The notes below the pieces were generated by a model. That model was not told the origin of the DNA and made no database searches. It worked only from the letters and a program-made list of their open reading frames with translations. Positions 1 through 49,757 of a DNA stretch of 49,757 nucleotides are shown here, piece by piece. Made by a program: the position numbers and the translations under genes. The stretch comes from Bacteroidales bacterium (GTDB lineage Bacteria > Bacteroidota > Bacteroidia > Bacteroidales > WCHB1-69). Location: the NCBI GenBank assembly GCA_017962275.1, contig JAGCVQ010000049.1, forward strand, positions 1 through 49,757, given 5' to 3'. The stretch's first letter is position 1. The number at the start of each line of letters is the position of its first letter.

Positions 1-2
1 AT

Positions 3-308
3 CCTCAGACCAGTACAGGCTCAACAGAGGTGTGCAACAACGACTCAGGCGATGATTACGATGAAACAGGCAATGATTTGGTCAATGAGAATGACTTTGA
101 CCAATATAAGGATAATGTTCCTGCCACCGAACTCCAAACACCTACAACTAAAGTCACTAATCCTACGTCTGATGGCCAAACTGCTAACTACAAACTGCTA
201 ACTCCTAACCATCCCGAGCCCGTCACCGTCAAGAAAACCGTGGTCCAGCGCGACACGGTGATCATCAATGAAACTGTCATCCTGAAAGATACCGTATATG
301 TACCGTAA
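3..308 (+). CDS. 3' end of an unrecognised gene, open at the window edge
   Basis: The reading frame is open from base 3 to a TAA at 306-308, so the gene begins outside the window. A GTG at base 30 is the first possible start inside the window, but there is no reason to prefer it. The visible part is about 100 residues, hydrophilic and acidic, rich in Asn, Asp and Thr. It ends in a run of alternating beta-like units around DTV (RDTVIINETVILKDTVYV). The next gene carries the same DTV/DTI-type repeats just after its signal peptide and overlaps this one by 11 bases, so the two are probably co-transcribed and related in function at the envelope. I do not recognise a family. Confidence 0.5.
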   Translation, partial: PQTSTGSTEVCNNDSGDDYDETGNDLVNENDFDQYKDNVPATELQTPTTKVTNPTSDGQTANYKLLTPNHPEPVTVKKTVVQRDTVIINETVILKDTVYVP

Positions 309-1260
309 GCTCCTTTTCTTGATTGTCTTGATGACGGCAACGAGCCTTTTCGCGCAAAATCCCGACACAATCTATGTGTACGAGACGGTAATCGAGCACG
401 ACACGCTCATTTCCCGCGACACGACCTGGGTGCATGACACGGTTTTCTTGCATAAGCCGACTGTTCCTAACGACACGCCGAAAACCACGTCTCCTTCTTA
501 TTTTCCAGAATATCAAGAAGAAGAGGACTTTGTAGAGGAAGCAGAGTTGGACCAGCCGGGCAAATCAACGAAACGTACCAAGACCAAGAAAGAGAGATCC
601 CAGCCGCAGTGGCTGTATGAGGAGCTCTACCGTCACGAAATCAAGCTGGAGGTTTGCGACCCGTACATGCTCGCGCTTTTCGACCGCTATTTCGTCTATG
701 TCTATCCGCGAGGGATGAGTCCGGCGGAATATCGGGACAGGAACTTACTGGGCTTTTCTTACCACACTTCACCGTTATACGCTCTATCCACCCATTTCCG
801 CGTCAACAAATGGTTCTGGTTCGGCGTGATGGTGAGCTATGCGCACATCGACGATATAGAATCCAAAAAACCTTTGTTGAACGTCTCGGATCACAATGGC
901 GTGAATCCATCTGAATCGTACACGGGACCGATTTGCATCCGCCGATACAACGTCTTCACGCTGATGCCCGAACTGAGGTTTTCGTACCTCAACCGCGAAC
1001 ACCTGACCCTCTATTCGGGAATCTCCATCGGAATCACAAAGTTCTACGGAAAATTCACCATCCTCAACATCGAGGAAGAGGGTCCCATCCACCCCTATAT
1101 TACTGCTGGCGACAAGGGCAACAGTGCCCCCACCCTCTTCGCATCGGCTCATGTCACGTTAATCGGGGTGAAGGTGGGTTGGAAGCATTGGTTCGCCAGT
1201 GCGGAGTTGGGCGCGGGCTTCAAGGGCGTCGGCGCAGTCGGCATCGGTTACGAATTTTAA
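298..1260 (+). CDS. Putative outer-membrane or periplasmic beta-rich protein with signal peptide
   Basis: 320 residues. The N-terminus is a clear signal peptide (MYRKLLFLIVLMTATSLFAQ) with cleavage likely after AQ. Residues 23-55 contain repeated DT-x-(V/W/I) units, then comes a Glu/Lys-rich linker, then from about residue 105 aromatic, alternating segments ending in GAVGIGYEF. A final phenylalanine after a glycine-rich strand is typical of outer-membrane beta-barrels. It overlaps the preceding gene by 11 bases, which suggests translational coupling. No catalytic motif is visible and no named family is recognised. The barrel assignment is an inference from composition and the C-terminal residue. 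Confidence 0.6.
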   Translation: MYRKLLFLIVLMTATSLFAQNPDTIYVYETVIEHDTLISRDTTWVHDTVFLHKPTVPNDTPKTTSPSYFPEYQEEEDFVEEAELDQPGKSTKRTKTKKERSQPQWLYEELYRHEIKLEVCDPYMLALFDRYFVYVYPRGMSPAEYRDRNLLGFSYHTSPLYALSTHFRVNKWFWFGVMVSYAHIDDIESKKPLLNVSDHNGVNPSESYTGPICIRRYNVFTLMPELRFSYLNREHLTLYSGISIGITKFYGKFTILNIEEEGPIHPYITAGDKGNSAPTLFASAHVTLIGVKVGWKHWFASAELGAGFKGVGAVGIGYEF

Positions 1261-1310
1261 CTTCAATAAGATAAACATCTTAATATCAGAAATTTATAAT
1301 ATCAAACAAT

Positions 1311-1772
1311 ATGAATAAAATCAAAACATTTTTCGCATTCGGATTATTAAGTTTGTGCGTAATGTGTATGTCGTGCTCGCGCGATCAACAGTATTCCTCC
1401 ACCATCAGATTCTTTATAGACGGCAAGGAAATCACAACAGATACCATCACCGTTGCGCTCAATTCCTATCAGGAAATACGGATTGAATCCTACGCGCCAC
1501 AGTTCATTGATGGGATTCGTTATTATTGGCAGGCTCCCACCGGGTATCCTCAGGAACTGTCTCATAACGGCACACCCGAGATGTTCCGATTGCTCACCCA
1601 ATCATTTGGCGATTTTATTACGGTGAACAACGTAAGCGGCTACACAGAAAGCGCCTTGTTCTTTATGCTCTTCAGCGATGAAATCTATCATTCCGGCGAC
1701 CTTTGCAAGCTGCGGGTGAACTTCTCGGATTCCGGCTACTATGAGAGGGTACTGAATATCAGGGTGGAGTGA
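1311..1772 (+). CDS. Putative lipoprotein of unknown function
   Basis: 153 residues. The N-terminus is a type II signal: Lys-rich start, hydrophobic stretch and a lipobox ending in CMSC, so the mature protein would start at Cys22 and be lipid-anchored. The rest is a beta-rich domain without a motif I recognise. It lies 50 bases behind the putative outer-membrane gene on the same strand and is followed by a strong terminator, so it is probably the last gene of that unit. Its size and context suggest a small envelope-associated lipoprotein; nothing more specific can be said. Confidence 0.6.
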   Translation: MNKIKTFFAFGLLSLCVMCMSCSRDQQYSSTIRFFIDGKEITTDTITVALNSYQEIRIESYAPQFIDGIRYYWQAPTGYPQELSHNGTPEMFRLLTQSFGDFITVNNVSGYTESALFFMLFSDEIYHSGDLCKLRVNFSDSGYYERVLNIRVE

Positions 1773-1794
1773 TGTTGTTTAGGCAAAAGGCAAT

Positions 1795-1832
1795 AAAAAA
1801 AACAGCTTCCAACGAAGCTGTTTTTTTTTTTG
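1795..1832. terminator. Bidirectional rho-independent terminator
   Basis: A perfect 9-bp stem (AACAGCTTC at 1801-1809 with GAAGCTGTT at 1814-1822, loop CAAC) has an A-run on its left and a T-run on its right. It can terminate the lipoprotein gene on the plus strand and the tRNA transcript on the minus strand. Confidence 0.85.
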
Positions 1833-1907
1833 TGGGACGTACTGGACTCGAACCAGTGACCTCTGCCGTGTGAAGGCAGCGCTCTGAACCGACTGGGCTA
1901 ACGTCCC
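1833..1907 (-). tRNA. tRNA-Val (anticodon CAC)
   Basis: Read on the minus strand, the sequence folds as a 75-nt cloverleaf. The acceptor stem is GGGACGT/ACGTCCC with discriminator A. The anticodon stem CTGCC/GGCAG encloses the loop TTCACAC, giving anticodon CAC (codon GUG). The T-arm contains GGTTCGAGTCC. CCA is not encoded. It is followed directly by the bidirectional terminator. Confidence 0.9.
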
Positions 1908-2017
1908 TCATTTGCGGCTGCAAAAATACACTTTTTTTGATTTCACCGAGCAGTTTGATGATATTTTTTCTTCGGAAAGTTTTTGCCACTATATCATATT
2001 GTGTATCACCATGTTAC

Positions 2018-2056
2018 ATCGCCCCCACACTGCGGCTTGCGCCTTGTGTGGGGTTA
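2018..2056 (+). repeat. REP-like interspersed palindromic repeat, copy 1
   Basis: An imperfect inverted repeat: CCCCCACAC, then CTGCGGCTTGCGCCTTG, then TGTGGGG. A closely similar copy lies in inverse orientation at 26180-26216. It sits in the gap between the tRNA and the RecD-like helicase gene. The RAYT-type transposase at the right end of the window is the kind of enzyme that acts on such elements. Confidence 0.6.
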
Positions 2057-2098
2057 ATTGCACTTCGTGCGTGTTGTCCCTTCGGGACTGCTTAAGGA

Positions 2099-2135
2099 AT
2101 TATTCTTCATTATACATTCTTCATTATGCATTCTC
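2099..2135. repeat. Short-period degenerate repeat (ATTCTTCATTAT type)
   Basis: Successive ATTCTTCATTATACATTCTTC-like units of about 13 bases run into the 3' end of the helicase gene. Similar ATTCTTCATT strings occur at about 3617-3655 and ATTCTTAATTCT strings at about 16575-16620, so this is a dispersed low-complexity spacer class rather than a single tandem array. Confidence 0.5.
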
Positions 2136-3554
2136 GAACATTTCATCCTGAAATCCGAGCAAATAGACCTTTTCCGTGCTGCGGGTGACGGCGGTGTACA
2201 TCCAGCGGAGGTACTCCTTGTCGATGGTGTTGTCGGGCAAGTAGCCCTGGTCGATGAGCACGTGCTTCCACTGTCCGCCCTGCGTCTTGTGGCAGGTCAG
2301 CGCATAGGCGAATTTCACCTGCACCGCGTTCAGATACGGATCCTCCTTGATTTTCAAGAACCGCGCCCGAGGGTTCACAATGTCCATATAATCCTCCGCC
2401 ACCGCATAATAGAGCTTCTGATTAGCCTCATGGGAAAGCGACGGCCCGTCGCAATCAAGGGTTTCGAGAATGATTTTCATATCAACGTAGGGATGCTCGG
2501 GATAATCGCACAACCGAGCGGTAATGTCGGCGAAGTGGAAGCCGTAGAGTTCCTGCTGCTTGTGGATGGACATGATCTCCATGATGTCGCCGTTGGCCAA
2601 GAAACCGGCCTCGGAGGTAACCTCATCCAACCAGTAATAGTTGTTCTTCACCGCCATGATGTAATCCCCTGTGGCAATGACGTTTTCGCGAAACAGCACA
2701 CGGCTGCGGACGGCGTTGTTATACTGGAACGCCCGCTTGTTGGAACGGGTCACCAACACGATTTCGTCGTGGTCGTGGTCGTTGTAGAGGGTGTTCAGCA
2801 GTTCCTCCATCTCGCCACCGTTGATGCGCCGGAAGTCCTCGAATTTTCGCCCGCTGAACATCGGGAAAGAGTAGTCACCGACGTTGATCTTGTCGCGCAC
2901 CAGCGTGGCGTTGTAGAGGATGCCAGAATCCAGTGACTGCCGCACGACATCGGTGAGTTTCGCGCCGAAAACCTCCACGTTGTAGGCACTTTTGAGGTAG
3001 TCGGCATCGAGCGCGGGGCTCTCGTCCGCGTGTACGGGCGGCAGCTGCGCGTCGTCGCCCACGAGGAGCATCCGGTTGCTGTCGCCGAGATAGACAAACT
3101 CCATCAGATCGTCCAGCAAACTGTTGCCCATCAGGTCGTTAACGCTTCCCTGCGCGGAAATCATCGACGCCTCATCCACGATGAAGAGCGTATGCGCATC
3201 CTTGTTCTCGCGACGCACGAATTTGCGGACACCCTCCTTGCTATAGACGCGGTAGATCCATTTATGGATGGTGTATGCCTTGCGCCCGGCGTACTGCGAC
3301 AGCACCTTGGCGGCACGTCCCGTGGGCGCGAGCATCACGATGTGCACGCCGATGTCCGCAAGGGTCTTCACGAGCGCACTCACGAGGCTGGTCTTGCCGG
3401 TGCCGGCATATCCCGACAGCTGGAACAGGAAGTTGTCGCCCTTGCCGTAGATGAAGTCGGCAAGCCGCTCCATCGCCTCGGCTTGGCTCGCGGTCGGCTC
3501 GAACCCGAAATTCCGCCGCAAATTCTCCTGAAATGTGCCTTTGCTCCTGTCCAT
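2124..3554 (-). CDS. RecD-like ATP-dependent DNA helicase (SF1B)
   Basis: 476 residues from the chosen start. Residues 48-56 are a Walker A motif (GYAGTGKTS), followed by the helicase Ia-type motif LAPTGRAAKVLS, the Walker B/DEA motif FIVDEASMIS, and QLPPV with a Q motif. The C-terminus holds the UvrD/RecD motifs (ALTCHKTQGGQW and YTAVTRSTEKVYLLGF). This is the short RecD2/Dda-like helicase common in Bacteroidetes, presumably for DNA repair or recombination. The frame stays open to an ATG at 3596, but a good promoter -7 box lies at 3573-3580, downstream of that ATG. The ATG at 3554 is therefore preferred. It is divergent from parC. Confidence 0.85.
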   Translation of the reverse strand: MDRSKGTFQENLRRNFGFEPTASQAEAMERLADFIYGKGDNFLFQLSGYAGTGKTSLVSALVKTLADIGVHIVMLAPTGRAAKVLSQYAGRKAYTIHKWIYRVYSKEGVRKFVRRENKDAHTLFIVDEASMISAQGSVNDLMGNSLLDDLMEFVYLGDSNRMLLVGDDAQLPPVHADESPALDADYLKSAYNVEVFGAKLTDVVRQSLDSGILYNATLVRDKINVGDYSFPMFSGRKFEDFRRINGGEMEELLNTLYNDHDHDEIVLVTRSNKRAFQYNNAVRSRVLFRENVIATGDYIMAVKNNYYWLDEVTSEAGFLANGDIMEIMSIHKQQELYGFHFADITARLCDYPEHPYVDMKIILETLDCDGPSLSHEANQKLYYAVAEDYMDIVNPRARFLKIKEDPYLNAVQVKFAYALTCHKTQGGQWKHVLIDQGYLPDNTIDKEYLRWMYTAVTRSTEKVYLLGFQDEMFENA

Positions 3555-3572
3555 AATCGCAAATTGAGGCCG

Positions 3573-3603
3573 CAAATGTACACAATTTTCCTCCATGTCG
3601 CAA
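3573..3603 (-). promoter_or_regulatory. Bacteroidetes-type promoter of the RecD-like helicase
   Basis: On the minus strand, TACATTTG (3573-3580) matches the -7 consensus TAnnTTTG, with a TTG about 20 bases upstream as -33. Its position, about 20 bases before the ATG at 3554, fixes that start. Confidence 0.6.
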
Positions 3604-3661
3604 CATCACACAGCCTTTCTTATTCTTCATTCTCAATTCTTCATTCTTCATTAAAATTTCG

Positions 3662-3669
3662 TATCTTCG
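3662..3669 (+). promoter_or_regulatory. Possible -7 promoter element of parC
   Basis: TATCTTCG resembles the TAnnTTTG consensus (one mismatch) and lies 20 bases before the parC ATG. No clear -33 TTG is seen. Confidence 0.4.
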
Positions 3670-3688
3670 CGGCTTAAAACCAAAACCT

Positions 3689-6454
3689 ATGTCCGAAGAA
3701 TTTGAAGACGAAGAATTGACCGAAGAAACCCCTGAAAACTCGGGTGAAGTCATTATCCCTGAGGAAGATACAGATACGAGCACGCAAGACGAGTCGGGAT
3801 TGCACAAGGTGATTTTCGCGCAGTCGATGTACCGCGAATGGTACTTGGACTACGCCTCCTATGTCATCCTTGACCGCGCTTTTCCCGACGTTTACGACGG
3901 CCTCAAGCCCGTGCAACGCCGTATCCTGCACTCCATGGACGAACTGGAAGACGGCCGTTTCAACAAGGTGGCCAACATCGTGGGCAACACCATGAAGTAC
4001 CACCCGCACGGTGACCAGTCCATCGGGGCGGCCTTGGTGCAGATGGGGCAGAAGCACCTGCTCATCGACACGCAGGGTAACTGGGGCAACATTCTCACCG
4101 GCGACGATGCGGCGGCACCCCGTTATATCGAGGCGCGGCTCACCGCTTTCGCCAAGGAGGTGGTTTTCAACCACAAGACCACCGAATGGCAGGTCTCTTA
4201 CGACGGCCGTAACCGCGAACCTATCGCGCTGCCCGTGAAGTTCCCGCTGCTGCTCGCCCAAGGCGTGAAGGGCATCGGCGTGGGCATGTCCACCCTCATC
4301 CTGCCCCACAACTTCAACGAGCTCATCGACGCTTCCGTACACATCCTCAAAGGCGAGGATTTCGAGATTTACCCCGACTTCCCCACCGGCGGCGCCATCG
4401 ACGTGAGCAAATACAACGACGGGGCGCAGGGCGGCAAAATCCGCAACCGTGCCAAAATCAGCATCGTCGATAACAAAACGCTGGTGATCAACGAGATTCC
4501 TTACGGCACCACCACCGAAGACCTCATCTCCGAATCCACGAATTCCATTACCAAGGCCATCGACAACGGCAAGCTGAAAATCAAGAAGATAGATGACAAC
4601 ACGGCGGCGCAGGCCGAGATCTACCTCCACCTGCAACCCGGTGTCTCCCCTGACCAAACCATCGACGCGCTTTACGCCTTCACCGACTGCGAAATCACTT
4701 ACTCCACCAACGCCTGCGTGATTTGGAACGGCAAGCCCGTCTTCACCAACGTCAAGGACATCCTGCGCATCAACACCGAGAACACCCTCAACCTGCTGCG
4801 CAAGGAGCTGCAAATCGAACTCGACGAACTGCGTCAGCAATGGCACAAGGTCTCGTTGGAGAAAATCTTCTTCGAGAAGCGCATCTACAAGGAGTTGGAG
4901 AAGGATGCCGACTCTTGGGACGTGCAGATCGACCGCATCGAGCGCGCCTTCGACCCCTATCGTCCCCTTTTCCGGCAGGAAATCACCCGCGACGACGTCC
5001 TCGCGCTCTGCGAAAAACCCGTGCGCAAAATCTCCAAGTTCGACATCAAGGCCGCGATGGACAAAATCGCCGAGATCGAGCTCAATATGGACGAAGTGCA
5101 GAACCACCTCGACCATCTCGTGGATTATGCCATCAACTACTTCCTCCAATTGAAGAAAAAGTACGGGGCTGACTACAAGCGTCTTACGGAAATCAAAAGC
5201 TTCGACACCATCATCGCGGCTAACGCAGCCGTGGCCAACCAGAAGCTTTACGTCAACAAGAAGGAAGGCTTTATCGGCACCAACCTCAAAAAGGACGACG
5301 ACGTGGAGTTCGCCTGCCTCTGCTCCGACCTGGACGACATCATCGTATTCCACGAGAATGGCGAATGTTCCATCAGCAAGGTGGCCGACAAGCACTTCGT
5401 AGGCAAGCACATCATCCATGCGGAAGTGTTCCGGCGAGGCGATGACCGTCAGATTTACAATATGATCTACTCCGCCGGCGTGAACGGCCCGGTCTATGCC
5501 AAGCGTTTCAACGTGGGCGGTGTCACCCGCGACAAAAAGTACGATCTCGTGAAGGGCAACAGCAACGCCAAAGTGCTCTATTTCACCTCGAATCCGAACG
5601 GCGAGGCCGAGGTGGTGCGCGTGAAGCTCAAACCGAAGCCCAAACTCAAAAAGCGGGAATTCGACTTCGACTTCGGTCAGTTAGCCGTGAAAAACCGCAG
5701 TGCATTAGGCAATATCGTCACCCGCTATCCCGTCGCCTCCATCACGCTGGCCCAGAAGGGTGTCTCCACGCTCAGCGCCATCGATATCTATTTCGAATCC
5801 GCCGTGATGCGCCTCAACACCGACGGCCGCGGCGAATTAGTGGGTTCGTTTCACGAGGACGACAAGATCATAACCATCTATAAATCGGGTAATTACAGAA
5901 TCACTGGATATGAAACCTCCCTTCACTTCGAAGACGACCTCGACATTATCCGCAAGTGGAAACCATCGATGGTCATCACTGCCGTCTATCAGCTGATAAA
6001 GGACAAGAAGTTCTTTATCAAGCGGTTCCAACCCGACACACTGATGAAGAAGGTTGATTTCTACCCCACTGACGGCACGGCCAAACTCATTGACTATTCC
6101 ATCGACTATCTGCCGCAGATCAAGGTGGTCTATCACGCGAAAAAGGCCGATACGGAAGATACCGTCACCGTATTGCCGTGCGCCGAGTTTGTGGAGATGA
6201 CCACCGCCCGCGCAAAAGGCAAACGAATCAGCTTCAACGAGATAAAATCGGTGAAGTTCATTGAGCCGCTACCCTACGAAGAGCCCGAAGAGACTCCCGA
6301 GGAAGAGGAACTTCCCGAAGATGTGGAACCCGTCACCTCCGTCGATGAAGAAATCGCCAAGGAGATTTTCGACACCATCTCCACCGACAAGACCGACATC
6401 CCGACGGAAAATGAAGGGGGCGGAATGCAATTGGGATTGTTTGACGAGGAGTAA
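3689..6454 (+). CDS. parC: DNA topoisomerase IV subunit A (ParC-like type IIA topoisomerase)
   Basis: 921 residues. After an acidic N-terminal extension, the breakage-reunion domain begins near residue 37 with SMYREWYLDYASYVILDRA and GLKPVQRRIL. The catalytic tyrosine is Tyr146 in AAAPRYIEARL, which would form the covalent 5'-phosphotyrosine link with DNA; the NILTGDDAAAPRY context is conserved. A coiled-coil follows (about 385-470), then a C-terminal beta-propeller-like domain and a very acidic tail. The GyrA-box typical of gyrase is not seen, which favours ParC, the decatenase. Its partner ParE is not in the window. At the positions of E. coli ParC Ser80/Glu84 it has Gln and Ala. It is divergent from the helicase gene. 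Confidence 0.88.
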   Translation: MSEEFEDEELTEETPENSGEVIIPEEDTDTSTQDESGLHKVIFAQSMYREWYLDYASYVILDRAFPDVYDGLKPVQRRILHSMDELEDGRFNKVANIVGNTMKYHPHGDQSIGAALVQMGQKHLLIDTQGNWGNILTGDDAAAPRYIEARLTAFAKEVVFNHKTTEWQVSYDGRNREPIALPVKFPLLLAQGVKGIGVGMSTLILPHNFNELIDASVHILKGEDFEIYPDFPTGGAIDVSKYNDGAQGGKIRNRAKISIVDNKTLVINEIPYGTTTEDLISESTNSITKAIDNGKLKIKKIDDNTAAQAEIYLHLQPGVSPDQTIDALYAFTDCEITYSTNACVIWNGKPVFTNVKDILRINTENTLNLLRKELQIELDELRQQWHKVSLEKIFFEKRIYKELEKDADSWDVQIDRIERAFDPYRPLFRQEITRDDVLALCEKPVRKISKFDIKAAMDKIAEIELNMDEVQNHLDHLVDYAINYFLQLKKKYGADYKRLTEIKSFDTIIAANAAVANQKLYVNKKEGFIGTNLKKDDDVEFACLCSDLDDIIVFHENGECSISKVADKHFVGKHIIHAEVFRRGDDRQIYNMIYSAGVNGPVYAKRFNVGGVTRDKKYDLVKGNSNAKVLYFTSNPNGEAEVVRVKLKPKPKLKKREFDFDFGQLAVKNRSALGNIVTRYPVASITLAQKGVSTLSAIDIYFESAVMRLNTDGRGELVGSFHEDDKIITIYKSGNYRITGYETSLHFEDDLDIIRKWKPSMVITAVYQLIKDKKFFIKRFQPDTLMKKVDFYPTDGTAKLIDYSIDYLPQIKVVYHAKKADTEDTVTVLPCAEFVEMTTARAKGKRISFNEIKSVKFIEPLPYEEPEETPEEEELPEDVEPVTSVDEEIAKEIFDTISTDKTDIPTENEGGGMQLGLFDEE

Positions 6455-6457
6455 TGG

Positions 6458-6520
6458 GGTTAGAGGGTTACATGGTTAGAGGGTTACATGGTTAGGTGGT
6501 TACACGGTTACATGGTTAGG
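6458..6520 (+). repeat. Degenerate 16-bp tandem repeat (GGTTAGAGGGTTACAT)
   Basis: Two perfect 16-bp units (6458-6473 and 6474-6489) are followed by degenerate units GGTTAGGTGGTTACAC, GGTTACAT and GGTTAGGGG. The same unit in degenerate form lies at 11945-11974 beside rnpB. The array supplies several in-frame ATGs at the start of the next gene. Confidence 0.85.
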
Positions 6521-7609
6521 GGAGGATGGGTGAAGGTCATTATCACCTTCTCGGTTGTTGTTTGCATCGCGTGCCGTGAGCGTGTGGAGCCTCCTACCCC
6601 GTATGAGATTCCGATTCCCAAAGGGTTTCCGACACTGCTGAACATCCCCGCCGACAATCCCATGACCGTGGAGGGTGTGGAGTTAGGACGGTTGCTCTTC
6701 CACGACCCGCACCTATGCGGTTACACCGGCACGGAACCCGATTCGCTGATGTCGTGTTCCTCCTGTCATCGGAGGGAGTGCAACTACGACTTCGGCACCG
6801 ACAACCCGCGTTTCCCCGACGGAAAACCGCGAGGCCGCACCACGGGAAAGCCTACCATACACAACGTCATGCCGCTCATGAACCTCGTCTTCAACCACGA
6901 GGGTTACCTCTGGAACGGTCTGATTTCCAGCAACAATCCAAATCCGGAGATGCGCACCATCGAGGACATTGTGCGGATGGCCATCATCGCCGACGATGAG
7001 ATGTGCGGAACCGAGGCGAGTGCCGTGGCCGCCATCAAGGCCGACAGCAAGTACCCGCCGCTGTTCAAGAAAGCGTTCGGCACGGAGGAAATCACGATGG
7101 AACGCATCGAAAAGGCCATCGCGCAGTACGTGCGTTCGTTAGTCTCCACCAACAGCAAATTCGACCGTTACCTGCAAGGGCTGGAGCAGCTCACCCCCCA
7201 AGAACTGCACGGATACGTGCTCTTCACCACCGAGGAGGGTGCCGACTGTTTCCACTGCCATGGCAGCAGCGGCAGTCCATTGTTCACCACCAACCTGTTC
7301 TACAACAACGGTTTGGATGCGACCTTCACAGACACGCACGACCGCGCATCGGTCACGGGCGACCCACGCGACCGCGGTGCCTACCGAGCCCCCTCCCTGC
7401 GGAACGTGACCCGCTCCGCGCCCTACATGCATGACGGGCGTTTCCAAACCCTCGACGAGGTGTTGGAATTCTACAACTCGGAAGTCCAGAATTCACCAAC
7501 TATCAGCCCGTTGATGCACCACGTAAACGACGGCGGTGTACGCCTCACCCCTTCCGAAATCGCGGATCTGAAAGCCTTTCTGGAGACATTGACGAACGAA
7601 GAGTTTTAG
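6488..7609 (+). CDS. Di-haem cytochrome c peroxidase (MauG/CcpA family), lipoprotein
   Basis: Up to 373 residues. Two haem-binding CxxCH motifs are present (CSSCH near residue 93 and CFHCH near residue 253), in the order and spacing of bacterial di-haem peroxidases, with conserved RAPSLRNV and YMHDGRF segments in the C-terminal domain. The enzyme would reduce H2O2 in the periplasm using electrons from a c-type donor. A lipobox-like VVCIAC near residue 29 suggests lipid anchoring. The start is uncertain: ATGs at 6488 and 6512 lie inside a tandem repeat, while GTG at 6530 follows GGAGG and gives a compact signal peptide. The 3' end overlaps the convergent membrane-protein gene by 4 bases. Confidence 0.85.
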   Translation: MVRWLHGYMVRGGWVKVIITFSVVVCIACRERVEPPTPYEIPIPKGFPTLLNIPADNPMTVEGVELGRLLFHDPHLCGYTGTEPDSLMSCSSCHRRECNYDFGTDNPRFPDGKPRGRTTGKPTIHNVMPLMNLVFNHEGYLWNGLISSNNPNPEMRTIEDIVRMAIIADDEMCGTEASAVAAIKADSKYPPLFKKAFGTEEITMERIEKAIAQYVRSLVSTNSKFDRYLQGLEQLTPQELHGYVLFTTEEGADCFHCHGSSGSPLFTTNLFYNNGLDATFTDTHDRASVTGDPRDRGAYRAPSLRNVTRSAPYMHDGRFQTLDEVLEFYNSEVQNSPTISPLMHHVNDGGVRLTPSEIADLKAFLETLTNEEF

Positions 7610-9516
7610 CGCACGCTTGCCGGCACCCGAATCGTATCTGCAGTGGAAACGCACATATTGCTGATACTGAATCCGAAAGGATCTAATCCTTCATCCTTTA
7701 CTGCGGCTTGAACAACTTTTTGACGTTTATTGTCAGCAATGACGGACAAAGACTTCACTTTTGCTGAATCTGTGTTAGCATTCGTTCTATAAAACAGGAG
7801 GTACTCTTTTGTCGGGGAATAGTAGAACACATCGGAATGGTCTGCGGTGGATAACGATATGTCTGCGGTATCAAGATGCGAAATATGCGAAAAACACATC
7901 ATCAGTTCACAACCCTTCTTGCTTTCCGTGGCTTGCAAAAAATAGAGAGGCGCATCGGGAAATTCCATCGCCAACTCTTGCAAATCAACCGGTTTATATG
8001 CAAAATGGAATCCCTTGGATTGACCCACCAATTGTGTGATAAACTCCTCGAAATTGTTATTACGATGGCAAATAAGCTGGCCATGTTCCGAGGTATGATG
8101 CAACTTTTCCGTATAAATCACGGCATTATCCGGCAACCCTTTGAAAAAGCCCTCGTCGTTGATCAGCCTTAGCATGGTAATTCTGTTTTCACTCTTCATC
8201 CAAGCCCTGCTCAGGTGATCGTTCACGTAATAATTCACCACAGAAAAACCGAATAGAACCGCACACCAAGCAACACACAGAACTTTCTGAAGCGCTGCCG
8301 ATCGGGCTAACTTCAATGTGGACACCATCAGGAGCGCAATGGTCAACATGACACCAAAATAGGAGAAGAACGAGGTCACGTACGCCTTCATGTTGATGGC
8401 CCACTCCCCGTTGTACTTTTCCGTCGCGGCAATCAGTATATTGGCAGATACGGCAAACACGAGAGCGACCAAGGCTGCGACAACGACAGATTTCCACGAA
8501 ATCTTACCAAACTCGTGCCTCTTGAGCAAGAACCACAAGATACCGCATTGAATCAACGCATTCACGTAGGCCACCGCAGGAGAATGGGTGAGCATGAACC
8601 AGAGGCTGTCAACATGTCCGCCGGGCAACAAAGAGTTTTCCGCCACCAAACGCTTGGTTTCGTCAATAGCGTAAATCCGACCGGGAACATTGTAAAACGA
8701 GAGATTGCCAAGTACTTTGAAAAAAGTCCCCATGTTAAGATGCGCAGCCGTTTTCGCAACCGAATACTGTGGATCCAAGCCCAACTTATGGGCAAGATAA
8801 TAGCGGTACCCGAAATAGCACACGAGATAAAGGAAGAAAGCGGAAACGTATGGGACAAGTTCCACATAAAATGATTTGGTTTTCCACATTTTGGAAAACC
8901 CGAAACGCTTCCAATTCCTGACAACAACACAGCAGAAGAAGAGCAATGCGAAGACAAGATAGACCTCATAGAACAAAAATGCCACAAAAAACAGCACCGC
9001 ACTGAGCAGGAGTTGCCAAGGTTTTCCTTTTTCCACAAAGTCTATAAAGAGTAGCAATCCGCTCAAAAAGACGATGAAACTGCACGTGAAGTAAAAGGGA
9101 AATCCTATTGGAATATTATACCCGGAGTAATACCCGACGCTGGTATTGAAAACCAAAAGAAGTAGCGATAATACGCTCAGTTTCTTAGACTTAAAGATTC
9201 TGTAAACCAGATAGGAGAACAGCAAGTAACAAACGCACAACGAGGAATACTGCACAAATTTTGTCCAAGCGAAATTGTCGAAAAGATAGGGAAAGTAGTA
9301 AAAGTATTTTGTGAACAAATAATAGAAACGGCCTTGTCCCTGTGCATACACCTCAGCATCAAACTTCCAGTAAGCCAAATCTTTGTGTGCCACAAGGAAA
9401 AACAGAAAATCATCGTCATTTGCGATACCTATATGGAAAAACGGCAACAATGTAAGTATCGTGATGGCAATATAGGCTATCGAATAGAATAGTTTCTCTC
9501 GTTTATTGTCAATCAT
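7606..9516 (-). CDS. Polytopic membrane protein, GT-C glycosyltransferase-like
   Basis: 636 residues with about ten or more hydrophobic segments between residues 12 and 430, then a soluble C-terminal part of about 200 residues. After the first transmembrane segment comes an acidic cluster, Asp34-Asp36 in NDDDFLFF. This is the place where GT-C enzymes (GtrII-like, PMT-like) carry their catalytic aspartates in the first periplasmic loop. A role in transferring a lipid-linked sugar to surface polysaccharide is therefore plausible but not proven. It stands alone between convergent and same-strand neighbours, with no glycan gene cluster around it. Two tandem -7 boxes lie just upstream. Confidence 0.6.
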   Translation of the reverse strand: MIDNKREKLFYSIAYIAITILTLLPFFHIGIANDDDFLFFLVAHKDLAYWKFDAEVYAQGQGRFYYLFTKYFYYFPYLFDNFAWTKFVQYSSLCVCYLLFSYLVYRIFKSKKLSVLSLLLLVFNTSVGYYSGYNIPIGFPFYFTCSFIVFLSGLLLFIDFVEKGKPWQLLLSAVLFFVAFLFYEVYLVFALLFFCCVVVRNWKRFGFSKMWKTKSFYVELVPYVSAFFLYLVCYFGYRYYLAHKLGLDPQYSVAKTAAHLNMGTFFKVLGNLSFYNVPGRIYAIDETKRLVAENSLLPGGHVDSLWFMLTHSPAVAYVNALIQCGILWFLLKRHEFGKISWKSVVVAALVALVFAVSANILIAATEKYNGEWAINMKAYVTSFFSYFGVMLTIALLMVSTLKLARSAALQKVLCVAWCAVLFGFSVVNYYVNDHLSRAWMKSENRITMLRLINDEGFFKGLPDNAVIYTEKLHHTSEHGQLICHRNNNFEEFITQLVGQSKGFHFAYKPVDLQELAMEFPDAPLYFLQATESKKGCELMMCFSHISHLDTADISLSTADHSDVFYYSPTKEYLLFYRTNANTDSAKVKSLSVIADNKRQKVVQAAVKDEGLDPFGFSISNMCVSTADTIRVPASVR

Positions 9517-9553
9517 ATTTTTGAAAAAGGGACTAACGTTTTAAAAACAACCG

Positions 9554-9570
9554 CAAAAATAACAAAAATA
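9554..9570 (-). promoter_or_regulatory. Tandem -7 promoter elements of the GT-C-like gene
   Basis: On the minus strand two TATTTTTG boxes (9563-9570 and 9554-9561) are spaced 9 bases apart, 38-47 bases before the ATG at 9516. Both match TAnnTTTG. Confidence 0.5.
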
Positions 9571-9631
9571 AGGATTCTGACCTCACGTTTTTTCCAATTC
9601 AACCGGAAAAGGGTAAGCCAACGCCGACAAC

Positions 9632-10930
9632 TTAAACGGCATTCGGAGGGTGGGTCCCTATCTCCCGCACAATCTTCTCCCCTATGCTGCACTGCAGACA
9701 ACGTTTCTTCGAACAATACTGGTCGAAAAGTTCTATTTGCGCCTGCGAGTCGTAAGCGCTGCGACACGGAAACGTACTCTCGGCGAAAATGCGGGTGGTC
9801 TTGTTGTCTTCATACTCGATATGCTCCAGCAAATTCAAGGCATCCTCCTGCATCGCTTCGTCACCCGTGAAACGGGCATAGGCAAACCTCACCGGAACAA
9901 CCGCATTGATAATGAGCGAATTGGCAGTTGAGACACCCATGCCGGATGCATGTTGCGGACTCACTTTTCCAAATTGGTAATGCGTCTGCCAATACTCATC
10001 GGGAGCGATGGAAAGCCAGCTTCGAAGCCCCGCCATACCCGTCTTCAACACCTTGTCGGAAAGGGAGTTGCCCGTCTCATACAACATCTGCGCAAACTGG
10101 GCGAGCCGCAATGTCGGGAAATTCTGCGGACGCAAGCGCAGCCAGTTCCACTGGTGTGCCCCGATAGATTCCAGTTGATACTTGTAGCGCAGATAGTCGT
10201 ACTCATAGCGCAACCGTTCCACATAGTCGTCCCTATCGGCAACATCCAGCATCCCCGACTGCCCGAACACGAGCGCATAGAGCTGAAACCGTGACGACTG
10301 GTGCGCCCTGACAATCCGATAGGGCAAACTCTGGGCCAATAGTTCGAAAGCCGTTCCGTTTTTCTTGCACCCGAAACCGATTGCCAGCGTTCTGTATATC
10401 AGTTCGTTCCAATCCTGCTGGTAACTTTCGAGCATAGAGAGGAATCCCCGTTGCCGACGCAGCATCCGTTCCACCAGCACTTCCGACTGCTGACTCTGTA
10501 CCACAAGAGGTGACACATTGGTCAAATGAGGGCGGCACAACAACATGTCGGGAACGTTCATCAGCGATTCATAACGGTCAAACATTTCCCGAGGAATCAA
10601 TCCCTTGAGTTCCAGCGTCGGAACAAACTCGTTCTCTGCCAGTTGAATTTCCGTATCATGCTCAAACACCACATGTAGGATCACAGAATGGTATTTCTCA
10701 TCGTATTGGTGACGATGGCGCAACCAGTCGGAGCTGCGGCAATGTATCTCTACACTGCCGACCCAACGCATATCACCGATGACCACCACGGCCTGTAGAA
10801 AATCCGGTCCGGCATCGTGGTTGTGATACCCTGGGAATATGATGTTCAGCGGCTGTCCCCGGGTGGTTTTCGCCCGTAGGAAATCGTAATGGCGATGTTG
10901 CCACACATAGTGTAAGAATTCTTCTTTCAT
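9632..10930 (-). CDS. DUF2851 family protein
   Basis: 432 residues from the start chosen here (MKEEFLHYVWQHRHYD). The protein matches the Bacteroidetes family DUF2851 over its length: an N-terminal LHYVWQHR...FDFLxA type opening, the NHDAGPDF segment (about residue 40), VEIH near residue 65 and an NV-x-LVVQSQ region. The C-terminus holds a cysteine cluster (YCSKKRCLQC). The N-terminal domain resembles a nuclease-like fold in my memory of the family, but its activity is unknown. A frame-extending ATG at 10969 exists; the ATG at 10930 is preferred because it matches the usual family start. A promoter lies about 77 bases upstream. Confidence 0.75.
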   Translation of the reverse strand: MKEEFLHYVWQHRHYDFLRAKTTRGQPLNIIFPGYHNHDAGPDFLQAVVVIGDMRWVGSVEIHCRSSDWLRHRHQYDEKYHSVILHVVFEHDTEIQLAENEFVPTLELKGLIPREMFDRYESLMNVPDMLLCRPHLTNVSPLVVQSQQSEVLVERMLRRQRGFLSMLESYQQDWNELIYRTLAIGFGCKKNGTAFELLAQSLPYRIVRAHQSSRFQLYALVFGQSGMLDVADRDDYVERLRYEYDYLRYKYQLESIGAHQWNWLRLRPQNFPTLRLAQFAQMLYETGNSLSDKVLKTGMAGLRSWLSIAPDEYWQTHYQFGKVSPQHASGMGVSTANSLIINAVVPVRFAYARFTGDEAMQEDALNLLEHIEYEDNKTTRIFAESTFPCRSAYDSQAQIELFDQYCSKKRCLQCSIGEKIVREIGTHPPNAV

Positions 10931-11006
10931 AGTTCCCCAATTTTGTCCATGATCTTTCCCAAACGCCACCGCCCTTCCCTCAATTCATCATTCATAATTA
11001 ACATGG

Positions 11007-11037
11007 CAAATATACAACATCGAAAAGCGTTTGTCAA
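11007..11037 (-). promoter_or_regulatory. Promoter of the DUF2851 gene
   Basis: On the minus strand, TATATTTG (11007-11014) matches TAnnTTTG, with TTG about 20 bases upstream at the -33 position. Confidence 0.6.
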
Positions 11038-11187
11038 GTATTTTGGAATATTTTTTTATAGCTGTATATCAATCATATACAAAATAAATTTAACTATTCA
11101 AGGTCGAATAGTTAAATTTCAAAATCAAATTTCGCAAATAAGTCATTTTTTCTCCGCTTTATCACATCACCATCTCACCAAAAAGAG

Positions 11188-11195
11188 TATCTTTG
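11188..11195 (+). promoter_or_regulatory. -7 promoter element of the YraN gene
   Basis: TATCTTTG is a perfect -7 match, 39 bases before the ATG at 11235. The upstream region is AT-rich without an obvious -33 TTG. Confidence 0.55.
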
Positions 11196-11234
11196 CCGTG
11201 AAAACTTTTTTATTCACTAAAACAAAATAGAATA

Positions 11235-11600
11235 ATGAAAACGGAAAAGCAACTGCAGGGAATTGCAGGCGAAGAGATGGCCACAAACCTCTTACTACAA
11301 AAAGGTTACAGAATTCTGGAACGGAACTGGCGGTGCGGGCATTTAGAAGTGGACATCATCGCCGAGACCGACGACTATCTGGTCATCGTGGAGGTGAAAA
11401 CGCGCAAAAGCACGGCATTCGGGAATCCTGAGATATTCGTGGACAGACAAAAACAGCGGCACCTCATCCGTGCCGCCATGTATTACGCAAAATTCAAATG
11501 TGTGACCAAGGAAATCCGTTTCGACATCATATCGGTGATCAACACTCCTGAGTTAAAGGAGGTCAACCACATTGAGAATGCCTTTAAACCCAAATGGTAA
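11235..11600 (+). CDS. YraN/UPF0102 family putative endonuclease
   Basis: 121 residues, the usual length of this family. It shows the characteristic N-terminal GIAGEEMATNLLLQKGYRILERNWR, followed by the PD-(D/E)xK-like core: Glu and Asp in HLEVDIIAE, then VIVEVKTRKS, where the Glu-x-Lys pair would bind metal. Next come DRQKQRHLIRAA and RFDIISV. The fold resembles Holliday-junction resolvases, but the cellular role of YraN proteins is not settled. The gene converges on rnpB, whose 3' end lies 6 bases beyond its stop codon. Confidence 0.88.
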   Translation: MKTEKQLQGIAGEEMATNLLLQKGYRILERNWRCGHLEVDIIAETDDYLVIVEVKTRKSTAFGNPEIFVDRQKQRHLIRAAMYYAKFKCVTKEIRFDIISVINTPELKEVNHIENAFKPKW

Positions 11601-11606
11601 AAAAAA

Positions 11607-11937
11607 GGAAAACCCGTAAGCCGGGTTCTGTTTTATGTTGTCATTTATCTCGGACCTGCGTCACCGCAGGCCTCTATCAACCTACCCTCCGGGTCGGACG
11701 AGCAGCCCTCAAACCCCGGTTTATTTGGTCTTTCAACCCATAAGGTTTACCCCCGCCGGCATCACTGACGGCGGCGTGAGCTCTTACCTCACGTTTTCAC
11801 CCTTACCCGCCGAAACGGGCGGTATCCTTTCTGTGGCACTGTCTGTCACGCTTGCGCGCGCCTTCCCGTTAGGAAGTATGGTGCTCTGCGTTGCCCGGAC
11901 TTTCCTCAGCCTTGCGGCCGCGACAACTCGGTTTTCC
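11607..11937 (-). ncRNA. rnpB: RNase P RNA (bacterial type A)
   Basis: Read on the minus strand, the 331-nt segment begins and ends with the complementary P1 arms GGAAAACC (11930-11937) and GGTTTTCC (11607-11614). It holds the universal P4 5' strand GAGGAAAGTCCGGGC and the matching 3' ACAGAACCCGGCTTACGG, plus typical stem-loops between. This is the catalytic RNA that removes 5' leaders from pre-tRNAs. It lies 36 bases behind dnaN on the same strand, separated only by a degenerate GGTTA repeat, so it may be transcribed at least partly from the dnaN promoter. Confidence 0.95.
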
Positions 11938-11944
11938 TTTTATT

Positions 11945-11974
11945 CTAACCGTGTAACCCTCTAACCGTGCAACC
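11945..11974 (-). repeat. Degenerate GGTTA repeat between dnaN and rnpB
   Basis: The minus strand reads GGTTGCACGGTTAGAGGG then TTACACGGTTAG, a degenerate copy of the 16-bp unit at 6458-6520. It fills nearly all of the 36-base gap between dnaN and rnpB. Confidence 0.75.
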
Positions 11975-13104
11975 TAATAATTCAACGTCACCGGCATGAT
12001 GAGCATCAGCACGTCTTCGTTCTCGTCATGCTGTGTCATGGGTGAGATGAGCGCGGCGCGGGACGGTTTTGAGAAGGACATCTGGATAGTGTCGGCATCG
12101 AGGTTCTCCACCATTTCACGAAGGAAACGGGAATTGAAACCGATTTCCATGGGGTCACCGGTGTATTCACATTGGATCTTCTCCGCGCCCTTGTAGGAGA
12201 AATCCATATCCTCAGCCGTCATGTTGAGGCCGGCCTCGCCAAGCGACAGGCGCACCTGGAAGGTGGACTGGCTGGAGTAGATACCAAGACGGCGGATGGA
12301 TTTGAGGAATTCGTCACGTCCGATAACCAAAACATTCGGATTCTGTTTCGGGATAACCTGCTCATAATTAGGATATTTACCCTCTTTCAAAGAGGAGTAG
12401 AGCTCGAAGTTACCAAACGCGAAACGGATATGGTGAGTGGTCTGCGAATAGTCGATATGAACCGAATCGGTGTGGTTTGCCAAAACGTTCTTGAGGTGTG
12501 CAAGCGGTTTCTTCGGCAGGATGAAGGAGGTGAATTCATCGGCCTTGACCTCGGTGTTGCGGTAGCGCACGAGCTTGTGGGCATCCGTAGCCACAAACGT
12601 GACACAATCGGAAGAGAGCTCGCAAAGCACACCCATCATGTTCGGGCGCAACTCGTCGTTGCCCGTGGCGAAAATCGTCTTGCTGATGGCGCGTTGCAGC
12701 ACCGTAGCGCGAATATCGAAGCTCTGGGGTTCCTGAATCGGCTTCACCGTCGGGTATTCATCGCTCGGGAAACACGGGGCGCCGTACTCGCCGTTGGCGG
12801 AGGTGAACTTCACGATGTTGTCCTCCGTGTCGATGGCGAACACAAGCGGCATGTCCGGCATGAGCTTCAGCGTCTCAAGCAGAATCTTGGCGGGCACAGC
12901 CACGGAGCCTTCACCTTCCACATTGTCCAACTCAATTACGGATGTCATCGTGGACTCCAAGTCCGAAGCCGTGAGTTTCAACAGGTTACCTTCGATAGTC
13001 ACTAAAAAATTGTCTAAGATGGGCATGGTGCTGTTCGTTCCCATCACGCCGCTGATGGCACTTAAATTGCGATACAACAGGTCGCTTGATACGATGAATT
13101 TCAT
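11974..13104 (-). CDS. dnaN: DNA polymerase III subunit beta (sliding clamp)
   Basis: 376 residues, the normal clamp length. The N-terminus (MKFIVSSDLLYRNLSAISGV) and PILDNFLVTIEGNLLKLTASDLE are typical of DnaN, as are FVATDAHKLVRYR near residue 175 and the C-terminal ALISPMTQ...VLMLIMPVTLNY. The C-terminal LMLIMPV strand contributes to the pocket that binds clamp-binding motifs of polymerase and repair proteins. The protein forms a ring dimer that tethers DNA polymerase. dnaN is not next to dnaA here, as is usual for Bacteroidetes. A -7 box lies 28 bases upstream of the ATG. Confidence 0.96.
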   Translation of the reverse strand: MKFIVSSDLLYRNLSAISGVMGTNSTMPILDNFLVTIEGNLLKLTASDLESTMTSVIELDNVEGEGSVAVPAKILLETLKLMPDMPLVFAIDTEDNIVKFTSANGEYGAPCFPSDEYPTVKPIQEPQSFDIRATVLQRAISKTIFATGNDELRPNMMGVLCELSSDCVTFVATDAHKLVRYRNTEVKADEFTSFILPKKPLAHLKNVLANHTDSVHIDYSQTTHHIRFAFGNFELYSSLKEGKYPNYEQVIPKQNPNVLVIGRDEFLKSIRRLGIYSSQSTFQVRLSLGEAGLNMTAEDMDFSYKGAEKIQCEYTGDPMEIGFNSRFLREMVENLDADTIQMSFSKPSRAALISPMTQHDENEDVLMLIMPVTLNY

Positions 13105-13131
13105 ATTCTTTTCCTATTTTATTTCAAACTG

Positions 13132-13139
13132 CAAAAATA
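13132..13139 (-). promoter_or_regulatory. -7 promoter element of dnaN
   Basis: TATTTTTG on the minus strand (13132-13139), 28 bases before the dnaN ATG, fits TAnnTTTG. Confidence 0.5.
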
Positions 13140-13202
13140 CAAAAATATGGATACAGACAGTCAAGGAATTTTCGCCCTGCAGAGAGGTTGCGCGCATGGT
13201 TT

Positions 13203-13790
13203 CTACGGACGGTTTTCATTCCGCAGCCGGACCATCTCCTCCAGCTCTGCATACCAGTCCTCCCCGTATTTAGCTATCAACGGTTCTTTCAGAAACTGAT
13301 AGACCGGCAATTTCAGACGGTTACCATTCTCCACCGCGGTCTTGCAGATCGACCAGTGGTCGTAGTTCAACGCTTCATACTCCCCCACCCTGCTGATCCG
13401 TATGGGGTACAGATAGCAGGAAATGGGCTTCCTGAAGGGAATCTCTCCGCAGAGGAAACACTTCTCGATGGCGCATTTGGCCACGCCGTCCTCGAAAAAG
13501 GTGAACGCACAGGCGTCGTTGCTTTCCATCAAAGGGGTGTCAAACGAGTCTCCGCCGTTGAAGACAAAGGTGCCGCCGTTTTCCACCACGGCGACACCTT
13601 CTTCTGTCATATACTTTTGGTAATCAGGATAATACTCCTCCAATTCGGCCACTTCGTCGGGAGCCACGGGAGCGCCCATGTCGCCCTCCACACAACAAAC
13701 GCCTTTGCATTGCTCAATATCGCAGCAGAAACACTTGTCAATCAGTTCTTCCGAAACGAGGACATTTCCTACAATCAGCATCGTATCCAA
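13203..13790 (-). CDS. DUF3109 family cysteine-rich protein
   Basis: 195 residues. It matches DUF3109: the N-terminal block CFCCDIEQCKGVCCVEG, ACAFTFF, CAIEKCFLCGEIPFRKPISCYLYPIR and a final WSIC. The many paired cysteines resemble the YkgJ/CxxCxxCC class and suggest a metal or iron-sulfur site; the function is unknown. It starts 3 bases after the tryptophanase stop, so both genes are almost certainly read from one transcript and may be translationally coupled. Whether that coupling is functional is unclear. Confidence 0.8.
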   Translation of the reverse strand: MDTMLIVGNVLVSEELIDKCFCCDIEQCKGVCCVEGDMGAPVAPDEVAELEEYYPDYQKYMTEEGVAVVENGGTFVFNGGDSFDTPLMESNDACAFTFFEDGVAKCAIEKCFLCGEIPFRKPISCYLYPIRISRVGEYEALNYDHWSICKTAVENGNRLKLPVYQFLKEPLIAKYGEDWYAELEEMVRLRNENRP

Positions 13791-13793
13791 CTG

Positions 13794-15170
13794 TTAGCCA
13801 AGACGTTTGAACTGACAGGTGAAATGGCGCATCAGCTCGGCCTCCCAAGTGATTTCCAAACCGCGCTTGATGGTGTCGCGACGGTCATAGACATTCTTGA
13901 GGGCAGCAGCGATGACATCCATGTGGTTGTTCGTATAGACTCGGCGCGGGATACAGAGGCGCACGAAGTCGTTGCCGCCGAAGCGGTTCTCGCGGGTCAC
14001 CGGGTCGCGGTCAGCCAACACGTAACCGATCTCGCAGGCGCGGATACCAGCTTCGAGATAGAGCTCGCATGTCAGGGTCTGGGCGGGGAACTCCTCTTTT
14101 GGGATGTTGGTGAGCACCTTGTCGGCATCCACGAAGATGGCATGGCCACCGGCAGGACGCTGGTAAGGAATGCCGTATTCATCGAGCTTCGCGGCAAGAT
14201 AGTGCACCTGTTTGATACGGGTCTCGACCATGTCGAACTCGATATTCTCCTTCAAACCGACGGCCAAAGCGTCCATGTCACGGCCGTTCATACCACCGTA
14301 GGTCAAGAAGCCCTCGAAGGGGATGCAGAAGAGCTTCGCGCCTTCGTACCAATCCTTCTTGTTGGTGGCGATGAAACCGCCCATGTTGACCAGACCATCC
14401 TTCTTGGCGCTCATCGTCATGCTGTCGGCATAGCTGAACATTTCCAAGCAGATCTCGCGGAGCGTCTTGTTGGCATAACCCTCTTCACGGGTCTTGATGA
14501 AATAGGCATTTTCGATGAAACGGGCACTGTCGATGTTGACCGGCACACCATATTTGTGGCACAGTTCACAAGTCTCGCGGATATTCTTCATGCTAACCGG
14601 CTGACCGCCAACGGTGTTATTGGTGACCGTAAGGACGAAGAACGGCACGTTGCCCTTGTTTTCTTCGAGCAACTTCTCCAACTTCTCCAGGCTGACGTTA
14701 CCCTTGAAGGGGACTTCCAGCTGGGTGTCGTAAGCCTCGGGAACGGTGACATCAATGGCAAAAGCCTTACGGCTCTCGATGTGGCCCTTGGTGGTGTCGA
14801 AATGGGCGTTGCCGGGGATGATGTTACCGGGCTTCACCAAATAGCTGAACAGCACGTTCTCAGCTGCACGGCCTTGGTGAGTCGGGATAACAAATTCGAA
14901 ACCAGTGAGTTCCGTAATTGTATCTTTCATGTGATAGAACGAGCGTGCACCGCCGTAGCTCTCATCGCCCATCATCATCGCGCTCCACTGACGGTCACTC
15001 ATGGCACCTGTGCCAGAATCTGTCAAAAGGTCGATGTAAACATAGTCGCTCTTCAGCATGAAGATGTTGTTGTGGGCCTCAAGAAGCCACTTCTCTCTTT
15101 GTTCGCGTGTGGATTTCTTAATAGGTTCAACCATCTTGATTTTCCACGCTTCTGCAAATGGTAATTCCAT
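13794..15170 (-). CDS. tnaA: Tryptophanase (tryptophan indole-lyase)
   Basis: 458 residues, PLP-dependent beta-eliminating lyase: L-tryptophan to indole, pyruvate and ammonia. The PLP lysine is Lys257 in SAKKDGL, and IPTHQGR and NIDSARF are conserved. The close relative tyrosine phenol-lyase is excluded by three positions. Asp125 in FDTT replaces the lyase Thr; Ile381 in ACEIG replaces the lyase Arg that binds the tyrosine hydroxyl; His449 in RHFT replaces Phe. All three match E. coli TnaA (Asp137, Ile396, His463). No TnaC-like leader peptide is evident in the 72-base gap upstream, which instead holds repeated CAAACAAACA strings. The gene is directly followed by a DUF3109 gene. Confidence 0.93.
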   Translation of the reverse strand: MELPFAEAWKIKMVEPIKKSTREQREKWLLEAHNNIFMLKSDYVYIDLLTDSGTGAMSDRQWSAMMMGDESYGGARSFYHMKDTITELTGFEFVIPTHQGRAAENVLFSYLVKPGNIIPGNAHFDTTKGHIESRKAFAIDVTVPEAYDTQLEVPFKGNVSLEKLEKLLEENKGNVPFFVLTVTNNTVGGQPVSMKNIRETCELCHKYGVPVNIDSARFIENAYFIKTREEGYANKTLREICLEMFSYADSMTMSAKKDGLVNMGGFIATNKKDWYEGAKLFCIPFEGFLTYGGMNGRDMDALAVGLKENIEFDMVETRIKQVHYLAAKLDEYGIPYQRPAGGHAIFVDADKVLTNIPKEEFPAQTLTCELYLEAGIRACEIGYVLADRDPVTRENRFGGNDFVRLCIPRRVYTNNHMDVIAAALKNVYDRRDTIKRGLEITWEAELMRHFTCQFKRLG

Positions 15171-15242
15171 AGTATATTCGTTTTATTATTAAATTATTTG
15201 TTTGTTTATTGCTTACTTGTTTGTTTGTCAGCGTGTTGTGTA

Positions 15243-15803
15243 TCAATAAGATTGGGTATGGGAAAGGGTTCCGTCCTCGTTATAGAAACGCCATTCCCCC
15301 ACTTGAGTGCCGTTTTCGTAAATGCCCGTATATCGGACATTTCCGTTGGAATAAAAAACGGTGTAGCGTCCTTGGGGCTTGCCGTTCACGTATGTGGCCT
15401 TGGTTTGCACCGTTCCATCGGGAAAATAGGCGTACCAGAGCCCGTCACGGTTGTCACCATCGCGGTTGCCATCGATATACTTCTGATGATTTTCATAATA
15501 GTGGGTCTCGTGCGCAACATCGCCGGTAGGGTTACCGAGACTGTCCAACTCGTAATAGACCACCACCTTGGGAGACTCATCTTCATAGTGCTTCAGCTCC
15601 ACACGACCATACAACGAATCGGCAAAATCGATGGGCGGAAAAATGTGCAGACTGTCAAGGAAAGCCTGTTCGGACTCCACCGCCTGCCGCTTCTGGTTCT
15701 TGTTGGAAAGGGCAAGGAACGCCAACGCTGCCGCCAACGCCCCGAACGCCAAGCAGATAAGTACAATATGCAGTGTACCGAAGGGTTTAGGTTCTTTCTC
15801 CAT
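15243..15803 (-). CDS. Membrane-anchored YwqK/MORN-repeat-like protein
   Basis: 186 residues: a short cytoplasmic start, one transmembrane helix (about residues 12-31), then a linker and three or more MORN-variant repeats of about 23 residues. The repeats have patterns such as DGLWYAYFPDGTVQTKATY, GRYTVFYSNGNVRYTGIY and GEWRFYNEDG. This repeat class is annotated as YwqK-type antitoxin in databases, but there is no toxin gene next to it, so I would not call it an antitoxin. It starts one base after the stop of the OmpH-like gene, so the two are co-transcribed, and the pair may act together at the inner membrane. Confidence 0.65.
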   Translation of the reverse strand: MEKEPKPFGTLHIVLICLAFGALAAALAFLALSNKNQKRQAVESEQAFLDSLHIFPPIDFADSLYGRVELKHYEDESPKVVVYYELDSLGNPTGDVAHETHYYENHQKYIDGNRDGDNRDGLWYAYFPDGTVQTKATYVNGKPQGRYTVFYSNGNVRYTGIYENGTQVGEWRFYNEDGTLSHTQSY

Positions 15804-15804
15804 A

Positions 15805-16569
15805 CTATTTTCTATTCTTCTTGAAAGCCTTGTTCAACTCGTCAAGCACCTCCTGGGTAATGTCGTGAGCCGGGTCGCCATAAAGCAGCTGACTGCCGCC
15901 GCTCCCTTGATAGGCGAAGATATAAGAAGCATTGTAAGAAGCATTTACACGTTTAGCGGCAGCAAGCAAAGAATCGTTCATCTGCTGCTGGGCGGCAATA
16001 TAACGGGCTTCCAACGACTCCAGTGCCTGTGCATAGTCATTCTGCAGACGGGTACTTTCTTCCTCCAAACTCTGCTGGGCATATTGAGCCTGCTGCGGGG
16101 TCAGTGAACCGGAACTGTAGTTTTTCTGGAAGTTGGCGGCTTTCTGCTCCAGCGATTTCTGACGATTCTGGAACACCACAGCCTGTTTCTGCTTGTCGGC
16201 ATCAATACTGTCGGTCAGGATTTTGACCAGCTCGTAGTTTTCGTTAATCGAGTCGATGTTGATATACACAATCTCGCCATTGCCCACTTCGGCTGGCTTT
16301 TCAATCTTGGCCGGCTTCTTCCCTCCGGCAAAATGCAGCGCAAACAGTGCAATCACAGCCGCTGCCAGCACACCTTCGATAATCCAGTGAGCCAGCTGGC
16401 AATCGCACTTTTTCTCGCAAGAGGGCTTAACTGCTTCTTCAGAGGGTTCTTCGGATTTATTCTCTACAACAAATCCCTTCTCATCCACCACGGTCGCTGC
16501 ATTTTCCGCGACCTCATTCGTCATTTCTTCGTTCATTACTTCTTTCTTCTCTTCCAAATTCTCTTCCAT
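15805..16569 (-). CDS. OmpH/Skp-like protein with an N-terminal membrane anchor
   Basis: 254 residues. An acidic cytoplasmic N-terminus with a Cys cluster (CEKKCDC, about residues 50-56) is followed by one transmembrane helix (about 62-82). The periplasmic domain begins with a beta strand (IVYINIDSINENYELV), continues with a long charged coiled-coil (about 125-215) and ends in a strand-rich tail with YIFAYQG. The order strand, VN/D, helical tentacle, strand is that of OmpH/Skp chaperones, which escort unfolded outer-membrane proteins. The membrane anchor and long acidic N-terminus are unusual for Skp. It is tightly linked to the MORN-like gene. Confidence 0.7.
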   Translation of the reverse strand: MEENLEEKKEVMNEEMTNEVAENAATVVDEKGFVVENKSEEPSEEAVKPSCEKKCDCQLAHWIIEGVLAAAVIALFALHFAGGKKPAKIEKPAEVGNGEIVYINIDSINENYELVKILTDSIDADKQKQAVVFQNRQKSLEQKAANFQKNYSSGSLTPQQAQYAQQSLEEESTRLQNDYAQALESLEARYIAAQQQMNDSLLAAAKRVNASYNASYIFAYQGSGGSQLLYGDPAHDITQEVLDELNKAFKKNRK

Positions 16570-16618
16570 ATCAATTCTTAATTCTTCAATTAATTTCCTA
16601 ATTTTGCATTCTTAATTC

Positions 16619-18820
16619 TTAATTCCCCACATCGGAGAGGTACTTGATTCTCATGATCCGGATTTCCTCCATCGTGTATTCGTCCTCACCCAACACGCGG
16701 AGCGCCTCCTCGGCGGAATCGGTGTCGGCGTTGGCGAAATAGTCGATGATGTCCTCCTGATGGTAAGGTTCGATCTCCTCGTCAATGTAATAAGAGATGT
16801 CGATTTTGGCACCGGAGGCCACGATATGCTCGATTTCAGTCAGCAGCTCGTCCATGTCGAGGCCCTTGGCGATGGCGATGTCCTCGAAGCTGATCTTGTG
16901 GTCAATACCTTGAATGATAAAGAGTTTGTTGGCCGACTTCTTGGCCACGGTCTTGAGTACGAAGTCCTGCGGACGGTCGATTTCGTTCTCCTCGACATAC
17001 TGTTTGATGAGTTCGATGAAACGGCGGCCGTACTTCTGCGCCTTGCCGGGTCCGACGCCCACCACTCGGGTCATCTCCTCCATCGTGATGGGGTACTGGA
17101 TGCACATGTCCTCCAAGGAAGGATCCTGGAAGATGATGAACGGCGGCAGGTTCTCCTCCTTGGAGATGGTCTTGCGCAGGTCTTTCAACAGGCTGAACAG
17201 CACGGTGTCAAAAGCGTCCTCCACGTTGCCGGCGACAGCGTCAACAGCTTCGTCCTCATCCTCATCTTCCTCCGTAACCGGCTTGATGGCCATGATCGGA
17301 TACGGATTTGTCATGTATTTCTTACCCTTGTCGGTAATCTTCAGCAAACCGTAATTCTCTATGTCCTTGACAATTAAGTTCTCGAAGATAGAAACGCGGA
17401 TCACGTTGGACCAGAACTTCTCATCATAGTCCATGCCCTCGCCGAACTGTTTCAGTTTCTCGTGATGGAACTTGAGGATGGAGGTCGTTTTGTTGCCGTG
17501 GATGATATCGACAATCTGATCCTCCTTGAACTGCTGTTTCACGGCCTGGATCACCTCCAACATCAGCTGAATCTGCTCGGAAGCGTCCATTTTAGGTTTC
17601 GGATGGCTGCAGTTGTCGCAATTGTGGCAGTTCTCCTCGCTGTAGTTTTCACCGAAATAATGGAGCAGGTGCTTACGGCGGCAGTTGGTGGATTCAGCGT
17701 AAGAAGCCGTCTCCGCGAGCAGTTGTTTCACGATTTCCTGCTCGGAAACCGACTTCTTCGCGGAGAACTTCTCCAACTTATTGAGATCCTTGGGATCGTA
17801 GAAGGCGATACAGAGTCCCTCGCCATCGTCACGACCGGCACGGCCCGTCTCCTGATAGTAACCTTCGAGGCTCTTGGGCATGTCGTAGTGAATCACGAAG
17901 CGCACATCGGGCTTGTCGATGCCCATACCGAACGCGATGGTGGCCACAATGACCTCGGCTTTCTCCATCAGGAAGTCGTCCTGGTTCTGCACGCGGGTTT
18001 TGGAGTCCAAGCCGGCGTGGTAAGGCAGGGCACGAATGCCGTTTTCCTGCAGCAGCACCGCCAGTTCCTCCACTTTCTTGCGGCTCAGGCAGTAGATGAT
18101 ACCCGACTTGCCTGGGTGGTTCTTGATGAACTTCACCACTTCTTTATCCACATCCTTGTTCTTCTCGCGGATTTCGTAATAGAGATTCGGGCGGTTGAAC
18201 GACGAAATGAACACTTCGGCCTTTTCCATGCCGAGGTTTTTCTGGATGTCGCTCTGCACCTTGGGCGTGGCGGTGGCCGTCAACGCAATCACGGGCACAT
18301 CCTTGCCGATTTGCTTGATGATTTTGCGAATGTTGCGATACTCCGGGCGGAAGTCGTGTCCCCATTCCGAAATACAGTGTGCCTCGTCAATGGCGTAGAA
18401 CGAGATATTGATATCCTGGAAGAAGTTCACGTTCTCCTCCTTGGTCAGGGATTCTGGTGCGACGTACAGCAGTTTCGTCTTGCCCGAAAGCAGGTCTTTT
18501 CTCACCTCGTTGATTTCGGCCTTGTTGAGCGAAGAATTGAGAAAATGGGCGATGCCGCGATCCGTACCGAACGTACGGATGGCATCCACCTGGTTCTTCA
18601 TCAAGGCGATCAGGGGGGAGATGACGATGGCGGTGCCGTCACTCATCAACGCCGGAAGCTGGTAGCACATGGACTTGCCGCCGCCGGTGGGCATAATCAC
18701 GAAACAATCCTTTCCTTTCAGCAATGTCTTGATGATCTTCAGCTGGTCACCCTTGAAGGTGTCGAAGCCGAAAACCGATTTCAACGTCTGATAAATAGCT
18801 TTATCCGTAATTCTCTTCAT
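16619..18820 (-). CDS. recQ: ATP-dependent DNA helicase RecQ
   Basis: 733 residues. The helicase core has Walker A at 44-51 (PTGGGKSM), DEAHCISEWGHDFRPEY near 140, and motif VI QETGRAGRDDG. A zinc-binding RQC region follows with four cysteines (CRRKHLLHYFG, then CHNCDNC), then a winged helix and an HRDC domain (about 550-620). It ends in an additional helix-turn-helix-like segment with an acidic stretch. RecQ unwinds duplex DNA 3' to 5' and acts in RecF-type recombination. A promoter lies about 60 bases upstream, and the OmpH-like gene begins 50 bases downstream. Confidence 0.95.
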   Translation of the reverse strand: MKRITDKAIYQTLKSVFGFDTFKGDQLKIIKTLLKGKDCFVIMPTGGGKSMCYQLPALMSDGTAIVISPLIALMKNQVDAIRTFGTDRGIAHFLNSSLNKAEINEVRKDLLSGKTKLLYVAPESLTKEENVNFFQDINISFYAIDEAHCISEWGHDFRPEYRNIRKIIKQIGKDVPVIALTATATPKVQSDIQKNLGMEKAEVFISSFNRPNLYYEIREKNKDVDKEVVKFIKNHPGKSGIIYCLSRKKVEELAVLLQENGIRALPYHAGLDSKTRVQNQDDFLMEKAEVIVATIAFGMGIDKPDVRFVIHYDMPKSLEGYYQETGRAGRDDGEGLCIAFYDPKDLNKLEKFSAKKSVSEQEIVKQLLAETASYAESTNCRRKHLLHYFGENYSEENCHNCDNCSHPKPKMDASEQIQLMLEVIQAVKQQFKEDQIVDIIHGNKTTSILKFHHEKLKQFGEGMDYDEKFWSNVIRVSIFENLIVKDIENYGLLKITDKGKKYMTNPYPIMAIKPVTEEDEDEDEAVDAVAGNVEDAFDTVLFSLLKDLRKTISKEENLPPFIIFQDPSLEDMCIQYPITMEEMTRVVGVGPGKAQKYGRRFIELIKQYVEENEIDRPQDFVLKTVAKKSANKLFIIQGIDHKISFEDIAIAKGLDMDELLTEIEHIVASGAKIDISYYIDEEIEPYHQEDIIDYFANADTDSAEEALRVLGEDEYTMEEIRIMRIKYLSDVGN

Positions 18821-18880
18821 GCAAGAACAATATAAAATTCGACAAAATTCAGTAGTTTTGGACTACACCAAATTCAAGTA

Positions 18881-18888
18881 CAAAGATA
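18881..18888 (-). promoter_or_regulatory. -7 promoter element of recQ
   Basis: TATCTTTG on the minus strand (18881-18888), about 61 bases before the recQ ATG, is a perfect consensus match. Confidence 0.55.
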
Positions 18889-18956
18889 TAAAATATTTGA
18901 TATGGTAACACTCGAAAAAAAATTCTTTGCAACAAATATTTTTCAACACTATGTTA

Positions 18957-19772
18957 TTAAAATTCGTCACCCACCCGAACAGCTTGATGGATATACGATT
19001 TCACGCCGCTTTCCACCGGATAGAACGGTTTTTTGTAACCGACACGACGCAAATGCGCCAAATCCATTGTCATCATATTGAAATCGAGGGAGTTGGCGAG
19101 ATCGGGATTATCAACATACCGGATTTGCGGCGAAATCTTGAGCGTTCGGAAAAGAGCACCGGCCACCGCGCTGTCACTCCGGGAAAATCCGCTTCCCAAC
19201 TCATACACCCCGTTCTCAGGACGATGTACAGCAAACCAGTACAACACCCGAAGCAAATCTTTCACATAGAGGTAGTCCCGTTGGCACTCGACCCTTTCCC
19301 CGTCAACGACCGTCCTGACAATCTCCGCCACACCCGTCCGGGCGATCTGGCGACAGAGATCGTCCACCCGGGAGTCCCGGTCACCCTCGCCATACAACTC
19401 CCCCGTCAGGAAATGGTAAAACAGCGGAGGTTTTCGGAACTGCTTACCCGTCCAGACGATAAAGTTCTCCAACAGAGGATCAACCGCACAGTCGGAACGG
19501 TATTTGAAAAAAAGCAGAAAGAGCGGGAGGGAAAGTTTGGCCGCCGCCGACCACAACTGTTGCAGATGCTCGACACGCGCCGCGCCGTCCGAACCCGGAT
19601 GATGACGCTTATCGACAAAGAAAAGCATCTCCACCTCCTCATGGTGGGAAGCTAAAAAATCGAGCAGACGGGTGTTGTTCCGAACCTGCACTTCACCGTC
19701 AAAGTGCATATCGCGGAATTTCGCCGCCAAAGCGTTGGCCAACATCTCGTTTTTTCCGACAATTAGAATCAT
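18957..19772 (-). CDS. Degenerate paralogue of ADP-heptose 6-epimerase (HldD-like SDR)
   Basis: 271 residues. The C-terminal half strongly resembles HldD/RfaD epimerases: RDYLYVKDLLRVLYWF, GVYELGSGFSRS, IRYVDNP and LRRVGYKKPFYPVESGV all have direct counterparts in that family. The N-terminal half is degenerate. The Rossmann glycine motif GxxGxxG is replaced by ILIVGKNEMLANAL, and no convincing catalytic Tyr-x3-Lys is seen. It is also shorter than HldD (about 310-320). It is therefore probably not an active epimerase; it may bind sugar nucleotide or be a decaying copy. It has its own promoter overlapping the porN terminator. Confidence 0.65.
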   Translation of the reverse strand: MILIVGKNEMLANALAAKFRDMHFDGEVQVRNNTRLLDFLASHHEEVEMLFFVDKRHHPGSDGAARVEHLQQLWSAAAKLSLPLFLLFFKYRSDCAVDPLLENFIVWTGKQFRKPPLFYHFLTGELYGEGDRDSRVDDLCRQIARTGVAEIVRTVVDGERVECQRDYLYVKDLLRVLYWFAVHRPENGVYELGSGFSRSDSAVAGALFRTLKISPQIRYVDNPDLANSLDFNMMTMDLAHLRRVGYKKPFYPVESGVKSYIHQAVRVGDEF

Positions 19773-19786
19773 CTCGACTTTTTTTG

Positions 19787-19794
19787 CAAAGATA
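19787..19794 (-). promoter_or_regulatory. -7 promoter element of the HldD-like gene
   Basis: TATCTTTG on the minus strand (19787-19794), 15 bases before the ATG at 19772. It sits within the T-tract side of the upstream porN terminator, so termination and initiation are directly juxtaposed. Confidence 0.55.
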
Positions 19795-19796
19795 AA

Positions 19797-19826
19797 AAAA
19801 ACGGGCGTCTCCCGACGTCCGTTTTT
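19797..19826 (-). terminator. Terminator of the por operon
   Basis: The stem ACGGGCGTC (19801-19809) / GACGTCCGT (19814-19822) has loop TCCC and is flanked by A and T runs. It lies 30-55 bases beyond the porN stop codon and would end the por transcript. Confidence 0.85.
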
Positions 19827-19853
19827 GCGAAATTATGAAAAAGTCTTCTTGAA

Positions 19854-20789
19854 TTAAAATTCCCAGAGGTCGTGTTCGAACGTACGCAACTTTTCCGTGA
19901 TGCGTTCCGACTCAATACGTTGGTCGCGGGAATTGGCGATATACTCTTCGATATCGCGATCATAGACGTTGGACTCCTTGTAAATCAGGCTGGAAAAATC
20001 GCGTTTCCAGGTGATCAGGTCGTCGAAGGAAAGACGGGCAGCATTGTTCTTCACATTGAAGACCTCTTGCTTGGCCAGGAACGGACGGAGTTCGTTGAAA
20101 TAGATGTAGCCAAGACGTTTCTGCGTCTTCTGTGGGGCCACGTCCTCCTGGTCATCCTCTTCATCATACGAGGAGTTGCTGGTGGGACGCTCATATTCAA
20201 TAATCGGTTCAATTTCAAGAATCTGAACCCGGAATGTAGAATACTGCTTGTCGAAATACCAGACTTCTTTCAAACGATAGTTGATGATTTCCTTAGGCTC
20301 GAACTGGATGACGAGTTCTTCGGTGCCGATTTCCTCGCCGGTCTCCAAGTCATACTTCGTGATGGGCTGCGTCTGCGAAATAATGCTCTGCAGTTCATCA
20401 CGGGAGTAAGGCAAGGTACACATCTCGTCGGAATAGAGCGGTAAGACCCCCTCGGTTTTCTCGGGGTTGCTCATATCGATGGCGTCGAAAATCGTCTGAC
20501 CGAGGCTTCTCCATGTACCGCGCTGCTCCGTGGGGAAATAGAGCGGATGGTTGATTTTCTCGCGCAGGTCGATAATGCGCCAAATGGTCCAGTAGTACAT
20601 CACGTCTGCCTGACGGACGGGCGGATAAGCTACGGGGTCCGTATTTTCGCCGGTATTCACCTGTTCCCAAGGCATTTCCACCGGTTTGCGGACAGGTTGT
20701 TCGAGCGTGCTGCCTTCCAATTCGTCATCCTGTGCGAAAACGAAACCGGCGGCAAACACCATCATTACGATTAATGCAAACTTTTTCAT
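19854..20789 (-). CDS. porN: Type IX secretion system protein PorN/GldN
   Basis: 311 residues with a signal peptide (MKKFALIVMMVFAAGFVFAQ). The body matches the GldN/PorN family: a central VMYYWTIWRIIDLREKINHPLYFP segment, YSRDELQSII, then YRLKEVWYFDKQYS and a C-terminal charged helix. PorN is periplasmic and forms the ring-shaped complex with the lipoprotein PorK under the outer membrane, around the translocon of the type IX system. It is the last gene of the porP-K-L-M-N operon, 23 bases behind porM, and is followed by a strong terminator. Confidence 0.93.
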   Translation of the reverse strand: MKKFALIVMMVFAAGFVFAQDDELEGSTLEQPVRKPVEMPWEQVNTGENTDPVAYPPVRQADVMYYWTIWRIIDLREKINHPLYFPTEQRGTWRSLGQTIFDAIDMSNPEKTEGVLPLYSDEMCTLPYSRDELQSIISQTQPITKYDLETGEEIGTEELVIQFEPKEIINYRLKEVWYFDKQYSTFRVQILEIEPIIEYERPTSNSSYDEEDDQEDVAPQKTQKRLGYIYFNELRPFLAKQEVFNVKNNAARLSFDDLITWKRDFSSLIYKESNVYDRDIEEYIANSRDQRIESERITEKLRTFEHDLWEF

Positions 20790-20812
20790 AATTCTATATT
20801 TTTTTCAGTTTA

Positions 20813-22426
20813 TTATCTGATACGGACGGAGAACTCGTCCAAAGTACGGGAGCCAGCCTCAGAGGACACTTTGATGTCGCTGAAGTAGATAACCGTGTTA
20901 GCGGATGCCTTCTGGATGGCAGATTTGGCCTTTTCGCTCAAAGCGGCACCCTGACAAACGATGGCGGGCTCTTCCATACCCTTGCTCACGATGATCACGC
21001 GGAAGGAGTTGACGGACCACTTGAGGTCATACACGAAGTCGTCGCCCATGGTGGCACGAATCATCGGGTTGGCCAGCAATTCGGCTTTCGCACGCTTGCC
21101 GCCGCGGATACCACCGCCCAAGACCGCACGAGGATCCGGAACTTTCTTCACACGGAACGTGGTGTTACCCAGCGTCTTGGTAGATTCACCCACCTTGGCA
21201 GCCACCGTGGCAGTCACCGTCTTGCCAATCAAGGAAGTGGGCACCGTCACGTTGAACTTGCCAGCTCCTTGGGGAGAGAGGTTACAGCCGGGGAAGGAAA
21301 CGCTCAACTTGTCGGAAGCCACAGGACCGGACACGGACACAGGGTTGGCAATACCGGCATACAACACGTTCATCTTGTCGGCCGCAATGGTGGCGGACGG
21401 TGTCAGCACCGTGTATTTATCCTTGAAACCGTAGTATTTCGGCTGGCCGCTCGGGTCCATAATCTTGATAACACCCGCGAATTTCTGTTCGCCAGTGCCA
21501 CTGGTACCGATTTTCAGTTTCACAAGACCGTTCTCACCCTCCAGCTTGACGGCGCCGCCGAGACCCTCTTCCGTCAGAGTGTCAGCACCCATCTTGTACC
21601 ACACCTCGGGAGTCGATTTGCTATCGTAAGCAGCCACAATGATGTCGGCTTCGTATGAGTCGCCGGAGAACACCATTTGGGATTTCGGGATAGAGCGACC
21701 GGTCACATTGTCGAACTTGAAGTCGTCAGCGCTGATAGAAGCCTTCAGGTAGTTGAGCATCACAGACTCGGCATTCTTCACCTCACCGACCATCTTGTTC
21801 AACAGTGTGGCAGATGCGGCGGAGATAATGTGGTCGAAGTTATGCTCTTCCCAGGAAACCGTGTTCATATCCTTCGTATAAGTAGCGTCCACATTCAAAC
21901 CGATGGCTTCTTCGAGGCGTTTCTGGTCCTCTTTCTTCGCCAGCTTCAGGATGTTGGCCTTATACTGTTTGATACGATTTTTCAATTCCTTGGCATGACC
22001 GTTGTTAATCATATAGTCGGTAGGAACGTCGAAATTGTCTTTCTTGACAATGTCGGACACCGCCTTGGTCACCATCTTGCCGTCTTTCTCGACCAAAGAA
22101 TCGCCATCCACGGCAAAAATGAGTTCGTTGCGCATCTTCTCGATGTACTTCACCATAGCATCAGATTCCTTTTTCAGAAGCTGAGACTTGTTGTAAGCAT
22201 CATCGGCCTTTGCGCCCAGAATGGTTTTCTGACCCAGAAGCCATTGGTAGTCGTTGGCGTTCTGGTTGGCAGCAATATTAGTAGATGTCACCAAAGTGTC
22301 ATCCACGACCACGAAAGCGTTCAGAATCTCCGCAGAGACGTTCAACGCCAACATGGCGGTGTACACCAGGTACATCATCTGAATCATTTTCTGTCTCGGG
22401 GTTTCCGGACAATTTGTTGCACCCAT
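20813..22426 (-). CDS. porM: Type IX secretion system motor protein PorM/GldM
   Basis: 537 residues. One N-terminal transmembrane helix lies near residues 14-36 (QMMYLVYTAMLALNVSAE), followed by a large periplasmic region: helical bundle domain to about residue 220, then beta-rich domains with a VLYAGIANPVSVSGP segment and FRVKKVPDPRAVLGG. These match GldM/PorM. With PorL it forms the inner-membrane rotary motor that uses proton-motive force to drive type IX secretion, and its periplasmic shaft contacts the PorK/PorN ring. It is in the expected gene order, 46 bases behind porL. Confidence 0.94.
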   Translation of the reverse strand: MGATNCPETPRQKMIQMMYLVYTAMLALNVSAEILNAFVVVDDTLVTSTNIAANQNANDYQWLLGQKTILGAKADDAYNKSQLLKKESDAMVKYIEKMRNELIFAVDGDSLVEKDGKMVTKAVSDIVKKDNFDVPTDYMINNGHAKELKNRIKQYKANILKLAKKEDQKRLEEAIGLNVDATYTKDMNTVSWEEHNFDHIISAASATLLNKMVGEVKNAESVMLNYLKASISADDFKFDNVTGRSIPKSQMVFSGDSYEADIIVAAYDSKSTPEVWYKMGADTLTEEGLGGAVKLEGENGLVKLKIGTSGTGEQKFAGVIKIMDPSGQPKYYGFKDKYTVLTPSATIAADKMNVLYAGIANPVSVSGPVASDKLSVSFPGCNLSPQGAGKFNVTVPTSLIGKTVTATVAAKVGESTKTLGNTTFRVKKVPDPRAVLGGGIRGGKRAKAELLANPMIRATMGDDFVYDLKWSVNSFRVIIVSKGMEEPAIVCQGAALSEKAKSAIQKASANTVIYFSDIKVSSEAGSRTLDEFSVRIR

Positions 22427-22472
22427 ATCTCAATTGAATTTAGTTAATGAATAGGTTAATGAACTAAATGAA

Positions 22473-23219
22473 TTACTTCATAGCGGCAAGCATATTGCCG
22501 TAAACGCTACTCAATTTAGAGATATTGGCGGTTAACTTATCCATTTCAGCCTTGAAGCTACCGGTCTGCTCCATAGACTTGGCGGTCTGATCGTATGCGA
22601 CGGCCAATTGGGAAACAGCCGTGGTGGCTCTCTTCACGCTCTCAATGTAGGCAGCGGTGACACCGCCATCCGTATCAAGGTTAGCGGCGACCTTGTCGTA
22701 TTTCAGGGTGAGGTTACGCACAGACTCGGAAGCTTTCTGCAAGTTTGCGGTGTAGTTGTCAGTGGAAACCACAGCGTCAGAAACACCGGCGAGCTTTTGG
22801 GCGTTGTCGCTCAGGTTACGCATACCAGCGGCAAGGCTTTCCATCAGTTCGGGTCCGATCTTAGCCTCTTCCAGCATCTTGTCGAGAGCCTGGGTCGGGG
22901 TCATCGAGTCAGACTTCACCTGCTGCTTTTTCTCGCGGCGGGATTTCTTCTCATTCTCCTCAAGTTCAATGTCAGTACCGGTGGCCAGTTCGGGATACAC
23001 CAAAGCCCAGTTGTACTCCACATGCAGCGGCTCGAAAGCCGAGAAGAAGAAGATGATGGACTCGGTGAACATACCTGCCATAAGCATGATGTTAGCGCCG
23101 GGCCAGTGCAAGATTTTGAACAAGGCGCCCAAAATGACAACTGCAGCACCCCAGCCATACAACTTGGCCATGAAGTTCTTGTAACCTTTCGATCTGACTA
23201 ATTGATCAATCTTACTCAT
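22473..23219 (-). CDS. porL: Type IX secretion system motor protein PorL/GldL
   Basis: 248 residues. Two transmembrane helices lie near the N-terminus (about residues 20-60: WGAAVVILGALFKILHWPG, then MLMAGMFTESIIFFFSAF). The second contains a glutamate, and such a residue is needed for proton flow in GldL. A long cytoplasmic domain follows with a charged linker (EENEKKSRREKKQQ) and helices. It is the stator of the PorL-PorM motor. Spacing to porK (55 bases) and porM fits one operon. Confidence 0.94.
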   Translation of the reverse strand: MSKIDQLVRSKGYKNFMAKLYGWGAAVVILGALFKILHWPGANIMLMAGMFTESIIFFFSAFEPLHVEYNWALVYPELATGTDIELEENEKKSRREKKQQVKSDSMTPTQALDKMLEEAKIGPELMESLAAGMRNLSDNAQKLAGVSDAVVSTDNYTANLQKASESVRNLTLKYDKVAANLDTDGGVTAAYIESVKRATTAVSQLAVAYDQTAKSMEQTGSFKAEMDKLTANISKLSSVYGNMLAAMK

Positions 23220-23274
23220 TTGTTTGATTTTTTTAAGTTAATGATTTTATGAATTTTGAAATAATTATCGATTT

Positions 23275-24714
23275 TTAATAAACGTGCGAAGCGCTCTTGC
23301 TGTTGTTGTCGCCTCTCTGACGGCCCATGTAGGACTGCACGTTGCGGAAGCCGACGTAGGACTTACAGGTGTCCTGGAACTCGTAGGTTCTCGCATAGAC
23401 GGTAGTGAAGTAGCTGACATCCTTCCAGGAGCCGCCACGGATCACTTTTCTCTTCTTCACAGGAGAGTCGTCCTTGCTGGCATAATAGACATACGTCGGG
23501 TTCATGTCGTGGGTGAAGTTGGTGGCGGATTCATCGTAAGCGTCCTCGCACCATTCGGCCACGTTGCCGCTCATGTCGAACAGACCCCAATCGTTGGGAT
23601 GATAGTGAGCCACGATGCCGGGATAGAAGTTGTCGTCGGCGATATAGTTACCGCGTTGCGGTTTGAAGTTACTGAGGAAGCAACCGTTGCGGTTGGTGGT
23701 GTAGGGCCCGCCCCACGGGTAAGAGACGAGCGAGTTGCCACCGCGTGCAGCCCATTCCCATTCGGCTTCCGTCGGCAGACGGAATTCATGTTCGTTGGCG
23801 TATTCCTTGCCCTGAAGCCATGACATACGCAACTGGGTTCTCCAACTGGAGAAAGCCTTGGCCTGACGCCAGCTGATACCGACAACCGGGTAATTGTCGA
23901 ACTGCGGGTTGTTGAAGTAGTTGAGGATCATCGGCTCGTTATACGAATAGACGAAGTCGTGAGCCCAGCAGAGCGTATCGGGGTAGATGTTCACCACCTC
24001 ATGCTTGATGAAGCGCTGCCAGCCATTGCCCATACTGCTCGGACGGTTCGCATAGATACCGCCGAAGTCGTTGCCCTCCTTGTCGAACTCCTTGGTTGAA
24101 GCACCGAACTCATCGGGATTCTTCGGATCGCGATAGTTGCGATAGTCAATCCACCAGTACTCATAGTTGAGCATGGAGACGTTCAACCGGTTCGCGCTGT
24201 AGTGATAGAAGCGGGTGTTGAGCTTGCTAAACAGCGGGGAAAGAGCCGATTGGACCTCCTCGTTGTCGGAATCCCACGGAATCTTCTCCTTCCAGTTGAT
24301 CACCTTGGGCTCGATGATCTCACCCTCGTTCTCGCCTTTGTCGTATTTCTTGTAGTGGCCGTATTTCTCCTCTTCGGTGATTTCGGCGTCACCAAGCAGG
24401 GTGTGAGCGATGGAATCGCGCACCCAGTACACGAACTGGCGGTACTCGTTGTTGGTGATTTCCGTCTCGTCCATCCAGATGGCCGCAACCGTCACATTGC
24501 GTGACTGCTGGGTCAGGGCGAAGGGGACGTCCTGATCGCCGCCACCCATGATGTAGTGGCCGGTGGGGATATAGACCATGCCGTAGGGCTCCAGATCGGA
24601 GAATTCCGGACGGTCCTGCACGCCGACGAGCTGTCCGTCGCCGCCGTTCTTACACGACACCAGTAACACGAATGCCGCTGACAATAAAATGATTACCCGT
24701 TTCATATTGTTCAA
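23275..24714 (-). CDS. porK: Type IX secretion system lipoprotein PorK/GldK
   Basis: 479 residues. The N-terminus is a lipoprotein signal ending in LLVSC, so Cys21 would carry the lipid. The protein is dominated by a formylglycine-generating-enzyme (sulfatase-modifying factor) fold, seen in the segments YIPTGHYIMGGGD, EITNNEYRQFV, RLPTEAEWEWAARGG, WGLFDMSGNVAEWCED and VIRGGSW. In GldK/PorK this fold is structural, not enzymatic. PorK sits on the inner face of the outer membrane and forms rings with PorN. It is the second gene of the por operon. Confidence 0.95.
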   Translation of the reverse strand: MNNMKRVIILLSAAFVLLVSCKNGGDGQLVGVQDRPEFSDLEPYGMVYIPTGHYIMGGGDQDVPFALTQQSRNVTVAAIWMDETEITNNEYRQFVYWVRDSIAHTLLGDAEITEEEKYGHYKKYDKGENEGEIIEPKVINWKEKIPWDSDNEEVQSALSPLFSKLNTRFYHYSANRLNVSMLNYEYWWIDYRNYRDPKNPDEFGASTKEFDKEGNDFGGIYANRPSSMGNGWQRFIKHEVVNIYPDTLCWAHDFVYSYNEPMILNYFNNPQFDNYPVVGISWRQAKAFSSWRTQLRMSWLQGKEYANEHEFRLPTEAEWEWAARGGNSLVSYPWGGPYTTNRNGCFLSNFKPQRGNYIADDNFYPGIVAHYHPNDWGLFDMSGNVAEWCEDAYDESATNFTHDMNPTYVYYASKDDSPVKKRKVIRGGSWKDVSYFTTVYARTYEFQDTCKSYVGFRNVQSYMGRQRGDNNSKSASHVY

Positions 24715-24758
24715 TTTTTAATTTCCAAAAACGTGTTATTAACGCAGGTTTGTTAATT

Positions 24759-25805
24759 TTAGTATCTGTTCTTATAGATGTATCTTGAATTGCCGTAGCC
24801 GGAGAAGACCTCGGGCTTGTAAATGTCGAAACAATAACGCACCACAACTTCGATGTCACCGAAGCTGCGGTTCTTTTTGTAAGCCAAGGAGTTGGTGGGG
24901 ATGCCGTAAGAGACGCCCAAATCCAATCCCTTGAGGTAGATGTTGGAGGAATTGTAGAACGGGCGGGCGCCGAAAGCAAGCGAGGCGACATCCTGGAAAC
25001 GGTAGCCGATACCGCCCCAATAGACGCCGTTATAGCGTGCCAAAGCGAGAATCTCCCATTGGTACTCCTTGAAATCAGTCTTCACGAGGGCTTGCGGAAT
25101 CACCTCCCAGTTCGGATTGAAAGGCACCACCCACGTGTAACCGCCGTGCACATAGAGCTGCGAGGAACGATGGGTGCCATTGTTTCCGGACAATCTGATC
25201 AATGCCTGTGCGGTGTCGAACGCAGCCGTCATCTGGTTCCAACCCACACCCACGTACCATTGGTCGGCCTTGTACATCACACCGAAGCTGAAATCCATAT
25301 CCAGCGTCGATTCGGAAAGGCCTTCCAACCTCGGGTCACCATCCATAATAGTACGCCATTTAGCGTCAATTGCCTGATTGTAAAGGGAAACCTGTGCTCC
25401 GATACCGAGGTGTCCACCGCCCACACGCAGCTTGTATGCATAACCCAACTTCACACCAGTGTTGCTGTAGAAGCCAATCCGGTCATGAATCAGCGTGACA
25501 CCAAGGGAGCCATGCAGCTTTTTCAAATAAGATTCTATGCTAAAGAGGAAATCCTGCGGGCCGGTCTTCAACGCCGTGTCGTTATTGATAGCCGTAGAAG
25601 GTAGGTCTCCCCAGCCCATGTACTTGTTGTTGTAGTCCGCCGTGAAACACAACGTGTTATGCTGTTCCCCTATCCCGCCGGCGTTGTAATAGGACGTCAC
25701 CCACGGGAAAAAGGTGAATTGTGCGTCATCCTGTGCAAAACCCGACATCATCGCGGACATTGCCAGAAGCACTAACAGACCAACTTTTTGTATCTTTTTC
25801 CTCAT
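24759..25805 (-). CDS. porP: Type IX secretion system outer-membrane protein PorP/SprF
   Basis: 348 residues with a signal peptide cleaved after FAQ. It is a beta-barrel of the PorP/SprF family: an N-terminal QFTFFPWVTSYYNAGGIG segment (the family's N-P or A-G opening), many amphipathic strands, and a C-terminal IEVVVRYCFDIYKPE region near the end. PorP-type proteins associate with the PorK/PorN ring or with the type IX translocon. This is the first gene of the operon, 44 bases ahead of porK, with a long AT-rich upstream region containing a possible promoter. Confidence 0.9.
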   Translation of the reverse strand: MRKKIQKVGLLVLLAMSAMMSGFAQDDAQFTFFPWVTSYYNAGGIGEQHNTLCFTADYNNKYMGWGDLPSTAINNDTALKTGPQDFLFSIESYLKKLHGSLGVTLIHDRIGFYSNTGVKLGYAYKLRVGGGHLGIGAQVSLYNQAIDAKWRTIMDGDPRLEGLSESTLDMDFSFGVMYKADQWYVGVGWNQMTAAFDTAQALIRLSGNNGTHRSSQLYVHGGYTWVVPFNPNWEVIPQALVKTDFKEYQWEILALARYNGVYWGGIGYRFQDVASLAFGARPFYNSSNIYLKGLDLGVSYGIPTNSLAYKKNRSFGDIEVVVRYCFDIYKPEVFSGYGNSRYIYKNRY

Positions 25806-25957
25806 ATTCTTTAACGAATTGTTTTACACACTAATATACTGGCTATCAATGTATTGCACAACTCTTCAAGTCTTTTTACTTGTACGTTTCCCAACTTATA
25901 CGACCCTTCGAACCAAAAAGTTACACTTTACAATTTTAGCCTAATTTTTTGAAGTGC

Positions 25958-25965
25958 CAAAAATA
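25958..25965 (-). promoter_or_regulatory. Possible -7 element of the por operon
   Basis: TATTTTTG on the minus strand (25958-25965), about 153 bases before the porP ATG. If correct, the operon has a long leader. A -33 TTG at normal spacing is not clear. Confidence 0.35.
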
Positions 25966-26179
25966 GCATATTTTTCGGTATCTTTCTCTCAAAGAAAAAC
26001 AAAATCGAAAAAATATTACTAACTTACCAACAAATAACTGTATATCAGTGTTTTAAAGTCAATTATCTATATATCGTGTTGATTTTGTGATATTTAAGCA
26101 ATTCCAAGGTAAAGTAATCGGTTCAAAGTTCAAGGGACAAAAAGCTTTCTTGAGCAGCCCCGTCAGGAGCAAGAGCTTG

Positions 26180-26216
26180 GTAGCCCCATGCAAGGCGAAA
26201 GCCGCAGCGTGGGTGG
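26180..26216 (-). repeat. REP-like interspersed palindromic repeat, copy 2
   Basis: On the minus strand it reads CCACCCACG, CTGCGGCTTTCGCCTTG, CATGGGGCTACC, closely matching copy 1 at 2018-2056. It is an imperfect inverted repeat capable of a GC-rich hairpin. Confidence 0.6.
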
Positions 26217-26244
26217 ACAAATTCAAGGTTCAAGGTCGATTATT

Positions 26245-29200
26245 TTAGAACAGGGCGTTCAGGGTGACCGTGCCGGTATGGATGACGGGATGGCCCTGCA
26301 CGGCGCGGCCTTGGTACTGCACAGCCACCTGCAGGAACTGGGTGATGGAAATCTGACCCGAGAGCGTCCACAGCAGATTCTGTCCCAGATTCAAGCCTTC
26401 CAACATGAAGTATGAGACCGTGGAATTGTCGCCGACATCGCCTTCCATATAGACATATTCAGCTGTCAATGAGACCGTTCCACGATTCAACAGACGGTAC
26501 ATAAAGGAGAGATCCGCGTGATACTGCTGCACTTTCTCCACACCCTGGAGGTTGGTCTTGTGCGCATACATCCCTTTCAGCGAGGCGGTGTAACAGTTCT
26601 GGAACTGCAGCCGCACCTCCTGTTCGGCGGACCATGTCTCCACAAGATAGTTTCGGGAGGAGAAACAATTCGAGCGGTTGCGGGTGTTCTTGTGCAACAG
26701 CAAAGCTTGTAGATAGATCGGCTGCACGGGGGTACTTTTCAACACTAACTCCTGATAATCCACCGTATTCGTTTCGAGACCGTAATACAGGCACTGCGTG
26801 TTGGCATTCTTCTGCACAATGAAGTCGAAGGCAAAGGGATCGCTGCTGTTGTTGAACGAGAAGGTGTTGGCCAACGTCAGGCGGTTAGCCACGAGATTCG
26901 TATCCTCATCCGAGCGTACGAACGGAAGGAAAATACGGGTCTTGTGTTTCAAGGCGGCGTTGAGTGTCAGCACATCGGAAAAACGCGAGAGGAACTTGCG
27001 GAAACCCTTCTTGCCAGCCCACACGGCCGCCGGACGCAACTGCACGCTCTGCGTCCATTGGTTTTGCCATACATTCACATAGTCGGTGCCGGCAATCCAC
27101 ACCTTGACATACTCGGCTTCATCCGGAAAGGCCGCCACCTCGAATTCGTCAAGTTCCTCAATCCCGTTGCCGTTGTAGTCGTTCCAAACGTGCGTCCCCT
27201 GCCCTTTCGCCACCTTGATGAACGTAAACGTCTTCTTCAGCTCCATACCGCTTCCGGCCTCATAATACGTATTGAGAATCAGCGCATTGCGAAGAAAACG
27301 GCCCGTATATTGAAGGTTGCCCACGAAGTAGTTCTCGCCGGCAGTCTTCCCAACGGAATCCGCCAACGACTGATGGCGGTAGGTGGCGTTCAGCGAGAAA
27401 CTCTGGTTCTTGATCTGCGCGAAGCGGTACTGCGCCCTCACCTCGTGAATGGTCAGATGATGTTGCAACCGTTGCGAATCCGGAGCCAACTCCACCCGGT
27501 TCTTATACCCCAAAAGGAACAGATGTTTCGCCTTGTCGGGACTCTGAAGGTCGGCGTTAAATTCGTTGAAGGCGAAACTGTTCAACCGCAAGGAATCCGT
27601 TTCAGCATTCCGGAACACATTGTATTCCAACAAATTGTAAACATTCAAGGTGATAGGTTTCCACTGTTTGGCAAGCTGTACCCGAGATACGAGATAGCGA
27701 CTCCGCTGCACTGAATCGCGGGTGAGCAGGTAGCTGGTGTTGGTCCGCAACTGCCACTCCTGCCAACGGTCGTCGGTGGAAAGTTCGTTGCGCAGGGCGT
27801 TGACCTCACCGGTTCTGTTGAAATAGTTCAGGTCGTAGCGCAGCAAATGCCGACGCAACTGGCTGAGCGTGAGCCCCGCCTGCGCCATCCATTCCGAACG
27901 GTGGTCGGCATAGTCAGTGGCGAGGTTGTAGTGACGGGCAAACTCCACGTCCCGAAACGACTCGAACGGGGTGAAGTTCTTGTGCAGGAATTGCAGCTGG
28001 GCATGGCTTTCCAGCTTCCATGGCAACGAGTCCGTTTTAGAACGAATCGTCTCTATATCGCTGACATTCAAAAAGTAAGCAAACCCAACATCATCTTGGC
28101 GATCTTTTTTGGAAAAAGTGTTCTTGTCGTAGTGCGACACGGCCGCTTCCGTCTGGATGCGGGTGTTCTCGCGCACGGCGTAGTCGAGACCCACCGTAGC
28201 CATCTGCTGGGAAATGGGCGCGGTGAGCATCAGCACCGGCTCATAGTCGCCCTGCGGCACGCCGTCAGCGGGCGGCACCCATTCGAAAACGCGCCCATTG
28301 GCAGTGCTGCTAATCAGTTTGTAATTTCCCTTGTTCGTCCCCATGTAGGTGAAATCGGGCGTATAGAGCGTGGCATCGGGATCCGTGGAATGTTGAAAAA
28401 TAGTATATATTATATTTTGGAATAAAGTATCCACCTTTTCATATTGGATACGGTCCGGAGAATAGGCTGCCGTGTCCATGACGGGAAAATAGGCCGTACC
28501 TCCAGCATCCCCCAACGCGGCCAGAAAGCGCATATTCTCGACTGTCAACTCCGGCTGGATGGAATGGTTCTTCAGATCCTGCTCGTGAAAAAGATTCACA
28601 TAGAGCTTGAGCGGTCGCTTGCCGGAAAATTCTATCTCGTTGCGAGTAAAGAGGTTATATCGGGAATAATGGCGGTTGGTATATTCAAATTCCACAATGA
28701 CCCGCTTTTCGGCCGACACCAGCATTTTGGGCGTAAAAGTGATCTCGGCGGTATTGTAATCGACAGTATAGTCATTCTCGGCACCGCGGACCATCAGTTT
28801 CCCATCGACATAGACCCGCTCCGAACCCGCCACCATGATGATGGAAACCTCGCCGTCAGCACCATAGAGTTTGTATGGGCCCTGCACGCCGTTCTGAACC
28901 GTGACGGTCTGCCGGGAGAAACGACCTTTCGCCACACCGCCGCCGGCCTCGTTTAGCACCTTCACCTTTTCGGAGGGTCGGTAGGCCACCTTAGCATCCA
29001 GTCCGAGCATGTTCCGCGACACCCGCAGGAAACGGTCGTCCGTCATCGTCCAAACGACATCGCCGGCATTAATTCTCGCCATCTCTTTGATTTTCAACGA
29101 TATGAATATACTGCTGATATCCTTCAGCATCTGGGTGTTTCCTTCGGGCTGCATCGGGATGTTCTTGTCCGAAACGGAAGCCATAATCTCCACATCCTCA

Positions 29201-29694
29201 GACAGTTTACCGGAAATCTGCAAGTTGAGGGAAGAGTTGAGCACCAAATCTTGATTATTGCCCACAGAGACACCGCGAGAGATAGCGCCGTTGGTATATA
29301 ACTCATTGTCGTTCAGTACATCGCGTATTGACGTGGAGGGATATTCCAATATCTGGTGCTCGGCGCGGCGCGGCTCAACCAGCTGGGTGGACTTGTGTGC
29401 AACAGGTTTGGACAAGTCCTTAGGATAGACCTCATACTGGAAAAACAGCCGCTGTCCCAAGAGGTTGGAATCGAGAATATAGAGGGTCGCCGTAAGGGGA
29501 TCGAGGCGGTATTGTGTTGCCTTAAGATTCTGTATATGAAAGGTTTGCGGAACTATGGAAAGGGTGTCGATCCTGATTGTGAGCGAATCTGCGGTGACAT
29601 GTCCCACACGCCACGCGCCCGTCTCCTGCGCACGCACAGAGGCGACGCAGCAGAGCAGGATGACGGTCAGAAGCAAGAGTCGATTTTTTCTCAT
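26245..29694 (-). CDS. Large predicted outer-membrane protein of unknown function
   Basis: 1149 residues. The chosen start gives a good signal peptide (MRKNRLLLLTVILLCCVASV, then RAQ); an ATG 153 bases further upstream would add a meaningless extension and overlap the divergent promoter region. Residues 120-300 contain GAISRGVSVGNNQDLVLNS, LNLQISGKLSEDVEIMASVS and DKNIPMQPEGNTQML. A beta domain follows with ERVYVDGKLMVRGAENDYTV and ITFTPKML. The C-terminal two thirds are aromatic alternating strands, as in a large beta-barrel. I recall GNNQ-like blocks in Bacteroidetes surface proteins, but I cannot assign a named family. It stands next to the por operon on the same strand, so a link to type IX secretion is possible but unproven. 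Confidence 0.7.
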   Translation of the reverse strand: MRKNRLLLLTVILLCCVASVRAQETGAWRVGHVTADSLTIRIDTLSIVPQTFHIQNLKATQYRLDPLTATLYILDSNLLGQRLFFQYEVYPKDLSKPVAHKSTQLVEPRRAEHQILEYPSTSIRDVLNDNELYTNGAISRGVSVGNNQDLVLNSSLNLQISGKLSEDVEIMASVSDKNIPMQPEGNTQMLKDISSIFISLKIKEMARINAGDVVWTMTDDRFLRVSRNMLGLDAKVAYRPSEKVKVLNEAGGGVAKGRFSRQTVTVQNGVQGPYKLYGADGEVSIIMVAGSERVYVDGKLMVRGAENDYTVDYNTAEITFTPKMLVSAEKRVIVEFEYTNRHYSRYNLFTRNEIEFSGKRPLKLYVNLFHEQDLKNHSIQPELTVENMRFLAALGDAGGTAYFPVMDTAAYSPDRIQYEKVDTLFQNIIYTIFQHSTDPDATLYTPDFTYMGTNKGNYKLISSTANGRVFEWVPPADGVPQGDYEPVLMLTAPISQQMATVGLDYAVRENTRIQTEAAVSHYDKNTFSKKDRQDDVGFAYFLNVSDIETIRSKTDSLPWKLESHAQLQFLHKNFTPFESFRDVEFARHYNLATDYADHRSEWMAQAGLTLSQLRRHLLRYDLNYFNRTGEVNALRNELSTDDRWQEWQLRTNTSYLLTRDSVQRSRYLVSRVQLAKQWKPITLNVYNLLEYNVFRNAETDSLRLNSFAFNEFNADLQSPDKAKHLFLLGYKNRVELAPDSQRLQHHLTIHEVRAQYRFAQIKNQSFSLNATYRHQSLADSVGKTAGENYFVGNLQYTGRFLRNALILNTYYEAGSGMELKKTFTFIKVAKGQGTHVWNDYNGNGIEELDEFEVAAFPDEAEYVKVWIAGTDYVNVWQNQWTQSVQLRPAAVWAGKKGFRKFLSRFSDVLTLNAALKHKTRIFLPFVRSDEDTNLVANRLTLANTFSFNNSSDPFAFDFIVQKNANTQCLYYGLETNTVDYQELVLKSTPVQPIYLQALLLHKNTRNRSNCFSSRNYLVETWSAEQEVRLQFQNCYTASLKGMYAHKTNLQGVEKVQQYHADLSFMYRLLNRGTVSLTAEYVYMEGDVGDNSTVSYFMLEGLNLGQNLLWTLSGQISITQFLQVAVQYQGRAVQGHPVIHTGTVTLNALF

Positions 29695-29719
29695 CAAAAA
29701 TAATCCGCAAAAACGGTGG

Positions 29720-29727
29720 CAAAGATA
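29720..29727 (-). promoter_or_regulatory. -7 promoter element of the large envelope protein gene
   Basis: TATCTTTG on the minus strand (29720-29727), 26 bases before the ATG at 29694. It lies only about 22 bases from the divergent -7 box of the transketolase gene, so the two promoters overlap. Confidence 0.55.
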
Positions 29728-29748
29728 ACTCTCTTTTGTCAAATTTCG

Positions 29749-29756
29749 TATTTTTG
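29749..29756 (+). promoter_or_regulatory. -7 promoter element of the transketolase operon
   Basis: TATTTTTG at 29749-29756, 17 bases before the ATG at 29773, fits TAnnTTTG. It excludes the upstream in-frame ATG at 29716 as a start. Confidence 0.5.
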
Positions 29757-29772
29757 CCGCAAATTTTTTGGC

Positions 29773-30726
29773 ATGGAGAATATTGAGAATTACACGATGA
29801 AAGACACCCGTTCGGGTTTCGGTGCAGGCTTGACGGAAGCCGCACAACGCAATGAGAACATCTTCGCCTTGACGGCAGACGTCACGGGCAGCGTGAAGAT
29901 GGGCGATTTCAAGGCCGCCTATCCGGAGCGTTTCATCCAGTGCGGCATCGCGGAGGCCAACATGATCGGCATCTCCGCAGGTCTGGCTTTAAGCGGCAAG
30001 ATCCCGTTCGCCAGCGCGTTTGCCGGATTTGTGTCGGGCCGCGTTTATGACCAGATCCGCATGACGGTGGCCTATTCGAACCTGAACGTCAAGATCGGCG
30101 CTTCGCACTCCGGCATCACCGTGGGCGAAGACGGCGCCACCCACCAGATGATGGAGGACCTCGGGTTGATGCGGATGCTGCCCAACATGGTGGTGCTCAA
30201 CCCCTGCGACTACAACCAGACGAAGATGGCGACCATCGCCGCCGCGGAATACAACGGCCCCGTCTATATCCGTTTCGGTCGCCCAGCTGTACCGAACTTC
30301 ACCGAGGAGAACAAGCCTTTCGTCATCGGCAAGGCCGAGGTGATGCGCGAAGGCTCGGACGTGACCCTCTTCGCCACGGGCCATTTGGTGTTTCCCGCCT
30401 TGCAAGCCGCTGATATGCTGGCCGCGCAAGGTATCTCCGCTGAAGTTGTCAACATCGCGACTATCAAGCCGTTGGATGAGGAAACCATTCTGAACAGCGT
30501 GCGCAAAACCGGTTGTGCTGTCACCGCCGAGGAGCATTTCCTCAACGGCGGCATGGGCGATGCCGTGTGCCAGTGCTTGGGACGGAACCTTCCCGCGCCC
30601 GTGGAGATGATCGGCGTGGACGACCACTTTGGCGAGAGCGGCACCCCTGACGAGCTGATGGCGCACTTCGGCCTCGACAAAGAGCACATTGTGGCTGCCT
30701 GCCAAAAGGCAATCAGCCGTAAATAA
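29773..30726 (+). CDS. Transketolase, C-terminal subunit
   Basis: 317 residues, about half a normal transketolase. It contains the pyrimidine-binding domain of thiamine diphosphate enzymes (TRSGFGAGLTEAAQ, FALTADVTGSVKMG, FIQCGIAEANMIGISAGLA, with the glutamate of GIAEANM activating the cofactor) and the C-terminal transketolase domain (VEVVNIATIKPLDEETI and AEEHFLNGGMGDAV). In a split enzyme it must pair with an N-terminal subunit holding the diphosphate-binding GDG motif. That gene is not adjacent: upstream is a divergent gene. It is followed 15 bases later by a sigma-factor gene on the same strand. Confidence 0.85.
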   Translation: MENIENYTMKDTRSGFGAGLTEAAQRNENIFALTADVTGSVKMGDFKAAYPERFIQCGIAEANMIGISAGLALSGKIPFASAFAGFVSGRVYDQIRMTVAYSNLNVKIGASHSGITVGEDGATHQMMEDLGLMRMLPNMVVLNPCDYNQTKMATIAAAEYNGPVYIRFGRPAVPNFTEENKPFVIGKAEVMREGSDVTLFATGHLVFPALQAADMLAAQGISAEVVNIATIKPLDEETILNSVRKTGCAVTAEEHFLNGGMGDAVCQCLGRNLPAPVEMIGVDDHFGESGTPDELMAHFGLDKEHIVAACQKAISRK

Positions 30727-30741
30727 CCAATTATCAACATA

Positions 30742-31299
30742 ATGCCCGAAATCACCGACGAATTCATCCTGTCGCTTTTCAGCAACGACAAGACCAAAGA
30801 GAAGGCCTTCGAACTGCTGCTGAAGAAGTATCAGAAGCACATCTACTACAGCGCCCGCCGCATCGTGACCATCCACGACGACGCTGACGATGTGACGCAG
30901 AACGTATGCATCAAAATCTGGCGGAACTTGGACAAATTCAGAAGCGAATCCAGTCTGAAAACCTGGATCACAAGAATTTGCGTCAACGAATCACTCTCAT
31001 ACATCGAGAAAAAGAAACGGTTGCTGAACCTCGACGACGACTCTTATACGGACTTCATGCTCTCCTGCCAGGCAGACATGAGCACCGTCACGCCGGGACA
31101 GATCGAGCAGTTCCTGCAGGAGGAGATCGCCAAGCTGCCGCCGAAGCAGCGTGCGGTGTTCACCATGCGCTACTACGACGAGACCCCCTACGCCGAAATG
31201 TCGAAAATTTTCGACACCTCCGAGAGTGCGCTCAAGGCCTCCTACCACTTCGCCGCCGAAAAAATCAAAAAAAATATTTCAGAGCGTTTAACCTTTTAA
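30742..31299 (+). CDS. ECF-type RNA polymerase sigma factor (sigma-70 family)
   Basis: 185 residues. Sigma region 2 covers about 25-95, with the core-binding DDADDVTQNVCIKIWRNLDKF and the -10-recognising SSLKTWITRICVNESLSYI. Region 4 covers about 130-180, with LPPKQRAVFTMRYYDETPY and the helix-turn-helix AEMSKIFDTSESALKASYH. Region 3 is absent, as in ECF factors. The next gene is a small single-pass membrane protein with the layout of an anti-sigma factor. The operon order sigma, putative anti-sigma, Spy-like periplasmic protein suggests an envelope-stress regulon. Confidence 0.9.
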   Translation: MPEITDEFILSLFSNDKTKEKAFELLLKKYQKHIYYSARRIVTIHDDADDVTQNVCIKIWRNLDKFRSESSLKTWITRICVNESLSYIEKKKRLLNLDDDSYTDFMLSCQADMSTVTPGQIEQFLQEEIAKLPPKQRAVFTMRYYDETPYAEMSKIFDTSESALKASYHFAAEKIKKNISERLTF

Positions 31300-31337
31300 G
31301 TTTTCCAAAGTCATCGTGTTGTAATTTTTGATTCATT

Positions 31338-31670
31338 ATGTTTGATTTAGAGAATTTAAATAAGACCGAGCATTATTCGGTTCCCGAAAACTATTTTGAG
31401 GAACTTCCTGGAAGAGTCATGCAAAACATTAAGCATGAGCAACATAAACGGAGAACCATCATCTCTTCCGCCGTCGCTGCCGTTGCGGTAGTGGCCATCG
31501 CTGCAGGTATCTTCTTCACCTACAACACCCCCGAGAAAGACACGGCCATCACGCAAACCCAACAACTGGCCGCCACCATCGAAGAAGAAGAGGCGTTAGA
31601 GACCGTAGCCACCGACTACTACAGCGAGGAGTTAGCCATGATGGACTATTATCAATATTTGGAATATTAA
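31338..31670 (+). CDS. Putative anti-sigma factor, single-pass membrane protein
   Basis: 110 residues. The N-terminal cytosolic part (about 1-38) carries the HYSVPENYFEELPGRVMQNI motif, common in small proteins next to Bacteroidetes ECF sigma genes. One transmembrane helix (about 41-61) is followed by a short acidic periplasmic tail ending in aromatic residues. No zinc-binding HxxxCxxC (ZAS) motif is present, so the anti-sigma role rests on position and topology only. It sits 38 bases after the sigma gene and 19 before the Spy-like gene. Confidence 0.6.
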   Translation: MFDLENLNKTEHYSVPENYFEELPGRVMQNIKHEQHKRRTIISSAVAAVAVVAIAAGIFFTYNTPEKDTAITQTQQLAATIEEEEALETVATDYYSEELAMMDYYQYLEY

Positions 31671-31689
31671 ACCTAAAACCTGACAAGAG

Positions 31690-32199
31690 ATGAAAAAAAC
31701 TTGGATCACACTGATAGTGCTGGCGATGTGTGCGACGACCGCCCTTTTCGCCCAAGAGAAGAACCCGAAGGCCATGATTCAGGAACGCCTCTCCTACATG
31801 AAGGCAAACGTATCGATGAGCAGCTCTGAGTCGCAAAAGTTCTGGCCGGTGTATGAGGAATTCCTCAAAGAAGAAATGAAGGCAATGGACACCTACCGCA
31901 AGAACTTGGAGAAGCAGGGCATCAAACTCGGCGCACCGGGCACCAACAAGGAAATCATTGAGAAGCTGAGCGACAAACAGCTCACCTACCTCCAAGACCA
32001 GAAGTTCGAGTTGCGCAAGAACCTGCTCACCATCGAGACCAACTACCACAAGAAATTCAAAGCAATCTTGACCCCGCAACACCTCCAGGATCTTTACAAC
32101 AAAGAGTACGCTTACAAAAAGACCCTGACAGCCAAGAAGAAAGAGGTGAAGAAAACCGAACCTACAGGGCCGGTGAACGCAGGGAAGAAAAAACGTTAA
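31690..32199 (+). CDS. Spy/CpxP-like periplasmic protein
   Basis: 169 residues with a signal peptide (MKKTWITLIVLAMCATTALF, then AQ). The mature part is all-helical and strongly charged, with a long Lys/Glu helix around KFWPVYEEFLKEEMKAMDTY and a basic C-terminus (KKTEPTGPVNAGKKKR). The size, helix content and a conserved LTPQHLQDLYN segment, close to the LTxxQ motif, suggest the Spy/CpxP class of periplasmic chaperone or stress sensor. As the last gene after sigma and putative anti-sigma, it would be a fitting effector or sensor. A strong terminator follows 6 bases after its stop. Confidence 0.6.
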   Translation: MKKTWITLIVLAMCATTALFAQEKNPKAMIQERLSYMKANVSMSSSESQKFWPVYEEFLKEEMKAMDTYRKNLEKQGIKLGAPGTNKEIIEKLSDKQLTYLQDQKFELRKNLLTIETNYHKKFKAILTPQHLQDLYNKEYAYKKTLTAKKKEVKKTEPTGPVNAGKKKR

Positions 32200-32204
32200 A
32201 AAAG

Positions 32205-32230
32205 AAAGTGCCAAACGGCACTTTTTTTTT
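32205..32230 (+). terminator. Terminator of the transketolase-sigma operon
   Basis: The stem AAAGTGCC (32205-32212) / GGCACTTT (32217-32224), loop AAAC, is followed by a run of T to 32230. Confidence 0.88.
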
Positions 32231-32231
32231 G

Positions 32232-32239
32232 TACCTTTG
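32232..32239 (+). promoter_or_regulatory. -7 promoter element of the crotonase-Hbd operon
   Basis: TACCTTTG directly follows the upstream terminator, 22 bases before the ATG at 32262. It makes the in-frame ATG at 32208 (inside the terminator) unlikely as a start. Confidence 0.6.
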
Positions 32240-32261
32240 CCCCGATTTTAAATACGTCAAA

Positions 32262-33041
32262 ATGAAAGAATACGAATTCCTGAAAATAGACCTGGCGGAG
32301 GCCGTGTGTACCCTGACCATCTCCGCGCCGAAATCCCTCAACGCCTTAAATTCCAACCTCTTGAAAGAGATGGACGACTTCCTGACGAACCTCGATCCCG
32401 ACATCCGCGTGCTGATCATCACCGGCGACGGCGAGAAATCGTTTGTGGCGGGCGCGGACATCTCGGAGATGCAACCGCTCAATGCAGAAGAAGGCGAACG
32501 TTTCGGCGCCATCGGAGCCGCAGTGTTCCGCAAGATCGAAACCCTTCCGATTCCCGTCATCGCGGCGGTGAACGGTTTCGCGCTCGGCGGCGGCTGTGAG
32601 TTGGCCCTCGCATGCGACATCCGTCTTGCCGCTTCCAACGCGAAGTTCGGGCAACCCGAGGTCGGCCTCGGCATCATCCCCGGCTTTTCCGGCACCTACC
32701 GCTTAGCCAAGATCGCCGGCATGGGCGTCGCCAAGGAACTGATTTTCTCCGCCCGCGCCATCAAGGCCGACGAGGCCCTCCGCGTAGGATTGGTAAATGC
32801 CGTCTATGAACCGGAAGATCTTATGAAAGAGGCGGTTAGACTCGCCCACAGAATCGTCAAGAATGCCCCGATTGCCGTGCGCTACGCCAAAGAGTGCATC
32901 AACGAGGAGTACGACCTGCCCGCCGACGAGGCCATTGCCTTTGAGAGCCGCATGTTTGGGAAATGCTTCGCCACCAAGGATCAAAAAATCGGCATGACGG
33001 CCTTCCTTTCCAAACAGGACGCCCATTTCATCAACGAATAA
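32262..33041 (+). CDS. Enoyl-CoA hydratase (crotonase family)
   Basis: 259 residues, normal crotonase length. It has the CoA-binding/oxyanion segment ADISEM, NGFALGGGCELALACD with the first catalytic Glu, and FGQPEVGLGIIPGFSGTYRL with the second catalytic Glu. Both glutamates needed for hydratase activity are present, so it likely hydrates crotonyl-CoA to 3-hydroxybutyryl-CoA. The 3-hydroxybutyryl-CoA dehydrogenase gene follows 34 bases later, and together they interconvert crotonyl-CoA and acetoacetyl-CoA. Thiolase and butyryl-CoA dehydrogenase are not in the window, so direction and end product stay open. Confidence 0.9.
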   Translation: MKEYEFLKIDLAEAVCTLTISAPKSLNALNSNLLKEMDDFLTNLDPDIRVLIITGDGEKSFVAGADISEMQPLNAEEGERFGAIGAAVFRKIETLPIPVIAAVNGFALGGGCELALACDIRLAASNAKFGQPEVGLGIIPGFSGTYRLAKIAGMGVAKELIFSARAIKADEALRVGLVNAVYEPEDLMKEAVRLAHRIVKNAPIAVRYAKECINEEYDLPADEAIAFESRMFGKCFATKDQKIGMTAFLSKQDAHFINE

Positions 33042-33075
33042 ACATCTTATAAATCAATAACTTAAAATCATTATT

Positions 33076-33912
33076 ATGAAAATTTGTGTTATAGGTACAG
33101 GTACTATGGCCAAAGGTATTGTGAAGGCGTTCGCCGCCAAGATGCCCGTGGTCATGAAGAGCAGGACCCAGGCCAGCCTCGACAAGGCGATGGGTTCCAT
33201 TTCGAAAGGTTATGGCAAACTGGTGGAAAAAGGCAAGATGACCCAAGAGGCTGTCGATGCCCTGTTGAAGAACATCACCACCACTACGGACTATGCCACT
33301 TTCGCAGATGCCGACCTCGTGATTGAGGCCGCTGTGGAGGATATGCAGCTCAAGAAAGAGGTCTTCATGGAGCTCGACAAGATCTGCAAACCGGAGACGA
33401 TTTTCGCCACCAACTCCTCTTCCCTTTCCATCACGGAGATTGCCGCTTGCACCAGCCGTCCGACCCAGTTCATCGGCTGCCACTTCTTCAACCCCGCCGA
33501 CCGTATGGCGTTGGTGGAGGTCATCAAGGGTCAGCTCACCTCCGATGAGACTGCCAAGTGCATCGTCGATCTGACCACGGAAATCGGCAAGACCCCCGTT
33601 CCCGTGAACGAGGCCCCCGGTTTCGTCGTCAACCGTATCCTCATCCCGATGATCAACGAGGCTGTGGGCATTTTGGCCGACGGCATCGCTTCCGCCGAGG
33701 ACATCGACAAATGCATGATGTTGGGTGCCAACCACCCCATGGGTCCGCTCGCGTTGGCCGACCTCATCGGCAACGACGTGAACCTCGCCATCATGGAGGT
33801 GCTCTACAAGGAGTTCGGCGACCCGAAGTACCGTCCTCACCCGCTGTTGCGCAAGATGGTCCGCGCCGGTTTGCTGGGCCGCAAGACGGGCGAAGGCTTC
33901 TACAAATACTAA
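33076..33912 (+). CDS. hbd: 3-Hydroxybutyryl-CoA dehydrogenase
   Basis: 278 residues, typical of the short monofunctional enzyme. The N-terminal Rossmann motif is [11 protein letters not shown], followed by [19 protein letters not shown] and the catalytic His/Glu/Asn set in [17 protein letters not shown] and the ASSITEI-like [11 protein letters not shown]. The C-terminal domain has [31 protein letters not shown] and [14 protein letters not shown]. It oxidises 3-hydroxybutyryl-CoA or reduces acetoacetyl-CoA with NAD(P). It forms a two-gene operon with the crotonase and ends in a good terminator. Confidence 0.93.
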
Positions 33913-33920
33913 TCGGAAAG

Positions 33921-33947
33921 GTGCGTCGGAAACGGCGCACTTTTTTT
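33921..33947 (+). terminator. Terminator of the crotonase-Hbd operon
   Basis: The stem GTGCGTCG (33921-33928) / CGGCGCAC (33933-33940) with GAAA loop and one G-U pair is followed by seven T. Confidence 0.88.
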
Positions 33948-34007
33948 ATGCACAATCACTAAATATCAATACTTATCAACAGCAAAAGGGGGCAATGGCA
34001 AAAAGTA

Positions 34008-34015
34008 TATTTTTG
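34008..34015 (+). promoter_or_regulatory. -7 promoter element of the protease operon
   Basis: TATTTTTG at 34008-34015, about 33 bases before the M6 protease start codons, fits TAnnTTTG. Confidence 0.5.
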
Positions 34016-34041
34016 CAGACTATATTTCAATTTATACCAAA

Positions 34042-35631
34042 ATGGTTATGAGGAAGATTCTATTCTTATTGTTCAACGCGATTGTTTTAATCGGTTTTTC
34101 GGCCCCGACGGACACAATTTCGCCGCTGATGCCGCCTCGTCCGCCTAAAAATTACCAAATGGCTTCCAGAATCCAGTTGAACCGGAACGAAACGACCACA
34201 CTCACCAATCTCGTCATATTTGTCCGTTTTGCCGACGATCCGGAATTCACCGAGTCCTTAGGGTCCATCGACCAGATGTTCAACGACACCACGCCCTACA
34301 ACATCTCGGTCTATAACTATTACAACGTCATGACCTACGGGAAAATCAATTACCACACCGTCTATACGAACAACATTCAGGGCTCCACCATCGTCTCCTA
34401 TCAGGATCCGATGCCGCGCTCCTACTACCAACCCTATAGCGAGACCAATCCAGGAGGTTACCCGCCACAAGAGATGAGTATCACTAATCCTCGGGAAACG
34501 GAACTCTTGGGCAGGGTGATGCGATATGTGGATTCCCTGCAGTTAGTGAGTCCAGATGTCAATCTGGATGGCAACAACGATGGGTGGATTGACAATATCA
34601 GCTTCATCATCAAAGGCAATGTCGGGAATTGGGCTGATCTGCTTTGGCCCCACATGGATTTCTTCGGCCCTGATATTTTCCTGAATTATCTCATCAATGG
34701 GAAAATGCCCCATTCCTATAACTTTGAATTCGCCAATTCCTATAACTACTTCACTGCCAATACTTTTTGCCACGAAATGGGACACTCTTTAGGCATTCCC
34801 GACTTCTACCATTATTTCTACACGAACAGTGTCGCGCCAGTCGGACCTTGGGACCAGATGGCACACAACAATTTGCAACAGGTTTCCGCCATCCTCAAAT
34901 ACATGTTTTTAGGCATTGTGGATGAACCCATTGAAATCGTGGAAGATGGACATTATGTTTTGAATAGTAATACTTCGTCCGACCATCAGAACTGTTACTT
35001 TATCCGTTCCTCCATCGATCCGAACCAGTGGTTCACCATCGAATACCGCAATTGTGACGATTTCATGGAAAATACTCCCCAGAGCGGTGTGATTATCGGC
35101 CGATGGTATGATAACGTTGACTTAGATGACATGTACGACTCCGGCAACGGCTTTTTTGACTTCTTCGAAAAGCCGCACACCTACTGGATTTTCCGTCCGA
35201 ACAGCGCCATTGACACCGTTAACGGGAACCTTGACGCCGCGGCATTCGGCTTAGGCACCCACAAATCTTTCGGTCCCAACACCAATCCGCATCCTTTCCT
35301 CTTCGACGGAACCCCGGAAACCAGTTTCGAAATCACCAACATCACTTATAACGGCAATCAAGCCTCCTTTGACGTGCATTTCTTGAACGTCGGGGTGGAG
35401 ACGCACGCCATGAGCAGCCCCCACCTTTATCCGAATCCGGCCAACGATGTTTTGAACATCACGTTGACCGATGCCCGGCATGTGGAGATTTATGATTTAA
35501 TGGGTAAGATGGTGCTTTCGGAATCAAATCCAAATGCCCCAATCAATATATCCTCGCTCCCTCAAGGCGTATATATCGTGAAGATTTTCGCCGATAATGA
35601 GTGTTATACTGAAAAATTCATCAAAAAATAA
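34042..35631 (+). CDS. M6-type secreted metalloprotease with type IX sorting domain
   Basis: 529 residues (527 if the ATG at 34048 is used). A signal peptide covers the first 20 residues or so. The zinc site is HEMGHSLGIPDFYH, a HExxHxxGxPD motif of the M6/immune-inhibitor A-like class, with the third ligand in the same segment. The C-terminal 75 residues form a type A sorting domain: LYPNPANDVLNITL, then VEIYDLMGKMVLSE, then LPQGVYIVKI and a basic end KKFIKK-like. Such domains direct passage through the type IX system, whose core is encoded at 19.8-25.8 kb. Followed 12 bases later by an M16 protease. Confidence 0.88.
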   Translation: MVMRKILFLLFNAIVLIGFSAPTDTISPLMPPRPPKNYQMASRIQLNRNETTTLTNLVIFVRFADDPEFTESLGSIDQMFNDTTPYNISVYNYYNVMTYGKINYHTVYTNNIQGSTIVSYQDPMPRSYYQPYSETNPGGYPPQEMSITNPRETELLGRVMRYVDSLQLVSPDVNLDGNNDGWIDNISFIIKGNVGNWADLLWPHMDFFGPDIFLNYLINGKMPHSYNFEFANSYNYFTANTFCHEMGHSLGIPDFYHYFYTNSVAPVGPWDQMAHNNLQQVSAILKYMFLGIVDEPIEIVEDGHYVLNSNTSSDHQNCYFIRSSIDPNQWFTIEYRNCDDFMENTPQSGVIIGRWYDNVDLDDMYDSGNGFFDFFEKPHTYWIFRPNSAIDTVNGNLDAAAFGLGTHKSFGPNTNPHPFLFDGTPETSFEITNITYNGNQASFDVHFLNVGVETHAMSSPHLYPNPANDVLNITLTDARHVEIYDLMGKMVLSESNPNAPINISSLPQGVYIVKIFADNECYTEKFIKK

Positions 35632-35643
35632 ATACCAAACAGT

Positions 35644-38553
35644 ATGAAACGTAACTTTATCACAACTCTGCTGCTGGCGGTCTGCTGTCTCCTGACCTTC
35701 AGCTCTTTTGCGCAGAATTACCACAAGGAGACCTACCAGAATGACCCGATGAACGTCATCCACTACACGCTGGACAACGGTCTGCAGGTCTTCATGTCCG
35801 TGAACAAGGACGTGCCGCGCATCCAGACCTACATCGCGGTGCGCGTGGGCAGCAAGAACGACCCTGCCGAATCCACGGGCCTCTCCCACTATCTGGAGCA
35901 CCTGATGTTCAAGGGCACCAACCACTTCGGCACGCTGGACTGGGCCAAGGAGCAGGAGCAGCTCAAGAGAATCGAGCAACTGTACGAGGTCTATAACCAC
36001 ACCACCGACCCCGCCAAGCGCAAGGCCATCTACCATCAGATCGACTCGGTCTCCTACGAGGCTTCCAAGTACGCCATCCCGAACGAATACGACAAGATGA
36101 TGTCGATGATCGGCGCTCAGGGCACCAACGCCTTCACCTCCAACGACATGACCGTCTATCAGGAGGACATTCCGTGCAACGAGCTGGAACGCTGGCTGAT
36201 GATTGAGAGCGAACGCTTCGCCAACCCCGTTTTCCGTTTGTTCCACACCGAGTTGGAGGCCGTTTATGAGGAGAAGAACATGAACATGGCCAACGACAGC
36301 CGCACCGCTTACGAGAAGCTGAACGAGGCTTTGTTCCCGCACCATCCTTACGGCACGCAGACCACCATCGGCACCATCGAGCACTTGAAGAACCCGTCCC
36401 TGACGAACATCAACAAGCACTTCAACACCTACTATGTGCCGAACAACTACTGTATCGCCATGGCCGGCGATTTCGACCCCGAACAGGCTATCAAACTGAT
36501 TGACAAATACTTCGGAAAGATTCAGCCGAAATACATCCCCGACTTCACCTACGTGCATGAAAAACCGATTCGTGAGGTGAAAGTAGTGGAAGTGTACGGT
36601 CTTGAGCCCGAGAACGTGCAAATCGGCTACCGCATCGAGTCCGGTACCGGTTCCCGCGACGTCCTCTTGGCCGAAATGGCTGACGCCGTGCTGATGAACG
36701 GTTCCTGTGGTATTATCGACGAGAACATCAACCAAAAGCAGTTAGCGCTGGGCGCATCCTCCGGCGTGAGCGACCTCAACGACTACGCTTACTTCCGTCT
36801 CTACGGCAGACCCAAAGAGGGACAAACCTTGGAGCAGCTGAAAGACCTCCTGCTGCAACAAATCGAGATTCTGAAATCCGGCAACTGGGATGCCGACCTG
36901 CTCACCGCCGCCATCAACAACCGCAAGCTCAGCGACATGACCTCCCTCGAAAGCAACGTGAACCGCGCCATGGCGATGGCCTTCGCTTACCTTTCCCACC
37001 GCAGCTGGCAGGATGTCATCAACGAGACCGAAAACATGAGCATGGTGACCAAAGAGGATGTGATCGATTTCGCAAAACGCACCTTCAAGAACAACAACTA
37101 CGTGATCGTCTATAAACGTCAGGGCGAGCAACGCAACGTGCAGAAAGTCGATAAGCCTGAAATCACCCCTGTGGTGATGAACCGCGACGTGGAGAGCGCT
37201 TTCCTGAAACAGGTCAAGGACATCAAGGTGCAACCCATCGAACCCGTTTTCGTGGATTTCAACAAGGACATGCAGAAAGGCAAGGCCAACGGCAACGAGA
37301 TTCTCTACGTGAAGAACACCGACAACGGCCGCTTCCAGCTGGTCTATCGCTACAACTACGGTTCCTTCTATGACAAGAAAGCCGGCATCACCAACTCCTT
37401 CCTCGATCAACTGGAGAGCGAGAACCGCACGCTGAGCCAAATCAACCGCGAGATGTACGACCTCGCCTGCGACTTCAGCATCGGTTTCGGCAGCAAATAC
37501 GCCACCGTCCGGATCTCCGGTCTGAGCGAGAATATGGAAAAGGCCATGGCCATCGTGGAGGACATCCTCAACCACCCCAAAATCTCTGAGGAGTCCGTCC
37601 AAAATTCCATCAGCGATGTGCTGAAATCCCGTAACGACGCCAAATCGCGCCAGCAGACCATCTTCCAGACGATGTTGCGATATGTCTCCTACGGCAAGGA
37701 CAACGTGCGCAAGTACTTCGTCACCAACGAAGAGGTGCAGAAAATCAAGGCACAGGATGTGGTCAACCAGATCAAGACCATGACCTCCCAGCCGCAGCGC
37801 ATCCTCTACTACGGCGACCTGAGTCTCAACGACTTGCAGAAGGTCATCACCGACAAGCACAGTGTACATCCCGCCAAGAAGCCCGTCAAGATGGGTGCCG
37901 ACTACGACCGCGTCGCCACGAAGGACAACAAGGTCTATTTCGCCCATTACGATGCGAAACAGTCGCTTTGCCGTCAGCTCACGACCTCCATCCCCGCCAA
38001 CTGGGCTTTGAGTCCGCAAATCGAGATGTACAACGAGTACTTCGGCGGAAGCATGAACTCCATCGTCTTCCAGGAGATCCGCGAGAAGCGTTCCTTGGCA
38101 TACTCCGCTGCCGCATACTATGTGGAGCCGAGCGAGAAGGGCAAGCTCAACTACAACATGACCCACATCGGCACGCAGAACGACAAGCTGATCGACGCTT
38201 TGGAGGCCTTCACCGACCTGTTGGACAACATTCCGGTGTCCGAGCTGAACTTCGACCTGGCCAAGACCGCGCTGATTTCGCAATACCGCACCGACCGCAC
38301 CCGCAAGATGAGCATCATCAACTACTATCTCACTTGCGAAGAGATGGGTCTGAAAGCCCCGATGGACAGAACCAACTACAACACCATCCAGAGAATGACC
38401 CTCAACGATGTGGTGAACTTCAACAAGAGCTACATCAAGGGCCAGAAGCGCGTGGTCGTGGTCCTCGGCAACAAGGACGAGGTCGATCTGAAGGGTTTGG
38501 AGAAATACGGCAAGGTGACGAAGCTGACCTTGGAGGAGATTTTCGGGTACTAA
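35644..38553 (+). CDS. M16 family metalloprotease (pitrilysin-like, two-domain)
   Basis: 969 residues with a signal peptide ending in FAQ. The inverted zinc motif HxxEH is seen in LSHYLEHLMFKG near residue 82, and the third ligand Glu probably lies in ELEAVYEEKN about 75 residues on. The second half (about 520-969) is a second M16 domain without the zinc motif, as in pitrilysin-type enzymes with an active N-terminal and a structural C-terminal domain. It is a periplasmic or envelope oligopeptidase. It is co-transcribed with the M6 protease and ends shortly before a short repeat and a terminator. Confidence 0.92.
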   Translation: MKRNFITTLLLAVCCLLTFSSFAQNYHKETYQNDPMNVIHYTLDNGLQVFMSVNKDVPRIQTYIAVRVGSKNDPAESTGLSHYLEHLMFKGTNHFGTLDWAKEQEQLKRIEQLYEVYNHTTDPAKRKAIYHQIDSVSYEASKYAIPNEYDKMMSMIGAQGTNAFTSNDMTVYQEDIPCNELERWLMIESERFANPVFRLFHTELEAVYEEKNMNMANDSRTAYEKLNEALFPHHPYGTQTTIGTIEHLKNPSLTNINKHFNTYYVPNNYCIAMAGDFDPEQAIKLIDKYFGKIQPKYIPDFTYVHEKPIREVKVVEVYGLEPENVQIGYRIESGTGSRDVLLAEMADAVLMNGSCGIIDENINQKQLALGASSGVSDLNDYAYFRLYGRPKEGQTLEQLKDLLLQQIEILKSGNWDADLLTAAINNRKLSDMTSLESNVNRAMAMAFAYLSHRSWQDVINETENMSMVTKEDVIDFAKRTFKNNNYVIVYKRQGEQRNVQKVDKPEITPVVMNRDVESAFLKQVKDIKVQPIEPVFVDFNKDMQKGKANGNEILYVKNTDNGRFQLVYRYNYGSFYDKKAGITNSFLDQLESENRTLSQINREMYDLACDFSIGFGSKYATVRISGLSENMEKAMAIVEDILNHPKISEESVQNSISDVLKSRNDAKSRQQTIFQTMLRYVSYGKDNVRKYFVTNEEVQKIKAQDVVNQIKTMTSQPQRILYYGDLSLNDLQKVITDKHSVHPAKKPVKMGADYDRVATKDNKVYFAHYDAKQSLCRQLTTSIPANWALSPQIEMYNEYFGGSMNSIVFQEIREKRSLAYSAAAYYVEPSEKGKLNYNMTHIGTQNDKLIDALEAFTDLLDNIPVSELNFDLAKTALISQYRTDRTRKMSIINYYLTCEEMGLKAPMDRTNYNTIQRMTLNDVVNFNKSYIKGQKRVVVVLGNKDEVDLKGLEKYGKVTKLTLEEIFGY

Positions 38554-38557
38554 GACG

Positions 38558-38588
38558 TTTCAGACGTGAGACGTGAGACGTGAGACGT
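38558..38588. repeat. Short tandem repeat (GAGACGT units)
   Basis: A run of four or more 7-base GAGACGT units lies directly behind the M16 gene and just before its terminator. It belongs with the other short-period spacer repeats of this genome. Confidence 0.75.
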
Positions 38589-38616
38589 AAGGGGAGCCGG
38601 AGGGTTCCCCTTTTTT
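38589..38616 (+). terminator. Terminator of the protease operon
   Basis: The stem AAGGGGA (38589-38595) / TCCCCTT (38606-38612) with a 10-base loop is followed by T6. Confidence 0.8.
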
Positions 38617-38747
38617 GTTGGAGCAGGCAGGAGCAGACGGGGTTTGCAGCGGCAAAAACTAATAAGAGTGAGACAATAAAAACTAATAATAGCAAAGCGA
38701 CAAAAACTAATGACAGTCAAAGTATCAATCTCTTCCCAAAATTTTCC

Positions 38748-38755
38748 TATCTTTG
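38748..38755 (+). promoter_or_regulatory. -7 promoter element upstream of the defence operon
   Basis: TATCTTTG at 38748-38755 is a perfect consensus match. Transcription from here would give a leader of nearly 280 bases before the helicase gene and would include the long hairpin at 38861-38973. Confidence 0.5.
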
Positions 38756-38860
38756 CAGCCCAAAACAATCAGAAATATAAACTTTAACGAATAATATATA
38801 CGAAACAATAGAAGAATAAAAGAGTAAATAACATATTATAAAGCGTTTTTGCTTTTCGAG

Positions 38861-38973
38861 TATACCTGAAATCGCCAAATTTCAATACTTAATGCACGAG
38901 AAAGCAGAAATGCTCACGGTGTATCCGTGGGCTTTCTTGTTTGCATTAAGGGTTTTGGCGAACCTCAGGTATA
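38861..38973 (+). ncRNA. Candidate structured RNA, long imperfect hairpin upstream of the defence operon
   Basis: The two halves pair in the right order. TATACCTGA (38861-38869) pairs with TCAGGTATA (38965-38973). TCGCCAAA pairs with TTTTGGCGA (38953-38961). CTTAATGCA (38888-38896) pairs with TGCATTAAG (38942-38950). GAGAAAGC pairs with GCTTTCTT. A small apical hairpin CACGG-TGTAT-CCGTG closes it. The internal loops are asymmetric. A rod with a central bubble recalls 6S-type RNAs, but I cannot confirm that. A second small stem (AGGCG/CGCCT, 39013-39025) lies just before the helicase ATG. It could be an independent small RNA or a leader structure. Confidence 0.6.
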
Positions 38974-39039
38974 GACAGAAAGACTCACGGATTCTTTTTG
39001 TGACACTCCGAAAGGCGAAGCGCCTAAAACGCCAAGCCT

Positions 39040-42000
39040 ATGAGCACCAAGTTTTTTAACAATATCGAGACGAGGCTGATGGACAAGTTCCACGGCATCG
39101 CCTCCGCGATGGCCAACTTCGACATCTTCCATGCCGTGGTTGGCTATTTTCGTTCCAGCGGCTACTTCAAACTGCGCAAGGAGCTGGAGAATGTCAGCGA
39201 AATCCGCATCCTTGTCGGCATCAACATCGACAACCTCTTCCGCCAATCGCAAGCCGCCGGCAAGCTGTTTTTCGGCGACAAGGAGGCGAGTCTTGAACAA
39301 TATTGTGAGGATTTTCTCCGCGATGTCAATCAATCGGAATACGCTTCTGAAGTGGATGAAGGCATCCGCCAGTTCTGCGCCGACATTGCCGACGGACGTT
39401 TGCAGTTGCGCATCCACCCCACCAAGGATCTTCACGCAAAGTTTTACCTCTGTCTGCCGAAAAACCACAGCGAGCATAGCGACGGCTGGGTCATTATGGG
39501 CAGCAGTAACCTCAGCGCGCAAGGGCTTGGTGCCACCGAACCACCTCGCTATGAATTGAATGTGGCCATGAAGGACTATGACGATGTGCATTACTGCGAG
39601 GAAGAGTTTCAGCATCTTTGGAACGATGCCATACCGGTGACTATGGACGATGTGAACCGCTTTGTGGATGGAACTCATCTCGCTCCACCCGAACATCAAC
39701 CAACGCCCTACGAGCTTTATATGCGAATGCTCATCGACCATTTCGGCAATCAGGTCGAAGACCATTTCGTCCCTCATCTTCCCGACAATTACGACGACCT
39801 CACCTATCAGCGCGATGCCGTGGTGCAAGGGTACGACATTATGATGCGGCACGGCGGATGCTTTATCGCCGATGTGGTGGGTTTGGGCAAAACCGTGGTG
39901 GCGGCCATGATTGCACAACGGTTTATCGCCGCCAATGGCGACAACACCCGCATCCTCGTCATCTTCCCGCCTTCGGTGCAAAAAAACTGGGAGGACACAT
40001 TCAGGGATTTCCAAATCAAAAACAACTATAGCCAATTCGTCAGCAATGGCAGTTTGGAAAAAATCATCGAGGGCACCAACAACTACAATCAGCCTGGTTG
40101 CTACGACCTCGTTATCGTCGATGAGGCGCACAATTTCCGGCACGACAGCAACTGCAACTACGACCTGCTGCAGCGCATCTGCAAGTCGGCACGGTCGAAC
40201 AAGGGCAATGTTGACGGAAACAAACGCGTGCTTTTGCTTTCGGCCACGCCGCTCAACAACACGCCCGAGGACATCAAGAACCAATTGCTGCTGTTTCAGG
40301 ATGTCGCTCGCTGTACGATTGACGGTGTCAACAATATTGCCGACACTTTTGCCCCGTGGATCAAGGAATTCAAGAGCCTTATGTCGCAGCGTCGCACGAT
40401 GAGCGCCGGTTACCTTACCAAACGTATTGATGCTATTAATCAGGAACTTCGTCACAAGGTGTTGGAGAAAGTGATGGTGCGCCGTACCCGCAGCAATATC
40501 CAGCATGAGCCCCGCTATGCCAACGAGATACATTTCCCACAGTTACTTGATCCCACCGACCGCACCTATCAGATGTCGCCCGAATTGCTGAAACTTTTCA
40601 TTGACACTTATATAAAATTGGTAGATACACCATCGGCCAATCTGAAGGAGGTGAACTCGGATATATTCAACGGAAGCGGCCTGCATTATGCCCGTTATCG
40701 TGCGGTAGAATATTGTCCCTCATACAAAGTCCCTTCCGGTAAAATGGCCAAACACATGGCCGATTCGCTTGCTTCCATCTACCAAACACACATGGTCAAA
40801 CGGTTGGAAAGCAGTTTTGATGCCTTTCGTCGCTCGCTCCACACTCTTTTAGATGCTACAAGGGGAATGATAAAAATGTTCCAAGAAGACAAAGTCATCA
40901 TTGCCCCCGAGCTGAATGTGAAAAAACTGCAGTCCGACGGGGTCGAGTTGGATGAGATTATAGAACTGGCCATCGGTAAAGGATTCGACCAGAAAGAGAT
41001 ACTCTTCCACGCGGCCGATTTCAAGCCCGATTTCCTGCCGATGTTGGAATATGATGCCGATGTGCTGGACAAGCTGTGCCAACGATGGGACACAGTGAAA
41101 TCCGACCCCAAGCTGGAACTTTTCATCAATATGCTGCAGGGGGAACTGTTCGACAAGGAGAAGAATCCCGGCGGTAAATTAGTGGTGTTCAGCGAAAGCG
41201 TGGATACCGTCAACTATCTGGAAAAAGAGTTGAAAGAGCGTCTTCACCGTCAAGACATTCTGGCCGTGTGCGCCAGAAATCGCAAGCGACTTCAGAAAAC
41301 GATCCAGGCTAACTTCGATGCCAAGTACAAAGAAAAGTGGCATAATGACTACAACATCATGATTACATCCGATGTGTTGGCCGAAGGCGTGAACCTGCAC
41401 AGGGCGAATGTCATTGTCAATTACGACAGCCCGTGGAATGCCACACGATTGATGCAACGCATCGGTCGTGTGAACCGTATCGGCTCCACCGCCACCGCCA
41501 TCCACAACTACATGTTTTACCCTTCCGACCCCGGCGATGCCATCATCAGTTTGAAGAAGAACTCCCTCATCAAGCTGCAGAGTTTCCATTCCGCCCTCGG
41601 CGAGGATACCAAAATCTATTCGCACGACGAGCTGGTACACGAGTTCAAACTTTTCAACACCGACGTGCGTGATGAAACCGACTGCAGTTTAGAGCTGCTG
41701 CGCGAAGTGCGCGCCCTTCACGACAACCATCCTTCGCTCTACCGCCGCATCAAGAATCTTCCGCCGAAAAGTCGCTGTGCCCGTCTCGGAGAGACGACAC
41801 ATCACACCATCGTCTATCTCGCCTCTCCCCTCAAAAAAGCCTTCTACCTCGTCGGCGACATCCCCCGCGAACTCTCCTTCCTCGAAGCCGCCGACATCTT
41901 CCATGCGGAACCCGACGAGAAAGCGGTGCCCTTCGGCGACTGCATACAGCGGCATTACGAACAGGTACAGAGTGCGATACGGCAATACACCCTCGACCAG

Positions 42001-42342
42001 CAGCGCGAATATCAGGAAGACAAGCTCAAAATCGGCAGCAAAGACAACGACGCCAAGAAGGCCGCCGCTTTCCTGCGCGAGGTGCGGCCTCTGCTCGACG
42101 AAGAAGGTCGCAGCATCCTCGACCGTCTGAAGCAGATGGTGGAACGCGGCGCCTACAACCAGTTAGCCGATGCCCTCAACCGTATTTCGAGGAAGCAGAA
42201 GAAAGAGCCCGCTCCGCTCACCAAGATACAGGAACAGCTTGAAGAGTTGGACAGACGCTACAGTCAGCCACAGCCGCAGACTGAAACCAAGCAGGTGACC
42301 TACACCGCCGCCGACATCATTTTAAGTGAAACTTTCAAATAA
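39040..42342 (+). CDS. PLD-nuclease/SF2 helicase fusion, restriction or defence protein
   Basis: 1100 residues. The N-terminal domain is a phospholipase D-type nuclease (His132 and Lys134 in LHAKF, GSSN at 154-157); one HKD motif implies a dimeric active site. Next comes an SNF2/SF2 helicase: Walker A GLGKT at 281-285, DEAH at 361-364, LLLSATPLNN, and motifs V-VI in SDVLAEGVNLHRANVIVNYD and RLMQRIGRVNRIGS. The C-terminus is helical and charged. ATP-driven DNA translocation coupled to a nuclease fits a restriction subunit. The stop is 8 bases before the methyltransferase gene, so the two form an operon. Such pairs occur in other Bacteroidetes; activity is inferred. Confidence 0.85.
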   Translation: MSTKFFNNIETRLMDKFHGIASAMANFDIFHAVVGYFRSSGYFKLRKELENVSEIRILVGINIDNLFRQSQAAGKLFFGDKEASLEQYCEDFLRDVNQSEYASEVDEGIRQFCADIADGRLQLRIHPTKDLHAKFYLCLPKNHSEHSDGWVIMGSSNLSAQGLGATEPPRYELNVAMKDYDDVHYCEEEFQHLWNDAIPVTMDDVNRFVDGTHLAPPEHQPTPYELYMRMLIDHFGNQVEDHFVPHLPDNYDDLTYQRDAVVQGYDIMMRHGGCFIADVVGLGKTVVAAMIAQRFIAANGDNTRILVIFPPSVQKNWEDTFRDFQIKNNYSQFVSNGSLEKIIEGTNNYNQPGCYDLVIVDEAHNFRHDSNCNYDLLQRICKSARSNKGNVDGNKRVLLLSATPLNNTPEDIKNQLLLFQDVARCTIDGVNNIADTFAPWIKEFKSLMSQRRTMSAGYLTKRIDAINQELRHKVLEKVMVRRTRSNIQHEPRYANEIHFPQLLDPTDRTYQMSPELLKLFIDTYIKLVDTPSANLKEVNSDIFNGSGLHYARYRAVEYCPSYKVPSGKMAKHMADSLASIYQTHMVKRLESSFDAFRRSLHTLLDATRGMIKMFQEDKVIIAPELNVKKLQSDGVELDEIIELAIGKGFDQKEILFHAADFKPDFLPMLEYDADVLDKLCQRWDTVKSDPKLELFINMLQGELFDKEKNPGGKLVVFSESVDTVNYLEKELKERLHRQDILAVCARNRKRLQKTIQANFDAKYKEKWHNDYNIMITSDVLAEGVNLHRANVIVNYDSPWNATRLMQRIGRVNRIGSTATAIHNYMFYPSDPGDAIISLKKNSLIKLQSFHSALGEDTKIYSHDELVHEFKLFNTDVRDETDCSLELLREVRALHDNHPSLYRRIKNLPPKSRCARLGETTHHTIVYLASPLKKAFYLVGDIPRELSFLEAADIFHAEPDEKAVPFGDCIQRHYEQVQSAIRQYTLDQQREYQEDKLKIGSKDNDAKKAAAFLREVRPLLDEEGRSILDRLKQMVERGAYNQLADALNRISRKQKKEPAPLTKIQEQLEELDRRYSQPQPQTETKQVTYTAADIILSETFK

Positions 42343-42350
42343 ACCCGACA

Positions 42351-45278
42351 ATGAATACCGAAACCCTCCGTCAGATTTTCAAGTCGCCGTTCGACTATAC
42401 CACTTACAGCCGCGAAATCGTGCATCGTCTTTTCGGTTGCCACGATGTGGTCTCGCGTCCCGAATGGCTCGACACCAACGCCGAAGGCGACCAGAGTTTT
42501 TTCATCGGTCAGATGGATGATGCCGACCATCGTCTGCTTGGCTTCTTCTACACCCGTGTGGCCGATGGCGGCGATGTGCGGCGCAAGCGCGTGGGCCTGC
42601 GCAAGCTGATCAGTCCCTATCTGAAATACGATGTCGATGGGGCCATTGCCGTTTTCGACGACGGCCGGCACTGGCGGTTGTCCTACATCTGCGACCTCAA
42701 GGAGGGCAGCACCTCGGCGAAACGGTTCTCCTATATCTTGGGTGACGAAAACGGGCAATACAAAACGCCGCTTGAGCGATTGGAGAAGGTGGCCAAACTG
42801 AATGGACACTTAACGCTGTCCGACCTCAGGGAATCCTTCTCGGTGGATGCGCTCAGCGATGAGTTTTTCGACGAATACCATCTCCATTACGACCGGATAG
42901 TGGCGAACCTCACGCAAGCTTATCGCAGAGACGTACCATGGCGCGTCTCTACCGACGGAACATCCGATACCCGTCTCCACGACTATGTCAAAAAGATGAT
43001 GGGCCGCATCGTGTTCCTCCATTTTTTGCAGAAAAAAGGCTGGCTCAACGACAATCCGACGTTCCTGCGCGACCTGTTTCTCTCCAGTCCTCATCAAGCC
43101 GATTTTCTCGAACAGGTCTTGGAACCGCTCTTTTTCGGAATCTTCAACACCGAGCCGGAGCAGCGTGAGAAACTGTTTGCCGACGAACAGTGGGACCGGG
43201 GTTTGTTGAGACAGTGGGAGCATTTGCCGTACCTCAACGGCGGTTTGTTCGAGCGTGACGAAGTGGATAAGATGAATATCCGGCTGCCGTCTTCATTATT
43301 CAACGACCTTTTCACCTTCTTGGCCTCCTACAACTTCACCGTCGATGAAAACGACCCCGACGATGCCGAGATCGGTGTCGATCCCGAAATGCTGGGCAAG
43401 ATTTTCGAGAGTCTGTTGGAGGACAACAAGGCCAAGGGCGCGTTCTACACCCCGAAGGAGATTGTGCGGTACATGTGCAAAGAGTCGTTGATTGCGTATC
43501 TCAATGAACAATGTACAATGAACAATGTACAATTATCAAGTGCGATTCGGTCGTTTGTTGAGAATCACGAACTACCCGGTGAATTGGAACCCTATCGTGA
43601 GATTCTCGACCGTGCCTTGCGCGAGGTGAAGATCTGCGACCCGGCCATTGGTTCAGGTGCGTTCCCGATGGGATTGTTGAACGAATTGTGGCGGTGTAGG
43701 GAGGCAATATCGTTATCCCCTGTTGTAGAGACGCAAAATTTTGCGTCTCCATCGATGGGTCCATCGTCATCAACCCAATCCCGTGCCGCCCTCAAGCGCG
43801 AGATCATTGAAAACAACATCTACGGGGTCGATATCGAGCGGGGTGCCATCGACATTGCCCGTCTGCGGTTCTGGTTGAGCATCGTGGTGGACAGCGAGGA
43901 GCCGCAGGCCCTGCCCAACTTCGACTACAAGTTCATGCAGGGCAACAGTCTGATAGAGAGCTTCGAAGGGGTGGATCTAAGTCGTATGATGAGCAGCGAA
44001 GGTCAGCACAGCAGTTTGGGGAAGGGCAGGCAGAAAGCGGGGGCTAACCAGTTGGGCATCGAGTTCGTGAGCACCGACACCAAGCGCAACCTCCAGCTGA
44101 TGTTGCGGGAGTACTTCAGCCTCACCGACCACGTGAAGAAGGCGGAAGCGCGGCGCGAGATCAACGACAGCGTAAAGAGCTACATCCGTCATCAGGATCT
44201 CCGTCCCGCCGCCGAAGCCCGTCTCTCCTCCCTCGACCCTTCCGCCAACCAGGAGTTCTTCCTCTGGCACACCTGGTTCAAGGACATCTTCGACAGGGGT
44301 GGGTTTGACATAGTGGTGGGGAACCCGCCGTATGTGGTAGTTGGTGCAGACGGTACATACAGTTCCTACAAAACCGCATCTTGTCTAGATTTGTATGCTT
44401 TCTTTTACGAAAGAGCAGTCAACATATTAAATAAGAATGGTATTTTGTCTTTTATCACATCATCTCTTTTTGTCAAAGGGTTGAAATTCCATACCCTTCG
44501 CAAATTCCTGCAAGAGAATGTTTCCGTAGTAGCTTTCAGAATAGAGGGCGATGATGTTTTCAAAAATGCTGAAATTCCAACAGCGACTTTTATAGCAAAA
44601 AAATGCAAGTCGAGTTGGCGTTTTGAGGATTTTTATGCAGATGGCAATATAATTGAACATGTCATTTCAGGAACCGTTCCTCTCTCGTCTATTTCTTCTA
44701 TCATGCGGGGCTTTGAAATAGGACGAAATATGGTTGGATGCAACGGTCAACACAAAATCCTTACAGGTTCAGATGTTTCCAAATATCACTATACAAAGCT
44801 GTCATATATCAGCCAATCTGTTTTAGAGGCTTTTTCTAAAGACAACAAATATTTCAGCAAAGAAAGAATCCTATTGCGAGAAACGGGTAGCTTTCTTACT
44901 GCGGTATATCTTGGTAATGAAACTATCTATTCAAACAGAAGCCTTTATTCTATTTTAATCACCGATGGTCGATTGAGTACAAAGTACGTGTTAGCATTAC
45001 TGAACTCATCTCTACTCCAATGGTATTATTCAACAATGTTCAAAGGCGAGACAGAACTCTTTCCGAAAATACGAATAGCCCAAGCGAAGAAGTTACCTAT
45101 ACCGATAGCGAGCAAAGACAAGCAACAACCCATCATCTCCTTGGTTGACCAAATCCTTGCCGTGAAGAGAACCAACTCTTCCGCCGACACGTCGGCTTTG
45201 GAACGGGAGATTGACAGGTTGGTGTATGGGTTGTATGGGTTGAAGGAGGAGGAAGTGAAGGTGGTGGAAGGGAAATGA
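42351..45278 (+). CDS. Eco57I-like adenine DNA methyltransferase (restriction-modification)
   Basis: 975 residues. A long N-terminal region (1-360) includes KSPFDYTTYSREIVHRLFG and a possible nuclease or regulatory domain I cannot assign. Then comes GAFYTPKEIVRYM, SAM-binding motif I DPAIGSGAF (from 430) and the catalytic motif IV NPPY (658-661), typical of N6-adenine methyltransferases. The C-terminal part would be the target-recognition domain, followed by a Leu-rich tail (LEREIDRLVYGLYGL). DNA up to about 44330 is GC-rich, 44340-45100 is AT-rich, and the last 150 bases are GC-rich again, which points to exchange of the recognition region. Two intergenic-type repeats lie in frame at 43502-43535 and 43728-43749. 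Confidence 0.88.
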   Translation: MNTETLRQIFKSPFDYTTYSREIVHRLFGCHDVVSRPEWLDTNAEGDQSFFIGQMDDADHRLLGFFYTRVADGGDVRRKRVGLRKLISPYLKYDVDGAIAVFDDGRHWRLSYICDLKEGSTSAKRFSYILGDENGQYKTPLERLEKVAKLNGHLTLSDLRESFSVDALSDEFFDEYHLHYDRIVANLTQAYRRDVPWRVSTDGTSDTRLHDYVKKMMGRIVFLHFLQKKGWLNDNPTFLRDLFLSSPHQADFLEQVLEPLFFGIFNTEPEQREKLFADEQWDRGLLRQWEHLPYLNGGLFERDEVDKMNIRLPSSLFNDLFTFLASYNFTVDENDPDDAEIGVDPEMLGKIFESLLEDNKAKGAFYTPKEIVRYMCKESLIAYLNEQCTMNNVQLSSAIRSFVENHELPGELEPYREILDRALREVKICDPAIGSGAFPMGLLNELWRCREAISLSPVVETQNFASPSMGPSSSTQSRAALKREIIENNIYGVDIERGAIDIARLRFWLSIVVDSEEPQALPNFDYKFMQGNSLIESFEGVDLSRMMSSEGQHSSLGKGRQKAGANQLGIEFVSTDTKRNLQLMLREYFSLTDHVKKAEARREINDSVKSYIRHQDLRPAAEARLSSLDPSANQEFFLWHTWFKDIFDRGGFDIVVGNPPYVVVGADGTYSSYKTASCLDLYAFFYERAVNILNKNGILSFITSSLFVKGLKFHTLRKFLQENVSVVAFRIEGDDVFKNAEIPTATFIAKKCKSSWRFEDFYADGNIIEHVISGTVPLSSISSIMRGFEIGRNMVGCNGQHKILTGSDVSKYHYTKLSYISQSVLEAFSKDNKYFSKERILLRETGSFLTAVYLGNETIYSNRSLYSILITDGRLSTKYVLALLNSSLLQWYYSTMFKGETELFPKIRIAQAKKLPIPIASKDKQQPIISLVDQILAVKRTNSSADTSALEREIDRLVYGLYGLKEEEVKVVEGK
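43502..43535 (+). repeat. 14-bp tandem repeat inside the methyltransferase gene
   Basis: CAATGAACAATGTA occurs twice in perfect tandem (43502-43515 and 43516-43529), followed by a partial third unit. It is a spacer-type repeat but here encodes residues about 384-395 in frame, between the YTPKEIVRYM block and motif I. Confidence 0.9.
43728..43749. repeat. Perfect 22-bp palindrome inside the methyltransferase gene
   Basis: GAGACGCAAAA/TTTTGCGTCTC is a perfect inverted repeat preceded by TGTTGTA. Such palindromes are, to my knowledge, intergenic repeats in Bacteroidetes genomes. Here it is translated (VETQNFAS) just after motif I without breaking the frame. Confidence 0.9.
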
Positions 45279-45412
45279 TTGTGTACGGTAATTATTTATT
45301 TCACAATATTTTACATTGATGTATTTTAATTTAACAGTATATTATTTTAATGATACAGTAAAGCTAATAATAACTTTTTGTAAAAATCAATACTACATAT
45401 TGAAAATAATTG

Positions 45413-45420
45413 TATTTTTG
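45413..45420 (+). promoter_or_regulatory. -7 promoter element of the RES-domain gene
   Basis: TATTTTTG at 45413-45420, 24 bases before the ATG at 45445, fits TAnnTTTG, so the gene has its own promoter. Confidence 0.55.
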
Positions 45421-45444
45421 CGGCGTATTTAAATATCTCATATT

Positions 45445-46258
45445 ATGAAATCCATAAATATTACTGAGTGCATCAGTCTGTTATTAAACAAACAATTTAA
45501 CACGCCCGACGAGGTAGAACAAATAATAACTTCTATTCATGGCCCGCAATTAATACCAAGCCTGATATTATCATCAAATCAATACATCTATAGAGCCAGG
45601 GTCATCAACAATATCAAAGAGATAGTGAACAACAATTCATTAAGCCACCTTCCTCCAGAAAAAAAATAATTCCTACAAAAGGGCTAGCACACCTGCAAAC
45701 ACAATGTTTTATGGTATTTCTAGCGATGAACAGTGGAGTAGTGTCTATGGCTGTTGTGCTGAGATCTGCGATTGTTTTCGCAATCCAAGAGACAAGTCTA
45801 TGCGGTATAACGTTGTGATAGGCCAATGGCAAACGACAATAGACTTGAAGTTTGCACAAATTATTAACCCAAACGGAAGCAACAAATCGGAATCTTTCAA
45901 AAATGACAAAGAATACAGAAAGATAGCATCATCAGTCGGGCTACAATCAACAGATTCTATGGCTCTCATGAAGTATTTAAACCATGAATTTACTAAAATT
46001 GTAGAAAATAATGATGATAAAGGTTATTGGGTGTTTGCCATATTATCTAAACTATTGCTCAAGACAGGCTTATATGATGGAATAATATACGAGAGTGTGC
46101 AATCTTTTGCTCCTGGTGCTGAAAATGTACATTGCGTAGCAATACTCCCCTCTGTTGTGGATAAACACATGGTTTTTAGAAAGGCAGAATCACTTGAGAT
46201 AGAATTTAGCAATTATAATCAAGATGCATCAATAATATCTGTCAAAAAAATTCTTTAA
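45445..46258 (+). pseudogene. RES-domain protein gene interrupted by a one-base frameshift
   Basis: Two frames, 45445-45669 and 45704-46258, join into one 270-residue protein if one A is removed from the A8 run at 45659-45666. The joined protein has the RES layout: YRAR (Arg50/52), then KRASTPANTMFYGISSDE, then AEI (Glu106), then GIIYESVQ...GAENVHCVAILP, matching the family's R...E...S residues and its G-I-x-Y-P-S block. RES domains degrade NAD in Xre-RES toxin-antitoxin systems. No Xre antitoxin gene is beside it. The poly-A tract allows slippage, phase variation, genuine decay or a sequencing error. The DNA is AT-rich, unlike the methyltransferase 5' part. Confidence 0.7.
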
Positions 46259-46351
46259 TCTACAAAAAAAGGATTCTTCCACGAATCACCGAATATCGAA
46301 ACGAAATAAAGAAGTTTGCACTTGACTCCTTGATCCTCTACCACGGAATAG

Positions 46352-46507
46352 AATACTTGCAAAACCTATGACAACCATATTCTCGCTGCGAAGAAATCTT
46401 ATTCCTTTGCCGACACATCGGTACTGGAGCGTGAGATTGATGGGTTGGTGTATGGGTTGTGTGGGTTGACGGAGGGAAAAGTGGAGGTGGTGGAAAAGGG
46501 TGAATGA
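46352..46507 (+). pseudogene. Remnant of a methyltransferase 3' end, copy 2
   Basis: From 46370 the frame reads DNHILAAKKSYSFADTSVLE, then REIDGLVYGLCGLTEGKVEV, then VEKGE and a stop. It aligns with the intact tail of the upstream methyltransferase (DQILAVKRTNSSADTSALE, then REIDRLVYGLYGLKEEEVKV). No start or catalytic part remains; a stop lies at 46349. The segment is GC-rich between AT-rich flanks. It is a second, diverged copy of the tail, probably left by recombination. Confidence 0.85.
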
Positions 46508-46553
46508 TTTCACGTTATGCTTTATGTGTTTTGAGACGAATGAATAGATTTTT

Positions 46554-46561
46554 TATTTTTG
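46554..46561 (+). promoter_or_regulatory. -7 promoter element of the membrane/coiled-coil gene
   Basis: TATTTTTG at 46554-46561, 15 bases before the ATG at 46577. It excludes the in-frame TTG at 46559 as a start. Confidence 0.55.
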
Positions 46562-46576
46562 CAGAAAAATAGAAAT

Positions 46577-47191
46577 ATGGGAAAGAAGAAAAATTGTTTT
46601 GAAATTGTCAATCTTATATTGTGTTTTATGGCAATTGTTTTGAGCATTATAGCAATAAGTAGAACTTGCTATCGTACAGTTGAATTAGGCTTTGATTACC
46701 TTGGAATCATTGTCGGAATATTAGCCATTTTGGTGACGTTTCTTGTTGGATGGAACATCTATTCCGCCATAGATGCAAAAGAAAAGATTAAATTTTACCA
46801 AGACGAGATTGATAGATTAAAAACCTTACAAGAGGAACAAATGAAAGCATTTGAAAAGAAATCGTATAAAATTCAAGGAGATTTATACATTACGACCGTA
46901 TCTTTAGCTGAAAAAATAAACACCCCGAGTGCGTTGTCTCTATACACAGACATGGTTCTCAACATGGTACTGTCTATTGATTCACTATCTCGGGCAGAAT
47001 CATTTGCTTTTGCTGATATAAAATTGAAACATTACTGTATCATTATAAAGTCAGACTTAGAGATGTTTAAGAAAAACATTGAAAATGAGACAAAGAAAGG
47101 TATTCTTGAGCACTTGTTTGAAATTCCTAATAAAGGAAAAATGAAAGATTTTAAAGAATTCAAGGAAATAATTCTAATGTTATGTTCGTAA
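46577..47191 (+). CDS. Two-helix membrane protein with coiled-coil, unknown function
   Basis: 204 residues from the ATG at 46577. Two hydrophobic helices (about 9-28 and 37-63) are followed by a charged coiled-coil (about 68-98, KEKIKFYQDEIDRLKTLQEE) and an all-helical cytosolic domain. No family is recognised. It is AT-rich and lies in the island between two methyltransferase-tail remnants, convergent with a protease gene. Membrane-anchored helical proteins next to proteases or NADases are common in abortive-infection systems, so an effector role is possible but only by context. Confidence 0.65.
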   Translation: MGKKKNCFEIVNLILCFMAIVLSIIAISRTCYRTVELGFDYLGIIVGILAILVTFLVGWNIYSAIDAKEKIKFYQDEIDRLKTLQEEQMKAFEKKSYKIQGDLYITTVSLAEKINTPSALSLYTDMVLNMVLSIDSLSRAESFAFADIKLKHYCIIIKSDLEMFKKNIENETKKGILEHLFEIPNKGKMKDFKEFKEIILMLCS

Positions 47192-47354
47192 AGTCAATGT
47201 TATTTTGTCAAATTTTTATCACACTTTCAAGTTCCTAAAACTAAATTGTTTTGAATTACTCTTTCTATATTATCTACCATACGTGCCTCGTTAGTTTCTT
47301 TTTTCGTGTATAGATACAAACCATCCTATGGCTCAAAAAAGGAATCATAATTGA

Positions 47355-48386
47355 TCAAGTAGAAGTACTGATGGAGTAGTATCTGCCAGAAGGAATTGCC
47401 AGAATCGTGTTAGGATTACACGTTATGTTTGATAAATAACTTGATGACAAACATATGCCAAATCCCATAATATCATAACGTCCTTGGTTGGAACCACCTT
47501 GGTTGTCAAATGGTAGTGAAGTGACAGTACCTACGACTAATCCGTGTTCGTTTATAACAGGGCTTCCGCTATTTCCTCCTTTTACTCGGCAATTAATCAT
47601 AAAGCAATCTGTGTTTGACAAATAAGACTTGGCTTCTGCCACCACTTGTCCATCCGACGCCTTTTGTGTAAAGGGGAGGAATGTGTTTATAGATCCTGTT
47701 TCAGATATTAATACAGTATCCATGCCAGTAATAGGTGGATAACCCATTACAAGAACATCATCCAAAACATTTGGCTCACCTAACATAAATGGTTCTAATG
47801 AAATGTCTTCGTCTGCCCTGATAATGGCAAGGTCAATGTAGCTATTGCTGTCTAAAAGGATTTCTGATATTTTTATCTTTTTCCCATTTTGATACAGCAA
47901 AGAAAACTGCGGCATATCTAAAATACAATGTCCAGCGGTAACAAACATGTTTTCTCCGATGTAATATGCCGTTCCAATATCATTGTCGCCATTTTTGCTT
48001 ATGCCAACAAGCGGAACAACAGATTTATAGAAATGTTCTCGAATAAAAGGGAAACCGTTATAGGCAAAATCATAATAACCATACTTGAGTTGGGCCTTAA
48101 ATAGTTCTGGCTTTTGAAAATTATCTGGACGTAATCCGACAAAAAACACATCATTAAGGCAATCAACACCATTTGTTTTTAATCGTACTAACAAATTGTC
48201 CTTCATCATCTTCTTGCAAATCGAAGACAAATAAGAAACCATTCCCATATTTATGTTTCTGTTCCCTTCTTTGTCATCGTAAAAGTATTCAGGACGGTCT
48301 TTTACAAACTCAAATAGAGACCTTCCAAGAATCCCTTTTGCACTATAGTCAAAAAACTCATATAGTTTTGGCACAATTAACTCCAT
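47355..48386 (-). CDS. Trypsin-like serine protease without signal peptide
   Basis: 343 residues. The catalytic triad is visible: His153 in VTAGHC, Asp185 in SYIDLAII and Ser273 in GGNSGSP. The first 120 residues form a separate domain with helices and several aromatic residues, with no signal peptide or transmembrane segment, so the enzyme is probably cytosolic. Cytosolic trypsin-like proteases occur in several bacterial defence systems, where they cleave a partner protein. The neighbour on the other side of a 163-base AT-rich gap is a convergent membrane protein. It is AT-rich and has its own promoter. No substrate can be inferred. Confidence 0.85.
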   Translation of the reverse strand: MELIVPKLYEFFDYSAKGILGRSLFEFVKDRPEYFYDDKEGNRNINMGMVSYLSSICKKMMKDNLLVRLKTNGVDCLNDVFFVGLRPDNFQKPELFKAQLKYGYYDFAYNGFPFIREHFYKSVVPLVGISKNGDNDIGTAYYIGENMFVTAGHCILDMPQFSLLYQNGKKIKISEILLDSNSYIDLAIIRADEDISLEPFMLGEPNVLDDVLVMGYPPITGMDTVLISETGSINTFLPFTQKASDGQVVAEAKSYLSNTDCFMINCRVKGGNSGSPVINEHGLVVGTVTSLPFDNQGGSNQGRYDIMGFGICLSSSYLSNITCNPNTILAIPSGRYYSISTST

Positions 48387-48401
48387 CCGTCATTTTTTTT
48401 G

Positions 48402-48409
48402 CAAAGATA
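48402..48409 (-). promoter_or_regulatory. -7 promoter element of the protease gene
   Basis: TATCTTTG on the minus strand (48402-48409), 15 bases before the ATG at 48386, is a perfect match. Confidence 0.55.
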
Positions 48410-48460
48410 TACAAATTTTCGTCATTAAATCAAAATAGTTGCCGATAATTTTTTTTTCAG

Positions 48461-48604
48461 ATGAACCACATTATCCTGAAGTTCCGCCACTACGAGGACG
48501 CCTCCCTCGCCTACACCGCCTCCAACTGCCATGCCTCCGGCACCCGCATCGGGCTGATGGACAGCACGGGGCCGGGGGAAGCGATGGTGAGCGGGGTGGA
48601 GTGA
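48461..48604 (+). CDS. Short 47-residue reading frame, probably a gene fragment
   Basis: ATG to TGA, 47 codons, reading MNHIILKFRHYEDASLAYTA, then SNCHASGTRIGLMDSTGPGE, then AMVSGVE. It is GC-rich with host-like codons, unlike the AT-rich gene before it, and it lies just ahead of the third methyltransferase-tail remnant. I do not recognise it. It may be a small intact protein or the broken N-terminus of a larger gene. Confidence 0.4.
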   Translation: MNHIILKFRHYEDASLAYTASNCHASGTRIGLMDSTGPGEAMVSGVE

Positions 48605-48620
48605 TGTCGCATCTCAGCCC

Positions 48621-48653
48621 ACAGACATGTCGGCTTTGAAACGTGAGATTTGA
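48621..48653 (+). pseudogene. Remnant of a methyltransferase 3' end, copy 3
   Basis: The frame TDMSALKREI plus stop matches ADTSALEREID of the intact methyltransferase tail, and the DNA around it (GACATGTCGGCTTTGAAACG) is close to the intact GACACGTCGGCTTTGGAACG. Only about 33 bases remain. It ends 4 bases from the transposase stop codon on the other strand. Confidence 0.65.
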
Positions 48654-48656
48654 GTG

Positions 48657-49733
48657 TCACCATCCGGTGGCCGGTTCTGTCCAATTACAGCGGACTCTGT
48701 CCGCTCGAACCAAGCACTTCCCCATCTCATTGAGCGCAACGAAGCGGTAGCGCAGGGACGAGACAGGAAGCGGGGTGAAAAGGATATTCTTGGCCTCGGC
48801 CTTGCGGCGGAGAGCCTCTTCGGTGGCACTGAGAATGGATGGGGCAAGGAAGGTTTGCTCGGTTGGCTCCAAAAGCAGCAGCTTCCCCTTCGAGCAGGCA
48901 TCAAAATAGACACCACCCGGCTTGTAAAACCGTTCCTGCGGAGAACCATCGGCCGGAAAACCGTCGAAAAGGAGGACTACCAACGGGAATCCTTGTTCCC
49001 GCAAGTTGCGTGCGATAATCTGCTCACCTTTGCTGATGGCTGCGGTATAGGTGACAGCCCCGTTTTTGGCAGATTCCAATGCAGTTTGCAACCGTTGCCG
49101 CATCTGCTCTTCGGTTGCATTTCTCGACATTTCCACCATCTGCCGGTCTGGCCAATCCAACAGAAAATGGTTGCCTAAAGAAGTGAAAAACAGTCCACAA
49201 GACTCAGTATTTCGACGCAAACAAAACAGATTAGGGTTTTGCTTGCGTAGCCAGGCACGCTCCGCGTTGGCATACACGTAGTTTATCATCGCTTGAAGTT
49301 GCCCCTTGTGGGTGAGCACGCGGTAATGAGGAGGACCGTCGTACAGATTCCCTTCAAAGCCTAACTTTCTCGCCTCTGCTTTACACCCCTGCATATACCC
49401 CCGCACCACCTCTTTGATGCTGCGCTTCATGCTTCTCCGGACTTGTAGGACAATGTGGTGATGGTCGGGCATCACCTTGTCAGCCAGGATTTTGATTTCG
49501 GGGCAAAGCTGTAACATGCGGGGTTGTTGGTCGATAACTGCCCAACCGATGGCCGTTTTTTCCACCACGGCCTTACTACCGTTGTGCCCAAGAGTGCCAA
49601 AGAGCGGCTGGCGACCGTTGGCCACCATGGTCACATGTACAATGCACGGTTTTCGCCAAGCACCTGGTTTCAGCCAAGTGAAAGTTTCGTTTGGTAAATT
49701 GTTGCTTATTTCGTTGTTCATTGTTTTTTGCAA
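48657..49733 (-). CDS. REP-associated tyrosine transposase (RAYT, IS200-like Y1 family)
   Basis: 358 residues (354 if the ATG at 49721 is used). It has the HUH nuclease layout: an N-terminal beta strand VHVTMVANGRQPLFG, the metal-binding motif MPDHHHIVL (His91-His93), and a helix with a candidate nucleophile Tyr113 in VVRGYMQGCKAEA. A C-terminal extension of about 150 residues is present. It has no accessory IS genes around it. RAYTs cut and join single-stranded DNA at REP palindromes, and REP-like elements are present at 2018-2056 and 26180-26216. It closes the defence island. Confidence 0.85.
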   Translation of the reverse strand: MQKTMNNEISNNLPNETFTWLKPGAWRKPCIVHVTMVANGRQPLFGTLGHNGSKAVVEKTAIGWAVIDQQPRMLQLCPEIKILADKVMPDHHHIVLQVRRSMKRSIKEVVRGYMQGCKAEARKLGFEGNLYDGPPHYRVLTHKGQLQAMINYVYANAERAWLRKQNPNLFCLRRNTESCGLFFTSLGNHFLLDWPDRQMVEMSRNATEEQMRQRLQTALESAKNGAVTYTAAISKGEQIIARNLREQGFPLVVLLFDGFPADGSPQERFYKPGGVYFDACSKGKLLLLEPTEQTFLAPSILSATEEALRRKAEAKNILFTPLPVSSLRYRFVALNEMGKCLVRADRVRCNWTEPATGW

Positions 49734-49757
49734 GCATTTGTTTTTTTGGGTTTGGGG

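Follow-up and report, generated by a model that had tools for sequence, protein, structure and literature searches.

Leftover 3' ends behind a Bacteroidales DNA methyltransferase gene suggest serial exchange of its recognition domain and downstream cargo

Integrases use tRNA genes and other gene ends as integration sites, restoring the gene, and in integrative islands of this kind repeats of the gene end flank foreign cargo. It is still debated how genes enter and leave defence islands, and integrases or transposons take part in many of the routes that can be seen. Displaced 3' fragments are also described for the orphan cdiA-CT/cdiI and rhs-CT modules (Poole et al. 2011, PMC3150448); in the portion of that paper drawn on here, they are arrayed behind the intact gene, each followed by a small gene of its own, and exchange between strains has its junctions at a short conserved coding motif. 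The locus described here is similar in these respects. It differs in the fragment itself, which in CDI/Rhs (same portion) includes the variable toxin domain that follows the conserved motif, whereas here it is the conserved very end of the gene, the variable domain being lost. The parent gene, moreover, encodes a DNA methyltransferase, and pairing of a toxin with a cognate immunity protein was not found, the cargo families being mixed. Exchange of recognition domains (TRDs) and domain movement are known for Helicobacter pylori methyltransferases (PMC3983042), where, as here, recognition domains change by recombination at conserved flanks; the sections consulted deal mainly with S genes of type I and M genes of type III systems, and neither cargo nor displaced tails come up in them. 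A third relative is the BREX-related (BR) type-2 system of HKD-endoDNase, Swi2/Snf2 helicase and N6-methyltransferase (PMC12839542), which is said there, in the text at hand, to mirror BR type-1, the type for which a DUF499 ATPase is named. Our literature search, mostly at the level of titles and abstract openings and with few subscription journals, found no description of 3' tails lying orphaned behind the methyltransferase of a restriction-modification system.

The window, by which we mean the whole analysed stretch of 49,757 nt (contig JAGCVQ010000049.1, assembly GCA_017962275.1, Bacteroidales bacterium, WCHB1-69), carries a helicase gene and a methyltransferase gene followed by a variable block (Table 1). 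The methyltransferase is of the Eco57I type with a C-terminal recognition domain, as in type IIG enzymes (Pfam Eco57I E 1.1e-31, TaqI_C E 1.1e-21; PADLOC REase_MTase_IIG E 1.3e-74). Neither Pfam nor NCBIfam found a nuclease family in its polypeptide (42351-45278), and the PLD domain sits on the neighbouring helicase, not on the methyltransferase. A PLD/HKD nuclease with an SNF2 helicase adjoining an adenine methyltransferase recalls BR type-2 as excerpted above, from which the window differs by its TaqI_C end and by having no DUF499 ATPase among the seven window proteins scanned. The helicase scored 150 bits against DISARM_DrmD (cut-off 610) and BREX_1_MTaseX gave 86 bits (cut-off 500), which supports neither a DISARM nor a BREX PglX assignment. 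Of the 67 loci that have 3.3 kb or more of sequence before the methyltransferase (best 80 of 96 relatives), 64 carry a helicase homologue on this side, no further than 4.5 kb away.

Table 1. Positions of the features in the window
Feature	Position	Strand	Basis
Helicase leader; left edge of the part shared with relatives	38732..39039	+	homology
PLD-like domain and SNF2 helicase, 1100 aa	39040..42342	+	Pfam PLDc_2, SNF2-rel_dom, Helicase_C
Methyltransferase conserved core, to NPPY motif	42351..44333	+	Eco57I family (Pfam)
Methyltransferase recognition domain (TRD), exchanged part	44334..45147	+	TaqI_C (Pfam)
Tail 1, end of intact methyltransferase	45148..45278	+	DNA alignment
Leader 1, intergenic, TAnnTTTG at 45413	45279..45444	+	homology, motif
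Cargo 1, first piece, 74 aa	45445..45669	+	open frame; no Pfam match
Cargo 1, second piece, 184 aa	45704..46258	+	open frame; no family match
Tail 2, orphan tail (aligned part 46374-46495)	46352..46507	+	DNA alignment
Leader 2, TAnnTTTG at 46554	46508..46576	+	homology, motif
Cargo 2a, likely membrane protein, long helical part (by eye)	46577..47191	+	homologue in L052
Cargo 2b, trypsin-like protease	47355..48386	-	Trypsin_2
Second repeat, 90-nt imperfect palindrome (core 48505-48594); right border of variable block	48499..48598	+	homology
Tail 3, scrap in right flank	48619..48650	+	DNA alignment
REP-associated-transposase-like gene	48657..49733	-	NCBIfam NF047646 E 1e-4, 22 bits, below cut-off 80

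The best 80 of 96 relatives were kept, giving 79 distinct loci (L numbers below), mostly from MAGs of rumen-type Bacteroidales, plus genus genomes; L116, L117 and L121, found by tail or methyltransferase searches, stand outside the locus and pair counts. The assemblies are MAGs, with contigs ending within the region, and one of them, G009, shows 7% contamination. Seventy of the 80 loci (the 79 and the window) were compared in pairs, loci being excluded if the methyltransferase was cut by a contig end or had no recognisable NPPY-type motif. In the window the methyltransferase core is 91-93% identical in DNA to those of L034 and L036 and 83% to that of L063, and all three alignments stop at 44333-44334; the TRD behind this point is common only to L111 and L066 among the loci compared. 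The same held across the best 80 of 96 relatives, in counts that treat related loci as independent: 216 of 2415 pairs had cores at least 80% identical, and among these the TRDs were below 45% or unmatched in 206 and at least 70% in 8, while nearby cargo was common to 16. Conversely, 16 pairs in this set had TRDs at least 80% identical despite cores below 70%. No fixed arrangement was thus seen among loci with the same methyltransferase 5' part, and the suggestion of the preliminary description, that this is a turnover site behind one DNA methyltransferase where old tails are left downstream, gains support from these comparisons together with the sense orphan tails and chimeric loci described below. 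With variable cargo behind a conserved helicase-methyltransferase pair, the locus resembles a defence hotspot in its changing gene content.

That description had also suggested that recognition domain, tail and cargo are inserted or swapped as one unit, and this could not be upheld. Cargo within 3 kb was shared by 3/61 pairs with TRDs at least 70% identical, hardly above the 59/2329 for pairs whose TRDs either found no match or stayed below 45% (best 80 of 96 relatives), and therefore TRD and cargo, judged from these alignments, do not travel as one unit. The window and L111 have the same TRD and different cargo. Up to the stop codon L042 is 98.8% identical to L043 and 99.5% to L077, and shares cargo with neither; L043 and L077 have a common cargo, 99% identical.

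Repetition of the methyltransferase 3' tail, recognised before from the sequence, was confirmed by DNA alignment, in which all three copies align beyond chance. The last 122 nt at 45148-45269 match 46374-46495 with 78% identity and no gap, and the stop of the tail 2 frame ends at 46507, as had been stated. The third scrap, previously put at 48621-48653, is real: 27 of 32 positions match the tail (84%), whereas the top-scoring places, one per sequence, reached 19-24 in 60 dinucleotide shuffles of 46510-49757 and 22 in window 1-45147, so a chance match was rejected. It differs in kind, however, as it lies directly behind the 90-nt repeat in the right flank, and the same piece stands at the same place in L036 and L121, both 98% identical to the window there; hence it does not count as an independent copy in the three loci. 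Could an in-place tandem duplicate of the complete methyltransferase have decayed until only its end was left? Two tails with one methyltransferase in one locus would fit. However, a search of the own genome with the methyltransferase or tail DNA found only the places of tail 1 and tail 2 at E <= 0.001 and no other methyltransferase part downstream, the open frame of tail 2 matching residues 918-973 only, and the cargo between tails differs by species. The tail similarities also disfavour it: over 87 nt tail 1 has 90.8% identity with its counterparts in L063 and L121 and, on the same scale, 83.9% with tail 2. Tail 2 in turn reaches 86.2% with tails from other species. In L116 the two tails are 79.3% alike, yet 87% and 85% identical to tail 1 of the window. 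We consider such a duplication extremely improbable. Because each tail is somewhat closer to tails of other species, the two tails of a locus, in the window as in L116, probably arrived separately.

Orphan tails recur beyond the window. As with orphan modules, same-strand gene-end fragments were found downstream in 14 of the 65 loci that have 1.5 kb or more behind the parent gene, counting L093, where the frame-broken end is that of the gene itself, and the weak L105, versus 3/65 in antisense downstream and, in 64 loci with at least 1.5 kb upstream, 3/64 in sense and 0/64 in antisense; the other 51 of the 65 had no detectable orphan tail (all for the best 80 of 96 relatives). The tail copies vary in length between loci. 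The order of tail, 1-2 kb of cargo and tail, in which the old tail was said to remain downstream, stood up to this comparison, as it is present in the window, L116, L036/L063, L046 and L057, with cargo that differs among species. In L034, L038, L076, L052 and L053 an orphan tail without cargo directly follows a methyltransferase with another C-terminus; L121 and L117 retain tail scraps and have a helicase stretch that breaks off after ~65 codons. The tails without cargo are what one would expect of a generic defence island, with genes moving by many routes and orphan tails as by-products of TRD replacement alone, and the independent change of TRD and cargo suits this explanation as well. It would leave the tail-cargo-tail order unexplained and also the shared blocks that run from inside the tail through the cargo, and we regard it as unlikely.

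Such blocks came from the junctions between loci. L063 is a chimera: up to and including the TRD it resembles L037 (85%), and within the tail it switches to L036, with which it shares 95.2% identity over 3.1 kb as far as the cargo extends. Among the best 80 of 96 relatives, 22 pairs combine cargo that is at least 80% identical with TRDs below 45%. In 10 of these the shared block begins inside the tail, at least one member having its start at -169 to -20 relative to the stop codon; in the other 12 it begins behind the tail (+40 to +2909), which again is as the generic island would have it. Pairs with TRDs at least 80% identical and no shared cargo gave the reciprocal picture, the TRD homology ending at -171 to +4 in both members in 27/31 pairs listed and elsewhere in 4. 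Junctions other than the tail therefore exist. These counts of junction positions are raw, taken without a random expectation, and position alone is no proof of crossover in the tail, because selection for intact genes leaves junctions at gene ends too. With 70-100 nt at 85-90% identity, the tail matches are short and divergent for recombining efficiently between these species, which makes it necessary to postulate closer donors. Among the loci compared, no two represented the states before and after an exchange, in which the lower layer of one would directly follow the active gene of the other with high identity.

On the right side the border of exchange in the window, judged by alignment to L036 and L121, is the 90-nt repeat rather than tail 3, the 98.2% identity to both beginning at 48499. 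The repeat gave 33 matches at 32 distinct places, on the + strand except for two in L119, and was found only in loci of the window's genus among the loci searched. Movement of cassettes by the repeat and its REP-transposase-like neighbour, with the tails having no role, would account for the same orientation of all copies relative to the methyltransferase or its leftover tail and for the 8 of 21 shared blocks in the region that start, and the 4 that end, at the repeat in both genomes. Its restriction to one genus among the loci searched speaks against this, as do tail junctions at loci without the repeat (L042, L044, L102), and the proposal is highly improbable. Nor did the window's genus show a fixed chromosomal site. 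Homology of the helicase leader starts ~200-310 nt before the helicase in five of the seven other loci compared, with nothing common further left, and the leader is absent as a common sequence in L078 and L081; the eight left flanks (1.7-9 kb, 28 pairs) have nothing in common beyond ~355 nt before the helicase. The right flanks of the window, L034, L035 and L037 are partly different. L036, L063 and L111 have similar-looking genes on the right, where L036 and L063 align at 87%. Since the chromosomal flanks differ between species, what stays fixed is the helicase-methyltransferase pair and not a place in the chromosome.

The cargo stretch is AT-rich, as had been noticed, with 30-39% GC in 500-nt steps over 45001-48500 against 51-59% in the adjoining steps outside the TRD. 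The first cargo, described before as a RES-domain gene, lost this label: neither piece has a Pfam match up to E = 10, the second has none in PADLOC or NCBIfam either and was found only as itself in 104 family genomes and a 395-genome phylum sample, and not in plasmids, and the single-sequence fold of the cargo reached pLDDT 36. The two pieces are possibly one gene with a broken frame between 45669 and 45704. For the proposed membrane protein, hydrophobic N-terminal stretches are visible by eye, although no Pfam family scored above its cut-off; a homologue (43%) is the cargo behind the L052 methyltransferase. The protease was borne out (Trypsin_2 E 1.4e-14), with a homologue (64%) as cargo in L043. 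The leaders have relatives too: 45170-45435, the end of tail 1 and leader 1, is 87% identical to the orphan tail and leader of L034, behind which the cargo differs, and 46374-46575 aligns to the tail and leader of L111 (71%) and 46408-46569 to L078 (74%). The motif TAnnTTTG, which we take to be the Bacteroidales -7 box, occurred between methyltransferase and first gene in 12 of 28 gaps of at least 50 nt versus 2.4 expected from mononucleotide shuffles, and a sense gene followed within 50 nt in 29/67 loci (both best 80 of 96 relatives), which supports putative promoter-bearing leaders in some loci only.

A family scan covered 123 of 163 non-redundant cargo proteins from the window and related loci. 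Defence-type families, among them OLD-like AAA, AbiEii, AbiH, SIR2, TIR, GmrSD and DUF3644, occurred in part of them, no family matching more than 7, in a scan made without a control set; the cargo families as a whole are mixed and also include AAA ATPases, trypsin-like and HNH proteins, and in one scan 7/10 proteins had no known family. The arrival of new defence genes finds only partial support here, and in the window itself only the protease has a clear family. No sign of a dedicated integrase was found among the families matching at least two of the 123 proteins (36 of the 61 families being single-member) or, by Pfam, PADLOC and NCBIfam, in the window cargo. This bears on islands that would integrate site-specifically in the methyltransferase 3' end, restore the gene and leave the displaced end as a flanking repeat, as the gene-end repeats around 1-2 kb of cargo in the five tail-cargo-tail cases would suggest. 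Besides the lack of an integrase among these, replacement also affects the domain upstream and reaches back as far as NPPY; the window's tail copies differ by 16-22%, and tail copies vary in length by locus, unlike a short identical core; and the junctions are spread over ~170 nt. Integrative islands of this sort are very unlikely here.

We conclude that serial homologous exchange of TRD and cargo at conserved patches, with tails left as fossils, is very probably the origin of this arrangement. A two-gene restriction-modification-like system stands at the left of a hypervariable region, in which the TRD and the genes behind it would be replaced repeatedly by homologous recombination between relatives, presumably of the RecA type. 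Crossover may take place in three conserved patches, namely the core as far as NPPY, the tail (60-170 nt at the end of the gene) and the 90-nt palindromic repeat, the last of these in the window's genus. Incoming DNA would bring its own tail and cargo, and if the right crossover fell in the resident tail, the new piece would come to lie in front and the resident tail and cargo would be pushed downstream, so that tails pile up like layers. In such an order of events the upper layer of the window would be the TRD, tail 1, leader 1 and cargo 1, and the lower layer tail 2, leader 2 and cargo 2, tail 3 being an older trace in the flank. The cargo may defend against phages.

The restriction-modification-like gene itself thus appears to carry the exchange points, and from the leftover ends one could read in which order earlier exchanges took place. 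The fossil tails may also serve as a marker, taken from sequence only, for cargo that once adjoined such a system, and the many proteins without a family would be candidates for new defence genes. A further reading is rather doubtful but worth stating: the 3' tail and the 90-nt repeat might be paired standing docking patches, with cassettes, some with a promoter-bearing leader, loaded behind the gene and older ones pushed to the right, giving an ordered record of past defences in rumen Bacteroidales, like an integron array built by ordinary recombination without an integrase. If this were true, whatever lies between two tails would be a guide to unknown defence genes.

The methyltransferase belongs to a two-gene unit in the window. 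The window makes up contig C104, one of 105 in a 2.77-Mb genome whose closest named relatives are mostly Bacteroidales MAGs from rumen and gut. Of the related loci (79, from the best 80 of 96 relatives, with L numbers), 67 have at least 3.3 kb of upstream sequence, and 64 of these carry a helicase homologue no more than 4.5 kb before the methyltransferase; the pairing of the two genes is therefore stable. The scores of the window pair fall far short of the curated DISARM and BREX cut-offs; judged from sequence, the pair looks like a restriction-modification system in which the helicase would carry the PLD nuclease. Eight left flanks of 1.7-9 kb each had no common sequence farther than about 355 nt before the helicase. 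On the right, the flanks of L036 and L063 align at 87% and the gene set of L111 resembles theirs, while the window, L034, L035 and L037 carry different genes. The unit therefore occupies several chromosomal places. Two genomes with a longer locus also have a second copy of the methyltransferase start, L080 (G009:C11) and L081 (G006:C32), with 96-97% identity across 341-350 residues; one stops at a contig edge and the other shows in-frame stops if matched further.

Features of the window, and genes lying between tails in related loci
Feature	Position in window	Remark
PLD-plus-SNF2 helicase	39040-42342	near right end of window
Eco57I-type methyltransferase with TaqI_C recognition domain	42351-45278	right after helicase
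Tail 2	46374-46495	methyltransferase end found again
Tail 3	48619-48650	scrap
Imperfect palindrome, 90 nt	48505-48594 (48499-48598 with edges)	second repeat
NERD-domain gene, 514 aa		L116, between tails
259-aa gene		L036 and L063, between tails
HNH gene		L046, between tails
AAA_14/DUF4143 gene		L057, between tails

The preliminary description proposed that the methyltransferase 3' end (tail) is repeated with cargo genes in between, and alignment at the DNA level bears this out: the gene's own end, tail 1, recurs as tail 2 (122 nt at 78%) and as tail 3, a scrap of 32 nt with 27 matching, against a best of 24 among 60 shuffles. Searches of the genome with the methyltransferase and the tail DNA found no tail besides these. 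Small AT-rich genes do lie downstream of the methyltransferase, and the protease placed between the tails has a clear family, the only window cargo gene with one; the RES-domain label for 45445-46258 was supported by no tool. The latter stretch holds two small open frames, perhaps parts of a single gene whose frame is broken; of these, the second matched only itself in 104 family genomes and a 395-genome phylum sample, and nothing in plasmids. Both genes of the lower layer, behind tail 2, have cargo homologues elsewhere (L052, L043).

The genus search matched the methyltransferase in 18 of 40 genomes, its own counted, and in six of the others a match of 82-87% runs to residue 724-752, beyond which the match to the recognition domain (TRD) is weak or absent. 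At the DNA level the window is 91-93% identical to L034 and L036 and 83% to L063, and all three alignments end at 44333-44334, the NPPY motif closing the core. In 70 loci (2415 pairs) the core is at least 80% identical in 216 pairs; the TRD is below 45% or unmatched in 206 of these and at least 70% in 8, and cargo within 3 kb is common to 16. The comparison of relatives suggested earlier thus found the core kept while TRD and cargo mostly differ. The reverse case, a TRD at least 80% identical atop a core below 70%, occurs in 16 pairs of the 70 loci. Cargo was common to 3 of 61 same-TRD pairs against 59 of 2329 different-TRD pairs, the pairs being non-independent; TRD and cargo are hardly linked.

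Orphan tails, lacking the rest of the gene, have a preferred orientation. A search with 53 tail sequences found sense-strand tails downstream in 14 of 65 loci, including the window, L093 (the end of its own frame-broken gene) and the weak L105, and antisense tails in 3, each by a single query (E 2e-5 to 4e-5). Upstream, 3 of 64 loci had sense tails, that of L095 being the end of another methyltransferase-like frame, and none had antisense tails. The order tail-cargo-tail is found in the window, L036, L063, L046, L057 and L116, the last from a separate search. L112 and L040 are similar: their methyltransferase has a different end, and an orphan tail comes after a cargo gene; in L034, L038, L076, L052 and L053 the C-terminus differs and the canonical tail sits immediately after. 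The 372-aa gene behind the orphan tail of L034 is 44% identical to the gene directly behind the methyltransferase of L047, and the second L040 gene, behind the orphan tail, is 40% identical to its L039 counterpart directly behind the methyltransferase. These relatives are distant, and so indicate the same kinds of gene in both positions, not one displacement event.

In L121 and L117, likewise from separate searches, the helicase-methyltransferase pair is lost and tail remnants stay. The helicase of L121 is truncated after about 65 codons (common stretch to window 39233) and followed by a GmrSD gene with a TRD-tail fragment and then the same cargo as L034; in L117 the common helicase stretch reaches 39232, with a leucine-rich-repeat gene and then a scrap of tail behind it. 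In two species (L121 1-5062, L117 1485-4669) the helicase stretch thus stops at the same window point, and unrelated genes precede the leftover tail. This common endpoint suggests a left-hand exchange point within the helicase gene.

L063 is a clear chimera: it has its TRD in common with L037 as far as position 2540, and everything from 2466 on, a point inside the tail, in common with L036 (3.1 kb including cargo, 95.2%). The window and L111 have no cargo in common; their common TRD sequence comes within 27 nt of the stop. In 22 different-TRD pairs with common cargo the block starts inside the tail in 10 and farther right in 12, and in 27 of the 31 listed common-TRD pairs without common cargo the common stretch ends at -171 to +4 relative to the stop. 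Gene-end junctions are also an expected result of selection. L042, up to the stop and through the recognition domain, is 98.8% identical to L043 and 99.5% to L077 and has no cargo in common with either, while L043 and L077 have cargo in common; the part after the stop seems to have been exchanged recently. These three loci are suited to the mapping of recent exchange.

Duplication in place would also repeat a tail. Over the same 87 nt in 12 loci, window tails 1 and 2 are 83.9% identical to each other; tail 1 reaches 90.8% with L063 and L121, and tail 2 reaches 86.2% with L063, by small margins. The tails of L116 are 79.3% identical to each other and 87.4 and 85.1% to window tail 1. The leader behind tail 1 is common to L034 (87%) and L121 (86%), and that behind tail 2 aligns, tail included, with L111 and L078 at 71-74%. 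Both window layers thus have relatives elsewhere, which argues against duplication in place; the tails probably arrived separately.

The 90-nt repeat gave 33 hits in the loci searched, representing 32 places (L067 and L120 are one locus), and was matched in 29 of 40 genus genomes, with many copies on contigs where no methyltransferase was seen. It parts gene cassettes in the window, L034, L035, L036, L038, L063, L111, L116, L117, L119 and L121, often with a second hairpin (ATCCCC...GGGGAT) after it. Its strand is that of the methyltransferase or leftover tail in all but L119. The latter is contig C43 (G000), whose end overlaps the window end as reverse complement over about 141 bases (~49617-49757; a script matched the last 40 and inspection by eye the first 60). 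C43 thus continues the window, and the orientation in L119 is also the same. C43 holds two additional repeat copies and a 104-aa gene also present in L034 and L063. From the repeat to the right, the identity of the window to L036 and L121 is 98.2%; between tail and repeat, repeat copies aside, the window has no match to L036, and leader 1 alone is common to L121. Among 21 region blocks common between 14 loci, the repeat marks the start of 8 and the end of 4 in both genomes compared. We take the repeat as a frequent crossover patch on the right side; perhaps it is a REP-type element moved by an adjoining transposase-like gene.

A family scan of 123 cargo proteins, three from the window, gave recurring Pfam families that include AAA_15 (7), AAA_21 (6), DUF2971 (5), AbiEii (4), AAA_14 (4) and KAP (3), and SIR2_2, AbiH, TIR_2, Trypsin_2 and HNH_2 with two members each; no integrase family was among those listed (at least 2 of 123), and a further 36 families had a single member. 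The top-matched PADLOC models were AAA-type, such as AriA, GajA, PtuA, AbiLi and Old, and mostly go back to the few ATPases already counted. In L111, AbiH and DUF3644/PDC-S19 are present. An enrichment of the cargo in defence genes is plausible from these families.

The sequences show the repeats, mosaic structure, junctions and their recurrence; we infer the following order of events, a recombination machinery behind it and a defence role for the cargo. Most likely, DNA entering from a relative crosses over at two points, the left one within the conserved core of the methyltransferase and the right one within a tail or the 90-nt repeat. A piece with its own tail and cargo, crossing over at the resident tail, would shift the resident tail and cargo downstream; one with a different C-terminus would leave the resident tail immediately behind. 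Exchange limited to the part behind the tail would let TRD and cargo part company, in agreement with the pair counts. Defence hotspots are a known phenomenon. Recognition-domain exchange is already described in passages of PMC3983042, and displaced gene-end modules in passages of PMC3150448 for CDI and Rhs toxins; here, in contrast to the latter, the parent gene is a restriction-modification methyltransferase. Among open-licence papers, no report was found of TRD exchange, displaced gene ends and a hotspot combined behind such a methyltransferase. The single components are known, and the part that appears new is their combination behind a restriction-modification methyltransferase.
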